Assembly (NCBI GenBank): GCA_902613795.1
Contig: CACMIP010000004.1
Coordinates: forward strand, 1-64,000
DNA from: an uncultured OCS116 cluster bacterium
GTDB lineage: Bacteria > Pseudomonadota > Alphaproteobacteria > Rhizobiales > TMED25
DNA length: 64,000 nt
Reading direction: 5' to 3'
Below are positions 1 to 64,000 of this stretch, piece by piece. Each line of letters begins with the position of its first letter. Position 1 is the stretch's first letter. Below the pieces are notes generated by a model that did not search any database, was not told where the DNA came from, and worked only from the letters and a program-made list of their open reading frames with translations. Made by a program: the position numbers and the translations under genes.

Positions 1-46
1 TTTGAAGTAATTCAAGTCTGTTTGCGCTTATTCCTGACTCGGACAT
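1..46 (-). CDS. nusA: Transcription termination/antitermination factor NusA (N-terminal fragment, cut by window edge)
   Basis: Only the first 15 codons are in the window. They read MSESGISANRLELLQ, close to the usual alphaproteobacterial NusA start (ANRLELLQ). A GGAG ribosome binding site lies just upstream of the ATG. The gene follows rimP by 14 bases, which is the standard rimP-nusA order. NusA binds RNA polymerase and modulates pausing, termination and antitermination. The identification rests on this short match plus gene order. Confidence 0.8.
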   Translation of the reverse strand, partial: MSESGISANRLELLQ

Positions 47-60
47 ATTTATTCTCCAAT

Positions 61-567
61 TTATAGTTTCAATAATTTATCACTAAATACTAGTTTTGCC
101 TTGTTAATATTTTGAATGGGTATTTTCACTTTATTATTTACCTCAGTTGACTTTGCGTCGGTGAGTAGTAAATAACCCTCTTGAAATCCAAAAATTTCAC
201 CTCTGTAATTTTTTTTATTTTCAATTTTCTCGATCAATTCTACCTTGACTTGATTACCGATATTTTGAATAAAGTCTTTCTTCCTAACTAAAATACGATC
301 AATACCGGGTGATGATATTTCAATTCTATAATTATCAGGTAATAATCTATTGGATTCAATCATTGGCATTATTACTCTACTAGCTTTGGTACAATCATTG
401 ATATTAAGCTCTCCTGATATTCGCTCCATCATAATTTGTAATGCCCTCTCGTGACTATTAATTTTTACTTGCACAATTAGATAACCAAGCTCTTTAAGCT
501 CTGACTCAATCAGGGAAGAAATTTTACTCTCTTCCAATGTTTCGTTGTTTATCCGAAGTTCTTCCAT
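61..567 (-). CDS. rimP: Ribosome maturation factor RimP
   Basis: RimP assists late maturation of the 30S ribosomal subunit in the cytoplasm. The protein has the family hallmarks: the ISSPGIDRIL segment near residue 85-95 joins the N-terminal alpha/beta domain to a small C-terminal Sm-like barrel, and total length (about 168 residues) is normal. I prefer the internal ATG at 567 (MEELRINN) over the ORF-track start at 591, because the longer start overlaps the T-tract of an upstream terminator and has no ribosome binding site. It is followed closely by nusA, its usual partner. Confidence 0.9.
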   Translation of the reverse strand: MEELRINNETLEESKISSLIESELKELGYLIVQVKINSHERALQIMMERISGELNINDCTKASRVIMPMIESNRLLPDNYRIEISSPGIDRILVRKKDFIQNIGNQVKVELIEKIENKKNYRGEIFGFQEGYLLLTDAKSTEVNNKVKIPIQNINKAKLVFSDKLLKL

Positions 568-589
568 TCTTTTAATTAATGTATAAACC

Positions 590-616
590 AAAAAAAAAGG
601 CTTTTCGAGAAAGCCT
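590..616 (-). terminator. Rho-independent terminator between trmB and rimP
   Basis: Read on the minus strand, this is a 7-bp stem AGGCTTT/AAAGCCT with a 5-base loop (CTCGA), followed directly by a run of nine T. It lies after trmB and just before the rimP start. It should end the metK-trmB transcript or act as an attenuator ahead of rimP-nusA. No independent rimP promoter is obvious in the short gap. Confidence 0.75.
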
Positions 617-667
617 ATTATTGTTGAATTTCTGAATTTACATAATTATATCTTCGCGGCATAAATA

Positions 668-1320
668 TTACAAGCTTATTTTTTTGAAAGTTAAATAGAC
701 TGGGTTTTGGTCATTTTTGATGGCTTTCTTTTCGTATTTTGAATGTGTTGACGGGTATGGCTTTTCTGTAAAATCAATACTTTTCTCACATATCCAATCA
801 AATCTATTATTATTGAGTGTATGTATCCTTTATGATCGCTAGCGATTAAGATCTTACCACTTTTTTTAAGTACCCTATGAAATTTATCTATATTATTAGG
901 ATTGATTAATCGTCTTTTGTGATGTCTTCTTTTAGGCCACGGGTCAGGAAATAATATGTAGATAGATGAGAGACAATAATCTGCCATGCTATCTAGAATA
1001 TTTATAGCGTCTTCAGTGCTAATCCTTATATTTTTAATTTGTTTCTGATTAACTTCCTTAATTAAGTTTATTGCACCACTTATAAATGGCTCAGCTCCAA
1101 TAAACATTTTATTTTTATTATTTAACGCTTGCCAGAGCAAATGTTCCCCATACCCAAATCCAATCTCAAATTCGATATTGTCTCCAATGGTGAGAATGGA
1201 CTCATCGTCAAGCTTGTACTTTGGTAATATATTTTTTAAAATATATTGACTATGAGTATTGAGAGAGCGGCTTTTTTTCCGACCATATAGCTTGGACACA
1301 TACGGACTATCATTTTTCAT
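668..1320 (-). pseudogene. trmB: tRNA (guanine-N7)-methyltransferase TrmB, with a frameshift near the C-terminus
   Basis: TrmB makes m7G46 in tRNA using SAM. The N-terminal part is typical: a YGRKKSR segment near the start, a degenerate SAM-binding IEFEIGFGYGEHL, and FPDPWPKRRHHKRR around residue 130. The open frame ends in an unrelated tail (QNTKRKPSKMTKTQSI, stop at 691). The next frame carries the expected TrmB C-terminus, FDWICEKSIDF then PYPSTHSKYEKKA and NPVYLTF, ending at 668. The switch is near 811-815, where one extra base in an A/T run would restore the frame. Start is the ATG at 1320 (MKNDSPYVSKLYG), two bases after the metK stop; the ORF-track start overlaps metK. Everything else in the operon is intact, so a sequencing or assembly error is at least as likely as a true mutation. 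Confidence 0.85.
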
Positions 1321-1322
1321 AA

Positions 1323-2492
1323 CTAAGAAAGTTCTGATAAAAGTTTTTCTGCTAAATCTAATTTTTCCCATGAGAATGAACCATCCTGATTAGGAGATCT
1401 ACCAAAGTGACCATAGCAGCTTGTTTTTGAATATATTGGATTTTTTAGTGATAGGTGATCAATTATCCCTTTTGGAGATAAATCAAGAATTTTCATTATT
1501 GCGTCAGATAGTTTTTTTGTATCTATATTAGCACTATTATCCAGTTTTAAATAAAATGACATAGGGTGGGAGAGGCCTATAGCGTAAGATATTTGAATTT
1601 GGCATTTCTTAGCTATTTTTGCGTGCACAATATTTTTAGCAATATATCTCGCCATGTAAGCGGCCGATCTATCAACTTTTGAAGGATCTTTTCCCGAGAA
1701 TGCACCACCACCATGTGGGGCGGCTCCGCCATAGGTATCCACAATGATTTTTCTGCCGGTAAGCCCTGCATCACCATCCGGTCCGCCAATGACAAATCTG
1801 CCTGTTGGATTAATTATTACATCATTATTATTTTTTATCCATCCTTCCGGTAAGACGGACAAAATAATGTCAACTAGTATGTCTCTCACGTGGCTATTTT
1901 CTGCGGACTCATTATGTTGGTTTGATACGAGAATTTTATCTGCCCTTACAGGGTAATCATTTTCATACAAAAGGGTCACCTGACTTTTTGCATCGGGTCC
2001 AAGCTCTGGCAAATTGCCCGCTTTTCTTTCAACAGATATTTTTGATAAAATTTGATTTGCAAAATAAAGAGGTGCGGGCATATAGCTATCAGTCTCATCA
2101 GTCGCATAACCAAACATTATACCTTGATCACCGGCTCCCTGGTTTTTGTTTTCTGTCTCCAAGACTCCTTGGGCAATATCTTCAGACTGCCCATGAATTT
2201 TGTCAATGATCTCAATCTTTTCCCAATGAAAATTTTCATCTTCATATCCAATATCACGAATGCAATTTCTTACAATAGCTTTAAGATCGATTTTTTCACG
2301 AAAATTTAAAAGGCTAGTTTCACCTGCCAGTACTACAAGATTAGATGTTACTAATGTTTCAATCCCTGCGCGTGCGTTTGGATCAAGAAGAATTAAATTG
2401 TCCAAAATTCTATCAGATAGTTGATCTGCAATTTTATCAGGGTGCCCCTCCGAAACAGACTCGCTTGTAAATAGGTAAGCGTTCTTTGACAT
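1323..2492 (-). CDS. metK: S-adenosylmethionine synthetase MetK
   Basis: Makes S-adenosylmethionine from methionine and ATP in the cytoplasm; the product feeds TrmB next door and the radical-SAM MiaB upstream. The sequence opens with LFTSESVSEGHPDKIADQ, has GAGDQGIMFGYA near residue 120 and the glycine-rich GGGAFSGKDPSKVDRSAAY loop near 265. The length of 389 residues is standard. It sits between lnt and trmB with 26- and 2-base gaps. I saw no SAM riboswitch in the short upstream gap, so transcription probably comes from further up the operon. Confidence 0.97.
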   Translation of the reverse strand: MSKNAYLFTSESVSEGHPDKIADQLSDRILDNLILLDPNARAGIETLVTSNLVVLAGETSLLNFREKIDLKAIVRNCIRDIGYEDENFHWEKIEIIDKIHGQSEDIAQGVLETENKNQGAGDQGIMFGYATDETDSYMPAPLYFANQILSKISVERKAGNLPELGPDAKSQVTLLYENDYPVRADKILVSNQHNESAENSHVRDILVDIILSVLPEGWIKNNNDVIINPTGRFVIGGPDGDAGLTGRKIIVDTYGGAAPHGGGAFSGKDPSKVDRSAAYMARYIAKNIVHAKIAKKCQIQISYAIGLSHPMSFYLKLDNSANIDTKKLSDAIMKILDLSPKGIIDHLSLKNPIYSKTSCYGHFGRSPNQDGSFSWEKLDLAEKLLSELS

Positions 2493-2518
2493 TTGTATAC
2501 TTACTGCTCCTTATTTTT

Positions 2519-4117
2519 TTAAGATAACTTTTTGTTTGAGTAGTATATTAATAAAAAGCAGAGCAACAAAATAGAAAATAGAGGATTATATCCGTATTTT
2601 GTATAAAAAGTTATATCAGTTTTTTGAGGTAACATTGACTTTTTATAATATTCTGTATTTAATTTTGATTTAATAATTACTCTGCCGAATGGGTCAATTA
2701 CCCCACTAATACCAGTATTTGCGACTCTTACAACTGGTAAACCTCGTTCAACTGCCCTCAGTATTGACATGCTGAAATGTTGATATGGGCCCGAGCTTCT
2801 GCCAAACCATGCGTCGTTTGTCACATTCAGTATAAAATTTGTTTTTTGATTATAACTATGAAGAAATTCTGAAAATATAATTTCATAACATATAAGCACA
2901 TGAGGTATGATCAAGTCATCATCCAATACTGTCATGCCTCCTTGACCATTTGAGAAATTCCCGGATAATTGTTCAAAATTCAGAAACCCTAATTTTGATA
3001 AGAGGTGACTAAATGGCAAATATTCGCCGAAGGGTACTAACTTATTTTTGTCATACTTACCAATAATTTTATTTCTCCAATCAATCATAAATAAGCTGTT
3101 ATAAATTGATTGGTCACTTACTGCTCCACCGTCTCGCCGCAGAGAGCCCACCATCAGGTAGTCTTTCGATGACATATTTTTCGTTAAATCAGATGTTATT
3201 TGTAAATTTTCATCAATCAAATAAGGTGTAGCAGTTTCAGGCCATATAAAATATCTCTTACCTGAGGATTCTTCTTTATCATTTAACATTTCAATTGTAG
3301 CAGATATTAGTTTGTTTAAATTGACTTGGACCAATTCTCTATCCCATTTATCTGTCTGTTTTATGTTTGGCTGGATTATATTAATTTCAATATTATCAGT
3401 TTTGCCTCCTAATAATCCAGGCCTTGATAGTCCAAAGGTTATAATACCAAGTAATACGAATAAAGTTGGAAGCAATGATATATACTTTAACTCAGGCGAT
3501 TTATTCAATATCAATATTAAGGGCAAAGAAAATATTATTACTGTAAGCGTTGTTAAAAACAGTTCACCAAAAATAGAAATAATTTGTAAAATAGTATTAA
3601 TGTGAATAAGAGAATGGCCAATTTGTGCCCAAGGGAAATCAGTGACGCTTATTCTTAAATATTCTGAAATTGTCCATGCAATTGCAACAATAAATATTCT
3701 CGTTATATTTCTTGGGTAAAAAAAAGCTAATAATAAAGTTGATAAACCATAAAATAAAGATAGCGCTAATGGGACAAATAACAAGCTTGGCAGTAATAGA
3801 AGATAGTAAAGTTCAATTTCAATCAGCAGCGAAATATTAATCCAATAGAGGCTAAAGAAATAAAAACCATAACCAAAAGACATACCCAATAAAAAACATT
3901 TTATGAAAAATATTTTTCTAGAATGAAAATTTTTTTCGTCATTGAGAGCATCAAAATTAAAAATATAAATTGGTATCGTAAAAAATAGGACCACAAAAAA
4001 ATTTATAGGCTCGAGAGATAATACTGAAAGTGAGCCCATCAAAAAATTGATTAGGCATTTCCTTGGAAAGCTTGGATTATTTGGTTTTATTAAATTAAAA
4101 TCCATTAATTTAAGCAT
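2519..4117 (-). CDS. lnt: Apolipoprotein N-acyltransferase Lnt
   Basis: Adds the third acyl chain to the N-terminal cysteine of lipoproteins in the inner membrane. The N-terminal half is a series of hydrophobic segments. The C-terminal half is a nitrilase-like domain containing the Glu-Lys-Cys catalytic set: WPETATPY near residue 292, KLVPFGEYLPF near 361 and LICYEIIF near 413. Length (532) is normal. It lies 3 bases after ybeY. In many alphaproteobacteria a corC-type gene lies between ybeY and lnt and an Xre-type regulator between lnt and metK; both are absent here, consistent with genome reduction. Confidence 0.95.
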   Translation of the reverse strand: MLKLMDFNLIKPNNPSFPRKCLINFLMGSLSVLSLEPINFFVVLFFTIPIYIFNFDALNDEKNFHSRKIFFIKCFLLGMSFGYGFYFFSLYWINISLLIEIELYYLLLLPSLLFVPLALSLFYGLSTLLLAFFYPRNITRIFIVAIAWTISEYLRISVTDFPWAQIGHSLIHINTILQIISIFGELFLTTLTVIIFSLPLILILNKSPELKYISLLPTLFVLLGIITFGLSRPGLLGGKTDNIEINIIQPNIKQTDKWDRELVQVNLNKLISATIEMLNDKEESSGKRYFIWPETATPYLIDENLQITSDLTKNMSSKDYLMVGSLRRDGGAVSDQSIYNSLFMIDWRNKIIGKYDKNKLVPFGEYLPFSHLLSKLGFLNFEQLSGNFSNGQGGMTVLDDDLIIPHVLICYEIIFSEFLHSYNQKTNFILNVTNDAWFGRSSGPYQHFSMSILRAVERGLPVVRVANTGISGVIDPFGRVIIKSKLNTEYYKKSMLPQKTDITFYTKYGYNPLFSILLLCFLLIYYSNKKLS

Positions 4118-4120
4118 ATA

Positions 4121-4591
4121 TTATTCATGCAACAAATAGGGGTTTTTGAAACCAAGATTACTCATAATATTTATCTCAATTTTTTCCATTTCAAAGGCAC
4201 TTTTGTCATTATCATGATCAAAATCTAATAAATGTAGAATACCGTGTATTATAAGATGACTTAAATGCTCATCGAGATTTTTTCTTTGTTGAACAAGTTC
4301 AGATGTTATGTATTCGTAGGATAGAACTATGTCACCCAGATGAGGCTTTTCTGACTTAAATGATAAGATGTTTGTGGCTTTATTTGTATTTCTAAATTTT
4401 TTATTTAGCGCAGCTATGTTTTTATTTGATGTGAGTAATATGCTTAATTCGTCATATTGAGTATTATTAACATAAATTAATGTCTGTTCAGTAGCCTTCT
4501 CAATGACTGAATATATTTCAGAATGTTTCTCCCACTCATCAAAATCGATAATTATATCAGGCACTAGTTCATTTTTTGAGTATTTTATCAT
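4121..4591 (-). CDS. ybeY: Endoribonuclease YbeY
   Basis: A single-strand-specific RNase involved in 16S rRNA 3'-end maturation and ribosome quality control. The zinc-binding signature H-x3-H-x5-H is visible as HGILHLLDFDH near residue 116-126, and the fold marker NILSFKSE precedes it. The length of 156 residues is usual. The start overlaps the end of phoH by 23 bases, so translation is probably coupled. PhoH and YbeY are encoded together in very many bacteria. Confidence 0.95.
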   Translation of the reverse strand: MIKYSKNELVPDIIIDFDEWEKHSEIYSVIEKATEQTLIYVNNTQYDELSILLTSNKNIAALNKKFRNTNKATNILSFKSEKPHLGDIVLSYEYITSELVQQRKNLDEHLSHLIIHGILHLLDFDHDNDKSAFEMEKIEINIMSNLGFKNPYLLHE

Positions 4592-5558
4592 ACGCGTTTA
4601 TTATTTTTTTTACTAGTGAGTGTCTTACAACATCATCCGAGCTGAATTTAATTTGTTTTGTTTGACTCATATTCTTTGTAACTTGGATTGCTTCAAGCAA
4701 ACCAGATTTCTCGCTAGCTGGTAAATCAATCTGTGTTGGATCTCCAGTAATAACCATCTTGCTATTGATACCAAGTCGTGTAAGGAACATTTTCATTTGA
4801 ATTGAATTGCAGTTTTGTGCCTCATCTAAAATTATAAATGCATTTTCAAGCGTTCTGCCGCGCATGAATGCGAGGGGGGCAATTTCAATTATGTTATTAT
4901 CTAGTCCCTTTTGGACTTTATTTGTTGGAAGGCAGTCGTATAGTGCATCATATAGCGGACGTAAGTAAGGATCTATTTTTTCTTTTAAGTCTCCAGGTAA
5001 AAAGCCAAGTTTTTCTCCAGCTTCAACAGCTGGTCTTGATAAGATAATTCTATCAACCAATCCAGCCTCCAAAAAATATGCAGCAGCTGCAACAGCAAGG
5101 TATGTTTTTCCAGTTCCTGCTGGGCCAATACCAAATGTTAAAGGATTGTTATAAATCGAATTTATATATTCATCTTGATTTAATGATCTCGGAAGTATCG
5201 TTTTAATTTTTGTTTTTATAATACTTTTCTCTGATTTTTTTTGGTCAGATTTAATATTTTTTACTCTTATAGAACCTGAAACTTCATCAATATTATTGTT
5301 CACACCTAAATTATCTCTTTCGACCATATCAAGAATAATACTCTCTGCTATATTTAAATTTGATTTGTCACCTGAGATTTGTATTGTATTTCCGTGAGGT
5401 ATAATATCAACTGACACTTCCTTTTCTATCAACCTTAAATTTTCATCATTTTTACCAAAAATATTAACCAATTTACTTGAGTCATTAATTACAATATTCA
5501 TACAAGAGTTTGATATTCTGTTAACGGTTAGGCTCTGTTTACTCTTAACTATTTTCAA
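4569..5558 (-). CDS. phoH: PhoH family ATPase/RNA helicase-like protein
   Basis: PhoH proteins are P-loop ATPases thought to act on RNA together with YbeY. The Walker A motif GPAGTGKTYLA is near residue 143 and the Walker B region FIILDEAQN near 243. The N-terminal part before residue 110 resembles a KH-like domain. The first start overlaps miaB by 14 bases; an internal ATG at 5501 (MNIVINDSS) would give a start closer to the conserved domain, and I cannot decide between them. Overlaps on both sides indicate one transcript with miaB and ybeY. Confidence 0.93.
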   Translation of the reverse strand: MKIVKSKQSLTVNRISNSCMNIVINDSSKLVNIFGKNDENLRLIEKEVSVDIIPHGNTIQISGDKSNLNIAESIILDMVERDNLGVNNNIDEVSGSIRVKNIKSDQKKSEKSIIKTKIKTILPRSLNQDEYINSIYNNPLTFGIGPAGTGKTYLAVAAAAYFLEAGLVDRIILSRPAVEAGEKLGFLPGDLKEKIDPYLRPLYDALYDCLPTNKVQKGLDNNIIEIAPLAFMRGRTLENAFIILDEAQNCNSIQMKMFLTRLGINSKMVITGDPTQIDLPASEKSGLLEAIQVTKNMSQTKQIKFSSDDVVRHSLVKKIINAYDKILKK

Positions 5559-6867
5559 TTAACTCACCGCTTAGATTATTACTTTTAACAGAATTTATTT
5601 TAATATCAGCAAATTCCCCTATTTTATATGCTTTTCTAATATCTTCAAAAAAAACTGATTGTAAATGAGGTGTTCTACCAACCAACTGGCATCCCTCTTT
5701 ACCAACCTTTTCAATTAATATTTTTACAATTTTACTAATAAACTGATTATTAAATTGGAATTGCTGCTCTTTCAATAGACCCTGAAGTCGATTCAGCCTT
5801 TCAGATTTTATAGCCTGAGGGACCTGTGCTTCATAGTCAGCAGATGGTGTGCCGGGCCTTGGAGAATAATTAAATGAAAAAGCTTGTGCAAATTCAATCT
5901 TTTTGACAAGGTCCAGGGTTTCTTCAAAGTCCTTATCTGACTCACCCGGAAATCCCACAATAAAATCTGATGAGATTGCTATTCCTTTTTTTGCCGATCG
6001 AATTTTATCAATTACATCAATATACTTTTCAACGTCATGCTTTCTGTTCATTGACTTTAATATCTTATTTGATCCCGATTGTATTGGCAGGTGCATATAA
6101 GGCATTAATTTTTCAATATCCCTGTGTGCACAAATTAATTCATCATCAACATCATTTGGATGATTCGTTGTGTATCTTAATCTTTTTATTCCGGATATTT
6201 TAGATAATTCATAAATTAAGCGAGCCAAGTTTGAGGTACTATTTGTTAAACTTTCTCCATGGTAGGCATTGACATTTTGGCCTAGTAATGTCAATTCAAC
6301 AACCCCCTGATCAACAAGTGACTTTGCTTCTTCGATTAATTCTGCTGTAGTTCTAGAATATTCTGCGCCCCTTGTATATGGCACAACGCAAAAAGTACAA
6401 AATTTGTCACAACCCTCTTGTATCGTTAAAAAGGCAGTTGGCTTTTTTTCAAGCCTTTTTCTTCTTGTAAGCAAATTAAACTTATTTTCAATTGGAAAGT
6501 CCGTTTCGATAATTTTCTTTTTTTTATCCAATTTAGACACTAATTCAGGAAGCTTATGGTAAGTTTGTGGACCTATGACCATATCAACGTCAGGCATTCT
6601 CCGAATAATCTCACTATCTTCTGCTTGCGCTACGCAACCAGCAACTACAATCTTTTTTGCATTGTTTTGTTTTTTTAATCTGCCAATGTCAGAATATAAT
6701 TTTTCTGCCGCCTTTTCTCTTATATGACAAGTATTGAATATGACCAGGTCACTTTCATCAGAGTCTTTCGTTTCAGTGATACCTTCTTTGTTCAGAGCTT
6801 CTAATATTCTTTCAGAGTCATAAACATTCATCTGGCAACCATATGTTTTGACGTATACCTTTTTCAC
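5545..6867 (-). CDS. miaB: tRNA-2-methylthio-N6-isopentenyladenosine methylthiotransferase MiaB
   Basis: Radical-SAM enzyme that adds a methylthio group to i6A37 in tRNA. Three N-terminal cysteines for one 4Fe-4S cluster are in TYGCQMN, NTCHIREKA and VAGCVAQ. The radical-SAM cluster motif CDKFCTFC is near residue 154 and is followed by VVPYTRGAEYSR. A TRAM-type RNA-binding region ends the 440-residue protein. The product relies on SAM from MetK, encoded downstream in the same run of genes. It precedes phoH with a 14-base overlap. Confidence 0.96.
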   Translation of the reverse strand: MKKVYVKTYGCQMNVYDSERILEALNKEGITETKDSDESDLVIFNTCHIREKAAEKLYSDIGRLKKQNNAKKIVVAGCVAQAEDSEIIRRMPDVDMVIGPQTYHKLPELVSKLDKKKKIIETDFPIENKFNLLTRRKRLEKKPTAFLTIQEGCDKFCTFCVVPYTRGAEYSRTTAELIEEAKSLVDQGVVELTLLGQNVNAYHGESLTNSTSNLARLIYELSKISGIKRLRYTTNHPNDVDDELICAHRDIEKLMPYMHLPIQSGSNKILKSMNRKHDVEKYIDVIDKIRSAKKGIAISSDFIVGFPGESDKDFEETLDLVKKIEFAQAFSFNYSPRPGTPSADYEAQVPQAIKSERLNRLQGLLKEQQFQFNNQFISKIVKILIEKVGKEGCQLVGRTPHLQSVFFEDIRKAYKIGEFADIKINSVKSNNLSGELIENS

Positions 6868-6872
6868 AGTTA

Positions 6873-7646
6873 TTACACTCCTCTGCGCAGAGATTCAAGA
6901 AATCCGTCTCTCACAATATCTTCACATTCACTTGCAATATCTTTTCTAGATTTTTTTTCGGATATGTCAATTCTATTATGAAAAGTTACCTCTACCTCAA
7001 ACGAGCCCGAACGGATTATATTGTATATGTGGTTCAGTAAATCCATATCTCCATACCAAGCGATTAGCATGCGCTCAATTCGACTCATACTCAATCCGTT
7101 GTATTTAGTGTAAGCAATTGATATTGGTTGGATATTAAATTTACTTACTTCTGAGAGTTCGCACAATATAAATATGGATGATTTAAATGGAAGTACCCTA
7201 TTCCCATCACTTGATGTTCCTTCTGGGAATAGTACAACATTTTGATTATTAGATATTCTTTCTTGTATTTCATTTGCTGTTTTAGCAAGCTCCCTATTGT
7301 TATTTCTATTTATAAATATTGTCCTTTGAAGTCTTGCTAACCAGCTTATTAGAGGCCATCGAGATACTTCGCTCTTAGATACAAAGGATGTTTTAATGAT
7401 GGAACTTATTATAAGTATATCTATCCATGAGGCATGGTTTGAGACAATTAGCGATCCATCCCCGCCAAAACTTCCTTTCACAACAATTTTTATTGACAGT
7501 AATTTTAGAATGATTTTGTGGTAAATCATTGGGATTATTTTTGAGAGTGGTTTTTGAAATATATGCAGTAGTACTTGAACTGGAAGCAACAAAGAAGTTA
7601 TCAAAATAATGAGAAAAATAATCAAATAGCTCTTAAAAAATGACAT
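6873..7646 (-). CDS. plsC: 1-acyl-sn-glycerol-3-phosphate acyltransferase (PlsC family)
   Basis: Acylates lysophosphatidic acid to phosphatidic acid at the inner membrane. An N-terminal hydrophobic segment is followed by the family's HX4D motif in NHASWIDI near residue 71 and the substrate-binding FPEGTSSDG near residue 140. Length (257) is typical. It lies between fur and miaB with a 5-base gap to miaB, an order common in alphaproteobacteria. OlsB-like proteins elsewhere in the window are a separate family. Confidence 0.92.
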   Translation of the reverse strand: MSFFKSYLIIFLIILITSLLLPVQVLLHIFQKPLSKIIPMIYHKIILKLLSIKIVVKGSFGGDGSLIVSNHASWIDILIISSIIKTSFVSKSEVSRWPLISWLARLQRTIFINRNNNRELAKTANEIQERISNNQNVVLFPEGTSSDGNRVLPFKSSIFILCELSEVSKFNIQPISIAYTKYNGLSMSRIERMLIAWYGDMDLLNHIYNIIRSGSFEVEVTFHNRIDISEKKSRKDIASECEDIVRDGFLESLRRGV

Positions 7647-7662
7647 AATTAATTACTTATTA

Positions 7663-8076
7663 TTATTTATTTTTTTTTACTGCATAGATTTCAAGACGGT
7701 GGTTTATAATATTATAGCCCAATTTATTAGCAATTTTCTCTTGTAGTTTTTCGATTTCCTCATCCTGAAATTCAATCACCTTTCCTGTTTCAATATCAAT
7801 CAAATGGTCATGGTGATCTTTATGAACTGTTTCATAGCGTGATTTTCCATCTTTAAACTCATGCTTTTCTAATATACCGTTATTGTTAAAGAGTTTAAGC
7901 GTACGATATATTGTAGCAAGTGAAATACTATTGTTTATCGCATTTGATCTTCTGTATAATTCTTCCGCATCCGGATGGTCATGAGATGATGATAGTACTT
8001 GAGCAATAACTTTACGCTGCTCTGTCATTCTCAAGCCTTTTTGTATGCATTTTTGTTCAATTCTGTTTACAACCAT
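7663..8076 (-). CDS. fur: Fur-family metalloregulator (Mur/Fur type)
   Basis: A winged-helix repressor that senses Fe(II) or Mn(II) and controls metal uptake genes. The N-terminal HTH covers GLRMTEQRKVIAQVL and ISLATIYRTLKLF; the metal site includes HKDHHDHLID near residue 90. The C-terminal CxxC zinc site of E. coli Fur is absent: the position after HHDHLI is Asp, and there is no second cysteine pair. This matches the Mur/Fur branch of alphaproteobacteria, which often answers to manganese. Length 137. Confidence 0.88.
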   Translation of the reverse strand: MVVNRIEQKCIQKGLRMTEQRKVIAQVLSSSHDHPDAEELYRRSNAINNSISLATIYRTLKLFNNNGILEKHEFKDGKSRYETVHKDHHDHLIDIETGKVIEFQDEEIEKLQEKIANKLGYNIINHRLEIYAVKKNK

Positions 8077-8120
8077 CTTATTTTGGTTATTTCTCTATTT
8101 ACCATCACTCTAATATAACA

Positions 8121-8585
8121 TCAATTTTTGGTGTTGACCATTTGATATAATGCCGCATCAATCATCGTTTTGTTATATTTATAGTATGACTTTCTGGTAT
8201 TAATTTTTTTAAAGCCATTTTTTTCGTAGAGATTAATCGCACGAATATTATTCACAGCAACCTCTAAGTAAATATTTGTGACACCCATAGCTTTAAGTAA
8301 AGATAGCGTGCTGCTCAATAATAATGATCCAAAACCTTTTTGTCGACTTTTGATATCAATAACCATCATAATGATATCACAGTCTCTATCAGATACGTTG
8401 CCCGCAACAAAACCCACTGGGCTTTTCTTATTTTTTAGTATGTATAAAATTGAATTTTTATTTTCTATTAAATTTAAAAAAAAATTTTCATCCCAACATT
8501 TATGATATCCACCCCTCATTATTTCTATGATATTTTCAATATCATTAGTGCTAGCGGAATTAAAATACATACTTATATTATTCAT
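8121..8585 (-). CDS. rimI: GNAT N-acetyltransferase, RimI-like (ribosomal protein S18 or other N-terminal acetylation)
   Basis: A single GNAT domain with the acetyl-CoA loop RQKGFGSLL near residue 80 and the C-terminal YEKNGFKKI motif near 120. The location between tsaB and fur is the usual one for RimI in alphaproteobacteria. Its start overlaps tsaB by 8 bases. The first ATG is used; an ATG five codons in is also possible. Assignment to RimI rather than another GNAT rests mainly on position. Confidence 0.8.
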   Translation of the reverse strand: MNNISMYFNSASTNDIENIIEIMRGGYHKCWDENFFLNLIENKNSILYILKNKKSPVGFVAGNVSDRDCDIIMMVIDIKSRQKGFGSLLLSSTLSLLKAMGVTNIYLEVAVNNIRAINLYEKNGFKKINTRKSYYKYNKTMIDAALYQMVNTKN

Positions 8586-9255
8586 AAATATCCCTTTTTT
8601 TATACTTCACAAAATTTGGAGTTTTAATGTACTTTGCTTCAACATTGTCGGATATGATTGATTTTGATTCACAAATTTTGCCTAAATTATTTTCTGGGAT
8701 TCTATAATTACTTGTAAGATTTTTAACGCTCAAATTATTTTTAATAAGATAATTCAGGAATTCATTTCCAGTCTCAATTATATTGGACTTAATTTTATCA
8801 ATTTTATTTAAAACCTCATCTGCGTGGAGTAGTACTGGATCAAGCTGATCGGGTACGTCCTGATTAAATTCTTTGTAGTAGAAATTGTTATTTGTCGAAT
8901 GAGTTATAACTATAAAGGTATTAGAAATAGCTGAATATTGATAAGTTTGTGCAATTAGCTCATGCTGCGTAATGCCATATGTATCAATGTTATTCACCAA
9001 AGATATACTTTTTGCAACTGCCAGACCTGTTCTTATGTTAGTATAGTTTCCCGGTCCAGTCACACAAATCACTTTTTTAACATCTAGATAATTAAAAGCG
9101 CTCTTGCTAATAAGTAACTCAAGAGCAGGGACTATGCTTTCGCTATGTAATTGATTGCAATCAAGGTTTATTTTTTCAATACTCTCAGGCTTCTCTTTAG
9201 ATATTAAGGCAATTATTGAGTTGTTTGAGACAACATCAATTAGCAGGGTAATCAT
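8578..9255 (-). CDS. tsaB: tRNA threonylcarbamoyladenosine biosynthesis protein TsaB
   Basis: TsaB is an inactive Kae1-like partner of TsaD in making t6A37 of tRNA. The N-terminal strand MITLLIDVVSNNSIIALI replaces the usual IDTS pattern, and VTGPGNYTNIRTGLAVAK near residue 67 is the family's GPGSFTGLRIG segment in diverged form. Length (225) is normal. The divergence of the first motif is noticeable but TsaB proteins are variable there. The gene overlaps rimI and is 6 bases from the NfuA-like gene. Confidence 0.85.
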   Translation of the reverse strand: MITLLIDVVSNNSIIALISKEKPESIEKINLDCNQLHSESIVPALELLISKSAFNYLDVKKVICVTGPGNYTNIRTGLAVAKSISLVNNIDTYGITQHELIAQTYQYSAISNTFIVITHSTNNNFYYKEFNQDVPDQLDPVLLHADEVLNKIDKIKSNIIETGNEFLNYLIKNNLSVKNLTSNYRIPENNLGKICESKSIISDNVEAKYIKTPNFVKYKKRDIYE

Positions 9256-9261
9256 AGTTAA

Positions 9262-9813
9262 TTATATAGCTTCGACTTCCATTACTTCAGGGATGTAATG
9301 TTTGAGTAAATTCTCAATACCATTTTTTAAAGTCATGGTGGAACTTGGGCATCCAGCACAAGCACCTTGCAAGTTTAAGTAAACAGTCCCTGATTTAAAT
9401 CCTTGAAAAGTGATGTCACCGCCATCATGTGCTACAGCCGGGCGAACTCTAGTTTGTATGAGTTCTTTTATTTTATCAACGGTTTCGCTATCTTTGGGGT
9501 CAAAAAATTCCTCTTGTTTATCCTGACTAATCCCAACGATTAGAGGTTTATCTGATAGAAAGTGATCCATAATTTCACCAAGTATAATCGGCTTCAGTTG
9601 AGGCCATTCATATGCAGTCTTTGTTACCGTTATGAAATCATCAGAGAAGAAAACACCAGATACTCCGTCAATTAAGAATATCTTTGCTGCAAGAGGTGAT
9701 TCTTCTGCTTCTACTGGGTTTTTGTACTCCCTCGTTGATCCAGGAAGAACATCACAACCAGGTATAAACTTCAAGGTATTTGGGTTTGGCGTTGATACGG
9801 TTTCGATAAACAT
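9262..9813 (-). CDS. NifU/Nfu-type Fe-S cluster carrier
   Basis: Carries and delivers Fe-S clusters to apoproteins. The N-terminal Nfu_N domain starts STPNPNTLKFIPG and the C-terminal NifU domain has the cluster-binding CAGCPSS near residue 153. Length 183 matches the alphaproteobacterial and mitochondrial NFU1 type rather than E. coli NfuA, whose N-terminus is a degenerate A-type domain. Possible clients in this window include MiaB, HemW and Nth. Confidence 0.92.
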   Translation of the reverse strand: MFIETVSTPNPNTLKFIPGCDVLPGSTREYKNPVEAEESPLAAKIFLIDGVSGVFFSDDFITVTKTAYEWPQLKPIILGEIMDHFLSDKPLIVGISQDKQEEFFDPKDSETVDKIKELIQTRVRPAVAHDGGDITFQGFKSGTVYLNLQGACAGCPSSTMTLKNGIENLLKHYIPEVMEVEAI

Positions 9814-9890
9814 TATTAAAATCCTTCTATCTTTAATTTAGATATTAAATATTTACAATTCAAGCTTTATATTTATGCTAACTTCTTGGC

Positions 9891-10367
9891 CTAGTTTGCT
9901 GTTAATTCTAGAATGGCATCTTTGGTGATTTGTCCAGGTATAATTGTTATAGGGATAGGGAAATTTGATGTTCTTGATCCTGTAAATTGTGACACAAGTG
10001 GTCCAGGGTTTATGCTATCGGTAGCGGCAGCTAATACAAGAAGTGATATGGAACCATCTTCATTTATAAAATCAATAATTTCTGTGGTTGGTTGTCCAAA
10101 CCTTACAACTAGCTCTGGAACTAAACCGGTGTCTGCATTCACATTTTCGGAATATGTTTTTAGTATTTCCCTAGCGTTCTCTTCGGCCTCTTGTTTCATA
10201 ATAGCTTCAACCCCATAAACATTTTTGAAGTCAGATGTGTTTACTACTCTTAGTAAAGTTATCTTTCCTTTCGTCTGCATAGCCCTTCTAGAGGCATAAC
10301 TAATTGCTCTATGACATTCTGAAGTGTCGTCTACAACAACTAAAAATTTTCTTATTTTTTTAGACAT
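9891..10367 (-). CDS. Universal stress protein (UspA family)
   Basis: A single Usp domain starting KFLVVVDDTSECHRAISYASR, with the strand after residue 90 (GQPTTEIIDFI) and the expected C-terminal glycine-rich region in altered form (VSQFTGSRTSNFPIPITIIPG). The altered loop makes ATP binding uncertain. It is located between the NfuA-like gene and trpS, as in several alphaproteobacteria. Its exact function is not known for this family branch. Confidence 0.85.
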   Translation of the reverse strand: MSKKIRKFLVVVDDTSECHRAISYASRRAMQTKGKITLLRVVNTSDFKNVYGVEAIMKQEAEENAREILKTYSENVNADTGLVPELVVRFGQPTTEIIDFINEDGSISLLVLAAATDSINPGPLVSQFTGSRTSNFPIPITIIPGQITKDAILELTAN

Positions 10368-10414
10368 CTAATTTAATAAAATATGAATTCAATGCCAATA
10401 TTATAAGCATAAAT

Positions 10415-11431
10415 TTATGCTAAACCTATTATTTTTTTTGTTTCTTCTAAAACAGGATGCGCGATTGCTCTAGCTTTTTTAGCTCCTTCTTGGAGTATAT
10501 TTCCGAGGTACTCTTTTTCGTCAATTATCTTATTCATTTCATTACCGATCGGACAAATTTTTTGAACTAATAGATCGGTAAGAGCCTCCTTTAGATAGGA
10601 GAATTGTTTCCCAGAAAACTCAGAAAGTACATCCTCTTTTCTTTGGCCACTAATTCCCGCGTATATTGATAATAAATTGATTAATTCATAACGATCCCCA
10701 ATTTCTATCATCTTTTCAGGAATGGCTTCAGAGTCTGTTTTGGCTTTTTTTATCTTATTAGAAATTTGATCCGCAGTATCCAACAAATTTATTCTTGTCA
10801 TATCAGATAATTCTGAACTCGACATTTTTTTCTGGCCATCTCTCAATGACATTACTCGAGTTACAGGTCCAGTTATCATCGGCTCAGGTAATACAAAGAA
10901 CTCATCTTTCGCGGTAATTTCAAGAATCCTATCATGAAAATCAATATTAAATTTTTGTGCAATATCTCGGGATAATTCAATATGCTGCTTTTGATCCTCC
11001 CCTACAGGGACATGGGTAGCTTTGTAGGCAAGTATATCGGCCGCCATTAATACCGGGTAAGTGTACAGACCAACAGACATTTTTTCCTTATTTTTCCCTG
11101 CTTTTTCTTTAAATTGAGTCATCCTATTCAACCAGCCAACTCTTGCGACACAATTTAAAAGCCAAGATAGTTCAGCGTGTTCTTGAACACTACTTTGATT
11201 AAAGATAATACTCTTCTTCGGATCTAGCCCTGAGGCTATGAATCCTGCAGTTATTTCGTGAATATTTCTTTTTAACTTCTCGGGATCTTGCCATACTGTA
11301 ATTGAATGCAAGTCAACAACACAATAAATACATTGATTTGCATCCTGTAATTCAACAAAATTTACAATTGCACCGAGGTAATTACCTAAATGCAGATTTC
11401 CTGATGGCTGTATACCTGAAAAAACTCTCAT
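10415..11431 (-). CDS. trpS: Tryptophanyl-tRNA synthetase
   Basis: Class I aminoacyl-tRNA synthetase that charges tRNA-Trp. The ATP-binding HIGH-like motif is HLGN in [13 protein letters not shown] near residue 10 and the KMSKS loop is KKMSSS near residue 205. I chose the ATG at 11431 ([11 protein letters not shown]) because it sits at the conserved N-terminus and lies 4 bases after the murJ stop; the ORF-track start 15 bases upstream overlaps murJ. Length about 338 residues, normal. Confidence 0.95.
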
Positions 11432-11435
11432 CACT

Positions 11436-12980
11436 CTATCGCACATATCTAAAAAAGGACTTTAATTCAATAATTTTGAGTAATTGGCAAATTATTCCAT
11501 AAAACATTATTCCAATGAAAATGTAGCATGAAAGTATTAAAAAATTGACAATATATCCTTCTGAAAATTGTAAAATTGATGAACTTTTTTCAATTAAAAA
11601 TAGGATAAGTATCATGCCTGCAGAAGCTATGGTAATTTTTATTATACTATTTAATAATCTTCTATTAAAAATGAAGTATTTTTTTGCAGCAGACTCTCGG
11701 TAAAGTAAAATGAGATTTATCCACGAGGAAATAGTTGTGGCAATTGCAATTCCTAAATAACCTAAATATTGGAATAGTGCTAGTGAAATAAATATATTTG
11801 CGAGGACAGTAAAGCCCGCGTAGATCATTGGAGACCGTGTATTTTCTCTTGAAAAAAACATCACTTGAAAAATTTTAACACAAACAAAGGCGGGTAATCC
11901 CATGGAAAAAACAATTAGTGCACGAGAGGTTGCAATTGTATCTGTGTATGTAAAGAAGGCACGCTCAAATAAAACCATTATAATTTCTTGTGATAAAAAA
12001 ATAAGTCCAAACGCAGCTGGAGTTGCAAGCAGGAGTGATATTTCAAGTGATTTTTCTTGAATGAAATCAATATTTTTTGAATTTTTTTGTGCTATTTCTC
12101 TGGATAGTTCTGGAAGTAGTATAATCCCCATAGAGATGCCAATCATAGCCAGTGGGAGCTGGTATATCCTGTCTGCATAATACAAATAAGACACAGCTTT
12201 GTCTTCAAATGATGCGATAATACTTCCAATGAGGATATTTATTTGAATAATTCCACCAGCTCCAATCGCAGGGAAGCTTAAAATCATAAATTTCTTTATA
12301 TTATTGGAAATTTTTGGAAGTTTTACTTTTGGAAAGAAATCATGTTTTTTACATCCATAAATACACAGAGCTAACTGTAGAACGCCTGAGATTAAGAAAC
12401 TTGTCATTAATATAAGAGCGGCTGCCCGAGTATTTTGTATTTCCATTGTCTGCACATGCAATAAAGCAATTATCATTGAAATATTTACAAATATTGGCAT
12501 TGATGCGGCGAGCAGGTACTTTCCTATTGAATTCAAGACCCCGCAAAGGAGTGTGACAAGAGATATAAAAAAAAGATATGGGAAGGAAATACGCGCTAAA
12601 TCAACAACTAAATCTATTTTTTCTGGATCTTGTAAAAATCCAGGTGCTAGTATAAATACTAAAGCAGGCATAAGTATTTCAAATATGCTTACAATTAGAA
12701 GTAAAGACCAGAATAAGAAGTTAAAAATCTCACTAAAAAAAATATTTGCTTCTTTTTTATTGGATAGTTTTTTAGAAAACATTGGTATAAAGGACATATT
12801 AAGTGCGCCTTCCGCCATAATTCTTCTAAAAATATTTGGAAACTTTAGAGCAATAAAAAAGGCATCGGCAATACTTCCCGCACCAAATGTCGCTGCAATT
12901 AGTATATCCCTAATAAATCCGAGTAATCTGCTTATGAGCGTCATACCGGAAACTCGAAATAATGGTTTGATAATATTCAT
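11436..12980 (-). CDS. murJ: Lipid II flippase MurJ
   Basis: Moves lipid II across the inner membrane for peptidoglycan synthesis. It is a MOP-superfamily protein with about 14 predicted membrane segments over 514 residues and the N-terminal signature [19 protein letters not shown] followed by [16 protein letters not shown]. It lies between glnD and trpS, an arrangement known from alphaproteobacteria. The gap to glnD is 9 bases. Confidence 0.95.
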
Positions 12981-12989
12981 AAAATTAGG

Positions 12990-15740
12990 TTACGTATTTT
13001 CTTCCATTGAAGATAACAACATACTTTTTATTAATAACAGCTTTTCAGGTGTATAAATTTTTTCTCCAAAAAGATTTGTTATGTAAAATATATCATTTGC
13101 TTTTTCTCCAAAAGTAACAATATGTGCCGATTTAATATTGATGTTTGTTTCTTTCAATGTGTTGGCAATTTGATAGAGCAATCCTGGTCTGTCCCTTCCT
13201 TCAATTTCAATAACAGTTGAGTTATTCGAAAATTCATTTGTTATATTAACTTCATTTCTAACCTTAAATGTTTTCTCATAGCGAATTTTTGTAATTTTAT
13301 TTGATATCTCTCTATCAAGCGATAGCTCACCGCTTAGGCTTTTTTTTATGCAATCTGAAATTCTTATGACTCTTCTGTCTTCGTCTGGATCCTGGAAATC
13401 TCGACTCACAGATATGGTATCAATGGCTATCCCATCAATTGTAGTTTCGATCTGGGCATCAATTATGTTCGCATCGTATAGTGAGCACGCTCCGGCTAAT
13501 GTTTCTAGTAAATTGGGATAGTCAGGTCCAATAAGGGTGATGGTTGTTGTATTATTATTGGTATTTTTTTTACTATAAATCTCGAGGGATATATTTTTTG
13601 AGTCTTTATCTTTTAAGATTTTTGCATGCTCGATTTGTTGTTCAATCGAGGTTGTAAGCCAGTAGTTATTACTAAATCTATGAACGTATGAATTTATAAG
13701 TAGTTTTGGCCAGTCAGATAACTCTTCTTTAAATTTATTTTGAGCTTTGATGCAGTTATTTTCATTTTCAATAGATTTATTTTTATCTCCACTTAAATAA
13801 TTTGATGTCTCATTATAGAGGGTCCTGAGGAGACCACTCTTCCAGGCATTCCAAATACTTGGACCAACTGACATTATATCTGCAACGGTTAACGCCAAAA
13901 GGTAATCTAAATTTTTCTGTTTTTTTACGATGTTAGCAAAATCTACTATTGTCTTTGGGTCATATAAATCTCTTTTTTGTGCAACATCACTCATAACCAA
14001 ATGATTTTTCACGAGCCATACCACTTGGGATACTTCATTTTTTTTCATTCCGATTCTATTACATAATTTTTCTGTTATTTGGGATCCCAGAATACTATGA
14101 TCTTGCTTCCTTCCCTTACCAATATCATGGAGAAAAGCAGAGAGAAGTAGGACTTTTTTGTTATCTAGTTTAGCATTAAAATTAAAGGTAAATGGATGAG
14201 GTTGACTTAGGGTATTGTTAATTATCTTACTCATGAAGCCAACCGTCTTTAGAAGGTGTTCATCAACAGTATAGTTGTGGTAGAGGTTAAAAAGAGACAT
14301 TCCCTCAACTCTAGCGAAATCAGGTAAAAATTTTGCAAGAACTCCTGCATCGTTCATGTTTCTCAGTATCGTTTCTGGTTCTCTCGAATTTGAAAATAGG
14401 TCTAAAAAAATTTTATTTGCGAGCTTACTATTTCGTAAATCATTATCAATAATCTTGAGGGAGCGATTAATGGATTGAATTATCTCTGGGCTGAGTAACA
14501 CATTATCGTGGTCGGCTATGACGAAGAGTCTGATCAAATCTAATTTATTCTTATTGAAGCTAAAATTATCTTTTGTATGGAGCCTACCCTTCTTTATGTA
14601 GAAATTTGCATCCTTATTGTCTTTTTTTCGAAAAGACAAAAGATTATCCAGAACTTCATAGACAGTTGGATCTTTTTTTATCGATTTTTCTTCAAGAGAA
14701 GCACAAACTATTCTTGTTAAATTTCCAACTTCCTTTGCAGTCATAAAATAATGCTTCATGAAACGTTCAACATCTTTTTGACCAGGTCTCTTGGCGTACC
14801 CCAGCCTTGATGCAAGTTCGAGTTGTTTATCAAAGGTCAGGACTTCGTTATCTCTATTTGAGATAAAATGTAAGTGACATCTTACAACCCAAAGAAAATC
14901 TTCCGCTTTTTTGAAGCTATTTAGTTCTGATGAGGTGAGGAATTGATCATTTTTCGTTAAATCGTCGAGAGCCTGAGTTCTAAAAAGATACTTACCTATC
15001 CAAAAAAGTGTATGTAAGTCTCTCAGCCCCCCCTTGCTTTCTTTAACATTTGGCTCAACAAGGAAGCGCGATGAGCCATATGTGCTATGTCTTTTATCTC
15101 TCTCATCTAACTTCATCTCTATAAATTCATCTGCTGTCTTGGCAACAATTTCTGTGTTGAACCTTCGAACTAATTCTTCATATAAATCCTTGTACCCATG
15201 TACATACCTTGCTTCTAAAATTGATGTTCTTATGGTAAGATCAGATTTTGAGAGCTCAAGACATTGATCTAAATTTCTTGTTGCATGACCAACCTTAAAG
15301 CCTAAATCCCAAAGAATGTATAGCATGTATTCAATAACGGATTCTGTCCAGTTATTAAGTTTATTCGTGTACAAAAAGAGCAGATCAATATCTGAAAAAG
15401 GAGCAAGCGTTCCTCTACCGTAGCCACCAACAGCAACTAGGCATATTTTATCAATATTCTTTTGGTCCTTTGGTAAATATACGTTTTGGACTATAAATTC
15501 ATATATTATTTTTATGAGCGTATCTTGGAACTCTGATATGCTGCGCGCTGTTCGAATACCATTCCCATGCCTCTTTAATGCACTTTCAGCTTTTTTTCTC
15601 GCTGATTTTATTGTATCGGATAATACGGCGACTAGACCCTCACGGGTTTTCGAGACATTACCTTTATTTTTCGATAAAATGTTGCTAATAGATAATGCAA
15701 GAGACTTTGAATTCATTAATATGTCTATGTCTTTGTCCAT
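12990..15740 (-). CDS. glnD: Bifunctional [protein-PII] uridylyltransferase/uridylyl-removing enzyme GlnD
   Basis: The nitrogen sensor that uridylylates or de-uridylylates PII. Domain order is clear in the 916 residues: nucleotidyltransferase motif GGYGRGTLAPFSDIDLL near residue 107, an HD phosphohydrolase region with FLHDIGKG near residue 537, and two C-terminal ACT domains starting near residues 713 (LIGPDYPNLLETLAGAC) and 845 (EGRDRPGLLYQIANTL). Keeping glnD suggests that PII signalling is retained despite a compact genome. A 41-codon ORF precedes it by 10 bases. Confidence 0.96.
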   Translation of the reverse strand: MDKDIDILMNSKSLALSISNILSKNKGNVSKTREGLVAVLSDTIKSARKKAESALKRHGNGIRTARSISEFQDTLIKIIYEFIVQNVYLPKDQKNIDKICLVAVGGYGRGTLAPFSDIDLLFLYTNKLNNWTESVIEYMLYILWDLGFKVGHATRNLDQCLELSKSDLTIRTSILEARYVHGYKDLYEELVRRFNTEIVAKTADEFIEMKLDERDKRHSTYGSSRFLVEPNVKESKGGLRDLHTLFWIGKYLFRTQALDDLTKNDQFLTSSELNSFKKAEDFLWVVRCHLHFISNRDNEVLTFDKQLELASRLGYAKRPGQKDVERFMKHYFMTAKEVGNLTRIVCASLEEKSIKKDPTVYEVLDNLLSFRKKDNKDANFYIKKGRLHTKDNFSFNKNKLDLIRLFVIADHDNVLLSPEIIQSINRSLKIIDNDLRNSKLANKIFLDLFSNSREPETILRNMNDAGVLAKFLPDFARVEGMSLFNLYHNYTVDEHLLKTVGFMSKIINNTLSQPHPFTFNFNAKLDNKKVLLLSAFLHDIGKGRKQDHSILGSQITEKLCNRIGMKKNEVSQVVWLVKNHLVMSDVAQKRDLYDPKTIVDFANIVKKQKNLDYLLALTVADIMSVGPSIWNAWKSGLLRTLYNETSNYLSGDKNKSIENENNCIKAQNKFKEELSDWPKLLINSYVHRFSNNYWLTTSIEQQIEHAKILKDKDSKNISLEIYSKKNTNNNTTTITLIGPDYPNLLETLAGACSLYDANIIDAQIETTIDGIAIDTISVSRDFQDPDEDRRVIRISDCIKKSLSGELSLDREISNKITKIRYEKTFKVRNEVNITNEFSNNSTVIEIEGRDRPGLLYQIANTLKETNINIKSAHIVTFGEKANDIFYITNLFGEKIYTPEKLLLIKSMLLSSMEENT

Positions 15741-15750
15741 ATTCGATTAC

Positions 15751-15876
15751 TCATAGCTGTTTAAAAACATATATACCTTTAGATAGGCCTCTAACATCCG
15801 AGCGCTTAATAACCATACCTTGGTGTAGCTTATCATCGTGTAATTTCATCTGATGTGAGAGACCTAATATTCTCAT
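15751..15876 (-). CDS. Candidate 41-residue protein between olsB and glnD
   Basis: Too short for the ORF track. The ATG overlaps the olsB stop in an ATGA arrangement, and the stop falls 10 bases before the glnD ATG, so it fills the gap almost exactly. The product begins MRILGLSHQMKLHDD and ends YVFKQL; it is basic and soluble, with no membrane segment or recognisable motif. Tight spacing supports translation by coupling, but chance or the remains of a longer gene are possible. I do not recognise a family. Confidence 0.4.
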   Translation of the reverse strand: MRILGLSHQMKLHDDKLHQGMVIKRSDVRGLSKGIYVFKQL

Positions 15877-16748
15877 ATAGTGAATTTATCTACGAATCTT
15901 TTTTCAATCAGCTCACGAGGCATCACAATAAAAACATCGATTGTGCCAAACTGCTTATCAATAACCGCTCCATCTCCAACGTAAGCTCCTAACCTCAAAT
16001 AACCTTTTATCAGTGGAGGCATAATTTTTAAAGCTTCTTTCCTGTCAATCTCTTCTTTTTTCATTATATTCATATTTACGTATCTATTTTTTTTTGCCTT
16101 AACGCGCCATTCCTCAGGCGCTAATGCGTAATGATGAAGGAAGCTTAATGCCATACCAATTTGTTCAGGATCTTTAGCTTGAAAGCTTGCGCACCCGATC
16201 ATAACATCAAAATTATTCTCCAATATGTATTTCCAAACACCCTGCCAAAGAAGCTCAATTGTTGATTTTTTGCGATATGAACTTAGTACGCATGAGCGTC
16301 CAAGCTCCAGAAATTTTCTTTCTTTATGCTTTTCAATAAGCGGTTTTATATCGTACTCATCTTGGCTGTAAAACCCCTTATTGGACTCTGCATCTCTCTG
16401 AGGGAGAAGCCTGTAAGTTCCCACAACATTTTCTTTCTTTTTTCCTATTAATAATATGCCTCTCTTTTTGTTTGATTTATCAATGACAAGCATATGCTGG
16501 CAAATTTTATCGAAGGTATCTCTATCTCTTCGTGTAAATCTCGTTAGTATACTGGGGTGAGCGGACAACTCCTTGTAGAATACTTTAAATCTTAATTGTT
16601 GAGCTGCTTTTATCTCATTTTTTGTTTTTGCCAATCTCGCGTCTAAATCTATATGCTGTGGCTCTTTGATTATTCTCTTCCGAAGATTTAAAATTTTATT
16701 TTTATTATGGGAATTATATTCTTTAATTTTTTGAGTTATCTTCGACAT
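15873..16748 (-). CDS. OlsB-like acyl-ACP N-acyltransferase (ornithine lipid synthesis, GNAT fold)
   Basis: Resembles the hemolysin-like GNAT family of L-ornithine N-alpha-acyltransferase OlsB, which makes lyso-ornithine lipid from 3-hydroxyacyl-ACP. Family segments seen are LRFKVFYKELSA near residue 52, VVGTYRLLPQ near 108, FLELGRSCVLSSYRKKSTIELLWQG near 146 and the late GYLRLGAYVGDGAVID. Non-phosphorus ornithine lipids suit phosphate-poor oceans. No olsA partner is adjacent, although the PlsC gene at 6873 is a remote candidate. The protein might also act on other amines. Confidence 0.75.
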   Translation of the reverse strand: MSKITQKIKEYNSHNKNKILNLRKRIIKEPQHIDLDARLAKTKNEIKAAQQLRFKVFYKELSAHPSILTRFTRRDRDTFDKICQHMLVIDKSNKKRGILLIGKKKENVVGTYRLLPQRDAESNKGFYSQDEYDIKPLIEKHKERKFLELGRSCVLSSYRKKSTIELLWQGVWKYILENNFDVMIGCASFQAKDPEQIGMALSFLHHYALAPEEWRVKAKKNRYVNMNIMKKEEIDRKEALKIMPPLIKGYLRLGAYVGDGAVIDKQFGTIDVFIVMPRELIEKRFVDKFTI

Positions 16749-16774
16749 ATGAGTAGTTATAAAATTATATTATT

Positions 16775-17713
16775 CTAATTATTTATTTTTTTTTCGGCCT
16801 GATCCCAAAATATTTTTGCGACATCAATGCCACTGAGTTGGAGAATTTCTCTTATTCCAGTTGGTGAAGTGACATTAATCTCAGTTATAAGATTATCAAT
16901 AACGTCTATTCCGGCAAAAAATAAACCAAAATCCTTTAGGTCTTGCGATATGGCATTGCATATTTTAGCGTCTCCCTCTGTTATTTCAGTTTTAGCAGGT
17001 AGCCCCCCAACATGCATATTTGACCTAATTTCCCCGTCTTGGGGTAACCGATTTATCGCCCCTGCAATTTCCCCATCAATGAGAATTATTCTCTTATCAC
17101 CATCTTTGACTTTTGGAATAAACTGCTGAATTATAAAAGGCTCGTTACTCGACCCCAAAAAATTTTCAATTATTGATCCGAAGTTTCTATCAGCACTATC
17201 AGAATAAAAAACATTAGCCCCACCATTACCATAAAGTGGTTTTATTATTATTTTTTCATGTTTATCTCGAAATTTTATTATTTCATTTACATTTCGGGTT
17301 ATCAGTGTGTGAGGCATAAATTTCATATATTTATTTACAAAAATCTTTTCAGGACAGTTTCGTACATAAAATGGATTATTCAAAATTAGTGTTTTGTCCT
17401 GAATTGTTTCTAAAAGATGAGTGGCGGTAATATAGCCCATATCAAAAGGTGGATCTTGTCTCATCAGCACAATGTCATATTCATCTAGCAACACAGATCT
17501 CGGAGAGTTTAATTCTTCTATTCTATCTGGGCTATGGTAAGCTTTTATTTGCTGTGCTTCCACAGACAATATCCCATCATTTAGAGTCAACATATTTGGG
17601 GTGTATATATCTATATCGTAAGCCCTTTCCTGTGCTTCTAAAAGAAGGGCGAAAGTGCTATCACCAGCCAGGTTTAGTCTTTCTATAGGGTCCATTTGTA
17701 CTATGATTTTCAT
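16775..17713 (-). CDS. gshB: Glutathione synthetase GshB
   Basis: Joins glycine to gamma-glutamylcysteine in an ATP-grasp reaction. The start MKIIVQMDPIERLN is typical of GshB, and KPLYGNGGANVFY near residue 158 and the metal-binding TEINVTSPTGIREI near the C-terminus are present. Length (312) is normal. In many alphaproteobacteria yraN lies between rsmI and gshB; here the genes are separated by 47 bases and yraN is missing. Confidence 0.95.
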   Translation of the reverse strand: MKIIVQMDPIERLNLAGDSTFALLLEAQERAYDIDIYTPNMLTLNDGILSVEAQQIKAYHSPDRIEELNSPRSVLLDEYDIVLMRQDPPFDMGYITATHLLETIQDKTLILNNPFYVRNCPEKIFVNKYMKFMPHTLITRNVNEIIKFRDKHEKIIIKPLYGNGGANVFYSDSADRNFGSIIENFLGSSNEPFIIQQFIPKVKDGDKRIILIDGEIAGAINRLPQDGEIRSNMHVGGLPAKTEITEGDAKICNAISQDLKDFGLFFAGIDVIDNLITEINVTSPTGIREILQLSGIDVAKIFWDQAEKKINN

Positions 17714-17760
17714 ATTGTGTTGTTATATGCTTATTTTTCTTTAAAAATCAAAAATATTAT

Positions 17761-18609
17761 TTAGTTTTTTGATTTGAGACATAGATCATACACCATTTTT
17801 TTTGGAAGGTTATATTTCATATGAATCATATTTGTAATTTGTTTTACAGGCAAATCATTTATTAGTTTTTTTATGTCATTTTCTACTTCAGTAAAATCAA
17901 CATTATTTGTATTTAATTCTGAGGTATTAAAAAGTATAACCATTTCCCCTTTTATGGGTTTTTCATCTATTTTGGAGAGAATATTACTAATTCTATTTGT
18001 AATAACCTCCTCGAATACCTTCGTCATTTCTCGAGTTATTACAATATCAATATCACCAAAATAATTTTGTATCTCTTTCAATGTTTTGTGGATTTTTTTT
18101 GCACTCTCGAAGATGACGACTGTTGCATCTAGTTTTTTTATTTTCTGAAGTTCGTGCTTTCTTTTTGATATAGTATTTGGAAGAAATCCTAAAAAATAGA
18201 TCTTATCTGTTGGTAGTCCTGATATGATTACTGATGAAGTCAATGCAGATGGTCCCGGTATTGTGTATATTGGTATTTTTTCTTGCCTGCATAATTTAAC
18301 TAATTTATATCCCGGGTCTGATATGAGAGGTGTCCCTGCATCAGAAATTAATGCTACCGACTCACCATCCATCAGTTTATTAAGAATTTCATTGCGGGAT
18401 AATTCACTGCTAAAATCATTGTATATGAATAAATGTTTTTTGATTTGATAATAGTTGAGAAGTCTCTTTGATACACGAGTATCTTCACAATAAATCATGT
18501 CGACGGTGTTTAATATTCTGATAGCACGATACGATATATCTTCAAGGTTTCCAATTGGCGTTGAAACAAGATATAGTCCTGGGGTAATTTCCATTTTTAC
18601 TATTTCCAA
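17761..18609 (-). CDS. rsmI: 16S rRNA 2'-O-ribose C1402 methyltransferase RsmI
   Basis: Tetrapyrrole-methylase fold SAM enzyme that modifies C1402 of 16S rRNA. The sequence shows STPIGNLEDISYRAIRIL near residue 16, YCEDTRVSKRLL near 40 and SDAGTPLISDPGYKL near 90, all standard. Length 282. It follows hemW by 6 bases in the same direction. Confidence 0.95.
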   Translation of the reverse strand: MEIVKMEITPGLYLVSTPIGNLEDISYRAIRILNTVDMIYCEDTRVSKRLLNYYQIKKHLFIYNDFSSELSRNEILNKLMDGESVALISDAGTPLISDPGYKLVKLCRQEKIPIYTIPGPSALTSSVIISGLPTDKIYFLGFLPNTISKRKHELQKIKKLDATVVIFESAKKIHKTLKEIQNYFGDIDIVITREMTKVFEEVITNRISNILSKIDEKPIKGEMVILFNTSELNTNNVDFTEVENDIKKLINDLPVKQITNMIHMKYNLPKKMVYDLCLKSKN

Positions 18610-18615
18610 TTATTT

Positions 18616-19764
18616 TTAGTCTGCTAAACTTGATATTATACTATCGCAAACAAGCGATCCTTTTTTCGTTACTTTTATATTTTCTTCCGTTTTACTTCTG
18701 CTCAAATAGCCATTTGATATGAGTAAATTTATATTATCCATATTCAATTTACCACCTAACTTTTCAAACTTATTGATGTTCAAGCCAGCCCTTGTTCGCA
18801 TCGACATTACAATATATTCGTCTTGGTTTTCTTCATCCGTTAGAACACTGTTTTCGATCATAGAATGCCCATAGTTTCTTATCCGCTGACCCCAATTGTA
18901 TGGATCATATTCGTTGATTAGAGACCTTCTTTTTTTATTTTTCTCTCTTACTCGTGAGTGAGCACCCGGACCAATGCCAATCCATTCGCCGCAACTCCAG
19001 TAATTTAAATTGTGCTTGCACTCAAACCCTCTCTTTGAAAAATTTGATATTTCATATTTTTTCAGAGAGAATTTATGACAAATCTCCTCAGTAATTTGAT
19101 ATAGCTCATTCGAAAGTGACTCATTCGGTAAATTAATTTTTCCAGATTTATATAACTTCTCATATATAGTATTCGGTTCAATTGTTAGCTGGTATAGAGA
19201 CAAGTGCTGTGTTTGTAGAGAGAGGGCTCTCTCCAATTCCAATTTCCATGCCTTTTCATTCTGACCAGGTCGCGCGTAGATTAAGTCTATAGAAACTGAC
19301 TCAAAGTATTTTTGCGCAATACCAATTGCCTCAATTGCCAGCTCAGCTGTATGAGTTCTGCCAAGATTTTTTAAATCATCGTTATCTAATGATTGAACAC
19401 CAATTGATATTCTATTTATGCCAGTGTTTGAGTAATCTCTGAATTTTTGTAACTCCACACTAGTAGGATTAGCTTCCATCGTGATTTCAGTATCATTCTC
19501 AATATTGCATAGGCCAGATAAATGAGTTAAAATTCTCTCAATAATACTAGGATCCATTAAGGATGGTGTTCCTCCTCCAAAAAAAATAGATGAAATTTTT
19601 TTGTTATCTATGTATTTACTATGATAATCTATTTCTGTTTTTATGAGTTCTAGGAACTCTTCTTGATCAATTTTTTTATCTGCTACATGACTGTTGAAAT
19701 CACAATATGGACACTTAGACAGACAATAGGGCCAATGGATATAAATACTTAATTCGGACATCAT
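18616..19764 (-). CDS. hemW: HemW-like radical-SAM heme chaperone
   Basis: Related to oxygen-independent coproporphyrinogen oxidase HemN but in the HemW branch, which inserts heme into proteins. The radical-SAM motif CLSKCPYC is near residue 13; FFGGGTPSLM is near 64 and the GPGAHSRV segment near 270. At 382 residues it is shorter than HemN. It lies directly after rdgB, whose TGA is followed immediately by ATGATG; either ATG could be used. The hemW-rdgB-rph order is common in alphaproteobacteria. Confidence 0.92.
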   Translation of the reverse strand: MMSELSIYIHWPYCLSKCPYCDFNSHVADKKIDQEEFLELIKTEIDYHSKYIDNKKISSIFFGGGTPSLMDPSIIERILTHLSGLCNIENDTEITMEANPTSVELQKFRDYSNTGINRISIGVQSLDNDDLKNLGRTHTAELAIEAIGIAQKYFESVSIDLIYARPGQNEKAWKLELERALSLQTQHLSLYQLTIEPNTIYEKLYKSGKINLPNESLSNELYQITEEICHKFSLKKYEISNFSKRGFECKHNLNYWSCGEWIGIGPGAHSRVREKNKKRRSLINEYDPYNWGQRIRNYGHSMIENSVLTDEENQDEYIVMSMRTRAGLNINKFEKLGGKLNMDNINLLISNGYLSRSKTEENIKVTKKGSLVCDSIISSLAD

Positions 19765-20400
19765 TCATTTCTTTTCCTGAGATAAATAACTAACAAATTT
19801 TGCAAAAGCTTTTGCTCGATGAGATAATCCAATTTTTTTTGGTGTCCATGAGTGTTTCTCACCCGATGTTATTTCGCCAAATGTTTTGTTCATATTAAGT
19901 GGCTCGAATATTGCATCATAACCAAAACCATATTTACCACGCGGTGGCCAAACTACTCGTCCTTCAACTTTGCCCACGAAAAAAAAATATTCGCCATTTG
20001 GATAAAAAAGACATAATGCACACACAAATCTTGCTGTTCTTTCTGCAATTGGTATTTTTTTTTCATCCAATAATCTTGTAACTTCACGCATTGCAAAGTC
20101 AAAGTCTTTATTTGGCCCCGCCCATCTTGCAGAGTATATACCCGGCTGTTTATCCAATGCATCAATTTCAATACCAGAGTCATCGGATAAAGAAATTAGA
20201 TTGGATAAATCAGATGCAGATTTTGCTTTAATTAGCGCGTTCTCCTCGAATGTTTGACCATCTTCAACTGGTTCGGGCAGTTTTAATTCTTTAGATGAGG
20301 ATATATCTATTTTTAATAATCCTAGAAGTTCACGAAATTCAGATATTTTGCCTTCATTATGACTGGCAATCAGCAGTTTATCTTGACGCAGATCATACAT
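19765..20400 (-). CDS. rdgB: dITP/XTP pyrophosphatase RdgB (Ham1 family)
   Basis: Removes non-canonical purine nucleotides such as dITP and XTP. The N-terminal nucleotide-binding segment ASHNEGKISEFRELL, the catalytic region SLSDDSGIEIDALD near residue 70 and GKYGFGYDAIFEP near 155 are all present. Length 211. It follows rph by 2 bases. Confidence 0.96.
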   Translation of the reverse strand: MYDLRQDKLLIASHNEGKISEFRELLGLLKIDISSSKELKLPEPVEDGQTFEENALIKAKSASDLSNLISLSDDSGIEIDALDKQPGIYSARWAGPNKDFDFAMREVTRLLDEKKIPIAERTARFVCALCLFYPNGEYFFFVGKVEGRVVWPPRGKYGFGYDAIFEPLNMNKTFGEITSGEKHSWTPKKIGLSHRAKAFAKFVSYLSQEKK

Positions 20401-20402
20401 TT

Positions 20403-21116
20403 TTACGTAATTGCCTTTTTCTGAGCTTCAAAAACTTTCTGAGAATTTAATCTGACCAAATCCAACATATTATTTAAATCTTCAACTTTGAAAGTTTGCT
20501 CTTCACCAGTTGACTGAACTTCAATTAACTCAAAATCACTTGTGAATACAAAATTTGCATCTACTTCAGCTGCTGAGTCTTCTTCATAATCCAGATCAAT
20601 AAGCACCTCGCCATTCAAAATACCGCAAGATATAGCCGCAATTTGTTTTTTTATTGGGCTACTATTTATCATTCCGTGTCTCATCATCTTTTCTGCACAA
20701 AATTTTAATGATAGCCAAGCACCTGTTATAGATGCTGTTCTTGTGCCCCCATCAGCTTCTATGACATCACAATCAATAATAATCTGTTTTTCAGGAATTC
20801 TCTCTAAATCCGTGCAAGCCCTCAGGCTTCTTCCAATAAGCCTTTGGATCTCTTGGGTACGCCCTGTTTGCTTACCTGATTTTGATTCTCTGGGCATTCT
20901 CTGATTTGTTGATCTTGGCAGCATGCCATATTCAGCTGTGATCCACCCCTTTCCTGAATTTTTTAGCCAAAATGGAACTCTGTTATCAATTGAAGCTGTG
21001 CATATAACCCGCGTCTTACCGATCTCAATCATACAGGAGCCGTCAGCATTTTCAATTACACCTGGCGTTATTTTTATTGGGCGAATTGCCGTTGATTCCC
21101 TCTTATTTTCTCTCAT
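20403..21116 (-). CDS. rph: Ribonuclease PH
   Basis: A phosphorolytic 3'-5' exoribonuclease that trims tRNA 3' ends. Typical segments are GKTRVICTASI near residue 28, GWITAEYGMLPRST near 57, the ADGGTRTASITGAWLSL region near 125 and LDYEEDSAAEVDANFV near 178. Length 237. It is transcribed away from hrcA, with an 87-base gap between the starts. Confidence 0.97.
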   Translation of the reverse strand: MRENKRESTAIRPIKITPGVIENADGSCMIEIGKTRVICTASIDNRVPFWLKNSGKGWITAEYGMLPRSTNQRMPRESKSGKQTGRTQEIQRLIGRSLRACTDLERIPEKQIIIDCDVIEADGGTRTASITGAWLSLKFCAEKMMRHGMINSSPIKKQIAAISCGILNGEVLIDLDYEEDSAAEVDANFVFTSDFELIEVQSTGEEQTFKVEDLNNMLDLVRLNSQKVFEAQKKAIT

Positions 21117-21203
21117 TTATATCTCTTGATTTTATGTTATTTTTTTTTACTAATATAAGGTATAAAAATGAAGAATTAAAATAGAAAAAGAATAACGAGG
21201 GAA

Positions 21204-22265
21204 ATGACTATTAAAAAATCCGATCTATTTCATCTCGACGATAGGTCGCGAGAAATATTTAAGAGAATTGTTGAAGAGTATTTGGCTAAGGGTTTTCCAA
21301 TTGGATCTAGAACAGTATCACAAATGGACAGAATAAATTTATCCGCTGCCTCTATTAGAAACGTTATGCATGACTTAGAGTCTTTGGGTCTTATATATTC
21401 GCCTCATACAAGTTCGGGAAGGATACCAACGGAGGGGGGCCTTAGATTATTTGTTGACGCAATGTTGGAGATTGGCAATCTCACCGACACAGATCAAGCT
21501 GCGATGAAAGAGCAGGCCATGACAAACAATATGACATTAGAAGACGCATTGAGTAAGGCGAGTGAAATGTTATCAGGTTTGACAAATTGCACGGGAGTTG
21601 TCTCGGTGAATAAAGATGTAAAATATGTCAAGCACATCGAATTTGTTTCCCTCGATAAAACAAAAATTCTTGTTATCCTAGTAGATGAGGATGGTAAAGT
21701 TGAAAACAGAATTATAAATAATTCAGAGGGAATTACAGTATCCAGCTTGGCATCTGCGAGTAACTATCTTAATCATCACATGAGGGGCCTTACCTTGAAT
21801 GAGGCTGTCAAGAGAATAGAGTCCGATTTCATTCATAAGAAAAATGAGCTAGATAAGGAAACTACGGATTTATTGACCCAAGGTCTAGCAACATGGAGTA
21901 ATTCAAATTATAACAAAGATGATAAGATCTTAATCGTCAAAGGTGCATCGAAGTTAATCTCAAATATTGAGGCTAGTGATGATCTTGAAAAGGTTAGGCA
22001 TCTCTTTCAAGATTTAGAAAATAAGCAAGAAATCATGGAATTACTTGGAATGGCAGAAAAGGCTGAGGGGGTGAGAATTTTTATTGGATCTGAAAACAAA
22101 TTATTCTCATTGTCAGGTTCGTCTATGATAGTCACACCATATGAAAATGAAAAAAAGCAGGTAATTGGGGTACTTGGAGTAATTGGTCCAACGAGAATGA
22201 ATTATGGTAAAATAATACCAATGGTGAATTATACTGCAGAGCTTATGAAGAAGATTTTAGGTTAA
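21204..22265 (+). CDS. hrcA: Heat-inducible transcription repressor HrcA
   Basis: Repressor of chaperone genes that normally binds CIRCE elements. The N-terminal winged helix includes REIFKRIVEEYLAKGFPIGSRTVSQM and SAASIRNVMHDLESLGLI, and the C-terminal GAF-like domain ends IGVLGVIGPTRMNYGKIIPMVNYTAELM, typical of HrcA. A GAGGG ribosome binding site precedes the ATG. I found no CIRCE repeat (TTAGCACTC-N9-GAGTGCTAA) upstream of it or of grpE, so its operators are probably elsewhere, such as before groESL. Confidence 0.95.
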   Translation: MTIKKSDLFHLDDRSREIFKRIVEEYLAKGFPIGSRTVSQMDRINLSAASIRNVMHDLESLGLIYSPHTSSGRIPTEGGLRLFVDAMLEIGNLTDTDQAAMKEQAMTNNMTLEDALSKASEMLSGLTNCTGVVSVNKDVKYVKHIEFVSLDKTKILVILVDEDGKVENRIINNSEGITVSSLASASNYLNHHMRGLTLNEAVKRIESDFIHKKNELDKETTDLLTQGLATWSNSNYNKDDKILIVKGASKLISNIEASDDLEKVRHLFQDLENKQEIMELLGMAEKAEGVRIFIGSENKLFSLSGSSMIVTPYENEKKQVIGVLGVIGPTRMNYGKIIPMVNYTAELMKKILG

Positions 22266-22275
22266 ATTTGTGATA

Positions 22276-22304
22276 TTGAAAATAATAAGATCAATAGTTA
22301 TTAT
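22276..22304 (+). promoter_or_regulatory. Predicted sigma70-type promoter for grpE
   Basis: TTGAAA, a 17-base spacer and TATTAT lie in the 71-base gap between hrcA and grpE, each hexamer two or fewer mismatches from consensus. It would start transcription about 25 bases before the grpE ATG. AT-rich DNA makes such matches common by chance, which limits confidence. Confidence 0.45.
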
Positions 22305-22336
22305 GAATTTAAATAATTTAAAAGATTGGCAAGTCA

Positions 22337-22933
22337 ATGAAAGATAAAAAGGATAAACAAAAAGAACCAGAAGTACATGAGGATATTAAGAACCTTATGG
22401 AGGACTCTACATTAGTTAACCAGTCAGACCTTGAGGACGGGGCCCCCATGAATGAGGCGACAAAGGATGAGCCTGATTTAACTGAAATGCTAGAAGAGGC
22501 AAACGACCGAATTTTAAGAATGGCCGCTGAGATGGAAAATTATAGAAAAAGAAGTCTCAAGGAAAAAGAAGATGCAATTAAGTATTCAAATACAAAATTT
22601 GCTCGGGATATAGTTACCGTTGCTGATGATCTAGAAAGAGCACTGGATAGCATCAAGGACATCAACCTCGATAATAATGAAACAACTAAAACCTTGTCTG
22701 AAGGGGTACAATTAACAATGAGGTCGCTCACCCAGATACTCGAGAGAAATGGTATTGAGAGATTTGACCCTACTGGTGAAAAATTTGACCCTACTTTACA
22801 TGAAGCAATGTTTGAAGTTCCTGACACGGAAAAAGAGTCCGGAATAGTTGTTCACCTAGTAGAACCAGGCTATCGTATAAACGAAAGAATTCTTAGACCT
22901 GCAAGAGTTGGCGTCAGTAAGTCAAATAAATAA
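22337..22933 (+). CDS. grpE: Nucleotide exchange factor GrpE
   Basis: Co-chaperone that releases ADP from DnaK. An acidic N-terminal tail is followed by a long coiled coil (RILRMAAEMENYRKRSLKEKEDA near residue 57) and the C-terminal beta domain with GEKFDPTLHEAMFEVP near residue 147 and EPGYRINERILRPARVGVSK at the end. Length 198. It follows hrcA, the usual pairing. The ribosome binding site is weak. Confidence 0.96.
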   Translation: MKDKKDKQKEPEVHEDIKNLMEDSTLVNQSDLEDGAPMNEATKDEPDLTEMLEEANDRILRMAAEMENYRKRSLKEKEDAIKYSNTKFARDIVTVADDLERALDSIKDINLDNNETTKTLSEGVQLTMRSLTQILERNGIERFDPTGEKFDPTLHEAMFEVPDTEKESGIVVHLVEPGYRINERILRPARVGVSKSNK

Positions 22934-22968
22934 TTTAAACATCTTAATCTGGCTATAATATAAAATTT

Positions 22969-24135
22969 ATGGATAAAGTAGAAAAAACAGCTTCAAGTTT
23001 TGTTGACATTAGCAAGTTGAACCTGACAGATTTTCGAAATCATAGTTTTACATCAATAGAAACTGATAAAAAATTTGTTGCCTTCGTTGGAAGAAATGGG
23101 TCGGGAAAAACAAACGTTATTGAGGCTGTTTCAATGTTTTCCTCTGGTAAAGGTCTAAGAGGAGCCCAATTATCTGAGCAATCAAACATCAAGGGGAATG
23201 GTGGTTGGTCAATATTTATGGAGGTAAAAACAGCTAAGGGAATAACAAAATTAGGAACAGGCATAGGCAGTTCACAAATGATGGAAGGTAAAGCTAGGCA
23301 GTGCCGTGTGGACGGGAAATTTCTAAAAAGCTCTCGTGAATTTACCGATTATATTGGGATTATCTGGCTTACACCCCAAATGGACAGACTTTTTATTGGG
23401 CAAAGAACAGACAGGAGGAAATTCTTTGATAAGTTAGTTTGTTTAATCGAACCAAGCCATGAGAAAAATATTAAAGATTATGATCGACTAATCATGCAAA
23501 GAAATAGGGTTCTGGTGGACATGGATGATAAGAAAAGTTGGCTTGATAAAATAGAGAAACAGATATCAAAAATTGCTGCAAACATACTTATATCACGCCA
23601 AATTGCAACAAATAGACTAAACAAAATTATGGATGCAGAAGTAAAAAATAACTTATTTCCATCGGCGAAGATTGTTATGAGAGATGAGCTTGGTGATATA
23701 AATACAGTATCATCAATGATAGAAATAGAAGCGCAGCTTCAAAAATTATTTTTTCAATCCCGCATAAAAGATCGAGACACTTTTAGAACTAACGTCGGCC
23801 CTCACAGAACTGATTTCACGCTTTATTATAATAAGAATGATATGTACGCTGAGAACTGTTCGACTGGAGAACAAAAAAATCTTCTTGTTTCAGTGATTTT
23901 GGCTGAAGCAAGAGTATATCAAGAAATAAATAATGGCATATCACCGATACTTTTATTAGATGAGATTACTGCCCATATGGATAATGAACGAGTTTCAAAT
24001 TTATTTGAGCAGATCGGGGAGATTGGTTCACAGACTTGGTTAACAGGTACATCAGAACATTTGTTTGACTATATAAGTGATAAAACAGACATATTTAATA
24101 TTAATAATGGAAAACTGGATCACAATGGGGTCTAA
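22969..24135 (+). CDS. recF: DNA replication and repair protein RecF
   Basis: SMC-like ATPase that helps load RecA at gaps. It starts with ISKLNLTDFRNHSF, has Walker A GRNGSGKTNVIEAV near residue 42, the signature STGEQKNLLVSVILAEA near residue 300 and Walker B ILLLDEITAHMD near 325. Length 388. Normally recF follows dnaN; here it follows grpE by 35 bases and precedes gyrB. Confidence 0.95.
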   Translation: MDKVEKTASSFVDISKLNLTDFRNHSFTSIETDKKFVAFVGRNGSGKTNVIEAVSMFSSGKGLRGAQLSEQSNIKGNGGWSIFMEVKTAKGITKLGTGIGSSQMMEGKARQCRVDGKFLKSSREFTDYIGIIWLTPQMDRLFIGQRTDRRKFFDKLVCLIEPSHEKNIKDYDRLIMQRNRVLVDMDDKKSWLDKIEKQISKIAANILISRQIATNRLNKIMDAEVKNNLFPSAKIVMRDELGDINTVSSMIEIEAQLQKLFFQSRIKDRDTFRTNVGPHRTDFTLYYNKNDMYAENCSTGEQKNLLVSVILAEARVYQEINNGISPILLLDEITAHMDNERVSNLFEQIGEIGSQTWLTGTSEHLFDYISDKTDIFNINNGKLDHNGV

Positions 24136-24147
24136 TCGATTAAAAAC

Positions 24148-24176
24148 TTGCAGAATCAGGTTTTTTTTTATCTAAT
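24148..24176 (+). promoter_or_regulatory. Possible sigma70-type promoter for gyrB
   Basis: TTGCAG, a 17-base spacer and TCTAAT lie in the 73-base recF-gyrB gap, about 30 bases before the gyrB ATG. The -10 box has a mismatch at its usually conserved second base, so this is a modest match. Confidence 0.3.
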
Positions 24177-24187
24177 ATAAACATTGA

Positions 24188-26644
<2,457 letters not shown>

Positions 26645-26660
26645 TTATTAACCAATCAAC

Positions 26661-27854
26661 TTACAGTTGAATATATCCCATCTTGAAACTGTGCATTCTA
26701 ACCGACTTATCTTTTTGTATATGAACTAACTCTCCAGTCTGAATACCAGCTTTATGGTCATTCGTAATGACATTGGGCTGTATAACAACCGTCATATTTT
26801 CTTTAAATTTGAATTCCTCATAACTACTTGCCGGACGGCTTTTTGTTCCGAGTACTGGGTCTAAATAGCCACCCCCATAACCATGAATTAAGTCATCCCA
26901 AATTGAAAAACTACCATCTTCAATTTTTGATGAGACTGCATTAATTTCTTCAATTGTAGTCCCATCTTTCAGAATTGAAAAAATTGTACTGAAGACCTCA
27001 TCGCCTACAGCGTGTAACTCACTATATAGTGGAGTCATTTTCTTAAAGCCGATAGTTCTGAGTACTTGTCCAGGATAATTCCAAAAGTGGGAGCTTATCT
27101 CAGTCGTTATTATATCATTTTCTGTAATATTTTTATTTGATGTATATTGATAAGGAACACAATTTTCTGGACTATCCATATCGGTAATTCCAAAGAAATT
27201 GATTATTTTGTGACCTCCATGCTTTAAATAACCGCACTGCGTTATCTGAGACATCTCGTGTTCATTGAGGCCCGGCTTTATGTTTGAGACAATATTATTT
27301 ATACCCTCGTCTGTGAGTGCAGAAGCAATTTTCATCCAAGATATTTCCTCATTACTTTTTATTGACCTCATCAAATTATAGTCTTTGGAGATATCAATGA
27401 TTCTTATATTTTTTTGCTGAAGCTGGGCTATATAGCTGTATGGTAATCTCCCAATTATTCCTATAGTATCATTTTGACCGAGGTCATTTATCATTTCAGG
27501 TAATATTTTATTTGCGAGTTGTCTTTGCCCCCAAAATAGTTTTGTTCTATTATTGATAAGCTTCTCAGCCATTGGGAGGTGATTGTAATGTTCTACGTAC
27601 AAATTTAAATTTTCATTTTCTCTAATCTCAACAAGAGCTTCTTGTGTTGTATGCCATCCAGTAAAATATTGTACAGCATTACCTGAGCCAAGTGCTTCAT
27701 ATATGATAACTTTATCTAATTTTTTTTGTTTGATGACAGTCTCAATAAGGGAAAATCTTCTTTGATATTCTGCCTCACTAAAAACAGGGTATTTCTCATT
27801 TAAAATTGCTTTACATGTATCATTAAGATCATTAATGAATTGAGCATTATTCAT
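26661..27854 (-). CDS. M24 (creatinase/aminopeptidase P-like) family protein with altered metal site
   Basis: The C-terminal half has the pita-bread layout of M24 proteins: NDIITTEISSHFWNYPGQVL near residue 235, IHGYGGGYLDP near 325, VVIQPNVIT near 362 and GIQTGELVHI near 376. By alignment from memory to aminopeptidase P, the usual ligands Asp-Asp-His-Glu-Glu appear as Glu, Gln, His, Gln and Gly, so normal two-metal hydrolysis looks unlikely. Similar ligand-poor members exist, and the family also includes lyases and creatinase. The gene follows the SMP-30 gene by 41 bases, probably on the same transcript. Function unknown. Confidence 0.8.
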   Translation of the reverse strand: MNNAQFINDLNDTCKAILNEKYPVFSEAEYQRRFSLIETVIKQKKLDKVIIYEALGSGNAVQYFTGWHTTQEALVEIRENENLNLYVEHYNHLPMAEKLINNRTKLFWGQRQLANKILPEMINDLGQNDTIGIIGRLPYSYIAQLQQKNIRIIDISKDYNLMRSIKSNEEISWMKIASALTDEGINNIVSNIKPGLNEHEMSQITQCGYLKHGGHKIINFFGITDMDSPENCVPYQYTSNKNITENDIITTEISSHFWNYPGQVLRTIGFKKMTPLYSELHAVGDEVFSTIFSILKDGTTIEEINAVSSKIEDGSFSIWDDLIHGYGGGYLDPVLGTKSRPASSYEEFKFKENMTVVIQPNVITNDHKAGIQTGELVHIQKDKSVRMHSFKMGYIQL

Positions 27855-27895
27855 AACTACACCAATATATCCCTATCAATATTTTAAAACTCTAG

Positions 27896-28816
27896 CTAGG
27901 ATAATCCATATAAAAGTTTGCCCGCAACCGGTAATGAAGCCCTCATTATCCTTCCATTCATTGAGTCGGTTATATAGAGCGTTTTTCTATCTGGACCACC
28001 AAATGCCGTATTTGTCATCAAACTATGATTATCCGTATAAATAAGGTGTGTTGGCAGACAATTACTATCAAATCTCCAAACACCAACCCCTAAGTGATTT
28101 ACAATCATTCCGTCTTCGGAATCCATTTCAAGTCCATCTGGTCCAGCATGCCCCCCAGATAACTGTATTGCGACACCGCTTTTGCTCACACTGTTATCTG
28201 CCATTAGAGGCAGTCGCCATATTTGTTGAGACCTTGTAATAGCTACATATACTTGATTTTCGGAATTATTCACCGTTATACCATTTGGGCTAGGTGCGTT
28301 TGTCACAAGTTTATGTAATTCACCACTTGCAGTTAGCCTAAATACCCTACCGGTTGGATCTATTATTCCCGTCTGACCTTGGTCAGTAAAATAAAGATCT
28401 CCGTTTGATGTAAAGTGAAGATCATTTAGGCCTTTAAATCCCTCTGAATACATAGTCTCTATTATTGGCTCAATCGATCCTGAGTTTACGTCTAATTTCA
28501 TTAAGCCTTGTTTATAGCAGGCAATATAAGCGGAGCCATCTTTATGGAATTTTAATCCGTTTGGCCAACCATCATATTCACAAACAATATCCCATTCACC
28601 GTCTGGAGATATCTTAAAAATTCTACCGAAAGGAATATCTGTTACATACAAATTACCCTTTCTGTCAAAAGAGGGGCCTTCAAGAAATTGATTCACTTTT
28701 GCACCTTGTCTATTTGGGTTTGACCATGCCGTTTGTCTTGTATCCCTGTATTTTTCTGGTAGTTCAGTGAATACCTCAGCTTTTATAAGTTCTGGTTGAT
28801 TAAAAGGATTTAGCAT
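27896..28816 (-). CDS. SMP-30/gluconolactonase-like six-bladed propeller protein
   Basis: A beta-propeller of the SMP-30/gluconolactonase/LRE family, which hydrolyses sugar or other lactones using one bound metal. Likely ligands are Glu in FLEGPSFDRKGNLYVTD near residue 46, Asn in SPNGITVN near 187 and Asp in GPDGLEMDSEDG near 230. There is no signal peptide, so it is probably cytoplasmic. Length 306. It shares a strand with the downstream M24 gene and diverges from the CoA-thioester operon. Confidence 0.85.
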   Translation of the reverse strand: MLNPFNQPELIKAEVFTELPEKYRDTRQTAWSNPNRQGAKVNQFLEGPSFDRKGNLYVTDIPFGRIFKISPDGEWDIVCEYDGWPNGLKFHKDGSAYIACYKQGLMKLDVNSGSIEPIIETMYSEGFKGLNDLHFTSNGDLYFTDQGQTGIIDPTGRVFRLTASGELHKLVTNAPSPNGITVNNSENQVYVAITRSQQIWRLPLMADNSVSKSGVAIQLSGGHAGPDGLEMDSEDGMIVNHLGVGVWRFDSNCLPTHLIYTDNHSLMTNTAFGGPDRKTLYITDSMNGRIMRASLPVAGKLLYGLS

Positions 28817-28952
28817 TGAATTTCCTCACAGTAAGTTATCTTGAGTTGAACATATAAAGTACCATATAAAATATTTTTCATTAAACATAGATTTTTTTTT
28901 ATTCATATATTAAATAGTATAGATAATTATTTTTATTTTTTATGTATAAACC

Positions 28953-29390
28953 ATGATTAATGATGATATTGAGATGGATCATTCCAATTTTAGCGTAGAC
29001 CATATTGCACACGCAGTTCCTAATATTGAAGATGCGATAAGTCAATATAAAACAGTTTTTGGCGCTAAAGTATCTGATATCAAAATAATAGAAAAGCAAG
29101 ACATTAAGATTGCGATGGTATCTTTTGCAAATTTAAAGATTGAGCTCATGGAACCCTTGAGTGATAAATCCCCTATTGCTAATTATTTACGAAAAAATCC
29201 AAAAGGTGGATTACACCATTATTGTCTTGCCGTTGGGGATCTCAACCAGGCGTATGGAGACCAAAAAGAAAAGAAAATCAATATATTATCAGAACCAACA
29301 ACAGGTTATCATGGAAGAAATTTATATTTTATTCACCCAAGTGAGGTTTGCGGTGCACTGATTGAGGTTGAAGAGCATGAAAAAGAATGA
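28953..29390 (+). CDS. VOC-superfamily protein, methylmalonyl-CoA epimerase-like
   Basis: A glyoxalase-fold protein most like methylmalonyl-CoA epimerase: VDHIAHAVPNIEDAISQY near residue 14, IELMEPLSDKSPIANYLRKN near 64, GGLHHYCLAVGDL near 88 and a late FIHPSEVCGALIEVEEH segment. Metal ligands are expected to be the two His and the last Glu. The start is either 28953 or the ATG at 28974. It opens an operon of CoA-thioester genes, but no methylmalonyl-CoA mutase is in the window, so the substrate could differ. Confidence 0.8.
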   Translation: MINDDIEMDHSNFSVDHIAHAVPNIEDAISQYKTVFGAKVSDIKIIEKQDIKIAMVSFANLKIELMEPLSDKSPIANYLRKNPKGGLHHYCLAVGDLNQAYGDQKEKKINILSEPTTGYHGRNLYFIHPSEVCGALIEVEEHEKE

Positions 29391-29435
29391 TAATTTTCAT
29401 TTGTCAAAAATTTAATAAAATTAGCAGAGGTAAAA

Positions 29436-30302
29436 ATGTCAAAAGCTGGTGGTGAATATAAAGAAGTATTATTTGAAATTAGAAACAAAGTTGCATGGAT
29501 TTCAATAAATAGACCTGAAGTAAGAAATGCATTCCGTGAGCAGACTCTGGATGAGTTAACTGACGCTGTTCTATCTACACGTAACGATCCATCAATCGTG
29601 TGTGTTGTGATTAATGGGGTCGGTGATAAGGCTTTCTCTGCAGGTGGTGATTTTCATGCAATGATGAGATTAGATTGGATCAACGCAGCGCACTGGAATG
29701 ACCGCATGTTAGCGCTAGCAATGGCTATTAGAGGCCTACCAATACCAGTAGTTGCATCTGTTCATGGCTATTGCATGGGTGGTGGTCACGAGCTTGCACT
29801 ATGGTGTGATTTGGTTATTGCTGCGGATGACGCAATATTTGGCCAAAGCGGTGCGGTAGTAGGGGCTTGTCCTACTGTTGGGGCAACTCAATATCTTCCA
29901 CAACTAATTGGTTCAAGGTTAGCAAAAGAAATGATTTTTATGGCGAGACGATTCACTGCAGAAGAAGCTGTAAGCATCGGATTAATCAATAAAGTGGTTC
30001 CAAAAGATAAGTTAGACGAAGAAACCCAAAAGTGGTGCGAGGGGCTTATTGAGAGAAGTGGTCAGACCATAAGACAGACAAAGAAATCACTCAATCATGA
30101 CTCTGATACATTATATGCAAGTTGGCAGCATGGTATGGAACTTCTCGCTCATGTGTGGGGTTCTGAAGAGTCTCTTGAAGGTATGAATGCATTTCTCGAA
30201 AAAAGGAAACCCGACTTTCAGCAGTTCCGTGAAAGAAGAAAAGAAAATGTTGAGGCATACCTTGATGGACTTGATAATGATGAAAACGAGAGACCTAACT
30301 AG
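29436..30302 (+). CDS. Crotonase-family protein (enoyl-CoA hydratase/MenB-BadI-like)
   Basis: A crotonase-fold enzyme of 288 residues. Visible are INRPEVRNAF near residue 24, the oxyanion-hole segment AFSAGGDFHAM near 66 and GYCMGGGHELAL near 108. The segment FGQSGAVVGACPTVGATQYL near residue 136 recalls MenB and BadI (ring-closing or ring-opening members) more than a plain enoyl-CoA hydratase, which usually has a Glu pair here. GAGG precedes the ATG. The neighbours use CoA thioesters. Confidence 0.82.
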   Translation: MSKAGGEYKEVLFEIRNKVAWISINRPEVRNAFREQTLDELTDAVLSTRNDPSIVCVVINGVGDKAFSAGGDFHAMMRLDWINAAHWNDRMLALAMAIRGLPIPVVASVHGYCMGGGHELALWCDLVIAADDAIFGQSGAVVGACPTVGATQYLPQLIGSRLAKEMIFMARRFTAEEAVSIGLINKVVPKDKLDEETQKWCEGLIERSGQTIRQTKKSLNHDSDTLYASWQHGMELLAHVWGSEESLEGMNAFLEKRKPDFQQFRERRKENVEAYLDGLDNDENERPN

Positions 30303-30319
30303 CGAAAAAAGGACAATTT

Positions 30320-31519
30320 ATGGCTAAAAAAGAACAGGGCCCTCTAACTGGCATTAAGGTGCTAGACTTAAGCAGAATATTGGCGGGTCCATTTTGTACT
30401 ATGAATCTTGGAGATATGGGTGCAGAAATCATCAAGATTGAGCAACCCGGAAAAGGTGATGACACAAGAGCGTGGGGCCCTCCATTTGCAGGGAGTGAAG
30501 CTGCATATTTCCTCGGTATTAACAGAAATAAAAAAAGTGTAACATTAAACTTAAAATCTGAGGAAGGTATCGACATCCTTAAACGACTACTCAAGGAAGC
30601 TGACGTTCTAATAGAAAATTTTAAGTATGGCACAATGGATAGCTATGGGATCAGTGACGAATGGAGAGAGAAAGAAGCACCTCAGCTCATACATTGTCAG
30701 ATTACAGGATATGGTGGTAGAGGTCCAAGAGGTAAAAGACCAGGGTATGACTTTCTGCTTCAAGCTGAAAGTGGGCTAATGAGTATCACAGGTGAAGAAA
30801 ATGGAGAACCGATGAAAGTTGGTGTTGCATTAGTCGATATATGTACAGGGATGAATGCAACAATATCTATTTTGGGAGCATTAAATTCCAGATACAACAC
30901 TGGTAAAGGGCAAAAAGTAGAGACCAGCTTGTACACAACCAGCATTTCGATGTTAGTTAATGTCGCGGCTAATCACCTTGTTAGCGGTAAGCCAGCAAGA
31001 CGATTTGGAAATGGGCATCCAAATATCGTGCCCTACAGGACTTTTGAGGCGAAAGATGGTAGTATTGCTATCGCTGTTGGAAATGATACTCAGTTTGCAA
31101 AATTTGCCGCATGTTTGAACAAAGAAGAGTGGGCAACAGATACAAGGTTCACTAAAAATGCTGATCGAGTAATAAACAGACAATTAATCGATCAAGAAAT
31201 ACAAAATGTTATTGCAAACAAAACAGTTACAGAATGGCTTGAGAAGTTATTGAGCTCAGACATACCTGCAAGTGCTGTGAATTCTGTTGAAAGTGCACTG
31301 GCAGATGAACAGACTATAGCCAATGACATGGTAGTAAATATAGAACATTCAGAAGCTGGAACACTCAAGATGTTGGGTGTCCCATATAAATTTTCTGATA
31401 CACCAGCTCAGATAGATAAAGCACCACCACTTCTTGGAGAAGATAATAATGATGTCTTATCCTCCCTTGGATACGACGAAGAGTATATAAAAGACCTTCA
31501 TACAAAGAACGTTATTTAA
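30320..31519 (+). CDS. Family III (CaiB/BaiF) CoA-transferase
   Basis: Transfers CoA between acids through an aspartyl-CoA intermediate. It starts TGIKVLDLSRILAGPFCTMNLGDMGAEIIKIE, standard for the family; KPGYDFLLQAESGLMSITG is near residue 148 and the likely catalytic Asp is in VALVDICTGMNA near residue 175. Length 399. It is 17 bases after the crotonase and 13 before the next CoA-transferase subunit, so it probably activates or recycles the acid handled by the operon. The substrate cannot be told from sequence. Confidence 0.9.
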   Translation: MAKKEQGPLTGIKVLDLSRILAGPFCTMNLGDMGAEIIKIEQPGKGDDTRAWGPPFAGSEAAYFLGINRNKKSVTLNLKSEEGIDILKRLLKEADVLIENFKYGTMDSYGISDEWREKEAPQLIHCQITGYGGRGPRGKRPGYDFLLQAESGLMSITGEENGEPMKVGVALVDICTGMNATISILGALNSRYNTGKGQKVETSLYTTSISMLVNVAANHLVSGKPARRFGNGHPNIVPYRTFEAKDGSIAIAVGNDTQFAKFAACLNKEEWATDTRFTKNADRVINRQLIDQEIQNVIANKTVTEWLEKLLSSDIPASAVNSVESALADEQTIANDMVVNIEHSEAGTLKMLGVPYKFSDTPAQIDKAPPLLGEDNNDVLSSLGYDEEYIKDLHTKNVI

Positions 31520-31532
31520 AAATCAAATTTTT

Positions 31533-32426
31533 ATGATTGATAAAACTTCAACAGTACAAGACGCAATAAAGAATAATGTAAATGCTGGAGATAATATATT
31601 TATTGGTGGCTTTGGTCACTTAATACCATTTTATCTATCCCATGAGCTAATTCGTCAAAAAATACAAGATTTAACCATTTGCCGATCGGGAGCCGATATT
31701 TTATTTGACCAATTAATAGCATCTGAAATTGTAAAAAAAGTAATCTTTGGTTATGTTGGAAATCCAACTGTTGGTCTGTCGCACTCATTCAGTAGAGCAT
31801 ACAAAAAAAAATCGATAGAAATTGAAGAGTGGACAAACCAGTCGATCATAATGAGATTACATGCGGCAAGGATGGGTGTTAGTTTTATCCCATCAAAGAT
31901 TCTTCAGATTGGTGATAAGCCAAGTAATATTCGTCATCTAAAACAAGTTACATGTCCATACACAGATCATAAGTTTTCAGCGATTCCTGCACTAAAGCCT
32001 GACATTGCACTCATACACGCACAAAGTGCTGATAAGTACGGAAACATTCAAATGTGGGGTATTGATGGTGACACTGTTGAAGGGGCACTGGCATCAGATA
32101 AGATTATTGTCAGTGTAGAAAAAATTATTAGTAATTCAAAGATAAAAGAGGCACCAGAAAAAACAGTTATACCATCACACAGAGTTTCTAACATTATTGA
32201 ACTTCCATGGGGTGCATACCCATCATACGTTTCGGGCTTTTATTCGAGGGATGATGATCATTATATCGAATATGATACAACATCAAGAGATGAGGATAAA
32301 CTATCTAGCTACCTTAAAAATTGGGTTCATGATGCTAGAAATATACAAGAATACAAGAAGTTAATTGGAAGTACAAAAATCAAAGAGCTTGAAGAGGGTC
32401 TGTGTGGAGTAAAAAATGAAGATTGA
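31533..32426 (+). CDS. Family I CoA-transferase-like alpha subunit (GctA/IpdA-like)
   Basis: The 297 residues resemble subunit A of glutaconate-type CoA-transferases and the related IpdA of steroid ring degradation: AGDNIFIGGFGHLIPFYLSHEL near residue 18, VIFGYVGNPTVGLSHSF near 68 and KPDIALIHAQSADKYGNIQ near 156. The end overlaps the beta subunit by 11 bases, typical of a two-subunit enzyme. Two CoA-transferases of unrelated families in one operon suggest that one of them is really a CoA-thioester hydrolase or ring-opening enzyme. Confidence 0.85.
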   Translation: MIDKTSTVQDAIKNNVNAGDNIFIGGFGHLIPFYLSHELIRQKIQDLTICRSGADILFDQLIASEIVKKVIFGYVGNPTVGLSHSFSRAYKKKSIEIEEWTNQSIIMRLHAARMGVSFIPSKILQIGDKPSNIRHLKQVTCPYTDHKFSAIPALKPDIALIHAQSADKYGNIQMWGIDGDTVEGALASDKIIVSVEKIISNSKIKEAPEKTVIPSHRVSNIIELPWGAYPSYVSGFYSRDDDHYIEYDTTSRDEDKLSSYLKNWVHDARNIQEYKKLIGSTKIKELEEGLCGVKNED

Positions 32427-33156
32427 CTATAGAGAATATAGCCCTAATCAGAGGATTGCAATAATCGCAGCATCCGAACTTGTGGGGTATAAGTCCTGTT
32501 TTGTCGGAATTGGTATCCCATCGGACGCAGCATGCTTGGCAAAACTCAGTGTCGAACCAGAGCTCAATCTTATTTATGAGTCAGGCGCAATCGGAGCTCT
32601 ACCGCTGTCTAAATCTTATTCAACTGGTAGTCCATCAATCGCACATGGTGCAGATATGATAACAGATAGTCTCTCCGTGTTTTCAGATTTGCAGGCCGGT
32701 AGAATAGATGTTGGTTTACTATCTGCAGCACAAATCGATAAATTTGGAAACTTAAATTCAACCGTTATTGGAGACTATGATGAACCAAAAATAAGGATGG
32801 TCGGGTCGGGCGGAGCGCATGATATTGCATGTTTAATACCAAATTTAATTGTTCTGATGCCCCATGATCCGAGGCGGTTTGTTGACACTGTTGATTTTGC
32901 AACGAGCCCAGGCTCTGGAAGGGATATTAAGAAAATTAGAGACCAATTAAATTTGCCAGAAGGTCCCTCAATTCTTATAACAGATAAAGCAAAATTTATT
33001 ATGTCGGACGAAGGTTGGTTGCTGCATAGTATACTTGATAGTTTTACCTTTGCAGAGGCAACTGAAGGATTACCATGGTCTTTAAAACCTCCTATTTCCT
33101 GTCCAATTGAGACAGATCCAGCAATAATTTCTGCATTGGCGCAAATCAATTATTAA
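32416..33156 (+). CDS. Family I CoA-transferase-like beta subunit (GctB/IpdB-like)
   Basis: Partner of the preceding gene, 246 residues. CFVGIGIPSDAACLAKL near residue 29 and YESGAIGALPL near 54 carry the segment where true transferases keep their catalytic Glu; GRIDVGLLSAAQIDKFGNLNST near 95 is also characteristic. The Glu is present, but IpdAB-type hydrolases share much of this sequence. It is convergent with the aminotransferase gene; the two reading frames overlap by 11 bases. Confidence 0.85.
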   Translation: MKIDYREYSPNQRIAIIAASELVGYKSCFVGIGIPSDAACLAKLSVEPELNLIYESGAIGALPLSKSYSTGSPSIAHGADMITDSLSVFSDLQAGRIDVGLLSAAQIDKFGNLNSTVIGDYDEPKIRMVGSGGAHDIACLIPNLIVLMPHDPRRFVDTVDFATSPGSGRDIKKIRDQLNLPEGPSILITDKAKFIMSDEGWLLHSILDSFTFAEATEGLPWSLKPPISCPIETDPAIISALAQINY

Positions 33157-34516
33157 CTACTTCATTCACACTTTGAAGAGTGACATCGAGTATAGTGTCA
33201 ATTTCATTATTACTGATACAGAAAGCAGGTGCGAAACCAATTGTATCACCTGCTGGCATTGCTCGAGCTAAAACACCATTTTTTGCCATCCTCGTTACTA
33301 TCTCTTGAGATAATTGTCCCTGTTTTTCAAAAAATTTCCTATTTTTTTTATCTTTAACAAGCTCAATAGCAGATAGTAACCCAATCCCTCTTACATCACC
33401 TATTTGAGGGTGATCTTGAAATTTCTCTTTTAGTTTGAAATTAAAGTATTCGGATATATCCTTACCTTTTTTAATAAGTTGATGATTATCTATATGATTT
33501 AAATTCGCGACTCCAGCTGCGCAAGATATTGGGTGGGCAGAATAGGTTGAACCATGTGTCCAAACACCGTATTTATCGGTTGCATCCCTAATTACATTGG
33601 ATATTTTTTCTGATAATATAGAACCTGATAGGGGAGAGTATGCCGAGGTAATTCCTTTGGCGACAGTGATCATATCAGCTTCGATCCCAAAATAATCAAC
33701 ACCAAACATTTTTCCTAGTCTGCCAAAGCCGGTCACAACCTCATCTGATATAAGCGCAACATCGTATTTCTCTAAGACATTTCTAAGTCTTGGCCAGTAA
33801 TTCTGTGGTGGAGGTACTAGTCCACCATTTCCAATAACAGGCTCAGCAATAAACCCAGCTACAGTATCTGGATTTTCTTTTAAAATTAGCTCTTCGAGCT
33901 GGTCCGCGCAGAATTTGGAATATTCATCTTCTGTTTGATCTAAATCAGCTCTGTGGAAATAAAATGCAGGCTCCGTATGAAGTATTCCCTCGATAGGTAG
34001 ATCGTAATTGGTATGATATGTTTTTATACCTGTGAGGCTACCTGTAAAAATACTTGCTCCGTGGTATCCACCCCTCCTCGATATTATTTTCTTTTTCTTC
34101 GTGTGACCGATAAGATTGTTGTAATACCACAATAATTTTATGTTAGTGTCATTAGCGTCAGAGCCAGACAAACCAAAATATATTTTTTTCATGTTATTCG
34201 GTGCCCTCTCAATAACCATGTCAGATAATTTGATTGAAGCCTGAGTAGCATTTCCATAATAACAATGATAATATGCAAGCTCTTCTGCTTGTTTTTTAAT
34301 CGCGTCAATAATATCTGTACAGCCATAACCAACATTTACACAATACAGTCCAGAAAAAGCGTCTATGAATGAGTTACCTTGGGCATCTATTATCTCTACA
34401 CCCTTTGCAGTTTTCATTATTCTATTATCGATTTCACCGCGTTCAAATTTTGCGAGATGAGTCATAGGGTGGATTAAATATTCTCTATCTATTTTTTCGT
34501 ATTCGTTTAAATTCAT
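33146..34516 (-). CDS. Class III (omega) aminotransferase
   Basis: A PLP-dependent aminotransferase related to beta-alanine/taurine/putrescine-pyruvate enzymes. The PLP lysine is in VAKGITSAYSPLSG near residue 283, with SDEVVTGFGRLG near 252 and FIAEPVIGNGG near 215. I chose the ATG at 34516 (MNLNEYEKIDREYLIHP), which fits family N-termini, over the ORF-track start 54 bases upstream; neither has a clear ribosome binding site. It may supply aldehyde or keto-acid substrates for neighbouring catabolic genes. Confidence 0.9.
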   Translation of the reverse strand: MNLNEYEKIDREYLIHPMTHLAKFERGEIDNRIMKTAKGVEIIDAQGNSFIDAFSGLYCVNVGYGCTDIIDAIKKQAEELAYYHCYYGNATQASIKLSDMVIERAPNNMKKIYFGLSGSDANDTNIKLLWYYNNLIGHTKKKKIISRRGGYHGASIFTGSLTGIKTYHTNYDLPIEGILHTEPAFYFHRADLDQTEDEYSKFCADQLEELILKENPDTVAGFIAEPVIGNGGLVPPPQNYWPRLRNVLEKYDVALISDEVVTGFGRLGKMFGVDYFGIEADMITVAKGITSAYSPLSGSILSEKISNVIRDATDKYGVWTHGSTYSAHPISCAAGVANLNHIDNHQLIKKGKDISEYFNFKLKEKFQDHPQIGDVRGIGLLSAIELVKDKKNRKFFEKQGQLSQEIVTRMAKNGVLARAMPAGDTIGFAPAFCISNNEIDTILDVTLQSVNEVVNN

Positions 34517-34605
34517 TGTTATGTTATTATTGTAGTGAAAATTACACTTTAATACGTATGTGTAAATCATTCAATATTTGATAATGAAATTAAAGGAATA
34601 TGATT

Positions 34606-34935
34606 ATGAGTTTTTTTGAAAAAATGAAGGTGGCAAGAGAAAATAAAGATCATCTTGCATTCGGTGAGTTGCTATCTGAAAATTATACATTTGTCAGACA
34701 TCAGACTGGAACAACGATGAATAAAGAAGAAACCCTAGCAATGATTCAGGGATTTTTTAACAGTGACGCTTTCAATGTTGAAAGTCACAGATGCGTTTAT
34801 GAGAATGATGATATTCTTGTAGAACACATGGTAATAGCTTTCCCTGATAATACGAAAGAAGCTGTATTAGCGGCATACACCAAAAAAGATGGGAAATTTG
34901 TTCAATGTGAAACTGGAGCAACAAAGATTGGATAA
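34606..34935 (+). CDS. NTF2/SnoaL-like small protein
   Basis: A 109-residue protein with the cone-fold pattern of SnoaL-like proteins: helical start MSFFEKMKVARENKDHLAF, then LLSENYTFVRHQTG and alternating strands to the C-terminus. I prefer the second ATG at 34606, eight bases after AAAGGA; the first ATG at 34600 is too close to that site. These proteins may be enzymes or binding domains; no function can be named. It is followed by the possible structured RNA at 34941-35038. Confidence 0.65.
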   Translation: MSFFEKMKVARENKDHLAFGELLSENYTFVRHQTGTTMNKEETLAMIQGFFNSDAFNVESHRCVYENDDILVEHMVIAFPDNTKEAVLAAYTKKDGKFVQCETGATKIG

Positions 34936-34940
34936 GTATA

Positions 34941-35038
34941 GTGTGGGTAAGTGAAATCAACCTTTAGGGATTAATAGGGATATGTTGATATAGTATGTAA
35001 GATGAGGTTTGGTTATACTAACTATCATCTACCCACAC
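34941..35038. ncRNA. Possible structured RNA in a convergent intergenic gap
   Basis: GTGTGGGTA at 34941 and TACCCACAC ending at 35038 are perfect 9-base inverted repeats closing a region with two further helices: ATCAAC/GTTGAT (34956-34961 with 34984-34989) and TAGTAT/ATACTA (34991-34996 with 35015-35020). The second can be extended by TGATA/TATCA (34986-34990 with 35023-35027), which competes with the first hairpin. The region is between convergent genes, so it could be a small RNA or a bidirectional 3' structure. No clear promoter or T-run was seen, and strand is undecided. Confidence 0.25.
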
Positions 35039-35076
35039 ACAATGAAAACGGTATGGTTTTATCTTTGGATCACTTT

Positions 35077-35895
35077 TTATATATTTTTTCCTTCACCATG
35101 CACGTGTTTTTCAATATGTCTTGATGGTGACTGACCATTTATATCTACACCCATTGGTGACCAAGTACAAACATTGGTTGTTTTTGTCCAAACTGTTTTA
35201 TTTTCACCAGGTACAAAAAATTCTACAAAATCGCAGTTTTTTTCATTTGTATAAAACCAATGTGGTTCGTTCTCAAAATTATATAAAACATCATACTTTT
35301 CAAGTTTTGTCTCTATGCCATCGAGAACTGCTATGACTTCACCCTCAGTAATTAGCTGGTAGTGCTCTGCCCCAACATGATAATGCTCAGGACAGGATGT
35401 GTTTTTTGGGTATATTATTAATTCACCTTTCACTGAGTCTGTGCCAGCAAGGAGCTCTGATAATAAATATACCCTCTTTCTATCATCATGCTCGGATTTT
35501 AGAATTGGCTCATTCCCCCAATTAATTATGTTAATTTGTGAGTCAAAGGCATCAGAAGCATTGCTTTCAAATATTTTATAATTATTTATTTTTGTTATTG
35601 CTAACTCCGTATCTCCGGACGTACTTAGTTGAATTCCCCTTTTGCCCTTTATAAATACAATCTGATCTTTATTTAAGTCACCGTCAGATATCTTTATACC
35701 TCCCGATAATATTTGTATCCAGCTAATGTTGCTATCTTTGTTTAAGTAATCTAGTTGTACTTCATTTGAAAGTTTATAATAATCAATTGTTATTCTGCTA
35801 TCATCAAGATCGTCTTTTCGTAATAAATTCTTACAAAGGATATCTTGGTCTATCTCAATGTATTCAGCATCATCAAATTTTTTTACAATTGGCAT
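35077..35895 (-). CDS. Two-cupin protein of unknown substrate
   Basis: 272 residues with a diverged N-terminal cupin and a clearer C-terminal cupin. The second shows PEHYHVGAEHYQLITEGEV near residue 168, with His residues and Glu placed as metal ligands, and ENEPHWFYT near 209 for the later His. Cupins of this shape include dioxygenases, isomerases, sugar epimerases and several DMSP lyases, but I cannot match any of these specifically. The tail is His-rich (HIEKHVHGEG). It stands alone on the minus strand. Confidence 0.65.
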   Translation of the reverse strand: MPIVKKFDDAEYIEIDQDILCKNLLRKDDLDDSRITIDYYKLSNEVQLDYLNKDSNISWIQILSGGIKISDGDLNKDQIVFIKGKRGIQLSTSGDTELAITKINNYKIFESNASDAFDSQINIINWGNEPILKSEHDDRKRVYLLSELLAGTDSVKGELIIYPKNTSCPEHYHVGAEHYQLITEGEVIAVLDGIETKLEKYDVLYNFENEPHWFYTNEKNCDFVEFFVPGENKTVWTKTTNVCTWSPMGVDINGQSPSRHIEKHVHGEGKNI

Positions 35896-35988
35896 TTTTT
35901 TGTCCTGTTTGCATACATTTAATTATGAGGATATAATTTTTATTTAGCCTAGTAAACTGTTTTAATATGCCTATATGAATATACGAAT

Positions 35989-36201
35989 ATGATTAACGAA
36001 CTTAAATATACATTAGTACTGTTAGCAATTTTTCTCATATCGGGGTATATCTTTCATAGGATTAAGTCGCGCGAAATTAGGAATTTAGAAGTGCCACATT
36101 TTCTAAGCAGGATTGCAAATATCCTTGGGTTGGTGATAATAATTTCTTTCGCATTAGGTATTACTATGGCAGTTATTACAGTAGTAAAATTATTAGATTG
36201 A
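35989..36201 (+). CDS. Small two-helix membrane protein
   Basis: 70 residues with hydrophobic segments at about 8-25 and 44-66, separated by a basic loop (HRIKSREIR). No family is recognised. It ends 9 bases before the pirin gene and begins the plus-strand run that leads to proteorhodopsin. No ribosome binding site is evident, so translation is not certain, but the two clean membrane segments support a real gene. Confidence 0.5.
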   Translation: MINELKYTLVLLAIFLISGYIFHRIKSREIRNLEVPHFLSRIANILGLVIIISFALGITMAVITVVKLLD

Positions 36202-36210
36202 AGGATTGAT

Positions 36211-37113
36211 ATGTCATTTAGGCCAATAACAACTATCTCAAAACCAAAACCTGTCATTGAAGGGGCAGGAGTCTCTCTTGATAGAGTCTTCGGCTTCACG
36301 GAGCCAGAAAAATTTGACCCATTTTTACTTTTAGACGATTTCAGAAATGATGACCCAGAATGTTATAAGGCTGGGTTTCCATGGCATCCCCATAGAGGTA
36401 TTGAAACGATAACATATGTCTTGGAGGGAACTGTAGAACACAAAGATAGCTTAGGAAATACAGGATTATTATCGGGTGGTGATGTTCAGTGGATGACTGC
36501 TGGGTCGGGAATAATGCATCAAGAAATGCCTCAGGGTAATAAGAATGGTCAGATGCATGGCTTTCAATTATGGGCAAATCTCCCCTCAGAAAAAAAAATG
36601 ACAACGCCAAGGTATCAAGATATTAATATATCAAATATACCCGTTATTGAAGATGACGATGGATCAAAAATTAAAGTCATCGTTGGTAATTATAGAGGGA
36701 TTTTAGGACCGGTTGATGGCATCGCCGCCGAGCCAGAGTTTTTGGATATATCCATACCTCCGCGTACCCATAAAGTAATAAAAATAGATACATACAAGAA
36801 GACTTTTGCGTATATTTTTGATGGTAAGGCAGATTTCAAATATGCTTCAGCTCCAGCCGGAATTAGAGTTGAAAAAGAGTTTGAAGGGAGGGAATTAAAT
36901 ATACGAGATTTATCGGGTAATAAAACCTTGATATACTTTGATCCCGGAGAGTTTGTCTCTCTTCATACAGGTGAAGAAGGTGTCAGGTTCCTTCTTGTTT
37001 CAGGAAAGCCAATTAGAGAGCCGATTGCATGGCATGGTCCAATCGTTATGAATTCAAGAAATGAGCTGATGCAAGCGATGCATGATTTAAATACGGGGCA
37101 ATTTATTAAATAA
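36211..37113 (+). CDS. Pirin family protein
   Basis: A bicupin with a single metal site in the N-terminal domain: WHPHRGIETITYVLEG near residue 52 and SGIMHQEMP near 98 supply the His-His-His-Glu ligands. Length 300 is normal. Bacterial pirins have been reported as quercetinases and as partners of metabolic enzymes; the role here is unknown. The start has AAGGA upstream. Confidence 0.9.
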   Translation: MSFRPITTISKPKPVIEGAGVSLDRVFGFTEPEKFDPFLLLDDFRNDDPECYKAGFPWHPHRGIETITYVLEGTVEHKDSLGNTGLLSGGDVQWMTAGSGIMHQEMPQGNKNGQMHGFQLWANLPSEKKMTTPRYQDINISNIPVIEDDDGSKIKVIVGNYRGILGPVDGIAAEPEFLDISIPPRTHKVIKIDTYKKTFAYIFDGKADFKYASAPAGIRVEKEFEGRELNIRDLSGNKTLIYFDPGEFVSLHTGEEGVRFLLVSGKPIREPIAWHGPIVMNSRNELMQAMHDLNTGQFIK

Positions 37114-37139
37114 TTAAAAAACAGCAAGAAGGAGAAAAA

Positions 37140-37514
37140 ATGATCAAAAATAAATTATTTGTGAAGGGGGGATGCCCTTTTTCATATAAGTTCATAATTT
37201 TTCTGAATGAGATAAATAAGCTTGAAGATTTTGATATTAATGTCGCTCATGCCGATGAACCATCGTATGAAGAAATTACTATGTATATACTTGAAAAATC
37301 AGGTCAAAAAGCAAGTTTCCCGACCGTCGAAACCGATGATGGTATCTTCCTCGTGGGGTCTGACGAGTTAATTTTACATTATTCTGAGATTTATAAAACA
37401 AACAGGGATAATATAAAAATGCTAAATTATTGGGAAAAAAATATGATGCCGAGAATGCGGAATGTAATAAAGCAATTAAGAGAAGCAAACGAGAGAATTG
37501 AAAGCCTAAGTTAA
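37140..37514 (+). CDS. Glutaredoxin/GST N-terminal-like thioredoxin-fold protein
   Basis: 124 residues. The N-terminus GGCPFSYKFIIFLNE has one cysteine at the active-site position (CPFS), as in monothiol glutaredoxins and some GSTs. FPTVETDDGIFLVGSDELILHY near residue 60-80 matches the cis-Pro and the glutathione-binding Ser of the GST N-terminal domain. There is no full C-terminal GST domain, only a short helical tail. It probably uses glutathione, whose synthetase is encoded at 16775. Confidence 0.6.
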   Translation: MIKNKLFVKGGCPFSYKFIIFLNEINKLEDFDINVAHADEPSYEEITMYILEKSGQKASFPTVETDDGIFLVGSDELILHYSEIYKTNRDNIKMLNYWEKNMMPRMRNVIKQLREANERIESLS

Positions 37515-37527
37515 AATAGTGTGAAAT

Positions 37528-38178
37528 GTGAGTCTTAATCAGAGTATTGATATATATTGTGAGAGAATATCTCCTGAAATATTCGCTGAACCAATAAACT
37601 TTTTCACAAATATTGCTTTTTGGGTTGCCTTCTTTTTATTACTAAAAAAATATAATAAAAAAAATTATGAACATGTAAATTTAAGAATTTATTCCATAAT
37701 ACTCATCTCTCTTGTTCTTATAATTGGTACAGGAAGTTTCCTTTTTCATTTATTTGGCAATGTATGGTCATTACTAGCTGACACAATTCCAATAATGATT
37801 TTTATCATCCTATACCTATATCTTGCCGTCCGTTTCTATCTTGAGCAAACGCAAGTTATTTCTGTTTTTTCAATATTTTTATTTTTATTCTTAAATTATT
37901 CTTTGAGTTATCTTGGCGTTGAGGAGATATCGTCATATCTTATGGCTCTATTTTCTATGTTGATTATTGCTTGTATTGCTTATAGAAAAAATAAAAGGAA
38001 TATCTCATACGGACTATTTCTCGCATCTTTCATCTTCATGTTGTCTCTTGGATTTAGGCAACTTGATTTATTTACTTGTGCACAATTTTCACATGGCACA
38101 CATTGGATATGGCATATTTTAAACTCGATATTGTTATATACTCTTGTTGTATTATTTATTGAAAGAAAAATTCGATGA
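37528..38178 (+). CDS. Ceramidase-like (CREST superfamily) membrane protein
   Basis: 216 residues with about seven hydrophobic segments. Conserved CREST residues are visible: Ser and His in GTGSFLFHLF near residue 70, Asp in WSLLADTIPIM near 85 and two His in HGTHWIWHILN near 190. This set forms a zinc site in alkaline ceramidases and adiponectin receptors. The natural substrate in bacteria is unknown; an amide-linked lipid would be consistent with the OlsB-like gene in the window, but that is a guess. The start codon is GTG. Its stop overlaps the cutA start by 4 bases. Confidence 0.75.
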   Translation: MSLNQSIDIYCERISPEIFAEPINFFTNIAFWVAFFLLLKKYNKKNYEHVNLRIYSIILISLVLIIGTGSFLFHLFGNVWSLLADTIPIMIFIILYLYLAVRFYLEQTQVISVFSIFLFLFLNYSLSYLGVEEISSYLMALFSMLIIACIAYRKNKRNISYGLFLASFIFMLSLGFRQLDLFTCAQFSHGTHWIWHILNSILLYTLVVLFIERKIR

Positions 38179-38510
38179 ATTTTATTATGATTTATTCGAC
38201 GTGCACCTCAGAAGATGAAGCGACGCATATTACAAAAATTTTATTGGATAAGAATTTGATTGCCTGCGGAAATATTATTCCAAAGATTTTATCCATTTTT
38301 AAGTGGGATAGTAAGATTTCCAGTGAAAGTGAATGTGCGATACTCTTAAAGACAATAGAAGAAAATTTTGATGGGATATCTGCTCTCATTAAAGAAAATC
38401 ATTCATATGAAATGCCATGCATTGTGAGCTTTCCCATCAATAATATTGACAAAGATTTTGGTGAGTGGATAAAGAAAATAACAAAAAAGTCGGCACCAAT
38501 AAATGAATAG
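38175..38510 (+). CDS. cutA: Divalent cation tolerance protein CutA
   Basis: Small trimeric protein with the family start MIYSTCTSEDEATHITKILLDKNLIACGNI, a FKWDSKI segment near residue 43 and the ending YEMPCIVSFPI and YGEWI-like FGEWIKK. Length 111. The biochemical role of CutA remains unclear, despite its historical link to copper tolerance. It overlaps the genes on both sides by 4 and 8 bases, so it is translated from the same message as the ceramidase-like and channel genes. Confidence 0.92.
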   Translation: MNFIMIYSTCTSEDEATHITKILLDKNLIACGNIIPKILSIFKWDSKISSESECAILLKTIEENFDGISALIKENHSYEMPCIVSFPINNIDKDFGEWIKKITKKSAPINE

Positions 38511-39189
38511 AACTTCATTTGAAAAGATAAAAAATAATCGATTTTTTCAAGCATTTGTAATTAGTGCGATAATATTATCAGCTTTTTTAGTTGGTGTTTC
38601 AACTTATAATATACCTCCGCAAGCAATAATATTTATTTATATTTTAGATACACTAATCACTATTTTCTTTGTTATTGAAATTTGTATAAGATTCTTTGCC
38701 GAGGATAAGAAACTGCATTTTTTTAAAAATGGGTGGAATATTTTTGATAGCCTAATTGTGATAATTTCTATTATGCCAATTGGTCCAAACTCATCAATAC
38801 TCGTGCTGAGATTATTGAGAATATTTAGAGTTTTAAGATTAATATCTGCCATACCAGAACTAAAAGAATTAATCGAAGCACTATTAAAATCAATCAAAAG
38901 AGTGTTTTATGTATCCTTGCTCCTGTTCATAATAATTTATGTTTATGCATCATTTGGAAGTATTCTTTTTGGACAATCAGATCCACAGAGATGGGGAGAC
39001 CTCGGAATTTCGATGATAACCCTTGTTCAAGTTCTCACACTATCAAGTTGGGAAAATGTAATGTTACCTATGCAGGAAAAATTTTGGTGGGCGTGGATAT
39101 ACTTCTATAGTTTTGTCGCAATAGGATCAATAACAATCCTAAATTTGATTATTGCAGTCTTAGTTGACGTAATAACAAAGCAAAAATAG
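38503..39189 (+). CDS. Voltage-gated cation channel (bacterial sodium-channel-like, six TM)
   Basis: 228 residues, six membrane segments. S4 carries regularly spaced arginines in VLRLLRIFRVLRLISAIPE near residue 105-122. The pore region reads VQVLTLSSWENVM near residue 179; in NaChBac-type channels the filter is TLESWAS, so the first filter Glu is Ser here and an acidic residue sits three positions later. S6 follows (GSITILNLIIAVLVDVI). Known bacterial members conduct Na+ or Ca2+; selectivity here is uncertain. The next gene is proteorhodopsin. Confidence 0.85.
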   Translation: MNRTSFEKIKNNRFFQAFVISAIILSAFLVGVSTYNIPPQAIIFIYILDTLITIFFVIEICIRFFAEDKKLHFFKNGWNIFDSLIVIISIMPIGPNSSILVLRLLRIFRVLRLISAIPELKELIEALLKSIKRVFYVSLLLFIIIYVYASFGSILFGQSDPQRWGDLGISMITLVQVLTLSSWENVMLPMQEKFWWAWIYFYSFVAIGSITILNLIIAVLVDVITKQK

Positions 39190-39224
39190 TTAACATAAAG
39201 TTACTACTTTTTTATAAAAAAACA

Positions 39225-39253
39225 TTGTTTTTAGCACATTTTTCCAATATTTT
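39225..39253 (+). promoter_or_regulatory. Possible promoter of the proteorhodopsin gene
   Basis: TTGTTT, a 17-base spacer and TATTTT lie in the 116-base gap before proteorhodopsin, leaving a leader of roughly 45 bases. A strong GGGAG ribosome binding site precedes the ATG. The gap is the longest in this plus-strand run, which fits an independent start for a highly expressed gene. Confidence 0.4.
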
Positions 39254-39305
39254 ATGGGTAAGGAAATAAGGGGTTATATAGTTAATTTTAAAAGGGAGAA
39301 CTATT

Positions 39306-39995
39306 ATGACAACAGGAGCACTCAATCCAGCTGATTACGTCGGCGTAAGTTTCTGGATTATATCTGCAGCTATGGTTGCAGCAACATTCTTTTTCTGGGT
39401 AGAAAGAGATCGCGCAGTTGGTAAATGGAAAACATCTCTAACTGTAGCCGCAATGGTTACAGGTATTGCTGCCATCCACTATTTCTACATGCGTGATGTT
39501 TGGGTTAGCACAGGCGAGTCCCCAATCGTATTCCGATATGTAGACTGGCTGTTAACCGTACCACTACAAATTGTTGAATTCTACTTAATACTAGCAGCTA
39601 TTGCTGTGGTTGCAGCGTCACTATTCTGGCGTCTGCTCATCGCATCAGTTGTAATGCTAGTTGCCGGTTATCTCGGTGAAGTAGGTGCAATGAATGTCTG
39701 GCTTGCGTTCATCATCGGAATGGCAGGTTGGATCTACATCATTTACGAAATATTTGCTGGTGAAGCAAGTAAAATTAGTGCAAGTGATGGTACCCCAGCA
39801 TCTCAACGAGCATTTAATGCTTTGAGAATCATAGTAACAGTCGGTTGGGCGATTTACCCACTTGGCTATGTACTTGGTTACGCTGGTGCCGGAAGTGCAG
39901 ATGCGCTCAACATCATATACAACCTTGCTGATTTTGTTAATAAAATCGCATTCGGTGTTGTTATATGGGTTGCTGCTACATCTGACGCAAAATAA
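39306..39995 (+). CDS. Proteorhodopsin, light-driven proton pump, blue-tuned
   Basis: Seven-helix retinal protein of 229 residues. RYVDWLLTVPLQIVEFYLI contains the acceptor Asp (GPR D97), Thr (101) and donor Glu (108), the DTE set of proton pumps. The residue at the GPR-105 tuning site is Gln, as in blue-absorbing forms. The Schiff-base lysine is in DFVNKIAFG near the C-terminus, and the His that partners the acceptor is in GIAAIHYFYMRDVW. No N-terminal signal peptide is evident. No retinal or carotenoid genes (blh, crtEBIY) are in the window, so retinal must come from elsewhere. A strong hairpin follows the stop. Confidence 0.98.
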   Translation: MTTGALNPADYVGVSFWIISAAMVAATFFFWVERDRAVGKWKTSLTVAAMVTGIAAIHYFYMRDVWVSTGESPIVFRYVDWLLTVPLQIVEFYLILAAIAVVAASLFWRLLIASVVMLVAGYLGEVGAMNVWLAFIIGMAGWIYIIYEIFAGEASKISASDGTPASQRAFNALRIIVTVGWAIYPLGYVLGYAGAGSADALNIIYNLADFVNKIAFGVVIWVAATSDAK

Positions 39996-40001
39996 TAACA
40001 A

Positions 40002-40030
40002 GTTGGTGGTTGTCTAGTACAACCACCAAC
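40002..40030 (+). terminator. Strong 3' hairpin after proteorhodopsin
   Basis: GTTGGTGGTTGT and ACAACCACCAAC form a perfect 12-bp stem with a 5-base loop (CTAGT), starting six bases after the proteorhodopsin stop. No T-run follows, so it may be a weak terminator or an mRNA-stabilising 3' structure that sets proteorhodopsin mRNA above that of the next genes. Confidence 0.55.
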
Positions 40031-40057
40031 ACTTATAACCCCCTAAACTTCCTTCTT

Positions 40058-40417
40058 ATGAAAAAGCCTACCATTCAAGTAATTTATAATCATTCTTGCT
40101 CGATCTGTAGGTTCGAAATTAATCACTATAAAAAACAAAATACAGATACAATTCAGTATCTTGATTTGCATCAAGATTTACCAAACAAGTTGGGCTCAAT
40201 CGAGAAAGCTAAGTTGATTAGAAAACTTCATGTATGTGAAGGGGATAAAGTTTATATTGGTGTAGATGCATTTAAGTTAATTTGGTCCCAGATTGGCCGG
40301 TATAAATTTCTTGCAAAATTGCTTGATTATAAAGTTGTATATTTTCTTGCAACGTATTTATATGAAGTGCTGGCTTTTTTTTTATATCTAAAAAACAGGA
40401 AGCAAATTAATGAGTAA
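40058..40417 (+). CDS. DCC-family (DUF393) thiol-disulfide oxidoreductase-like protein
   Basis: 119 residues from the ATG at 40058 (MKKPTIQVIYNHSC). The motif HSCSICRFEI near residue 10-19 gives a CxxC, followed by QYLDLHQD and a C-terminal hydrophobic stretch. The DCC family is named for DxxCxxC; here His-Ser precede the first Cys in place of the Asp. The ORF-track start is a TTG inside the proteorhodopsin hairpin and is not credible. No clear ribosome binding site precedes the ATG. Function unknown. Confidence 0.75.
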   Translation: MKKPTIQVIYNHSCSICRFEINHYKKQNTDTIQYLDLHQDLPNKLGSIEKAKLIRKLHVCEGDKVYIGVDAFKLIWSQIGRYKFLAKLLDYKVVYFLATYLYEVLAFFLYLKNRKQINE

Positions 40418-40535
40418 AAATCTTCCTGAAAAAATTTGTGTTAGGTGTAAAAAACCTTTTAGCTGGAGAAAGAAGTGGAAACTAAATTGGAGTGACGTTA
40501 AATATTGTTCAAAGCGATGTAGGGATAATAAGTAA
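40410..40535 (+). CDS. DUF2256 zinc-ribbon-like small protein
   Basis: 41 residues, too short for the ORF track. KICVRCKKPFSWRKKWKLNW followed by VKYCSKRCR matches the DUF2256 pattern: CxxC, FxWRKKW, then CSxxC. The four cysteines probably bind zinc. The start overlaps the end of the DCC gene by 8 bases, so the two are likely co-translated. DUF2256 genes are known beside photolyase/cryptochrome-type genes in some bacteria, which makes a position just after proteorhodopsin notable. Function unknown. Confidence 0.85.
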   Translation: MSKNLPEKICVRCKKPFSWRKKWKLNWSDVKYCSKRCRDNK

Positions 40536-40538
40536 TCT

Positions 40539-42290
40539 TTATATTGAATATAGTGCTCTCAGATCCCCCTCATATTTTTCAAGCACCTTATACCTTTTTA
40601 TTTTCATAGATGGCGTCATCATTTCATTTTCAACTGTAAATTCTTCATCAACAATAATATAATTTTTTACTTTTTCGATGGCTGAAAGTTGATGGTTAAC
40701 TCGTTTCAGTACTTCATCAATAATCTTTTTTGATGGCTGCATCTCATTTACAAAACTTTTATCAATAACAATAATTGCAACTAGGTATTTTTCTCCATCT
40801 CCATATACCATTGCCTGGTTAATTACAGGCTCCATCACCAGCATGGTCTCTATTTTTGTTGGAGAAATATTATCCCCACCAGAATTTACGATAATGTCTT
40901 TCATACGATCTGTAATAACTAAGTAGTCGTCCTTATCAAAAACCCCAACATCACCAGTTTTTAACCATTCTCCTGAAAATGCATTTATTGTTGCATCCGG
41001 GTCTTTAAAATATCCATTCATTACATTTTCACCTTTGACAAGAATCTCGCCCTCATCTGATATCTTTACATCAGTATTAGGCAATAATCGACCTACTGTT
41101 TCGATTTTATTATTTTTTGGGTAATTTACAGATATTACAGGCCCGCTCTCCGTTTGCCCATAGCCTTGGTAGATTGGAATACCAAGGGAATATAAGGATA
41201 TACCAACATCGTAATTTAGAGCAGCACCACCTGATATCAGCCCTACCAATCTGCCCCCGAATCTATTTCCGATCTTTTTTCTAACCAAAAAGGATAAAAT
41301 TCTATTATAAAATTTACTCCTAAGTGAGAGCTTTTCAAACTCATATAACTTCCGTCCTAATGTGATTGTATCGTTAAATAATTTCTTTTTAAATTTATTT
41401 TCTTTGCTCATTTGTACAGAAATCTTCTGCAAGAGACTCTCATAAAACCTAGGTACTGCTGACATCAAATGAGGCCTAACCTCACCAAGATTTTGAAGTA
41501 GTTTATCTGTACCTTCTGCATAGTAAATCTGGTTACCAGAATATAAATTATAAAACTGTAAGGTGTGCTCATATGAATGTGACAATGGGAGCCATGATAA
41601 AAATAGTACATCATCAATATTATTCAGCTCCGATCCCAGTATCTCATGGGCGCCTTCGCAATTATGCAGAATTGAGCCATGACTTAACATCACACCCTTT
41701 GGGAAGCCAGAAGTTCCAGAGGTATATATGATGCATGCAATATCTTTTCTATTCTTTCTTATTGCCTGATTGAATACATGGTCAGTATCATTATCTGTGG
41801 GCATGCTTTGAATCTCATCCCATTTATGTATCACAATTAAATCATTTTTTTTCAGGTCAAAATCATCGATAATTATAAGATCCCGCTTTATTTTCAGTTT
41901 ATTTATAGCTGACTCAATTTTTGAATATAAAAATTCAGTGGATACAATTATTACTCTTGCTTCGGAGTGGCTTATTAAATATTCATAGTCTTGTGAGGTG
42001 ATTGTTGTGTAAGCTGGAACTGATATACCATCTGCCGCCATGATGGCTAAGTCACTTATTTGCCATTCAGGTCTGTTTTCTGAGACAAGCATCACCCTGG
42101 CTTCATTTTTAATACCTATCTTTTTTAGATAGTTCGCTAATTTTTTAACTCGAGAGTATGTTTCATTCCAACTCAGGGATTGATAATGCTTGTTATTTTT
42201 TGACCAAAGATATGGCGCATCACCATATTTCTTTGCTTGGTCACAAAAAACAGACAGTAGATTTAGATATTTTTGGATAGAGTCAGACAT
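40539..42290 (-). CDS. Long-chain acyl-CoA synthetase (AMP-binding family)
   Basis: Activates fatty acids to acyl-CoA through acyl-AMP. The P-loop-like ACIIYTSGTSGFPKGVMLSH is near residue 186, YQGYGQTESGPVIS near 370, and TGDVGVFDKDDYLVITDRMKD near 438. At 583 residues it belongs to the FAA1/FadD15-like branch. Its ATG lies 32 bases after the 3' end of tRNA-Ala, with no terminator visible, so the two may share a transcript. Confidence 0.92.
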   Translation of the reverse strand: MSDSIQKYLNLLSVFCDQAKKYGDAPYLWSKNNKHYQSLSWNETYSRVKKLANYLKKIGIKNEARVMLVSENRPEWQISDLAIMAADGISVPAYTTITSQDYEYLISHSEARVIIVSTEFLYSKIESAINKLKIKRDLIIIDDFDLKKNDLIVIHKWDEIQSMPTDNDTDHVFNQAIRKNRKDIACIIYTSGTSGFPKGVMLSHGSILHNCEGAHEILGSELNNIDDVLFLSWLPLSHSYEHTLQFYNLYSGNQIYYAEGTDKLLQNLGEVRPHLMSAVPRFYESLLQKISVQMSKENKFKKKLFNDTITLGRKLYEFEKLSLRSKFYNRILSFLVRKKIGNRFGGRLVGLISGGAALNYDVGISLYSLGIPIYQGYGQTESGPVISVNYPKNNKIETVGRLLPNTDVKISDEGEILVKGENVMNGYFKDPDATINAFSGEWLKTGDVGVFDKDDYLVITDRMKDIIVNSGGDNISPTKIETMLVMEPVINQAMVYGDGEKYLVAIIVIDKSFVNEMQPSKKIIDEVLKRVNHQLSAIEKVKNYIIVDEEFTVENEMMTPSMKIKRYKVLEKYEGDLRALYSI

Positions 42291-42322
42291 AAAGAATTAT
42301 CTCAAAATTATGGGCACAATGA

Positions 42323-42398
42323 TGGTGGAGCCAGGGGGGCTCGAACCCCCGACCTCTTCGCTGCCAGCGAAGCGCTCTCCCAACTGAGCTATGGCCCC
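42323..42398 (-). tRNA. tRNA-Ala (anticodon GGC)
   Basis: A 76-base cloverleaf with encoded CCA. The acceptor stem is GGGGCCA with TGGCTCC (one G-U pair), the D arm is GCTCAGTTGGGAGAGC, the anticodon stem CTTCG/CGAAG holds the loop CTGGCAG with anticodon GGC, and the T arm contains GGTTCGAGCC. It reads alanine GCC/GCU codons. It sits between the acyl-CoA ligase and the nuclease-like gene. Confidence 0.97.
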
Positions 42399-42482
42399 AT
42401 ATCTGCAAAATAACATAAATCTAGGTATCATTAAATATAGAATCGTTTTTTGATAAAATTTAATCGCAATAAAAAATAGATC

Positions 42483-42917
42483 TCATTTACAATAGTTTGG
42501 AAGAGGTAATTCTCTTGATGCCTCTGTCTCGAAGATTTTATACTTCCCTCTTGAGTAGCTTCTACAATCTCTTGCGCAGCTATTCTCAATTATTTTTTGT
42601 TGTAAGTCTTCAGTAATATCTTTTTTTGTTACTGTACAAATACCTACATACCGGTCATAGGTCATATCACCTGTTAATTTGCATGACACCGTGTCGGACT
42701 CAGCAATAATTTTTTCTACTGTTTTTTTGCAAGATTTATAAGTCACATGACCTTTTTCTGCAGCGGATATTCCATTTAAGCGTATCTTCTTATTGCACAG
42801 CTTTATTGTATCTGCATCAATTACATACACATTATGGGCGGCACAATTAATTTCTTTACTATACGAAAGGGAAGTATAACTTATTAGAATAATTATTATG
42901 TAAACCAGTCTTTTCAT
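42483..42917 (-). CDS. Secreted staphylococcal-nuclease-like (SNase) domain protein
   Basis: 144 residues with a signal peptide (MKRLVYIIIILISYTSLSYS). The SNase core is recognisable in NVYVIDADTIKLCNKKIRLNGISAAEKG, with an Asp pair and a Glu placed as in thermonuclease, and DRYVGICTV later supplies the Arg. Many such proteins have lost activity; the key acidic and Arg residues here appear to be kept. It carries nine cysteines, including one in the signal peptide tail and a CARDC pair, suggesting disulfides after export to the periplasm. Confidence 0.75.
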   Translation of the reverse strand: MKRLVYIIIILISYTSLSYSKEINCAAHNVYVIDADTIKLCNKKIRLNGISAAEKGHVTYKSCKKTVEKIIAESDTVSCKLTGDMTYDRYVGICTVTKKDITEDLQQKIIENSCARDCRSYSRGKYKIFETEASRELPLPNYCK

Positions 42918-42984
42918 AATTCCAAATCAATCTGGATTGTGTAATATTCTATCTTATTAGAATTATAGAAAAATAAAATTAAAA

Positions 42985-43638
42985 ATGATCAAAGCAGAAC
43001 GCGTCAAAAATATAATTAAAATATTGGATAGGATTTATCCAAATCCTCCCATCCCACTTGATCATAAGAATATATTTGAATTGCTAATTTCCGTTCTGCT
43101 CAGCGCTCAATGTACGGATGTTCGGGTGAATCAAGTTACGCCGAGCCTCTTTCAGTTAGCAAATAATGCGAAGGACATGAGTCATCTAGATTTAAACGTA
43201 ATTTATGAAATAATAAGACCCTGCGGCTTAGCGCCACAAAAATCTGCTGCAATAAAGGAGCTGTCCGAGATACTCATTCGTGATTTTAACGGTCAAGTTC
43301 CGGATACCTATGAGGAATTGGAGATTTTACCTGGTGTGGGCCACAAGACAGCATCCGTTGTAATGTCTCAGGGTCATGGTCACCCTGCTTTTCCGGTTGA
43401 TACACACATACACCGGCTAGCCCAACGATGGGGTCTCACAAATGGAAAAAGTGTTGTTCAAACAGAAAGAGATTTAAAAAGATTATTCCCAAAAGATAAT
43501 TGGAATAGATTACATTTACAAATTATATTTTATGGACGCGAATACTGTCAGGCCAGAGCATGTTTTGGTATTGATTGCGAGATCTGCAACACTTGTTATC
43601 CTGACAGAAAAAAACCCATCAAGGTTAAAAAACCATAA
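42985..43638 (+). CDS. nth: Endonuclease III (Nth), base-excision repair glycosylase/AP lyase
   Basis: Removes oxidised pyrimidines. The helix-hairpin-helix LEILPGVGHKTASVVMSQ near residue 115 contains the catalytic Lys, and the catalytic Asp is in PAFPVDTHIHRLAQRWGL near 140. The cluster region reads YCQARACFGIDCEICNTC: the cysteines are spaced C-x4-C-x4-C-x2-C-x2-C instead of the classic C-x6-C-x2-C-x5-C. A 4Fe-4S cluster is still plausible using four of the five. Length 217. Confidence 0.93.
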   Translation: MIKAERVKNIIKILDRIYPNPPIPLDHKNIFELLISVLLSAQCTDVRVNQVTPSLFQLANNAKDMSHLDLNVIYEIIRPCGLAPQKSAAIKELSEILIRDFNGQVPDTYEELEILPGVGHKTASVVMSQGHGHPAFPVDTHIHRLAQRWGLTNGKSVVQTERDLKRLFPKDNWNRLHLQIIFYGREYCQARACFGIDCEICNTCYPDRKKPIKVKKP

Positions 43639-43680
43639 GATCAACGTGAAATGTAAACTATGAAAGTATATTAATCGTTT

Positions 43681-43686
43681 TATAAT
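43681..43686 (+). promoter_or_regulatory. Candidate -10 element (TATAAT) of the pseudoazurin gene
   Basis: A perfect TATAAT lies 27 bases before the pseudoazurin ATG, which has AAGGA upstream. The -35 region is weak (CTATGA at 17 bases). Two ATCGTTT repeats, at 43674 and 43688 and 14 bases apart, flank the -10 box and could be a regulator site. Confidence 0.35.
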
Positions 43687-43712
43687 CATCGTTTGATATA
43701 AGGACAAATTAC

Positions 43713-44150
43713 ATGAATAAGCTTACACTTCTTTTTACTTTAATCGCCCTTCTTTTTACACACAACAGCGCGATCTCCGCAACATATGACGTAGATATGT
43801 TAAATAAAAGAGATGATGGAGAGAAGATGGTTTACTCTGAAGATATTTTATATGTTGAACTAAATGACACAGTTAATTGGCTAACTACTTCGCCCGGACA
43901 CAACGTAGAGTTTATTGGCGCCCCAGAAAATGCAGAACTTCCAAAGAAACCTTCTAAGGTAAATAAAGAATTTAGTTATACCTTCGATGAGCCAGGTGTA
44001 TATTTATATCAATGTTCACCACACAAGAGCATGGGTATGATCGCATTGGTCATTGTGGATGGCGATCTATCAAATATTGATGATATTGCATCTACGAGAG
44101 TTGTTGGAAAAAGTAAGAAAAAACTCGAAGCACTCATAGCTGGCCTGTAG
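43713..44150 (+). CDS. Pseudoazurin-type blue copper protein
   Basis: Periplasmic electron carrier. The signal peptide runs to about residue 22 (TLIALLFTHNSAISA). The type 1 copper ligands are His in SPGHNVEFI near residue 62, and Cys, His and Met in YLYQCSPHKSMGMIALVIV near 102-116. Length 145. Pseudoazurins donate electrons to nitrite or nitrous oxide reductases in denitrifiers; no such reductase is in the window, so the partner may be a cytochrome oxidase or another enzyme. Confidence 0.93.
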   Translation: MNKLTLLFTLIALLFTHNSAISATYDVDMLNKRDDGEKMVYSEDILYVELNDTVNWLTTSPGHNVEFIGAPENAELPKKPSKVNKEFSYTFDEPGVYLYQCSPHKSMGMIALVIVDGDLSNIDDIASTRVVGKSKKKLEALIAGL

Positions 44151-44180
44151 TATAATCATTCATTAAAATCTGGTGAAACT

Positions 44181-45158
44181 ATGGATAAAGTTGCCGTAAT
44201 CGGAGCTGGTATATCTGGCCTGGCCCTAGCTAATAAGTTAAAAAACCATTTTGAAGTTGTTGTATTTGAAAAATCACGTGGCTATGGAGGACGTGTTGCG
44301 ACAAGAAGATTTGGTGAGTTTATATTTGATCATGGAGCTCAGTTTTTCAAAGCAAAAACAGAAGAATTTAAGAACTATATTAACCCCATGATAGATCAGA
44401 ATATTATCGATGTTTGGAAGGCACGGTTTGTTGAAATTGATAATGGTAAAATTACCAATGCCCGTGTTTGGGGGGAAGATCCGTCAAATTACGTTGGAAT
44501 ACCATCCATGAATGCTATTGGCAAATATATGGCAGACGGCCTAAATGTTAGATTATCAGAGAAAGTGGCGAATGTCTTAAAGGGTAATAAGTGGCAACTA
44601 TATGATGAAGCCAATGACAATATTGGTGAGTTTGATTGGGTAATTTCTGCAATACCGCCCAAACAAGCAATAGATATGATCCCTGATGTTGTTAATTTAT
44701 ATTGCGAAATCAGTCGTTACGAGATGCTTGCATGTTATTCGCTGATGCTGGGTTACGAGGAAAAAATAGATATAGGGTTTGATGCTGCACTAATAAAGGG
44801 AGCGGATATTAGCTGGCTATCGGTAAATTCATCAAAGTACTCAAGCGTAAATAATACAGCATTTCTGATTCACTCAACGAACAAATGGGCATCTCAAAAT
44901 ATAGATAATGATAGGGATTGGGTTAAGGGCTATCTCTGTAATGAATTATCAAATCTAGTTCCAATAAAAACAGAAAATGCCAATTATATTGGATTACAGG
45001 GATGGCGTTATGCAAATATAAAAAAACAAAATAATCCTGAATTTTTTTTGGATAGAGATAATAAATTTGGTCTTTGCGGAGACTGGTTTATTCAAGGTAG
45101 GATTGAAGCCGCTTATCTAAGTGGCTCTCATTTGGGCGATCATATACTAATATCTTAG
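44181..45158 (+). CDS. FAD-dependent oxidoreductase, renalase/amine-oxidase-like
   Basis: The Rossmann motif VAVIGAGISGLALANKLK at the N-terminus is followed by VVVFEKSRGYGGRVATRR, the pattern of renalase-like NAD(P)/FAD proteins. The C-terminal FAD segment is FGLCGDWFIQGRIEAAYLSG. Length 325. Bacterial renalase-like enzymes oxidise mis-reduced nicotinamide forms, but the substrate here cannot be fixed. It follows pseudoazurin by 30 bases on the same strand and converges with the GST gene. Confidence 0.82.
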   Translation: MDKVAVIGAGISGLALANKLKNHFEVVVFEKSRGYGGRVATRRFGEFIFDHGAQFFKAKTEEFKNYINPMIDQNIIDVWKARFVEIDNGKITNARVWGEDPSNYVGIPSMNAIGKYMADGLNVRLSEKVANVLKGNKWQLYDEANDNIGEFDWVISAIPPKQAIDMIPDVVNLYCEISRYEMLACYSLMLGYEEKIDIGFDAALIKGADISWLSVNSSKYSSVNNTAFLIHSTNKWASQNIDNDRDWVKGYLCNELSNLVPIKTENANYIGLQGWRYANIKKQNNPEFFLDRDNKFGLCGDWFIQGRIEAAYLSGSHLGDHILIS

Positions 45159-45164
45159 CTATTA

Positions 45165-45962
45165 CTAAGCTTTATCCCAATATTCCTTTATTTTCGGGTA
45201 TGCGTCCTTACCGTTTTGAGCCCTTTGATCTGCAGTAACGTCCCCCCAATCATATATTGCTTTTTTATATGCAGGTCTTGTTTTAATTTTTTCATACCAC
45301 TGATCAAGATTTTTTAGATCTTTCCATAAAGGTCTCATCATAAAGGAGTCCAATCTGTGTAGGTAAACGACAAATGAGATATCTGCTAAAGAATACTTAT
45401 CTCCAGCAAGCCAAGTATTTTTACCTAAATATTCATTCATTTCTATGAATAGTGACTTGAATTCAATCATTGCCTCTTCAAGAAGAGGTGACTCTATCCC
45501 CATCTCAATATTTATTTGATCATTTTTTTTGCGAACTTTGTCTTTCATTTCTTTGTAGTATTTTTTAATCTGCCCTGGGTCTTTCTTTTTATAAATGTGT
45601 CTGTTCACGAGACATACACCAATTGTTCGACTTGCAACATGGATTCCTTCATCTATTTTACGCATCCAGAGACGCATTTGGGCAAGATCTTTGGGCCATG
45701 ATGGTTTTAATTTAGGATCTCCACCATATCTTTCCTCAAGATATTCGATAATTACTAAAGACTCTGGTATTGCAAGGTTATCATCAATAATCACTGGGAC
45801 AAGGCCTTTGGGATTTAGCTCATAAAAATTTTTCGGAAGCTGATCGATATCACCCAGCGCGGTATCTACAATTATGCTTTCCCATGGAATAGATTTTTCT
45901 TCGAGACAAAGACGTACTCTCTGAGCTGCACTGGTTCTGTCGTAATGAAAAAGAGTGAGCAT
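45165..45962 (-). CDS. Glutathione S-transferase family protein
   Basis: 265 residues with both GST domains. The N-terminal domain includes RVRLCLEEKSIPWE, LNPKGLVPVIIDD with the cis-Pro near residue 56, and IPESLVIIEYLEERYG with the glutathione-binding Glu-Ser pair. The C-terminal helical domain has WLAGDKYSLADISF near residue 184. It is encoded 2 bases after the aldehyde dehydrogenase, suggesting joint handling of an electrophile or aldehyde. Confidence 0.9.
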   Translation of the reverse strand: MLTLFHYDRTSAAQRVRLCLEEKSIPWESIIVDTALGDIDQLPKNFYELNPKGLVPVIIDDNLAIPESLVIIEYLEERYGGDPKLKPSWPKDLAQMRLWMRKIDEGIHVASRTIGVCLVNRHIYKKKDPGQIKKYYKEMKDKVRKKNDQINIEMGIESPLLEEAMIEFKSLFIEMNEYLGKNTWLAGDKYSLADISFVVYLHRLDSFMMRPLWKDLKNLDQWYEKIKTRPAYKKAIYDWGDVTADQRAQNGKDAYPKIKEYWDKA

Positions 45963-45964
45963 TA

Positions 45965-47443
45965 TTAGATTTCTTTTGATGGAGTATTTAGGTTTATACT
46001 AATATTTTTTCTTTGAGTGAAGCTATCGAGCATACCTTCAAGTGAAAATTCACGGCCAATACCCGATTGTTTAAATCCACCATATGAGTGTCCAGGGGCT
46101 TGCGCCAGGCCTTGATTAACCTGTACCCAGCCAGATTCAATTGCATGAGCTGCATTTATGCCTCTAGTAATATCTCGAGTCCAAACATATGCGGCTAAGC
46201 CGTAGTGACTCTGATTTGCCATTCTTATGACTTCTTCTTCGTCATCCCATGGGATTGCAACAAGGACGGGACCAAAAATTTCTTCCTTCGCAAGACGCCA
46301 TTCATTTGATTTATTTCTGAAGATAGTTGGTATTGTAAAATACCCTTCGCTAAGGGGGCCATCTTCAGGAGGCAGACCTCCACAAATAACTTCTGTATTT
46401 TTATTATTTAAACCGTCAGAAATATAGTCACAAACTTTTGTAAATTGTTTGTTATTTATGATAGTGCCTATGTCAGTATCATCATCGAGTGGGTTGCCGA
46501 TGATTAGTTTATCAAGTTTTTCTGACAGTTTACCAATAAAGCTGTCAAATATTTTTTTGTGTAGGAATAATCTTGAGCCTGCTGTACAAGACTGGCTTTG
46601 CCTTGTAAATCTCATGGCGCCAATAATTCCATCAACTGTCCAATCTTCATTTACATCTGGATAAACTATTGAAGGACTTTTTCCTCCGAGCTCAAGAGAC
46701 ACTGGCAGTATCCTCTCAGCAGCTGCCCTCATTACCAGCTTTCCAACTCCAGTTGATCCCGTGAAGGATAATTTATTTATTTCAGGGTGATATGCAAGCG
46801 GCTCACCACATTCAGGACCAGTTCCTGTTAGAAGGTTTAGAACACCCGGCGGTATGAATTTTTGACAAATCTCAGCAACTTTTAGAATTGCCAACGGGGC
46901 ATCTTCAGCGGCCTTCATTACAATTGTATTGCCTGCACATAATGCGGGTGCAATTTTGCATGCACCAAGCATGACCGGAGCATTCCAAGGAATTATTGCA
47001 CCGACTACACCTAAGGGTTCACGCCTGGTATAACTCAACACATGTTCTCCAAGTGGGATGGTTTCACCTTTCAATTCAGAGGATAATCCACCAAAATATC
47101 TAAATATATCAACAACAAGATTAATCTCTGGCCTTGCTTGGGTCTTTATTGCATTTCCAGTTTCAGTTGCAATAATTTTTGCAATATCTTCTTTTTCAAT
47201 TTCTATAGCATCAGCAATTTGGAGAAGTATTTTTCCTCTCTCTTTAGGCATTACTTTTGACCACGATCTGAATGCTTTCAGAGATGATTTTACAGCGATA
47301 TCAACGTCAGCCTCATTACCCCGTGGAACACTAGCAAATATCCTCTTGTTTGCAGGGCATTCAATTTCAATTGTCTTTTCTGTTATGCTATTTGTATACT
47401 TACCGTCTATGATCATTTGATGATTTATTATTTTCTGACTCAT
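45965..47443 (-). CDS. Aldehyde dehydrogenase family protein
   Basis: NAD(P)-dependent oxidation of an aldehyde to an acid. The catalytic Glu is in LELGGKSPSIV near residue 253 and the catalytic Cys in QSQSCTAGSRLF near 287; the NAD-binding FTGSTGVGKLV is near 230 and the EEIFGPV segment near 388. Length 492. It resembles betaine- or gamma-aminobutyraldehyde-type dehydrogenases in overall form, but substrate cannot be read from sequence. It is paired with the GST. Confidence 0.92.
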   Translation of the reverse strand: MSQKIINHQMIIDGKYTNSITEKTIEIECPANKRIFASVPRGNEADVDIAVKSSLKAFRSWSKVMPKERGKILLQIADAIEIEKEDIAKIIATETGNAIKTQARPEINLVVDIFRYFGGLSSELKGETIPLGEHVLSYTRREPLGVVGAIIPWNAPVMLGACKIAPALCAGNTIVMKAAEDAPLAILKVAEICQKFIPPGVLNLLTGTGPECGEPLAYHPEINKLSFTGSTGVGKLVMRAAAERILPVSLELGGKSPSIVYPDVNEDWTVDGIIGAMRFTRQSQSCTAGSRLFLHKKIFDSFIGKLSEKLDKLIIGNPLDDDTDIGTIINNKQFTKVCDYISDGLNNKNTEVICGGLPPEDGPLSEGYFTIPTIFRNKSNEWRLAKEEIFGPVLVAIPWDDEEEVIRMANQSHYGLAAYVWTRDITRGINAAHAIESGWVQVNQGLAQAPGHSYGGFKQSGIGREFSLEGMLDSFTQRKNISINLNTPSKEI

Positions 47444-47494
47444 CCTCTCCTCAGCATTTTTTAACTTTATGGTATCATATACGTACAGTTTATT

Positions 47495-47899
47495 TTAATC
47501 AATTGCTTGGTTCACAGTTTTACAAATATTCTCCTTGCATTCCATTTGCTTCATTATTTGATTATTGGAGTCATAAATTAGTCTGACACCATTCATCTTT
47601 CCATTTTCATAATTTATTTCTGATTTTTTAGTTGAGTCAATATTGTAGAAAGTCCATACGCCCTCTTTTAGTCCATCTTTATAATTACCTTCATACCAAA
47701 CGGTATTATTAATATCCCAGATACACAAACTTTTCCCTGTATAAGGTTTCTTAGATTCTTTTAAAAATAGAACTCCATCTCTTTTTATGCCATCGAGATC
47801 ATCACATATTGTTTTTGAATTGACTACAGCAATAAAAATGAGGATCAGCATCACAAAAAAGAAAAGTAAGTATTGGGTATTTTTTTTGAGTTTAATCAA
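47495..47899 (-). CDS. Membrane-anchored MORN/YwqK-like repeat protein
   Basis: 134 residues. A hydrophobic segment (residues 10-27) acts as anchor or signal. The rest holds short repeats resembling the YwqK/MORN_2 type: YEGNYKDGLKEGVWTFYN followed by INYENGKMNGVRLIYD. Several cysteines lie outside the membrane. The start overlaps the AlkA-like gene by 4 bases. The function of these repeats outside toxin-antitoxin pairs is unknown. Confidence 0.65.
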   Translation of the reverse strand: MIKLKKNTQYLLFFFVMLILIFIAVVNSKTICDDLDGIKRDGVLFLKESKKPYTGKSLCIWDINNTVWYEGNYKDGLKEGVWTFYNIDSTKKSEINYENGKMNGVRLIYDSNNQIMKQMECKENICKTVNQAID

Positions 47900-48531
47900 T
47901 ATTCCACAAGCTCATCATCTATTACCTGCCAAAGATACCATGTGGCTACAGTCCGATACGGGCGCCATTTATTTGATATTTGATTAATTTTCTCAATTTG
48001 ATTGATTTTCTCAAAATGATCTAGGTTATAAACTTTTTTTATGGCATTAATTAGGCCAATATCTCCGAGTGGTAGAATATCCGGACTCATTTTAAAGAAT
48101 ATAAGGAACATCTCTATTGTCCAAGGGCCTACACCTTTAATGCTAATAAGGTTGGACTTTATGGTTTCTTCATTAGCGTCTAAAAAATACTCGTTTGTCG
48201 ATTTATTTGGATTTTCTATGAAATATTTTGATATGTTGCACAAATAATCTATTTTTTGACGTGAAAGCCCAGTTTCTCTGAGTGCTTGTTTGTCGATGGA
48301 TAGAAGCATATTAGGAGAAACATCTGCTTGTAAGAGTTTTAAGAGCTTATTATGTATACTCTCCGCCGCTTTGACTGAGATTTGTTGTCCAACAATCGAT
48401 TTCAGTAGTGTCCCAAAGGGGTCTTTTCTTGATTTAAGGATATTTTTTTGATTTCGTTCAATAACTGATTTGAGGATTGCATCTTCTTTTTTGAGCTTAA
48501 TGATGGCTCTTTTCCAGTATTCAGGTTCCAT
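47896..48531 (-). CDS. DNA-3-methyladenine glycosylase II (AlkA/HhH-GPD family)
   Basis: Removes alkylated bases from DNA. The HhH-GPD motif is LISIKGVGPWTIEMFLIFF near residue 131, followed by DILPLGDIGLINAI holding the catalytic Asp. GTLLKSIVGQQISVKAAESI near residue 39 is the conserved N-terminal helix. At 211 residues it lacks the N-terminal beta domain of E. coli AlkA, as many bacterial homologues do. Confidence 0.9.
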   Translation of the reverse strand: MEPEYWKRAIIKLKKEDAILKSVIERNQKNILKSRKDPFGTLLKSIVGQQISVKAAESIHNKLLKLLQADVSPNMLLSIDKQALRETGLSRQKIDYLCNISKYFIENPNKSTNEYFLDANEETIKSNLISIKGVGPWTIEMFLIFFKMSPDILPLGDIGLINAIKKVYNLDHFEKINQIEKINQISNKWRPYRTVATWYLWQVIDDELVEY

Positions 48532-48559
48532 CTGCTGATCGCATTAAAGTGAAGTTGTA

Positions 48560-49003
48560 TTACTCATCATCACTTTTTGGGGTGATAATCAAATCTGATT
48601 CTTCGATGTCGTCTTCTTCAACCAGAAAGTCATTATCGTCATCTTCAATCAACTCTTCATTTTCTATATCTGGTATATCAATATCATTTTCATTTATTAG
48701 TTCTTCTTCAGACTCTTCGTCAAGGATATCGTCATCCATGATAATTGGATTATCATCTTCAATGACCCCATCTTCAAGGTTATTGTCCAGCGACTCTTTT
48801 TCTGGCTCTAACTCCGTTTCATCTTGGATAATTTCATCAACAACAGGAGTCTCTTTGGCTTGCGATTGAGCTTGTTGATCATCTGAAGTAAGTTTGACTT
48901 CCTTACTACATGCGGGACAGATTATTTCAAGCTTGTTGAGATCATAAAACTTAACGCCACAATCTAGACACGTATGTTTATTTCCTAATTCAGCTCTGCC
49001 CAC
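48560..49003 (-). CDS. TIGR02300-type acidic zinc-ribbon protein
   Basis: 147 residues. It starts GRAELGNKHTCLDCGVKFYDLNK, the signature of the TIGR02300 family found in alphaproteobacteria, with a second CPAC making a zinc ribbon. From about residue 45 it becomes extremely acidic, almost all Asp and Glu. The start codon is GTG with AAGGGG upstream. Function is unknown; the gene commonly lies next to aroA, as here. Confidence 0.9.
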   Translation of the reverse strand: MGRAELGNKHTCLDCGVKFYDLNKLEIICPACSKEVKLTSDDQQAQSQAKETPVVDEIIQDETELEPEKESLDNNLEDGVIEDDNPIIMDDDILDEESEEELINENDIDIPDIENEELIEDDDNDFLVEEDDIEESDLIITPKSDDE

Positions 49004-49021
49004 TACAACCCCTTTTTATAT

Positions 49022-49063
49022 TTAATGCCAATTTAATACTATGTTATAATATTTACCATTATA
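49022..49063. promoter_or_regulatory. Divergent promoter region between the TIGR02300 gene and aroA
   Basis: The 80-base gap holds a TATAAT on the plus strand at 49045-49050 (34 bases before the aroA start) and a TATAAT on the minus strand at 49058-49063. The -35 boxes are poor (plus strand TTAATG at 49022, 17-base spacer). Two opposed perfect -10 boxes in a divergent gap suggest a real pair. Confidence 0.35.
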
Positions 49064-49083
49064 GTATCTACATTTATATACAC

Positions 49084-50433
49084 ATGATCATGAAAATAAA
49101 CAACAAAAATAATCCAGTCATTGTCGAGAGATCGAATGCGTTATCTGGAAGTATCGACACACCTAGTGATAAATCTATTTCACATAGGGCTTTAATTCTT
49201 GGCTCGCTATGCATTGGTGAAACGAAAATTCATAATTTACTTTTGTCGGAAGATATTATTTCCACAATTTGCGCTTTGGAGCAGTTTGGTGCAAGTATAA
49301 ATGTGAGCGAAGAGCATAATATCACAAGCATATACGGTATTGGTATTGGTGGGTTATTACAGCCCAATAAAAAAATTTATTTAGGAAATTCAGGTACTTC
49401 CGTAAGATTGCTTATTGGCCTTATGTCCAGCTGTGATGTTTGTGTAGAGTTTGAGGGTGACGCGTCACTATCTAAACGGCCAATGGGTAGAGTATTAGAT
49501 CCCTTAAGAGAAATTGGTTTAGAAATACTGAGCAATGAGAGAGAAAATTTACCATTAAAGCTAAAAGGTACGGCTTTACCTGTTCCTATAAATCATAAGC
49601 TTGTTGTGCCATCAGCTCAAATAAAGTCAGCTTTAATGCTCGCAGCCTTAAACATTAGAGGGTGCTCAACAATAATTGAAACAATTAAAACTCGCGACCA
49701 TACGGAGAAGTTATTTGAGTATTTTGGCGCAGATATTCAAGTAAAGTTGAATGATATGGGCCAAAAGGAAATTATGATAAGAGGGCAAAAATCTCTCTCT
49801 CCAAAAGAGATAGATATTCCTGGTGACCCAAGCTCAGCCGCATTTTTTATTGTTGCAGCCCTCATATCAAAAGGTTCTAAGCTAAGGATAAAAAATGTAA
49901 TGATAAATCCGACAAGGTCGCTATTTATTGACTACTTGATCTCTATGGGGGCGAAGATAGACTTCTTGGATAAATATTCAAAATGTGGAGAAGAGATTGC
50001 CGATATTGATGTTAGTGCAAGTGAATTAAAAGGGGTTACAACAAGCTTGAATGATGCCCCATCAATTATTGATGAATTTCTAATATTATCCGTTGCAGCC
50101 GCCTATGCAAAGGGTGAGAGTAGATTCTGTGGGGTTTCTGAATTAAAGGTAAAAGAGAGCGATCGCCTTGAAGCGATAATTAATATGTTGACAGCCTCAG
50201 GTGTTAAGTGCCAAACAAAGGATGATGATCTCATAATATATGGGAATGGTGAAGTCCCTGGCGGCTCCGACATTAAGTCGAATTATGATCATCGTGTGGC
50301 TATGTCAGCATTGATTCTGGGGCTTGGTTCAAAAAGTCAAATTCGGATTGATGATGTTTCCCCTATAGCAACAAGTTTTCCAAATTTTACGGAAATTTAT
50401 CATAAAATAGGAGGAAACTTTCATAGTGGATGA
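49084..50433 (+). CDS. aroA: 3-phosphoshikimate 1-carboxyvinyltransferase (EPSP synthase)
   Basis: Sixth step of the shikimate pathway, feeding the trp genes downstream. Typical segments: PSDKSISHRALILGSL near residue 23, LGNSGTSVRLLIGL near 100, PGDPSSAAFFIVAA near 250 and LKVKESDRLEAI near 355. Length 449. The end overlaps cmk by 8 bases. It opens the plus-strand superoperon. Confidence 0.97.
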   Translation: MIMKINNKNNPVIVERSNALSGSIDTPSDKSISHRALILGSLCIGETKIHNLLLSEDIISTICALEQFGASINVSEEHNITSIYGIGIGGLLQPNKKIYLGNSGTSVRLLIGLMSSCDVCVEFEGDASLSKRPMGRVLDPLREIGLEILSNERENLPLKLKGTALPVPINHKLVVPSAQIKSALMLAALNIRGCSTIIETIKTRDHTEKLFEYFGADIQVKLNDMGQKEIMIRGQKSLSPKEIDIPGDPSSAAFFIVAALISKGSKLRIKNVMINPTRSLFIDYLISMGAKIDFLDKYSKCGEEIADIDVSASELKGVTTSLNDAPSIIDEFLILSVAAAYAKGESRFCGVSELKVKESDRLEAIINMLTASGVKCQTKDDDLIIYGNGEVPGGSDIKSNYDHRVAMSALILGLGSKSQIRIDDVSPIATSFPNFTEIYHKIGGNFHSG

Positions 50434-51049
50434 AAAATTAATTATTGCAATTGATGGTCCCGCGGCAAGCGGTAAAGGCACGGTTGCAAAAAAAATTGCA
50501 AAAATTTTCAACTTACCCCACTTAGACTCTGGTCAGCTATACAGGTATATTGCTCATCTTGCTATAAAGAACACAATCAATCCAAATAATAAGCCTGCAC
50601 TCATAGAGCTTACAAGTAGAATTGAGTTTGACATCACTGAAATTGAAGATTTAAGGAGTGATGAAATATCAACCGTTGCCTCAATTATATCACAATATCG
50701 TGAAATTCGCGAACAACTAATAGAGTATCAAAGAGACTTTGCATCAAACGGAGCCGTTGTTGATGGCAGAGACATTGGGACTATAATTTTTCCGAATGCT
50801 GATTATAAATTTTATATAACTGCATCATTGGATCAAAGAACAGAAAGAAGATACCTGCAACTAAAGAAGGATAATGCCGAAATAGATAGAAATAATATCA
50901 AAAATGATATAAACAATAGGGATCTCAGGGATATCAATAGAAAAATTGCTCCCCTTCAGAAAGCAGGGGATGCAATTGAGATTGACACAACTGAGATGAA
51001 AATTGACGATGTAATTGACTTTATTGTAAAATACATACATAAAGGTTAA
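50426..51049 (+). CDS. cmk: Cytidylate kinase
   Basis: Phosphorylates CMP and dCMP. The P-loop IAIDGPAASGKGTVAKKIA is at the N-terminus, LDSGQLYRYIA near residue 33 and VVDGRDIGTIIFPNADYKFYI near 112. The start is a GTG at 50426 inside the end of aroA, with AGGAGG upstream; no in-frame ATG is available. Length 207. The aroA-cmk-rpsA order is widely conserved. Confidence 0.96.
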   Translation: MDEKLIIAIDGPAASGKGTVAKKIAKIFNLPHLDSGQLYRYIAHLAIKNTINPNNKPALIELTSRIEFDITEIEDLRSDEISTVASIISQYREIREQLIEYQRDFASNGAVVDGRDIGTIIFPNADYKFYITASLDQRTERRYLQLKKDNAEIDRNNIKNDINNRDLRDINRKIAPLQKAGDAIEIDTTEMKIDDVIDFIVKYIHKG

Positions 51050-51079
51050 AATTCTATGTGAATTGGAGAATATACATAA

Positions 51080-52912
51080 ATGGTAAAAAAAGAACTTGAT
51101 AAGTTAAATCCGTCTGTTGATGATTTCGCAGCTTTGCTTGAAGAAAGTATGAGTAAAATAAATCTCTCTGAAGGAACTGTAATAAAAGGTAAGGTAACCG
51201 CTGTCGAGAATGATTTTGTAATAGTTGATGTTGGTCTCAAAACAGAAGGCAGGATACCTACACGAGAATTCAAATCAGCATCTGGTCCAAGTATCCCTGA
51301 GATAGGTGATGATGTTGATGTTTACTTAGACAGAGTTGAAAATTCAAATGGAGAAGCTGTATTAAGCAGAGAAAAAGCAAGAAGACAGGAAAGCTGGAAT
51401 AATCTAGAGAAACTGCATGCGGATGGCGTTCGAGTCGAGGGAGTGATTTTTGGCCGAGTAAAGGGCGGCTTCACTGTAGATCTGGATGGTGCAATCGCAT
51501 TCCTTCCAGGAAGCCAAGTTGATATCAAACCTGTTAGAGATATAGGTGGCATGCTGAATGTATCTCAACCATTCCAAATCTTAAAAATGGATAGGAAAAG
51601 AGGTAATATTGTTGTGTCAAGGAGGGCAATTATTGAAGACTCAAAAGGTGATTATAATCCTGAGCTGGCTGATAATCTTGAGGAGGGTCAGATCCTTGAT
51701 GGTATTGTCAAAAATATAACAGACTATGGGGCATTTATTGACCTTGGCGGGATGGATGGTTTGTTGCATGTAACAGATATCTCTTGGAAAAGAGTTAATC
51801 ATCCAAGTGATTTATTAAAGATTGGTCAATCGGTCAAAGTTCAAGTTACCAAAATAAATGCAGAAAGTAAAAGAGTAAGCCTTGGAATGAAGCAGCTTGA
51901 AGCTGACCCATGGGAGGGTATTGCTGAAAAATATCCAATAAATACAAAATTAAAGGGTAACGTTACCAATATTACGGATTACGGCGCTTTTGTTGAAATT
52001 GAACCCGGTATCGAGGGTCTTACACATGTCTCAGAAATGAGTTGGACAAAGAAAAATATTCATCCCGGTAAGATTGTATCAAGCTCACAAGAGGTAGAGG
52101 TTGTGATCTTAGAAATAGATCATGAAAAAAGAAGAATTTCTCTTGGTATGAAGCAGTGCGTAGAGAATCCATGGGCAAAATTTGCAGAGAATTATCCCAT
52201 TGGCTCAGTTATAAGCGGAGAGGTAAAGAATGCAACTGAATTTGGTTTATTTGTAGGACTAGAGGGTGATCTTGACGGTATGATTCACTTATCAGATTTA
52301 GATTGGAATGAAAAGCCTGAAGTCTCTCTTGAGAGGCATGTAAAGGGAGAGACAATCGATGTTAAGGTTCTTGATATTGATGTTGAAAAAGAGAGAATAA
52401 GCCTTGGTGTTAAGCAATTGTCTGACGATCCTTATTCTGGCCTCAGCCAAATTAAAAAAGGAGATACAGTCACATGCTATATAACAAATATTCGTGATGG
52501 TGGTCTGGACGTTACAATTGGCAAGGATGGAGCCCCAAGTTCGATTAAGAGAACAGATTTATCCGTAGATAAGTCGGAACAGAAACCAGACAGGTTTGAT
52601 GTCGGTGAGATGGTTGATGCAAAGGTAACGCAAATAGATGCAAAAAATAATAAACTTACATTATCAATAAAAAGTTTGCAAATTGATCAAGAAAAAGAGG
52701 CGGTAGAACAATACGGATCTGCAGACTCTGGTGCTTCACTGGGGGATATCTTGGGTGAAGCATTAAATATAGCCAACGACCAGGAGGTAATGGAATCGCT
52801 TACAGACTCATCAGATACGCCAAAGAAAACTGTGAAGAAAGCAAAACCAAAAGCTGAAAAAAAAGATGCAGAAAAGGAAGAAAAAACAAAAGCCTCAAAG
52901 GCTTCAAAATAA
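51080..52912 (+). CDS. rpsA: 30S ribosomal protein S1
   Basis: Binds mRNA on the 30S subunit. The 610 residues contain a run of S1 OB-fold domains, including DGIVKNITDYGAFIDLGGMDG near residue 209 and GNVTNITDYGAFVEIEPGIEG near 294. The C-terminal tail is lysine- and glutamate-rich (KKAKPKAEKKDAEKEEK), longer than in E. coli. It is 30 bases after cmk. Confidence 0.97.
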   Translation: MVKKELDKLNPSVDDFAALLEESMSKINLSEGTVIKGKVTAVENDFVIVDVGLKTEGRIPTREFKSASGPSIPEIGDDVDVYLDRVENSNGEAVLSREKARRQESWNNLEKLHADGVRVEGVIFGRVKGGFTVDLDGAIAFLPGSQVDIKPVRDIGGMLNVSQPFQILKMDRKRGNIVVSRRAIIEDSKGDYNPELADNLEEGQILDGIVKNITDYGAFIDLGGMDGLLHVTDISWKRVNHPSDLLKIGQSVKVQVTKINAESKRVSLGMKQLEADPWEGIAEKYPINTKLKGNVTNITDYGAFVEIEPGIEGLTHVSEMSWTKKNIHPGKIVSSSQEVEVVILEIDHEKRRISLGMKQCVENPWAKFAENYPIGSVISGEVKNATEFGLFVGLEGDLDGMIHLSDLDWNEKPEVSLERHVKGETIDVKVLDIDVEKERISLGVKQLSDDPYSGLSQIKKGDTVTCYITNIRDGGLDVTIGKDGAPSSIKRTDLSVDKSEQKPDRFDVGEMVDAKVTQIDAKNNKLTLSIKSLQIDQEKEAVEQYGSADSGASLGDILGEALNIANDQEVMESLTDSSDTPKKTVKKAKPKAEKKDAEKEEKTKASKASK

Positions 52913-52966
52913 AAAAATCAAATATGGGATAACTTATGATAACGTCTGAAGCCAAAAAGTGATTAA

Positions 52967-53905
52967 ATGGTCTTCAATAACTCAGTAGAAATAAAATGGT
53001 ACCGCAGAAAGCTATTTTTATGGCGAATCTTTTCGTTCTTTTTAGTACTGTCTCTCCTGTATATCGTTTTTAACAACCCAAAAACAAATATTAGCTCGAA
53101 GCCACACATCGCAAATTACACTATTAGTGGTTTACTTGTAGATGCGGACCAAATTTTAGAAGATTTGGAGTATTTAGAATTTGAAGATGACGTTAAAGCA
53201 ATAATTATTACTGTCGATAGTCCTGGCGGTACAACTGTTAGTGCAGAGGAGATCTTTTTAAAGATTAGATCTATATCATCAAATAAGCCAATAGTTGCAG
53301 TAATGAAGAATATTGCAACCTCCGGAGCATATTTATTTTCGATCGGAGCAGACAGAATATTTGCGCGCGAGAATACAATCACAGGATCAGTTGGTGTATT
53401 GCTACAATGGGCAAGGATTGATCAAGGACTTGAAAAACTTGGGATTGAGATGAAAGAGGTCAAGAGCGGTAAATTAAAGGCAGAGCCAGATCTATTTGGA
53501 GAGTCTGATGAAGAGGCAATGGCATTAACCCAAAAAATCGTTGATGAGACCTTTACATGGTTTCTTGATCTAGTTAAAGAACGCAGAAACGTTGAAGACT
53601 CTGCAATTAGTCAAATGTCAGATGGTAGAATATTCACTGGTAGGCAAGCTCTAGAATTAAATTTGATTGACGAAATAGGTGGAAATAGGGAAGCTAAATT
53701 CTGGTTAATTGAAAATAGAGAAATAAATACTGATCTTGAAATATTGATCTATGACCAAAATAAGTCTGCTAATTTTATTGAACTAAGTGTTGCAAAAATT
53801 ATGGATTATTTTAATATAAATTCATCATACGGGGATAGTTTAAAAAATAATCTCTCACTGATAAATATTGATGGTCTTTTATCCACTTGGCAGCATCCAA
53901 GTTGA
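52967..53905 (+). CDS. sppA: Signal peptide peptidase SppA (short form, S49 family)
   Basis: Membrane-anchored serine protease that degrades released signal peptides. One membrane segment at residues 18-35 is followed by the S49 domain: IITVDSPGGTTVSAEEI near residue 84, the nucleophile Ser in ATSGAYLFSIGADRI near 118, and the general-base Lys in VKSGKLKAEPD near 170. At 312 residues it is the single-domain form. Its end overlaps the ORF-track version of ihfB, but not the start chosen here. Confidence 0.92.
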   Translation: MVFNNSVEIKWYRRKLFLWRIFSFFLVLSLLYIVFNNPKTNISSKPHIANYTISGLLVDADQILEDLEYLEFEDDVKAIIITVDSPGGTTVSAEEIFLKIRSISSNKPIVAVMKNIATSGAYLFSIGADRIFARENTITGSVGVLLQWARIDQGLEKLGIEMKEVKSGKLKAEPDLFGESDEEAMALTQKIVDETFTWFLDLVKERRNVEDSAISQMSDGRIFTGRQALELNLIDEIGGNREAKFWLIENREINTDLEILIYDQNKSANFIELSVAKIMDYFNINSSYGDSLKNNLSLINIDGLLSTWQHPS

Positions 53906-53922
53906 CAACTCCCGGAGAAAAT

Positions 53923-54207
53923 ATGAAGAAATCAGAATTAATCGACCAATTAGCAAAGGATTATCCTCACTTATATCACAGGGATATCGAAAAAGTAGTC
54001 GACGTATTTTATAATTCAATTTCTGAAGCATTAGCTAATGGTCAAAGAGTGGAGCTGAGAGGATTTGGTGCATTCTCTACAAAAGAAAGAGGTCCACGGA
54101 TAGGAAGAAATCCAAAAAACGGTGAGAGAGTGGCGGTGCCAAGGAAAAAGTCGGTATATTACAAGCCTGGTAAAGAACTCAAGGAACGTATCAATAGTAG
54201 CAATTAA
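53923..54207 (+). CDS. ihfB: Integration host factor subunit beta
   Basis: DNA-bending protein of the HU/IHF family, 94 residues from the ATG at 53923 (MKKSELIDQLAKDYP). A GGAG site lies just upstream; the ORF-track start 36 bases earlier runs into sppA. ELRGFGAFSTKERGPRIGRNP is the DNA-binding arm with the Pro that intercalates. The sppA-ihfB order after rpsA is common in alphaproteobacteria. The alpha subunit is not in the window. Confidence 0.94.
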   Translation: MKKSELIDQLAKDYPHLYHRDIEKVVDVFYNSISEALANGQRVELRGFGAFSTKERGPRIGRNPKNGERVAVPRKKSVYYKPGKELKERINSSN

Positions 54208-54233
54208 TAATCTAATCAATGAGGAGTGGTAAT

Positions 54234-54950
54234 TTGAGTTTTAAAAATAAAAATGCCCTTTTCTGTGCTCTTGATATGAAAAGTATCGACCAAGCTTTGT
54301 CATTCACAAACATTATAAAAGATTACATAGATGGTATAAAGATTGGAATGGAAGCCTTTTATTCAATGGGTATTGACGGTTACTTAAGATTACAAGATTT
54401 AAACATACCAATATTCCTGGATTTAAAATTACATGATATACCCAATACAGTAAACTCAGCAATAAAATCCCTAATCCCACTTAATCCGTTTATGATTAAT
54501 GTTCACATATCTGGAGGTGCTGTGATGCTAAGAGAAGCAGTTAGTGCAATTCATGAAAGTAAAGATAACAAGCCAAAAATTGTGGGGGTAACAATATTGA
54601 CTAGCATGAATGAGTCTAGCTTTGAAGAACAAGGTATGAAGCTTAATATTCAAGATCAGGTAATCAATCTTGCAACTTTAGCCGCTGATTGCGGACTTGA
54701 TGGCGTTGTTTGCAGCGCGCATGAGGCAGGTAAGGTAAAAAGTAAATGCGGCAAGGATTTTTTAACAGTTGTTCCGGGTATTCGGCTAGAAAAAAAACAA
54801 TCTGACGATCAAAAAAGAACTCTTACACCATATGAAGCTGTTCGTAATGGTGCGGACATTCTAGTAGTTGGAAGACCCCTAACAAAAGCAAGTGATCCAC
54901 TGGAAGTTGCCAAAATAATTAGAAAGAATATCGACGATTATGGGAGTTAA
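54234..54950 (+). CDS. pyrF: Orotidine 5'-phosphate decarboxylase
   Basis: Last step of UMP synthesis. The catalytic Asp-Lys-x-x-Asp set is in IFLDLKLHDIPNTV near residue 58, and VVPGIRL near 178 and VVGRPLTKASDP near 206 bind phosphate. I prefer a TTG start at 54234, seven bases after GAGGAG; the ATG at 54219 would place that site inside the gene and has none of its own. The end overlaps trpF by 11 bases. Confidence 0.94.
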   Translation: MSFKNKNALFCALDMKSIDQALSFTNIIKDYIDGIKIGMEAFYSMGIDGYLRLQDLNIPIFLDLKLHDIPNTVNSAIKSLIPLNPFMINVHISGGAVMLREAVSAIHESKDNKPKIVGVTILTSMNESSFEEQGMKLNIQDQVINLATLAADCGLDGVVCSAHEAGKVKSKCGKDFLTVVPGIRLEKKQSDDQKRTLTPYEAVRNGADILVVGRPLTKASDPLEVAKIIRKNIDDYGS

Positions 54951-55593
54951 AATAAAAATTTGTGGTATCAGTGAAGAAGATAATATCAAGTGTTGTATCG
55001 ATAATTCGATAGATATGATCGGGTTTGTGTTCTTTGAAAATAGCCCACGTAACATTTCAATTTCAAAAGCCAAAAATTTGTATCGAGAGTTTGGTCGTGA
55101 AATTGATATAGTAGGGCTTGTTGTTGATCCCCACGAAAGCCTAGTAGAGAAAATAGTAAATGAAATTGGGATAAATATTCTACAATTCCATGGTAATGAA
55201 AACTTAGGTAAATTACTAACGTTAAAATTGAAATATAATATACAAATTATTAAGGCTATAAATATAAATAAGAGTACTGATAAAGCCCAATTGATTGAAC
55301 TTCACAATAATATGGATTATTTATTATTTGATGCTCCACCACCAGAAGACTCTTTAAGACCTGGTGGCAACGGTAATCATTTTGATTGGAATTTAATTAA
55401 AAACTTTGAAATGGACTCTAATTGGATACTATCAGGAGGGCTAAGTCCTGAAAATATTGGTGATGCCATTAAAATCTCAGGTGCAAATTTTGTTGATGTT
55501 TCATCGGGAGTTGAGAATAATGTTGGCATCAAAGATAATGATTTGATAACAAAATTTATTTATAATGCAAGAAATCAGATGGAGAAAAATTAA
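54940..55593 (+). CDS. trpF: Phosphoribosylanthranilate isomerase
   Basis: Third step of tryptophan synthesis, TIM barrel. It starts VKIKICGISEEDN with the catalytic Cys, has the segment IGFVFFENSPRNIS near residue 28, LLFDAPPPED near 128 with the catalytic Asp, and WILSGGLSPENIGDA near 160. Length 217. It overlaps pyrF and is 3 bases before trpB. Confidence 0.95.
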   Translation: MGVKIKICGISEEDNIKCCIDNSIDMIGFVFFENSPRNISISKAKNLYREFGREIDIVGLVVDPHESLVEKIVNEIGINILQFHGNENLGKLLTLKLKYNIQIIKAININKSTDKAQLIELHNNMDYLLFDAPPPEDSLRPGGNGNHFDWNLIKNFEMDSNWILSGGLSPENIGDAIKISGANFVDVSSGVENNVGIKDNDLITKFIYNARNQMEKN

Positions 55594-55596
55594 GAG

Positions 55597-56808
55597 ATGG
55601 ATAAGTTAAACTCTTATAAACTAGGACCTGATCAAAATGGAAGGTTCGGAATATTTGGTGGAAGATTTGTTGCTGAGACATTAATGCCTCTTATATTAGA
55701 CCTGGAGAAAGCATATCAGCAAGCAAAGAAAGATGACAGCTTCCAATCTGAGCTGGCTTATTTAAATAAATATTACACAGGAAGACCAAGCCCGCTCTAC
55801 TTTGCAGAGAGACTGACAGATTACCTCAAAACTGCAAAAATTTATTTTAAAAGGGACGAGCTTAATCATACAGGCAGCCATAAAATCAATAATTGTTTAG
55901 GTCAAATATTATTGGCAAAGAGGATGGGAAAAACGAGAATAATAGCAGAGACGGGGGCTGGACAACACGGAGTTGCAGTTGCTACTGTCTCTGCGAGATT
56001 TGGAATTCCATGCGTGATTTATATGGGTGCAAAAGATATTGAGAGACAAAAGCCTAATGTCTTTAGAATGAAGCTGCTTGGAGCCGAGGTTGTTCCTGTA
56101 AGATCTGGCAATTCTACATTAAAAGACGCGATGAATGAAGCACTGAGAGATTGGGTGGCAAACGTAAATGATACATTTTATATAATTGGAACTGTGGCAG
56201 GGCCTCACCCTTATCCCGAAATGGTTCGCGATTTTCAGTCAATAATTGGCAAAGAAACAAAAGAGCAAATTCTTGATCAAGAGGGACGTCTTCCGGATCA
56301 ACTGATTGCATGCATTGGTGGAGGATCAAATGCAATGGGTCTATTTTATCCTTTTTTAGATGACAAAAGTGTTAAGATCACAGGAATTGAGGCTGGGGGG
56401 ATGGGGCTTCAAGGAGAAAAGCATTGTGCCAGCCTAACAGCGGGCAGACCTGGCGTTCTACATGGAAATAGAACATATTTACTGCAGGATGATGATGGGC
56501 AAATAATTGAAGGTCATTCAATTTCTGCGGGTCTTGATTACCCAGGAATAGGACCAGAGCATGCTTGGCTGAAAGAGTCAGGAAGAGTTGAATATTTTGC
56601 AATTACAGATAGTGAAGCTGTCGAAGCCTTTAAAATATGCACAAAAACAGAGGGTATAATACCAGCATTAGAACCATCTCATGCAATAGCTCATTTAATA
56701 AATATAGCACCGAATTTATCAAAGAATGATCTTGTGGTTATGAATTTGTGCGGAAGAGGCGATAAGGATATTTTTACCATTGCAGAACACCTGAATATGG
56801 AGATATGA
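55597..56808 (+). CDS. trpB: Tryptophan synthase beta chain
   Basis: Condenses indole with serine using PLP. The PLP lysine is in [15 protein letters not shown] near residue 95, the phosphate-binding loop is [15 protein letters not shown] near 240, and [15 protein letters not shown] is near 117. Length 403. Paired with trpA 3 bases later. trpCDE are not in the window, as is usual for the split trp genes of alphaproteobacteria. Confidence 0.97.
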
Positions 56809-56811
56809 CAC

Positions 56812-57609
56812 TTGACAGTACGCATCGATAATTGTTTTGAAACACTTAAATTAACCAACAAAAAAGCCTTAATAACTTTCTTGACTGCGGGTGATCCAAA
56901 TTATGATTTATCTCTGGAACTCATAAAGTCATTACCAGAAGCTGGTGCAGATATAATTGAAATTGGGATGCCGTTCAGCGATCCGATGGCTGATGGTCCT
57001 GCGATACAGGCATCTTCACTCAGGGCAATAAATTCGGGTCATAAAATGGAAAAGACCTTTGAAATGATTGAAAGTTTTCGGAAAGATAATTCTCGTACTC
57101 CAATAATTCTAATGGGATATTTCAATCCCATATACAATTACGGGGTCGACTCCTTTATTAAGAAGATTATTGATATAGAAGTTGATGGCGTTATAGTCGT
57201 TGATTTACCTCCAGAAGAGGATAATGAGCTTTGTAATGCGCTAGAATGTGCTGATCTTTCATTTATAAGATTAGTTACTCCCACAACCAACACAGATAGA
57301 CTCAATAAAATTCTTCAAAAAACCTCAGGATTTTTATATTATGTATCAATAGCTGGGATAACGGGCTCAAAGAGACCAGAAATAAATGAAGTTGAGACCG
57401 CTGTCCAAGAAATTAAAACAAAAACAAATATCCCGGTAGGTGTAGGTTTTGGAATAAGAACCAAAGAGGATATTAAGAGGGTTGGAGATTTTGCCGACGG
57501 GGTAATTGTAGGTTCAGTATTAGTTGATATAATAAAAAATAATGAGCACGAGTCATCTGTAAAAGATAAAATAATGAAAAAAGTTAGAGAATTTGCCAGT
57601 GCAGTATGA
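56812..57609 (+). CDS. trpA: Tryptophan synthase alpha chain
   Basis: Cleaves indole-3-glycerol phosphate and passes indole to TrpB. The catalytic Glu is in DIIEIGMPFSDPMADGPAIQ near residue 48 and the Asp in GVIVVDLPPEED near 128; GFGIRTKEDIKRV near 210 binds phosphate. The start is a TTG at 56812, with GGAG upstream. Length 265. Confidence 0.96.
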   Translation: MTVRIDNCFETLKLTNKKALITFLTAGDPNYDLSLELIKSLPEAGADIIEIGMPFSDPMADGPAIQASSLRAINSGHKMEKTFEMIESFRKDNSRTPIILMGYFNPIYNYGVDSFIKKIIDIEVDGVIVVDLPPEEDNELCNALECADLSFIRLVTPTTNTDRLNKILQKTSGFLYYVSIAGITGSKRPEINEVETAVQEIKTKTNIPVGVGFGIRTKEDIKRVGDFADGVIVGSVLVDIIKNNEHESSVKDKIMKKVREFASAV

Positions 57610-57629
57610 TTTTAAATCAGGAATGATAG

Positions 57630-58475
57630 ATGAGTTGGATTAATAATATAGTTACACCTAAAATAAAGGAGATTTTAACTAAAAAAGATGTACCTGACAA
57701 TCTTTGGATAAAATGCCCAGAAAGTGGGCAGATGGTATTTCACAAGGATCTGGAGGCAAATCAATGGGTTATCCCTGGTTCAAATTATCACATGAAAATC
57801 CCAGCAAAAAAAAGATTGGAGTTACTCTATGATGACGAATACACAGTGATTGATGTGGAGGGGAGTGTATCAGACCCTCTGAAGTTTAAAGATGAGAAAA
57901 AGTACATTGATAGGCTTAAAGATGCTAGAAAGAAAACTGGTACCGACGATGCTGTTGTGATCTCTCAAGGTAATCTCGGCAGTATTCCAGTGACGTGCAT
58001 AGTTCAAGACTTTGCATTTATGGGTGGGTCACTTGGTGTTGCTGCAGGGGAAGCAATAATTAAGGCAATGGATGAGGCGCTTCGTTCATCCTCGCCCGTC
58101 ATACTATTTTCTGCAGCGGGTGGCGCAAGAATGCAAGAGGGCATTCTGTCACTTATGCAGATGCCGAGAACCACTATAGCTGTTCAAAAACTAAATGAAG
58201 CAAGGATACCATATATTGTTGTTCTCACTAATCCAACAACTGGAGGTGTAACAGCATCATACGCAATGTTAGGGGATATTCATATAGCTGAACCTGGTGC
58301 ATTAATAGGCTTCGCAGGGCCAAGAGTTATAGAACAAACAATCAAAGAGAAATTACCCGAGGGTTTTCAGAGATCTGAATATCTCTTAGAGCACGGCATG
58401 ATTGATATGGTAGTTCACAGGCATGATCTGAGGAGCAAGCTCATTACTATTTGTAAACACCTTCTCAATAAATAA
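57630..58475 (+). CDS. accD: Acetyl-CoA carboxylase carboxyltransferase subunit beta
   Basis: Transfers the carboxyl group to acetyl-CoA in fatty acid synthesis. The carboxyltransferase core includes [17 protein letters not shown] near residue 130 and [19 protein letters not shown] near 155. The N-terminal zinc ribbon of E. coli AccD is degenerate: [14 protein letters not shown] has one Cys, and the second CxxC is replaced by VIPGSNYH. I recall the same change in other alphaproteobacteria. Length 281. It lies between trpA and folC, the standard order. Confidence 0.96.
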
Positions 58476-58492
58476 TACATCAAGTACACATT

Positions 58493-59794
58493 ATGTTATT
58501 TGAAATAAAATCTCTTCAAGATCGAATTGCCCATTTATATCCAAAAGTAATGGATTTATCATTGGGAAGAATTGAAAATCTTCTCAAAAAATTAGGGAGC
58601 CCACAAGAAAGTATAGAGAGGATTATTCATGTAGCGGGAACAAATGGAAAAGGCTCAACACTTACATATATTTCAAGTATTCTCACAGCGTCTGGCTTCT
58701 CGGTCGACTCATACACATCACCACATTTAGTTCATTTTAATGAGAGAATCAAGATTGGGCAAAAAGGGTGTCAGGAGGATATAAATGATGCGGCTTTGGA
58801 GGAGATACTTTTGGAGTGCGAGCAAGTAAATGATGGTGATCCAATAACAATTTTTGAATTGATCACAGCAGCAGCATTCTTAAAATTTTCAAAAACAAAA
58901 TCTGATTTTCTTATACTTGAAACAGGCTTAGGTGGTAGGCTGGATGCCACGAATGTTATTAAAAATCCACTCGTATCCGTGATTACACCAATCGGAATTG
59001 ATCATCAGCAATTTCTTGGGGACTCTATTCAAGAGATTGCGTTAGAGAAAGCTGGCATCATAAAAGATAAATGTAAAACTGTATTATCGTATCAGGATAA
59101 AAATATAATTCCCATATTTCAAGATATAATTAATTCTAAAAATAACATCTCAAAAATTTGGAACAAAGACTACTTTGTTATCGATAATGGGGAAGATTTT
59201 ACATATTCCGATCAAAAATATCAGATGTCACTCCCACTGCCAAATTTATACGGCAGGCACCAGATTATGAACGCTGGAACAGCAATCGCAACAATTGCAG
59301 CGATTGATGATATTTCCATTAAGAGGGAGTCCTTTGTTGAGGGAATAGAAAATGCTGAATGGCCAGCAAGATTAGATCATCTGGAAACTGGTCCTTTGCA
59401 TGGGCATGTGCATAATGATACTGAAATATGGATAGATGGAGGACATAATAGTCATGCTGCAATCGCAATAGCTGATGCAATGAGAGCATTAGATAAAAAA
59501 AGGTTAATCTTAATTATTGGTATGTTAAACACAAAGGATTGTCGTGAATTTCTTAAGCCTTTTCAAAATATCACAGACACTGTGATAGCAATTGAGATTC
59601 CAGATAATACTAATTCACATAAACCTGAAAAAATAGTACATGACGCTGAATCACTCGGTATTTCTGCAATAGCAGAAATAGACTTTCACAGTGCACTTGC
59701 ATATGCACGTAAATATTTTGATGACTCTAAGAGGATACTCATATGTGGATCTTTGTACCTTGCTGGTTATGCAATGAAAATACACAGGGGATAA
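58493..59794 (+). CDS. folC: Dihydrofolate/folylpolyglutamate synthase
   Basis: Adds glutamate to dihydropteroate and folates. The P-loop IHVAGTNGKGSTLTYI is near residue 45, the segment YTSPHLVHFNERIKI near 72, ETGLGGRLDATNV near 141 and IDGGHNSHA near 312. Length 433. It converges with trxA, 9 bases away. Confidence 0.95.
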   Translation: MLFEIKSLQDRIAHLYPKVMDLSLGRIENLLKKLGSPQESIERIIHVAGTNGKGSTLTYISSILTASGFSVDSYTSPHLVHFNERIKIGQKGCQEDINDAALEEILLECEQVNDGDPITIFELITAAAFLKFSKTKSDFLILETGLGGRLDATNVIKNPLVSVITPIGIDHQQFLGDSIQEIALEKAGIIKDKCKTVLSYQDKNIIPIFQDIINSKNNISKIWNKDYFVIDNGEDFTYSDQKYQMSLPLPNLYGRHQIMNAGTAIATIAAIDDISIKRESFVEGIENAEWPARLDHLETGPLHGHVHNDTEIWIDGGHNSHAAIAIADAMRALDKKRLILIIGMLNTKDCREFLKPFQNITDTVIAIEIPDNTNSHKPEKIVHDAESLGISAIAEIDFHSALAYARKYFDDSKRILICGSLYLAGYAMKIHRG

Positions 59795-59803
59795 GGATTA
59801 TTA

Positions 59804-60124
59804 TCAAATGTTTTCGTCAATCCACTCAAGCAAGGTAAGTTTTGGGAAAGCTCCAACTTTTGTTGATACTAACTCTGCATTTTTAAATAGTAATAGAGTT
59901 GGTATACCTCTAACTCCATAGTTTGTAGGCGTAATGGGATTTTCATCAATATTAACTTTTACAACTGATAATTTACCCTCATAGTCAGAGGATATTTCCT
60001 CGAGTATCGGACCTATTTGTTTGCAAGGACCACACCATTCGGCCCAGAAATCTACAAGCACTGGAACTGATGAGGAATCAATCTCAGATTGAAAGTTATC
60101 ATCAGTAAGTTGTTTTGTTGCCAT
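59804..60124 (-). CDS. trxA: Thioredoxin 1
   Basis: General disulfide reductase, 106 residues. The active site is [17 protein letters not shown] near residue 26-42, and the cis-Pro is in [10 protein letters not shown] near 73. A clear GGAGG precedes the ATG. Its position after folC on the opposite strand, and after the genes at 60161-64000 on its own strand, matches alphaproteobacterial gene order. Confidence 0.97.
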
Positions 60125-60160
60125 CTAATTACCTCCATTTTAAAAAAGTAACATGTTAAT

Positions 60161-61627
60161 TTAAGAAGTCAATAATCTACTTTCAAATTGCTTGAGTATC
60201 TCTTCAAGATTATCATTGTAATCATCGAGGAACTCAAGCTTGTCATTATCCTCATGATATTTCTCTCTTAGATCATCAACAGCAGAAAATGCCTCCGGTA
60301 TGGTGAGCCATTTCTCAGTATTACTGCTAGTTAGTCTTTTAAATATATCTTGATCTATTGATCTAAGGTCTTGTTCATCCAACAGGGACCGGTCATATTC
60401 ATAAATTATCTTTTTTGCAAAATATCTGTATCCTTCTTGTTCAAATTCTTCTGAGATAATAGGTTTTTGGTTCCAGTCAGCTGCATGGAATTTTTCCATT
60501 AACATCCTATCCTTACTTGAAGCAAATCCCAAAAAATATAAGCTTTCTTCCCAGAAAGGATCCAGTTGTGATATTTGTTGTTCGAAATCGTTGCTCTCAT
60601 TTTGGTGCCAGTCTAAAATTTTCATCTTAAAATCATTGCTATTTTTAATGATACTAGCCCTTTGATGAAGTTCTTCCATGCCAATAGACTCATATTGCGG
60701 GAAGCTCACGGCGTAGTCTTTATCCATAAATATTGGATGTCTGTTAAATCTTAGTGTTCTTAAAAATTTTGTTTTGCTATCACTATTTATATGCTTCAGT
60801 TCGGTTATATTGAGATCTAAAAGTTCTTGGGGATCTCTTTTCAAATCAAAAAAAAGATTTATTTCTGCATTATTTTTATTGGAGTAGGATCCAATGTGCG
60901 CTGTTGCATAAGTATAGACTTTTCCATAGTAAGCCTCATGGTGGCATAGTATATCTCGATCTTGGATATAATTTACAACATCATTTTTCGAAGTAGTTTG
61001 AAGTGATTTTGACCAAAAGTCTGGAGTTTTCTGTTTTAATATTTTGCATAAATCGATTGTTGTTTCAACATCTGCCATAGCATCATGTGCATTTGAATGA
61101 TCAATATTATTCGCCTCAGCTAGATTTTCTAGAGAAAATTGCTTTTTAACATCAAGGGTCTTGATACAAGATGGATTAAAAACAGAGGATGCGCGTATTA
61201 TATTAAGCGCATCGGCTCTTTTATTCCCATTAATTTGGGTAAAATATGGATTATGTAGATTTTGAAATAAAGAATTTCTTAAAAATTCCTCATCAAAATC
61301 TATTGAGTTAAAGCCGATATATATTGCACTGCCCCACTCTCTAAATTTATCTAGCATGTCACAGATAAGTCTGTAGCTGGAAATATTATTTGTATTTCGG
61401 ATTGTTGTCATCGACAAATTGTTAACCAGTAATGCCGATGGATTTGGTATCAGTGTTTTATTTAAGTTACATTTAATTTCAAAACGATCCTTCTCGACCA
61501 AGTTTTCGTCGCAAAGAATTGCTCCTACTTGAAGTATCTGATCCCACTGACCATTTCGGGTTTTTTTATGGTTTTCTCCCCTACCGGATGTTTCAAGGTC
61601 ATAAAATATTAAATTACTCATCTTCAA
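60161..61627 (-). CDS. Exodeoxyribonuclease I-like protein (SbcB/DEDDh family)
   Basis: A 3'-5' single-strand DNA exonuclease. The DEDDh residues are in IFYDLETSG near residue 8, AIYIGFNSIDFDEEFLRN near 108 and SNAHDAMADVETT near 180. The C-terminal two thirds match the SH3-like and helical extensions of E. coli ExoI in length and general pattern. The total of 488 residues agrees with ExoI. In many alphaproteobacteria the genes between murU and trxA are addB and addA; here this gene holds the position. Confidence 0.85.
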   Translation of the reverse strand: MKMSNLIFYDLETSGRGENHKKTRNGQWDQILQVGAILCDENLVEKDRFEIKCNLNKTLIPNPSALLVNNLSMTTIRNTNNISSYRLICDMLDKFREWGSAIYIGFNSIDFDEEFLRNSLFQNLHNPYFTQINGNKRADALNIIRASSVFNPSCIKTLDVKKQFSLENLAEANNIDHSNAHDAMADVETTIDLCKILKQKTPDFWSKSLQTTSKNDVVNYIQDRDILCHHEAYYGKVYTYATAHIGSYSNKNNAEINLFFDLKRDPQELLDLNITELKHINSDSKTKFLRTLRFNRHPIFMDKDYAVSFPQYESIGMEELHQRASIIKNSNDFKMKILDWHQNESNDFEQQISQLDPFWEESLYFLGFASSKDRMLMEKFHAADWNQKPIISEEFEQEGYRYFAKKIIYEYDRSLLDEQDLRSIDQDIFKRLTSSNTEKWLTIPEAFSAVDDLREKYHEDNDKLEFLDDYNDNLEEILKQFESRLLTS

Positions 61628-61629
61628 TT

Positions 61630-62361
61630 TTACTCAGAAAACCGGTTAGCAAGCTCAATTGCTTCCACATTACCCGCATGGAACCAGATGTTCTCAAATA
61701 CTATACCGTAACATGTTCTTTTTTTTATGAGTTTACTCCAAATTTCAACAAGAGAAAATCTTTCAGCATTCACTAATTCTAGAGTTTTTGTATTAAGCAC
61801 TGAAATACCCATAAATACCATTTTGCCTGGTCGATCGCTTTCAATAACAGTGCCATCGTCAGAGATAATATAATCACCACTACCAGAATACCCAACAGCA
61901 TTTTTTGGTGATGAAAATGCTAATAATGCATCCATTTTGTCAGGATTAAATTTTTTTTGTAAGTCTTGAAGCAAATTTGAATAATTATTTAACAATATAG
62001 CGTCGCAATTGATAATCATAATAGCTTTAGTAGTATCTGGGTCTATTGCATTCTTTATCCCTCCACCTGTATCAAGTAACGCAGTCTCATGGGAAATATG
62101 GATATTCGATATTTTTTTCCTTTCAATATATTCAATGACTCTTTCATGCTGATAATGTGTGTTGATATATATTTTATTTATACCAATTGTTGTTAATGCA
62201 TGAAAAATATAATCAATCATTGGTTTTTGGTTGATTTCAACCAAGGGTTTTGGCATATTTTTTGTGAGAGGCATAAGCCTTCTGCCTAAGCCTGCTGCAA
62301 GAATAAAAGCTTCCTCCACTGTTTTTTTATAACTAATATGTTTATTTATTTTGATATCCAT
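61630..62361 (-). CDS. Nucleotidyltransferase, MurU-like (MurNAc-1-phosphate uridylyltransferase)
   Basis: Sugar-nucleotide transferase for cell-wall recycling with AmgK. The N-terminal signature [26 protein letters not shown] is clear, followed by Asp in [13 protein letters not shown]-type [10 protein letters not shown] near residue 115. I chose the ATG at 62361 ([11 protein letters not shown]), which overlaps the transporter stop by 20 bases; the ORF-track start reads deep into that gene. About 243 residues. With amgK it lets cells rebuild UDP-MurNAc and bypass MurA. Confidence 0.88.
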
Positions 62362-63586
62362 CCCCACTGAATTCAATTTTGGATAAGCTTTTTCCTGATA
62401 ATGTTGACTCAAATGTCTGCAGTCTTTTAAAAATTGAAATAAGTTCAATGATGGTTGGCCATGCGTTTACAATATATTGGAAAGAATTAGATACTTGACC
62501 AAATGCTGTGAGTATTTGCTGCAATATCCCAAAGGTTATTTTACCAGCAACAATTGTCGGGATAAGTATTAAATATGCAAAAATATTGTCAGCTTGTAAA
62601 TAGAAGCTTCTTGCAACGTTAAAATATAAATAGTGAAAATACAGGCGAAAATAATTTCTTCTTACGTTACTGAAAAGCTCATTTATTGATTGAGGTGTGG
62701 CGCGATCTTCATAGTCTTCCCCATACACCAACTCTTTTCGAAGGGAAGCCTCAACCCTCTGGTTTCGGAATTCCAAACCGGGTAGTTTTATCCCCACGAC
62801 TGCTAAAAATATTGTTCCAAATAAAGACCAGAATATCGCAGCATTTAATAATGGCGCCGGTATTTCACCCAGTATTGGTAATACTGTAACATATTCAGAC
62901 AAAGCAAGGAGGACTGGTAAGAATGCAATTAATGTCATTACAGCATCAATTATTGAGACTCCAAGACCTTCCATAATGGCTGCGAACCTCATTGTATCCT
63001 CTTGGACACGTTGGGCCGCGCCCTCTATACTTCTGAGCTTTGACCACTGATCGGTGTAATAAAAATTCATGGCAGTGCGCCACCTAAAGATATAGTGACT
63101 AACAAAAAACCTAGTTAAAACAAATACTGCAAGGGAAACGAAAGCAATTTGTGCAAATATAAATAAAAGAACATACAGATCCTCTGAATAAACGGTAATT
63201 TCGTTTCCCAAAGCATTTTGGATAGCATCGAAGAAAGGTCTTCTCCAATTATTGATTGCAACTGCTACTTGAACCCCGAAGTACGTCGAAAAGATTATCA
63301 ATGATGATCCCAAAATGGACCAATTTTGCCATTTATGAGGCGAATATCTAAACCAAAAACCAGCAAATATAATTGTAGCGATGAGATAATATAAATAGAA
63401 CCATATAAATTTATGAGATATAAAGTACCCAAGACCAATTATTGGTTCAGCATCTTCATTGATATTAAAGCCAACGATTTTTGCAATATCAGTTCCTATC
63501 CAAAACCAGATTATTGTTGATAAAATAATCCAAATTATGGCAGACGGAAAAAAAATTTTTGGCATCGGGAAAAAAGATCTAAACAT
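62342..63586 (-). CDS. SbmA/BacA-like peptide transporter
   Basis: 414 residues, about seven to eight membrane segments. The start [19 protein letters not shown], the segment [19 protein letters not shown] near residue 85 and [17 protein letters not shown] near 112 are typical of SbmA/BacA, proton-driven importers of peptide antibiotics and other peptides. [27 protein letters not shown] near residue 195 is the other conserved part. It overlaps amgK by 8 bases and murU by 20, so it is embedded in the cell-wall recycling operon. Confidence 0.9.
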
Positions 63587-64000
63587 TGAACGTTTCCTTG
63601 AAATTCTTATTCAGCCAACATGCTAGCGCTTGTATGCTACCCGATCGCATGATACGTTTGATATAACAAATTACTCGTGGCATATGAACTAAATAATTTT
63701 GATTAGTCTCAAGTATAGCAAGTCTTGCAAAGATTCCCAATATCTTAATTGATCTCTGAACTCCCAAGATATGATATTGTTGCATAAATGATGAACTATC
63801 AAATTGGAAATTGTTGAAGGGAAAATTTTTTTTGTATAACCCAATTAAATATTTTTCTTGGTACTCATCTATTGTAATCCTTGCATCATTTGTTAGGGAG
63901 ACAAGATCGTAAAGAGGGTGTCCAAATAGTGCGTCCTGAAAGTCAATTACTGCACATTTTCTAAAGCCATTTTCATTTTCCAAAAATAGAAGGTTTGGTG
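63579..64000 (-). CDS. AmgK-like MurNAc/GlcNAc anomeric kinase (C-terminal part, cut by window edge)
   Basis: The open frame continues through the window edge at 64000, so the ORF-track start at 63983 is not the real one. The visible part reads [20 protein letters not shown], then [14 protein letters not shown], the catalytic-loop and DFQDA metal-binding motif of aminoglycoside-phosphotransferase-fold kinases, followed by the helical C-terminal lobe. AmgK phosphorylates the anomeric position of MurNAc, making the substrate of MurU two genes later. Confidence 0.85.

Follow-up and report, generated by a model that had tools for sequence, protein, structure and literature searches.

A trmB gene probably lost through a recent 19-nt deletion in a marine alphaproteobacterium of the OCS116 cluster

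Introduction

TrmB is the tRNA (guanine-46-N7)-methyltransferase (TIGR00091, PF02390). In the case of Escherichia coli TrmB, the mutants T217A and E220A show less than 10% of the activity, and the T217A mutation also disturbs tRNA binding (PMC10130221). Disruption of trmB in E. coli gives no phenotypic defect (PMC6320965).

Here we describe a trmB gene with a broken reading frame in an uncultured OCS116 cluster bacterium. The analysed DNA (64,000 nucleotides, hereafter the window) is the beginning of contig C4 of a 1.32 Mb genome, which is 97% complete. Among public genomes, its nearest relatives are marine MAGs and single-cell genomes assigned to the OCS116 cluster or to Rhodobiaceae. The comparison covers one genome per species, and the window allele comes from a single assembly.

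Results

The minus-strand ORF 1371–691 was identified as TrmB from the ORF list and the Pfam match. The first 17 codons of this ORF overlap the end of metK, and in some relatives stops are present in the stretch matching these codons, with trmB intact from the equivalent ATG. Therefore, the start was placed at M18, the ATG at 1320. This ATG adjoins the metK stop, and the start position is common to the aligned relatives. The frame-0 remnant of trmB (691–1320, minus strand, 209 codons) then begins at this likely start and ends at an out-of-frame stop at 691. The gene order at the locus is lnt–metK–trmB–rimP, collinear with the close relatives. The upstream neighbour metK (1326–2492, minus strand; Pfam S-AdoMet_synt N/M/C) and the downstream neighbour rimP (61–567, minus strand; Pfam RimP_N and DUF150_C) are both intact compared with the relative G007.

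The window TrmB matches the Pfam family Methyltransf_4 (PF02390) with an E-value of 8.3e-36 and 123.5 bits (cut-off 24). According to the TIGR00091 profile, it scores 110.6 bits and lies under the equivalog cut-off of 112.65 bits, whereas the five nearest relatives pass with 116.6–131.4 bits. No other PF02390 match above the cut-off is present in the genome, and a second functional trmB copy was rejected.

The protein follows the family up to SDHKGYIHS, and the homology then ends. The family ending RFDWICEKSIDF...PYPSTHSKYEKKA...NPVYLTFKKISL is located in the -1 frame. This original C-terminus (671–829, minus strand; FDWICEK...SKYEKKA...NPVYLTFKKISL) is open and in register with the relatives, and the ancestral stop is just below 671. 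The -1 frame shows 82–95% nucleotide identity to the intact relatives over 129 nt, far beyond chance; the orphan fragment alone, a short query, gave no Pfam match. The first-pass annotation had described a frame break after SDHKGYIHS with the conserved C-terminus intact in the adjacent frame, and both the ORF frames and the alignment of the relatives agree with it. The frame-0 tail after the break (about 35–40 residues) results from reading the former coding sequence in the -1 frame and is unrelated to TrmB. The out-of-frame run stays open nearly to the original stop.

The five nearest relatives carry an intact trmB of 223 residues at the same locus, in one continuous frame and with no gap. 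Their protein identity to the window TrmB is 74–93% in the shared part. Among the genome contigs of 80 relatives, the C-terminal [ST][KR][YFH]..[KR] motif is in frame in 79, whereas in the window it occurs in the -1 frame only. Relatives that naturally end in the QNTKRKPSKMTKTQSI tail had been named beforehand as the observation that would speak against a frame break. This tail was found in none of the 80 relatives examined, and a natural alternative C-terminus was rejected. G001 is the one genus member that lacks a trmB match; this genome is only 77% complete, and metK was not recovered from it either. In the distant alphaproteobacterial MAG L115, the trmB match also stops early in frame (70 residues); a further broken copy or a fault in the assembly may account for this. 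A structure prediction of the TrmB of an intact relative, made from six sequences, gave a mean pLDDT of 36 and was too poor for use.

In the DNA alignment with the five relatives, a gap of 19 nt is observed at the identical location in each case. The deletion junction lies at about 799–811 (minus strand), and the breakpoint is ambiguous. The same 19-nt gap was recovered when the entire 64 kb was separately aligned with four relatives. When 60 nt at the junction were compared with the four closest relatives, 3–6 mismatches remained with a gap of 19 nt and 18–22 with a gap of 1 nt, and a single-base indel was rejected. The first-pass annotation had proposed that one extra base would restore the full-length protein. 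A one-base change fits only the frame arithmetic and not the homology, because the product is still six residues short; the lesion relative to five of five relatives is 19 nt.

A short direct repeat, GATTT, flanks one placement of the missing stretch. Two copies are present in the relative G005, and one copy is located at 800–804 of the window. With the gap placed at this repeat, the pre-shift residues SIIIDL remain aligned in frame 0 with SILLDF of the relatives. Compared with G005, this placement is one mismatch worse than the best placement, which has no such repeat homology. The direct repeat suits a slippage origin of the deletion and is no proof of it. As expected, no copy of the deletion junction was found in viral contigs.

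When 70 ORFs of G007 were mapped onto the window, trmB was the sole gene split over two frames. This result indicates that the assembly is not generally ridden with indels. The lnt match has a stop in the last few codons only, corresponding to a slightly earlier natural end, and the last G007 ORF match is cut off by the window edge. The density of window-unique substitutions is no higher near the contig end, and poor sequence quality at that end was rejected. Of the 13 substitutions of the window lineage in trmB, 10 are nonsynonymous and 3 synonymous; the corresponding counts for the other genes are 286 and 569 (post hoc Fisher test, p = 0.0019). The upstream amino-acid changes in trmB are mostly conservative (L/I, E/D, T/S). 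The nonsynonymous lean fits relaxed constraint, and with 13 mostly conservative changes it is weak when taken alone.

Two other features of the window were observed in the same comparisons. Between 28000 and 48000, the unique substitutions fall to about 0.1–0.8%, compared with 2–3% over most of the rest, and the sequence is near-identical to G007. This region looks like a tract of recent homologous exchange of about 20 kb. At 42314–42319, extra DNA is present in the relatives G010 (about 2.6 kb) and G004 (about 3.8 kb), with otherwise collinear flanks.

Discussion

The close relatives have intact orthologues and the window trmB carries a disabling lesion, as would be expected of a pseudogene. 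We consider it highly likely that trmB is here a recent, lineage-specific pseudogene of the non-essential tRNA m7G46 methyltransferase, produced by the 19-nt deletion. This explanation builds directly on the deletion relative to the relatives, the split frame, the single copy and the intact neighbours. The ancestor would have carried an intact trmB, and 19 bp would have been lost near the 3' end in the window lineage, perhaps through slippage between short direct repeats. The out-of-frame deletion would exchange the end of the methyltransferase, including the T217 and E220 equivalents, for an unrelated tail. The loss would have been tolerated with the gene dispensable, and a young pseudogene would be left. 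This is ordinary recent gene loss with no new mechanism.

The out-of-frame part covers the positions aligned to T217 and E220 of E. coli TrmB, as assigned by motif (TKFE in E. coli, SKYE here). In the alignment of the L043–L047 clade, the T217 position is Ser (QSKYEKK), not Thr. With this segment lost, the window product very probably has no tRNA m7G46 methyltransferase activity, and the m7G46 modification would be absent in cells with this allele. As trmB is non-essential in the bacteria studied, with an E. coli mutant free of phenotypic defect, its loss should be tolerable. Any polar effect on rimP, which lies downstream, would be expected to be small, because the wrong frame is open nearly to the old stop.

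The main alternative is that amplification, assembly or the choice of a rare variant removed the 19 nt, and that most cells have an intact gene. The trmB gene is located less than 1.4 kb from the end of the contig, with the junction only about 800 bases from window base 1 where contig C4 starts, and one genome per species was compared on the consensus sequence alone. Against such an origin stand the nonsynonymous excess in trmB, the lack of any rise in window-unique divergence towards the contig end, and the fact that no other gene of the window is interrupted. Moreover, a loss of 19 nt is atypical of short-read or homopolymer error, which counts against an artefact. We regard an artefact or a minority allele as unlikely, though it deserves more weight than the readings in which the gene still works.

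The N-terminal motifs FPDPWPK, HHKRR and SDHK are intact, the new tail is basic, and the frame is open over nearly the whole former gene length. These features could suit a truncated TrmB that still functions, for example in tRNA binding without methylation or as a weak methyltransferase. However, the C-terminal segment with the T217 and E220 positions is lost, the tail is a mere by-product of the shifted frame and is shared with no relative, and amino-acid changes are in excess. A functional product is thus very improbable. Programmed -1 ribosomal frameshifting, which would join both frames, is more improbable still. The two frames overlap over 691–829, and the downstream one shows sequence conservation. 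Against this, the search for a slippery site that the first-pass annotation had advised found no correctly phased X_XXY_YYZ heptamer in the overlap. Furthermore, the two-frame layout is not conserved, with a single continuous frame in five of five close relatives, and even the shifted product is six residues short. The annotation had offered sequence error, fresh mutation and frameshifting. This set of options was the right one; frameshifting is disfavoured by the above results, and sequence error has become less likely with a loss that is not of the homopolymer type in a window free of other interrupted genes.

If the pseudogene is real, it is a clean case of a tRNA modification gene that was recently lost from the small genome of a marine alphaproteobacterium, and it has little wider import. 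It also advises caution, since a frame break that looks arithmetically like one base may prove to be a larger deletion after the relatives are aligned.

Compared with TrmB proteins of the family (TIGR00091, PF02390), the window copy is ordinary to about codon 170, with FPDPWPK, HHKRR and SDHK kept, whereas the last 50 codons or so are out of frame as a result of the 19-nt deletion. Known so far from a single assembly, the locus has nothing distinctive among frameshift pseudogenes in bacteria. It resembles those of non-essential bacterial genes in that a single-copy gene carries one small out-of-frame deletion between intact neighbours.
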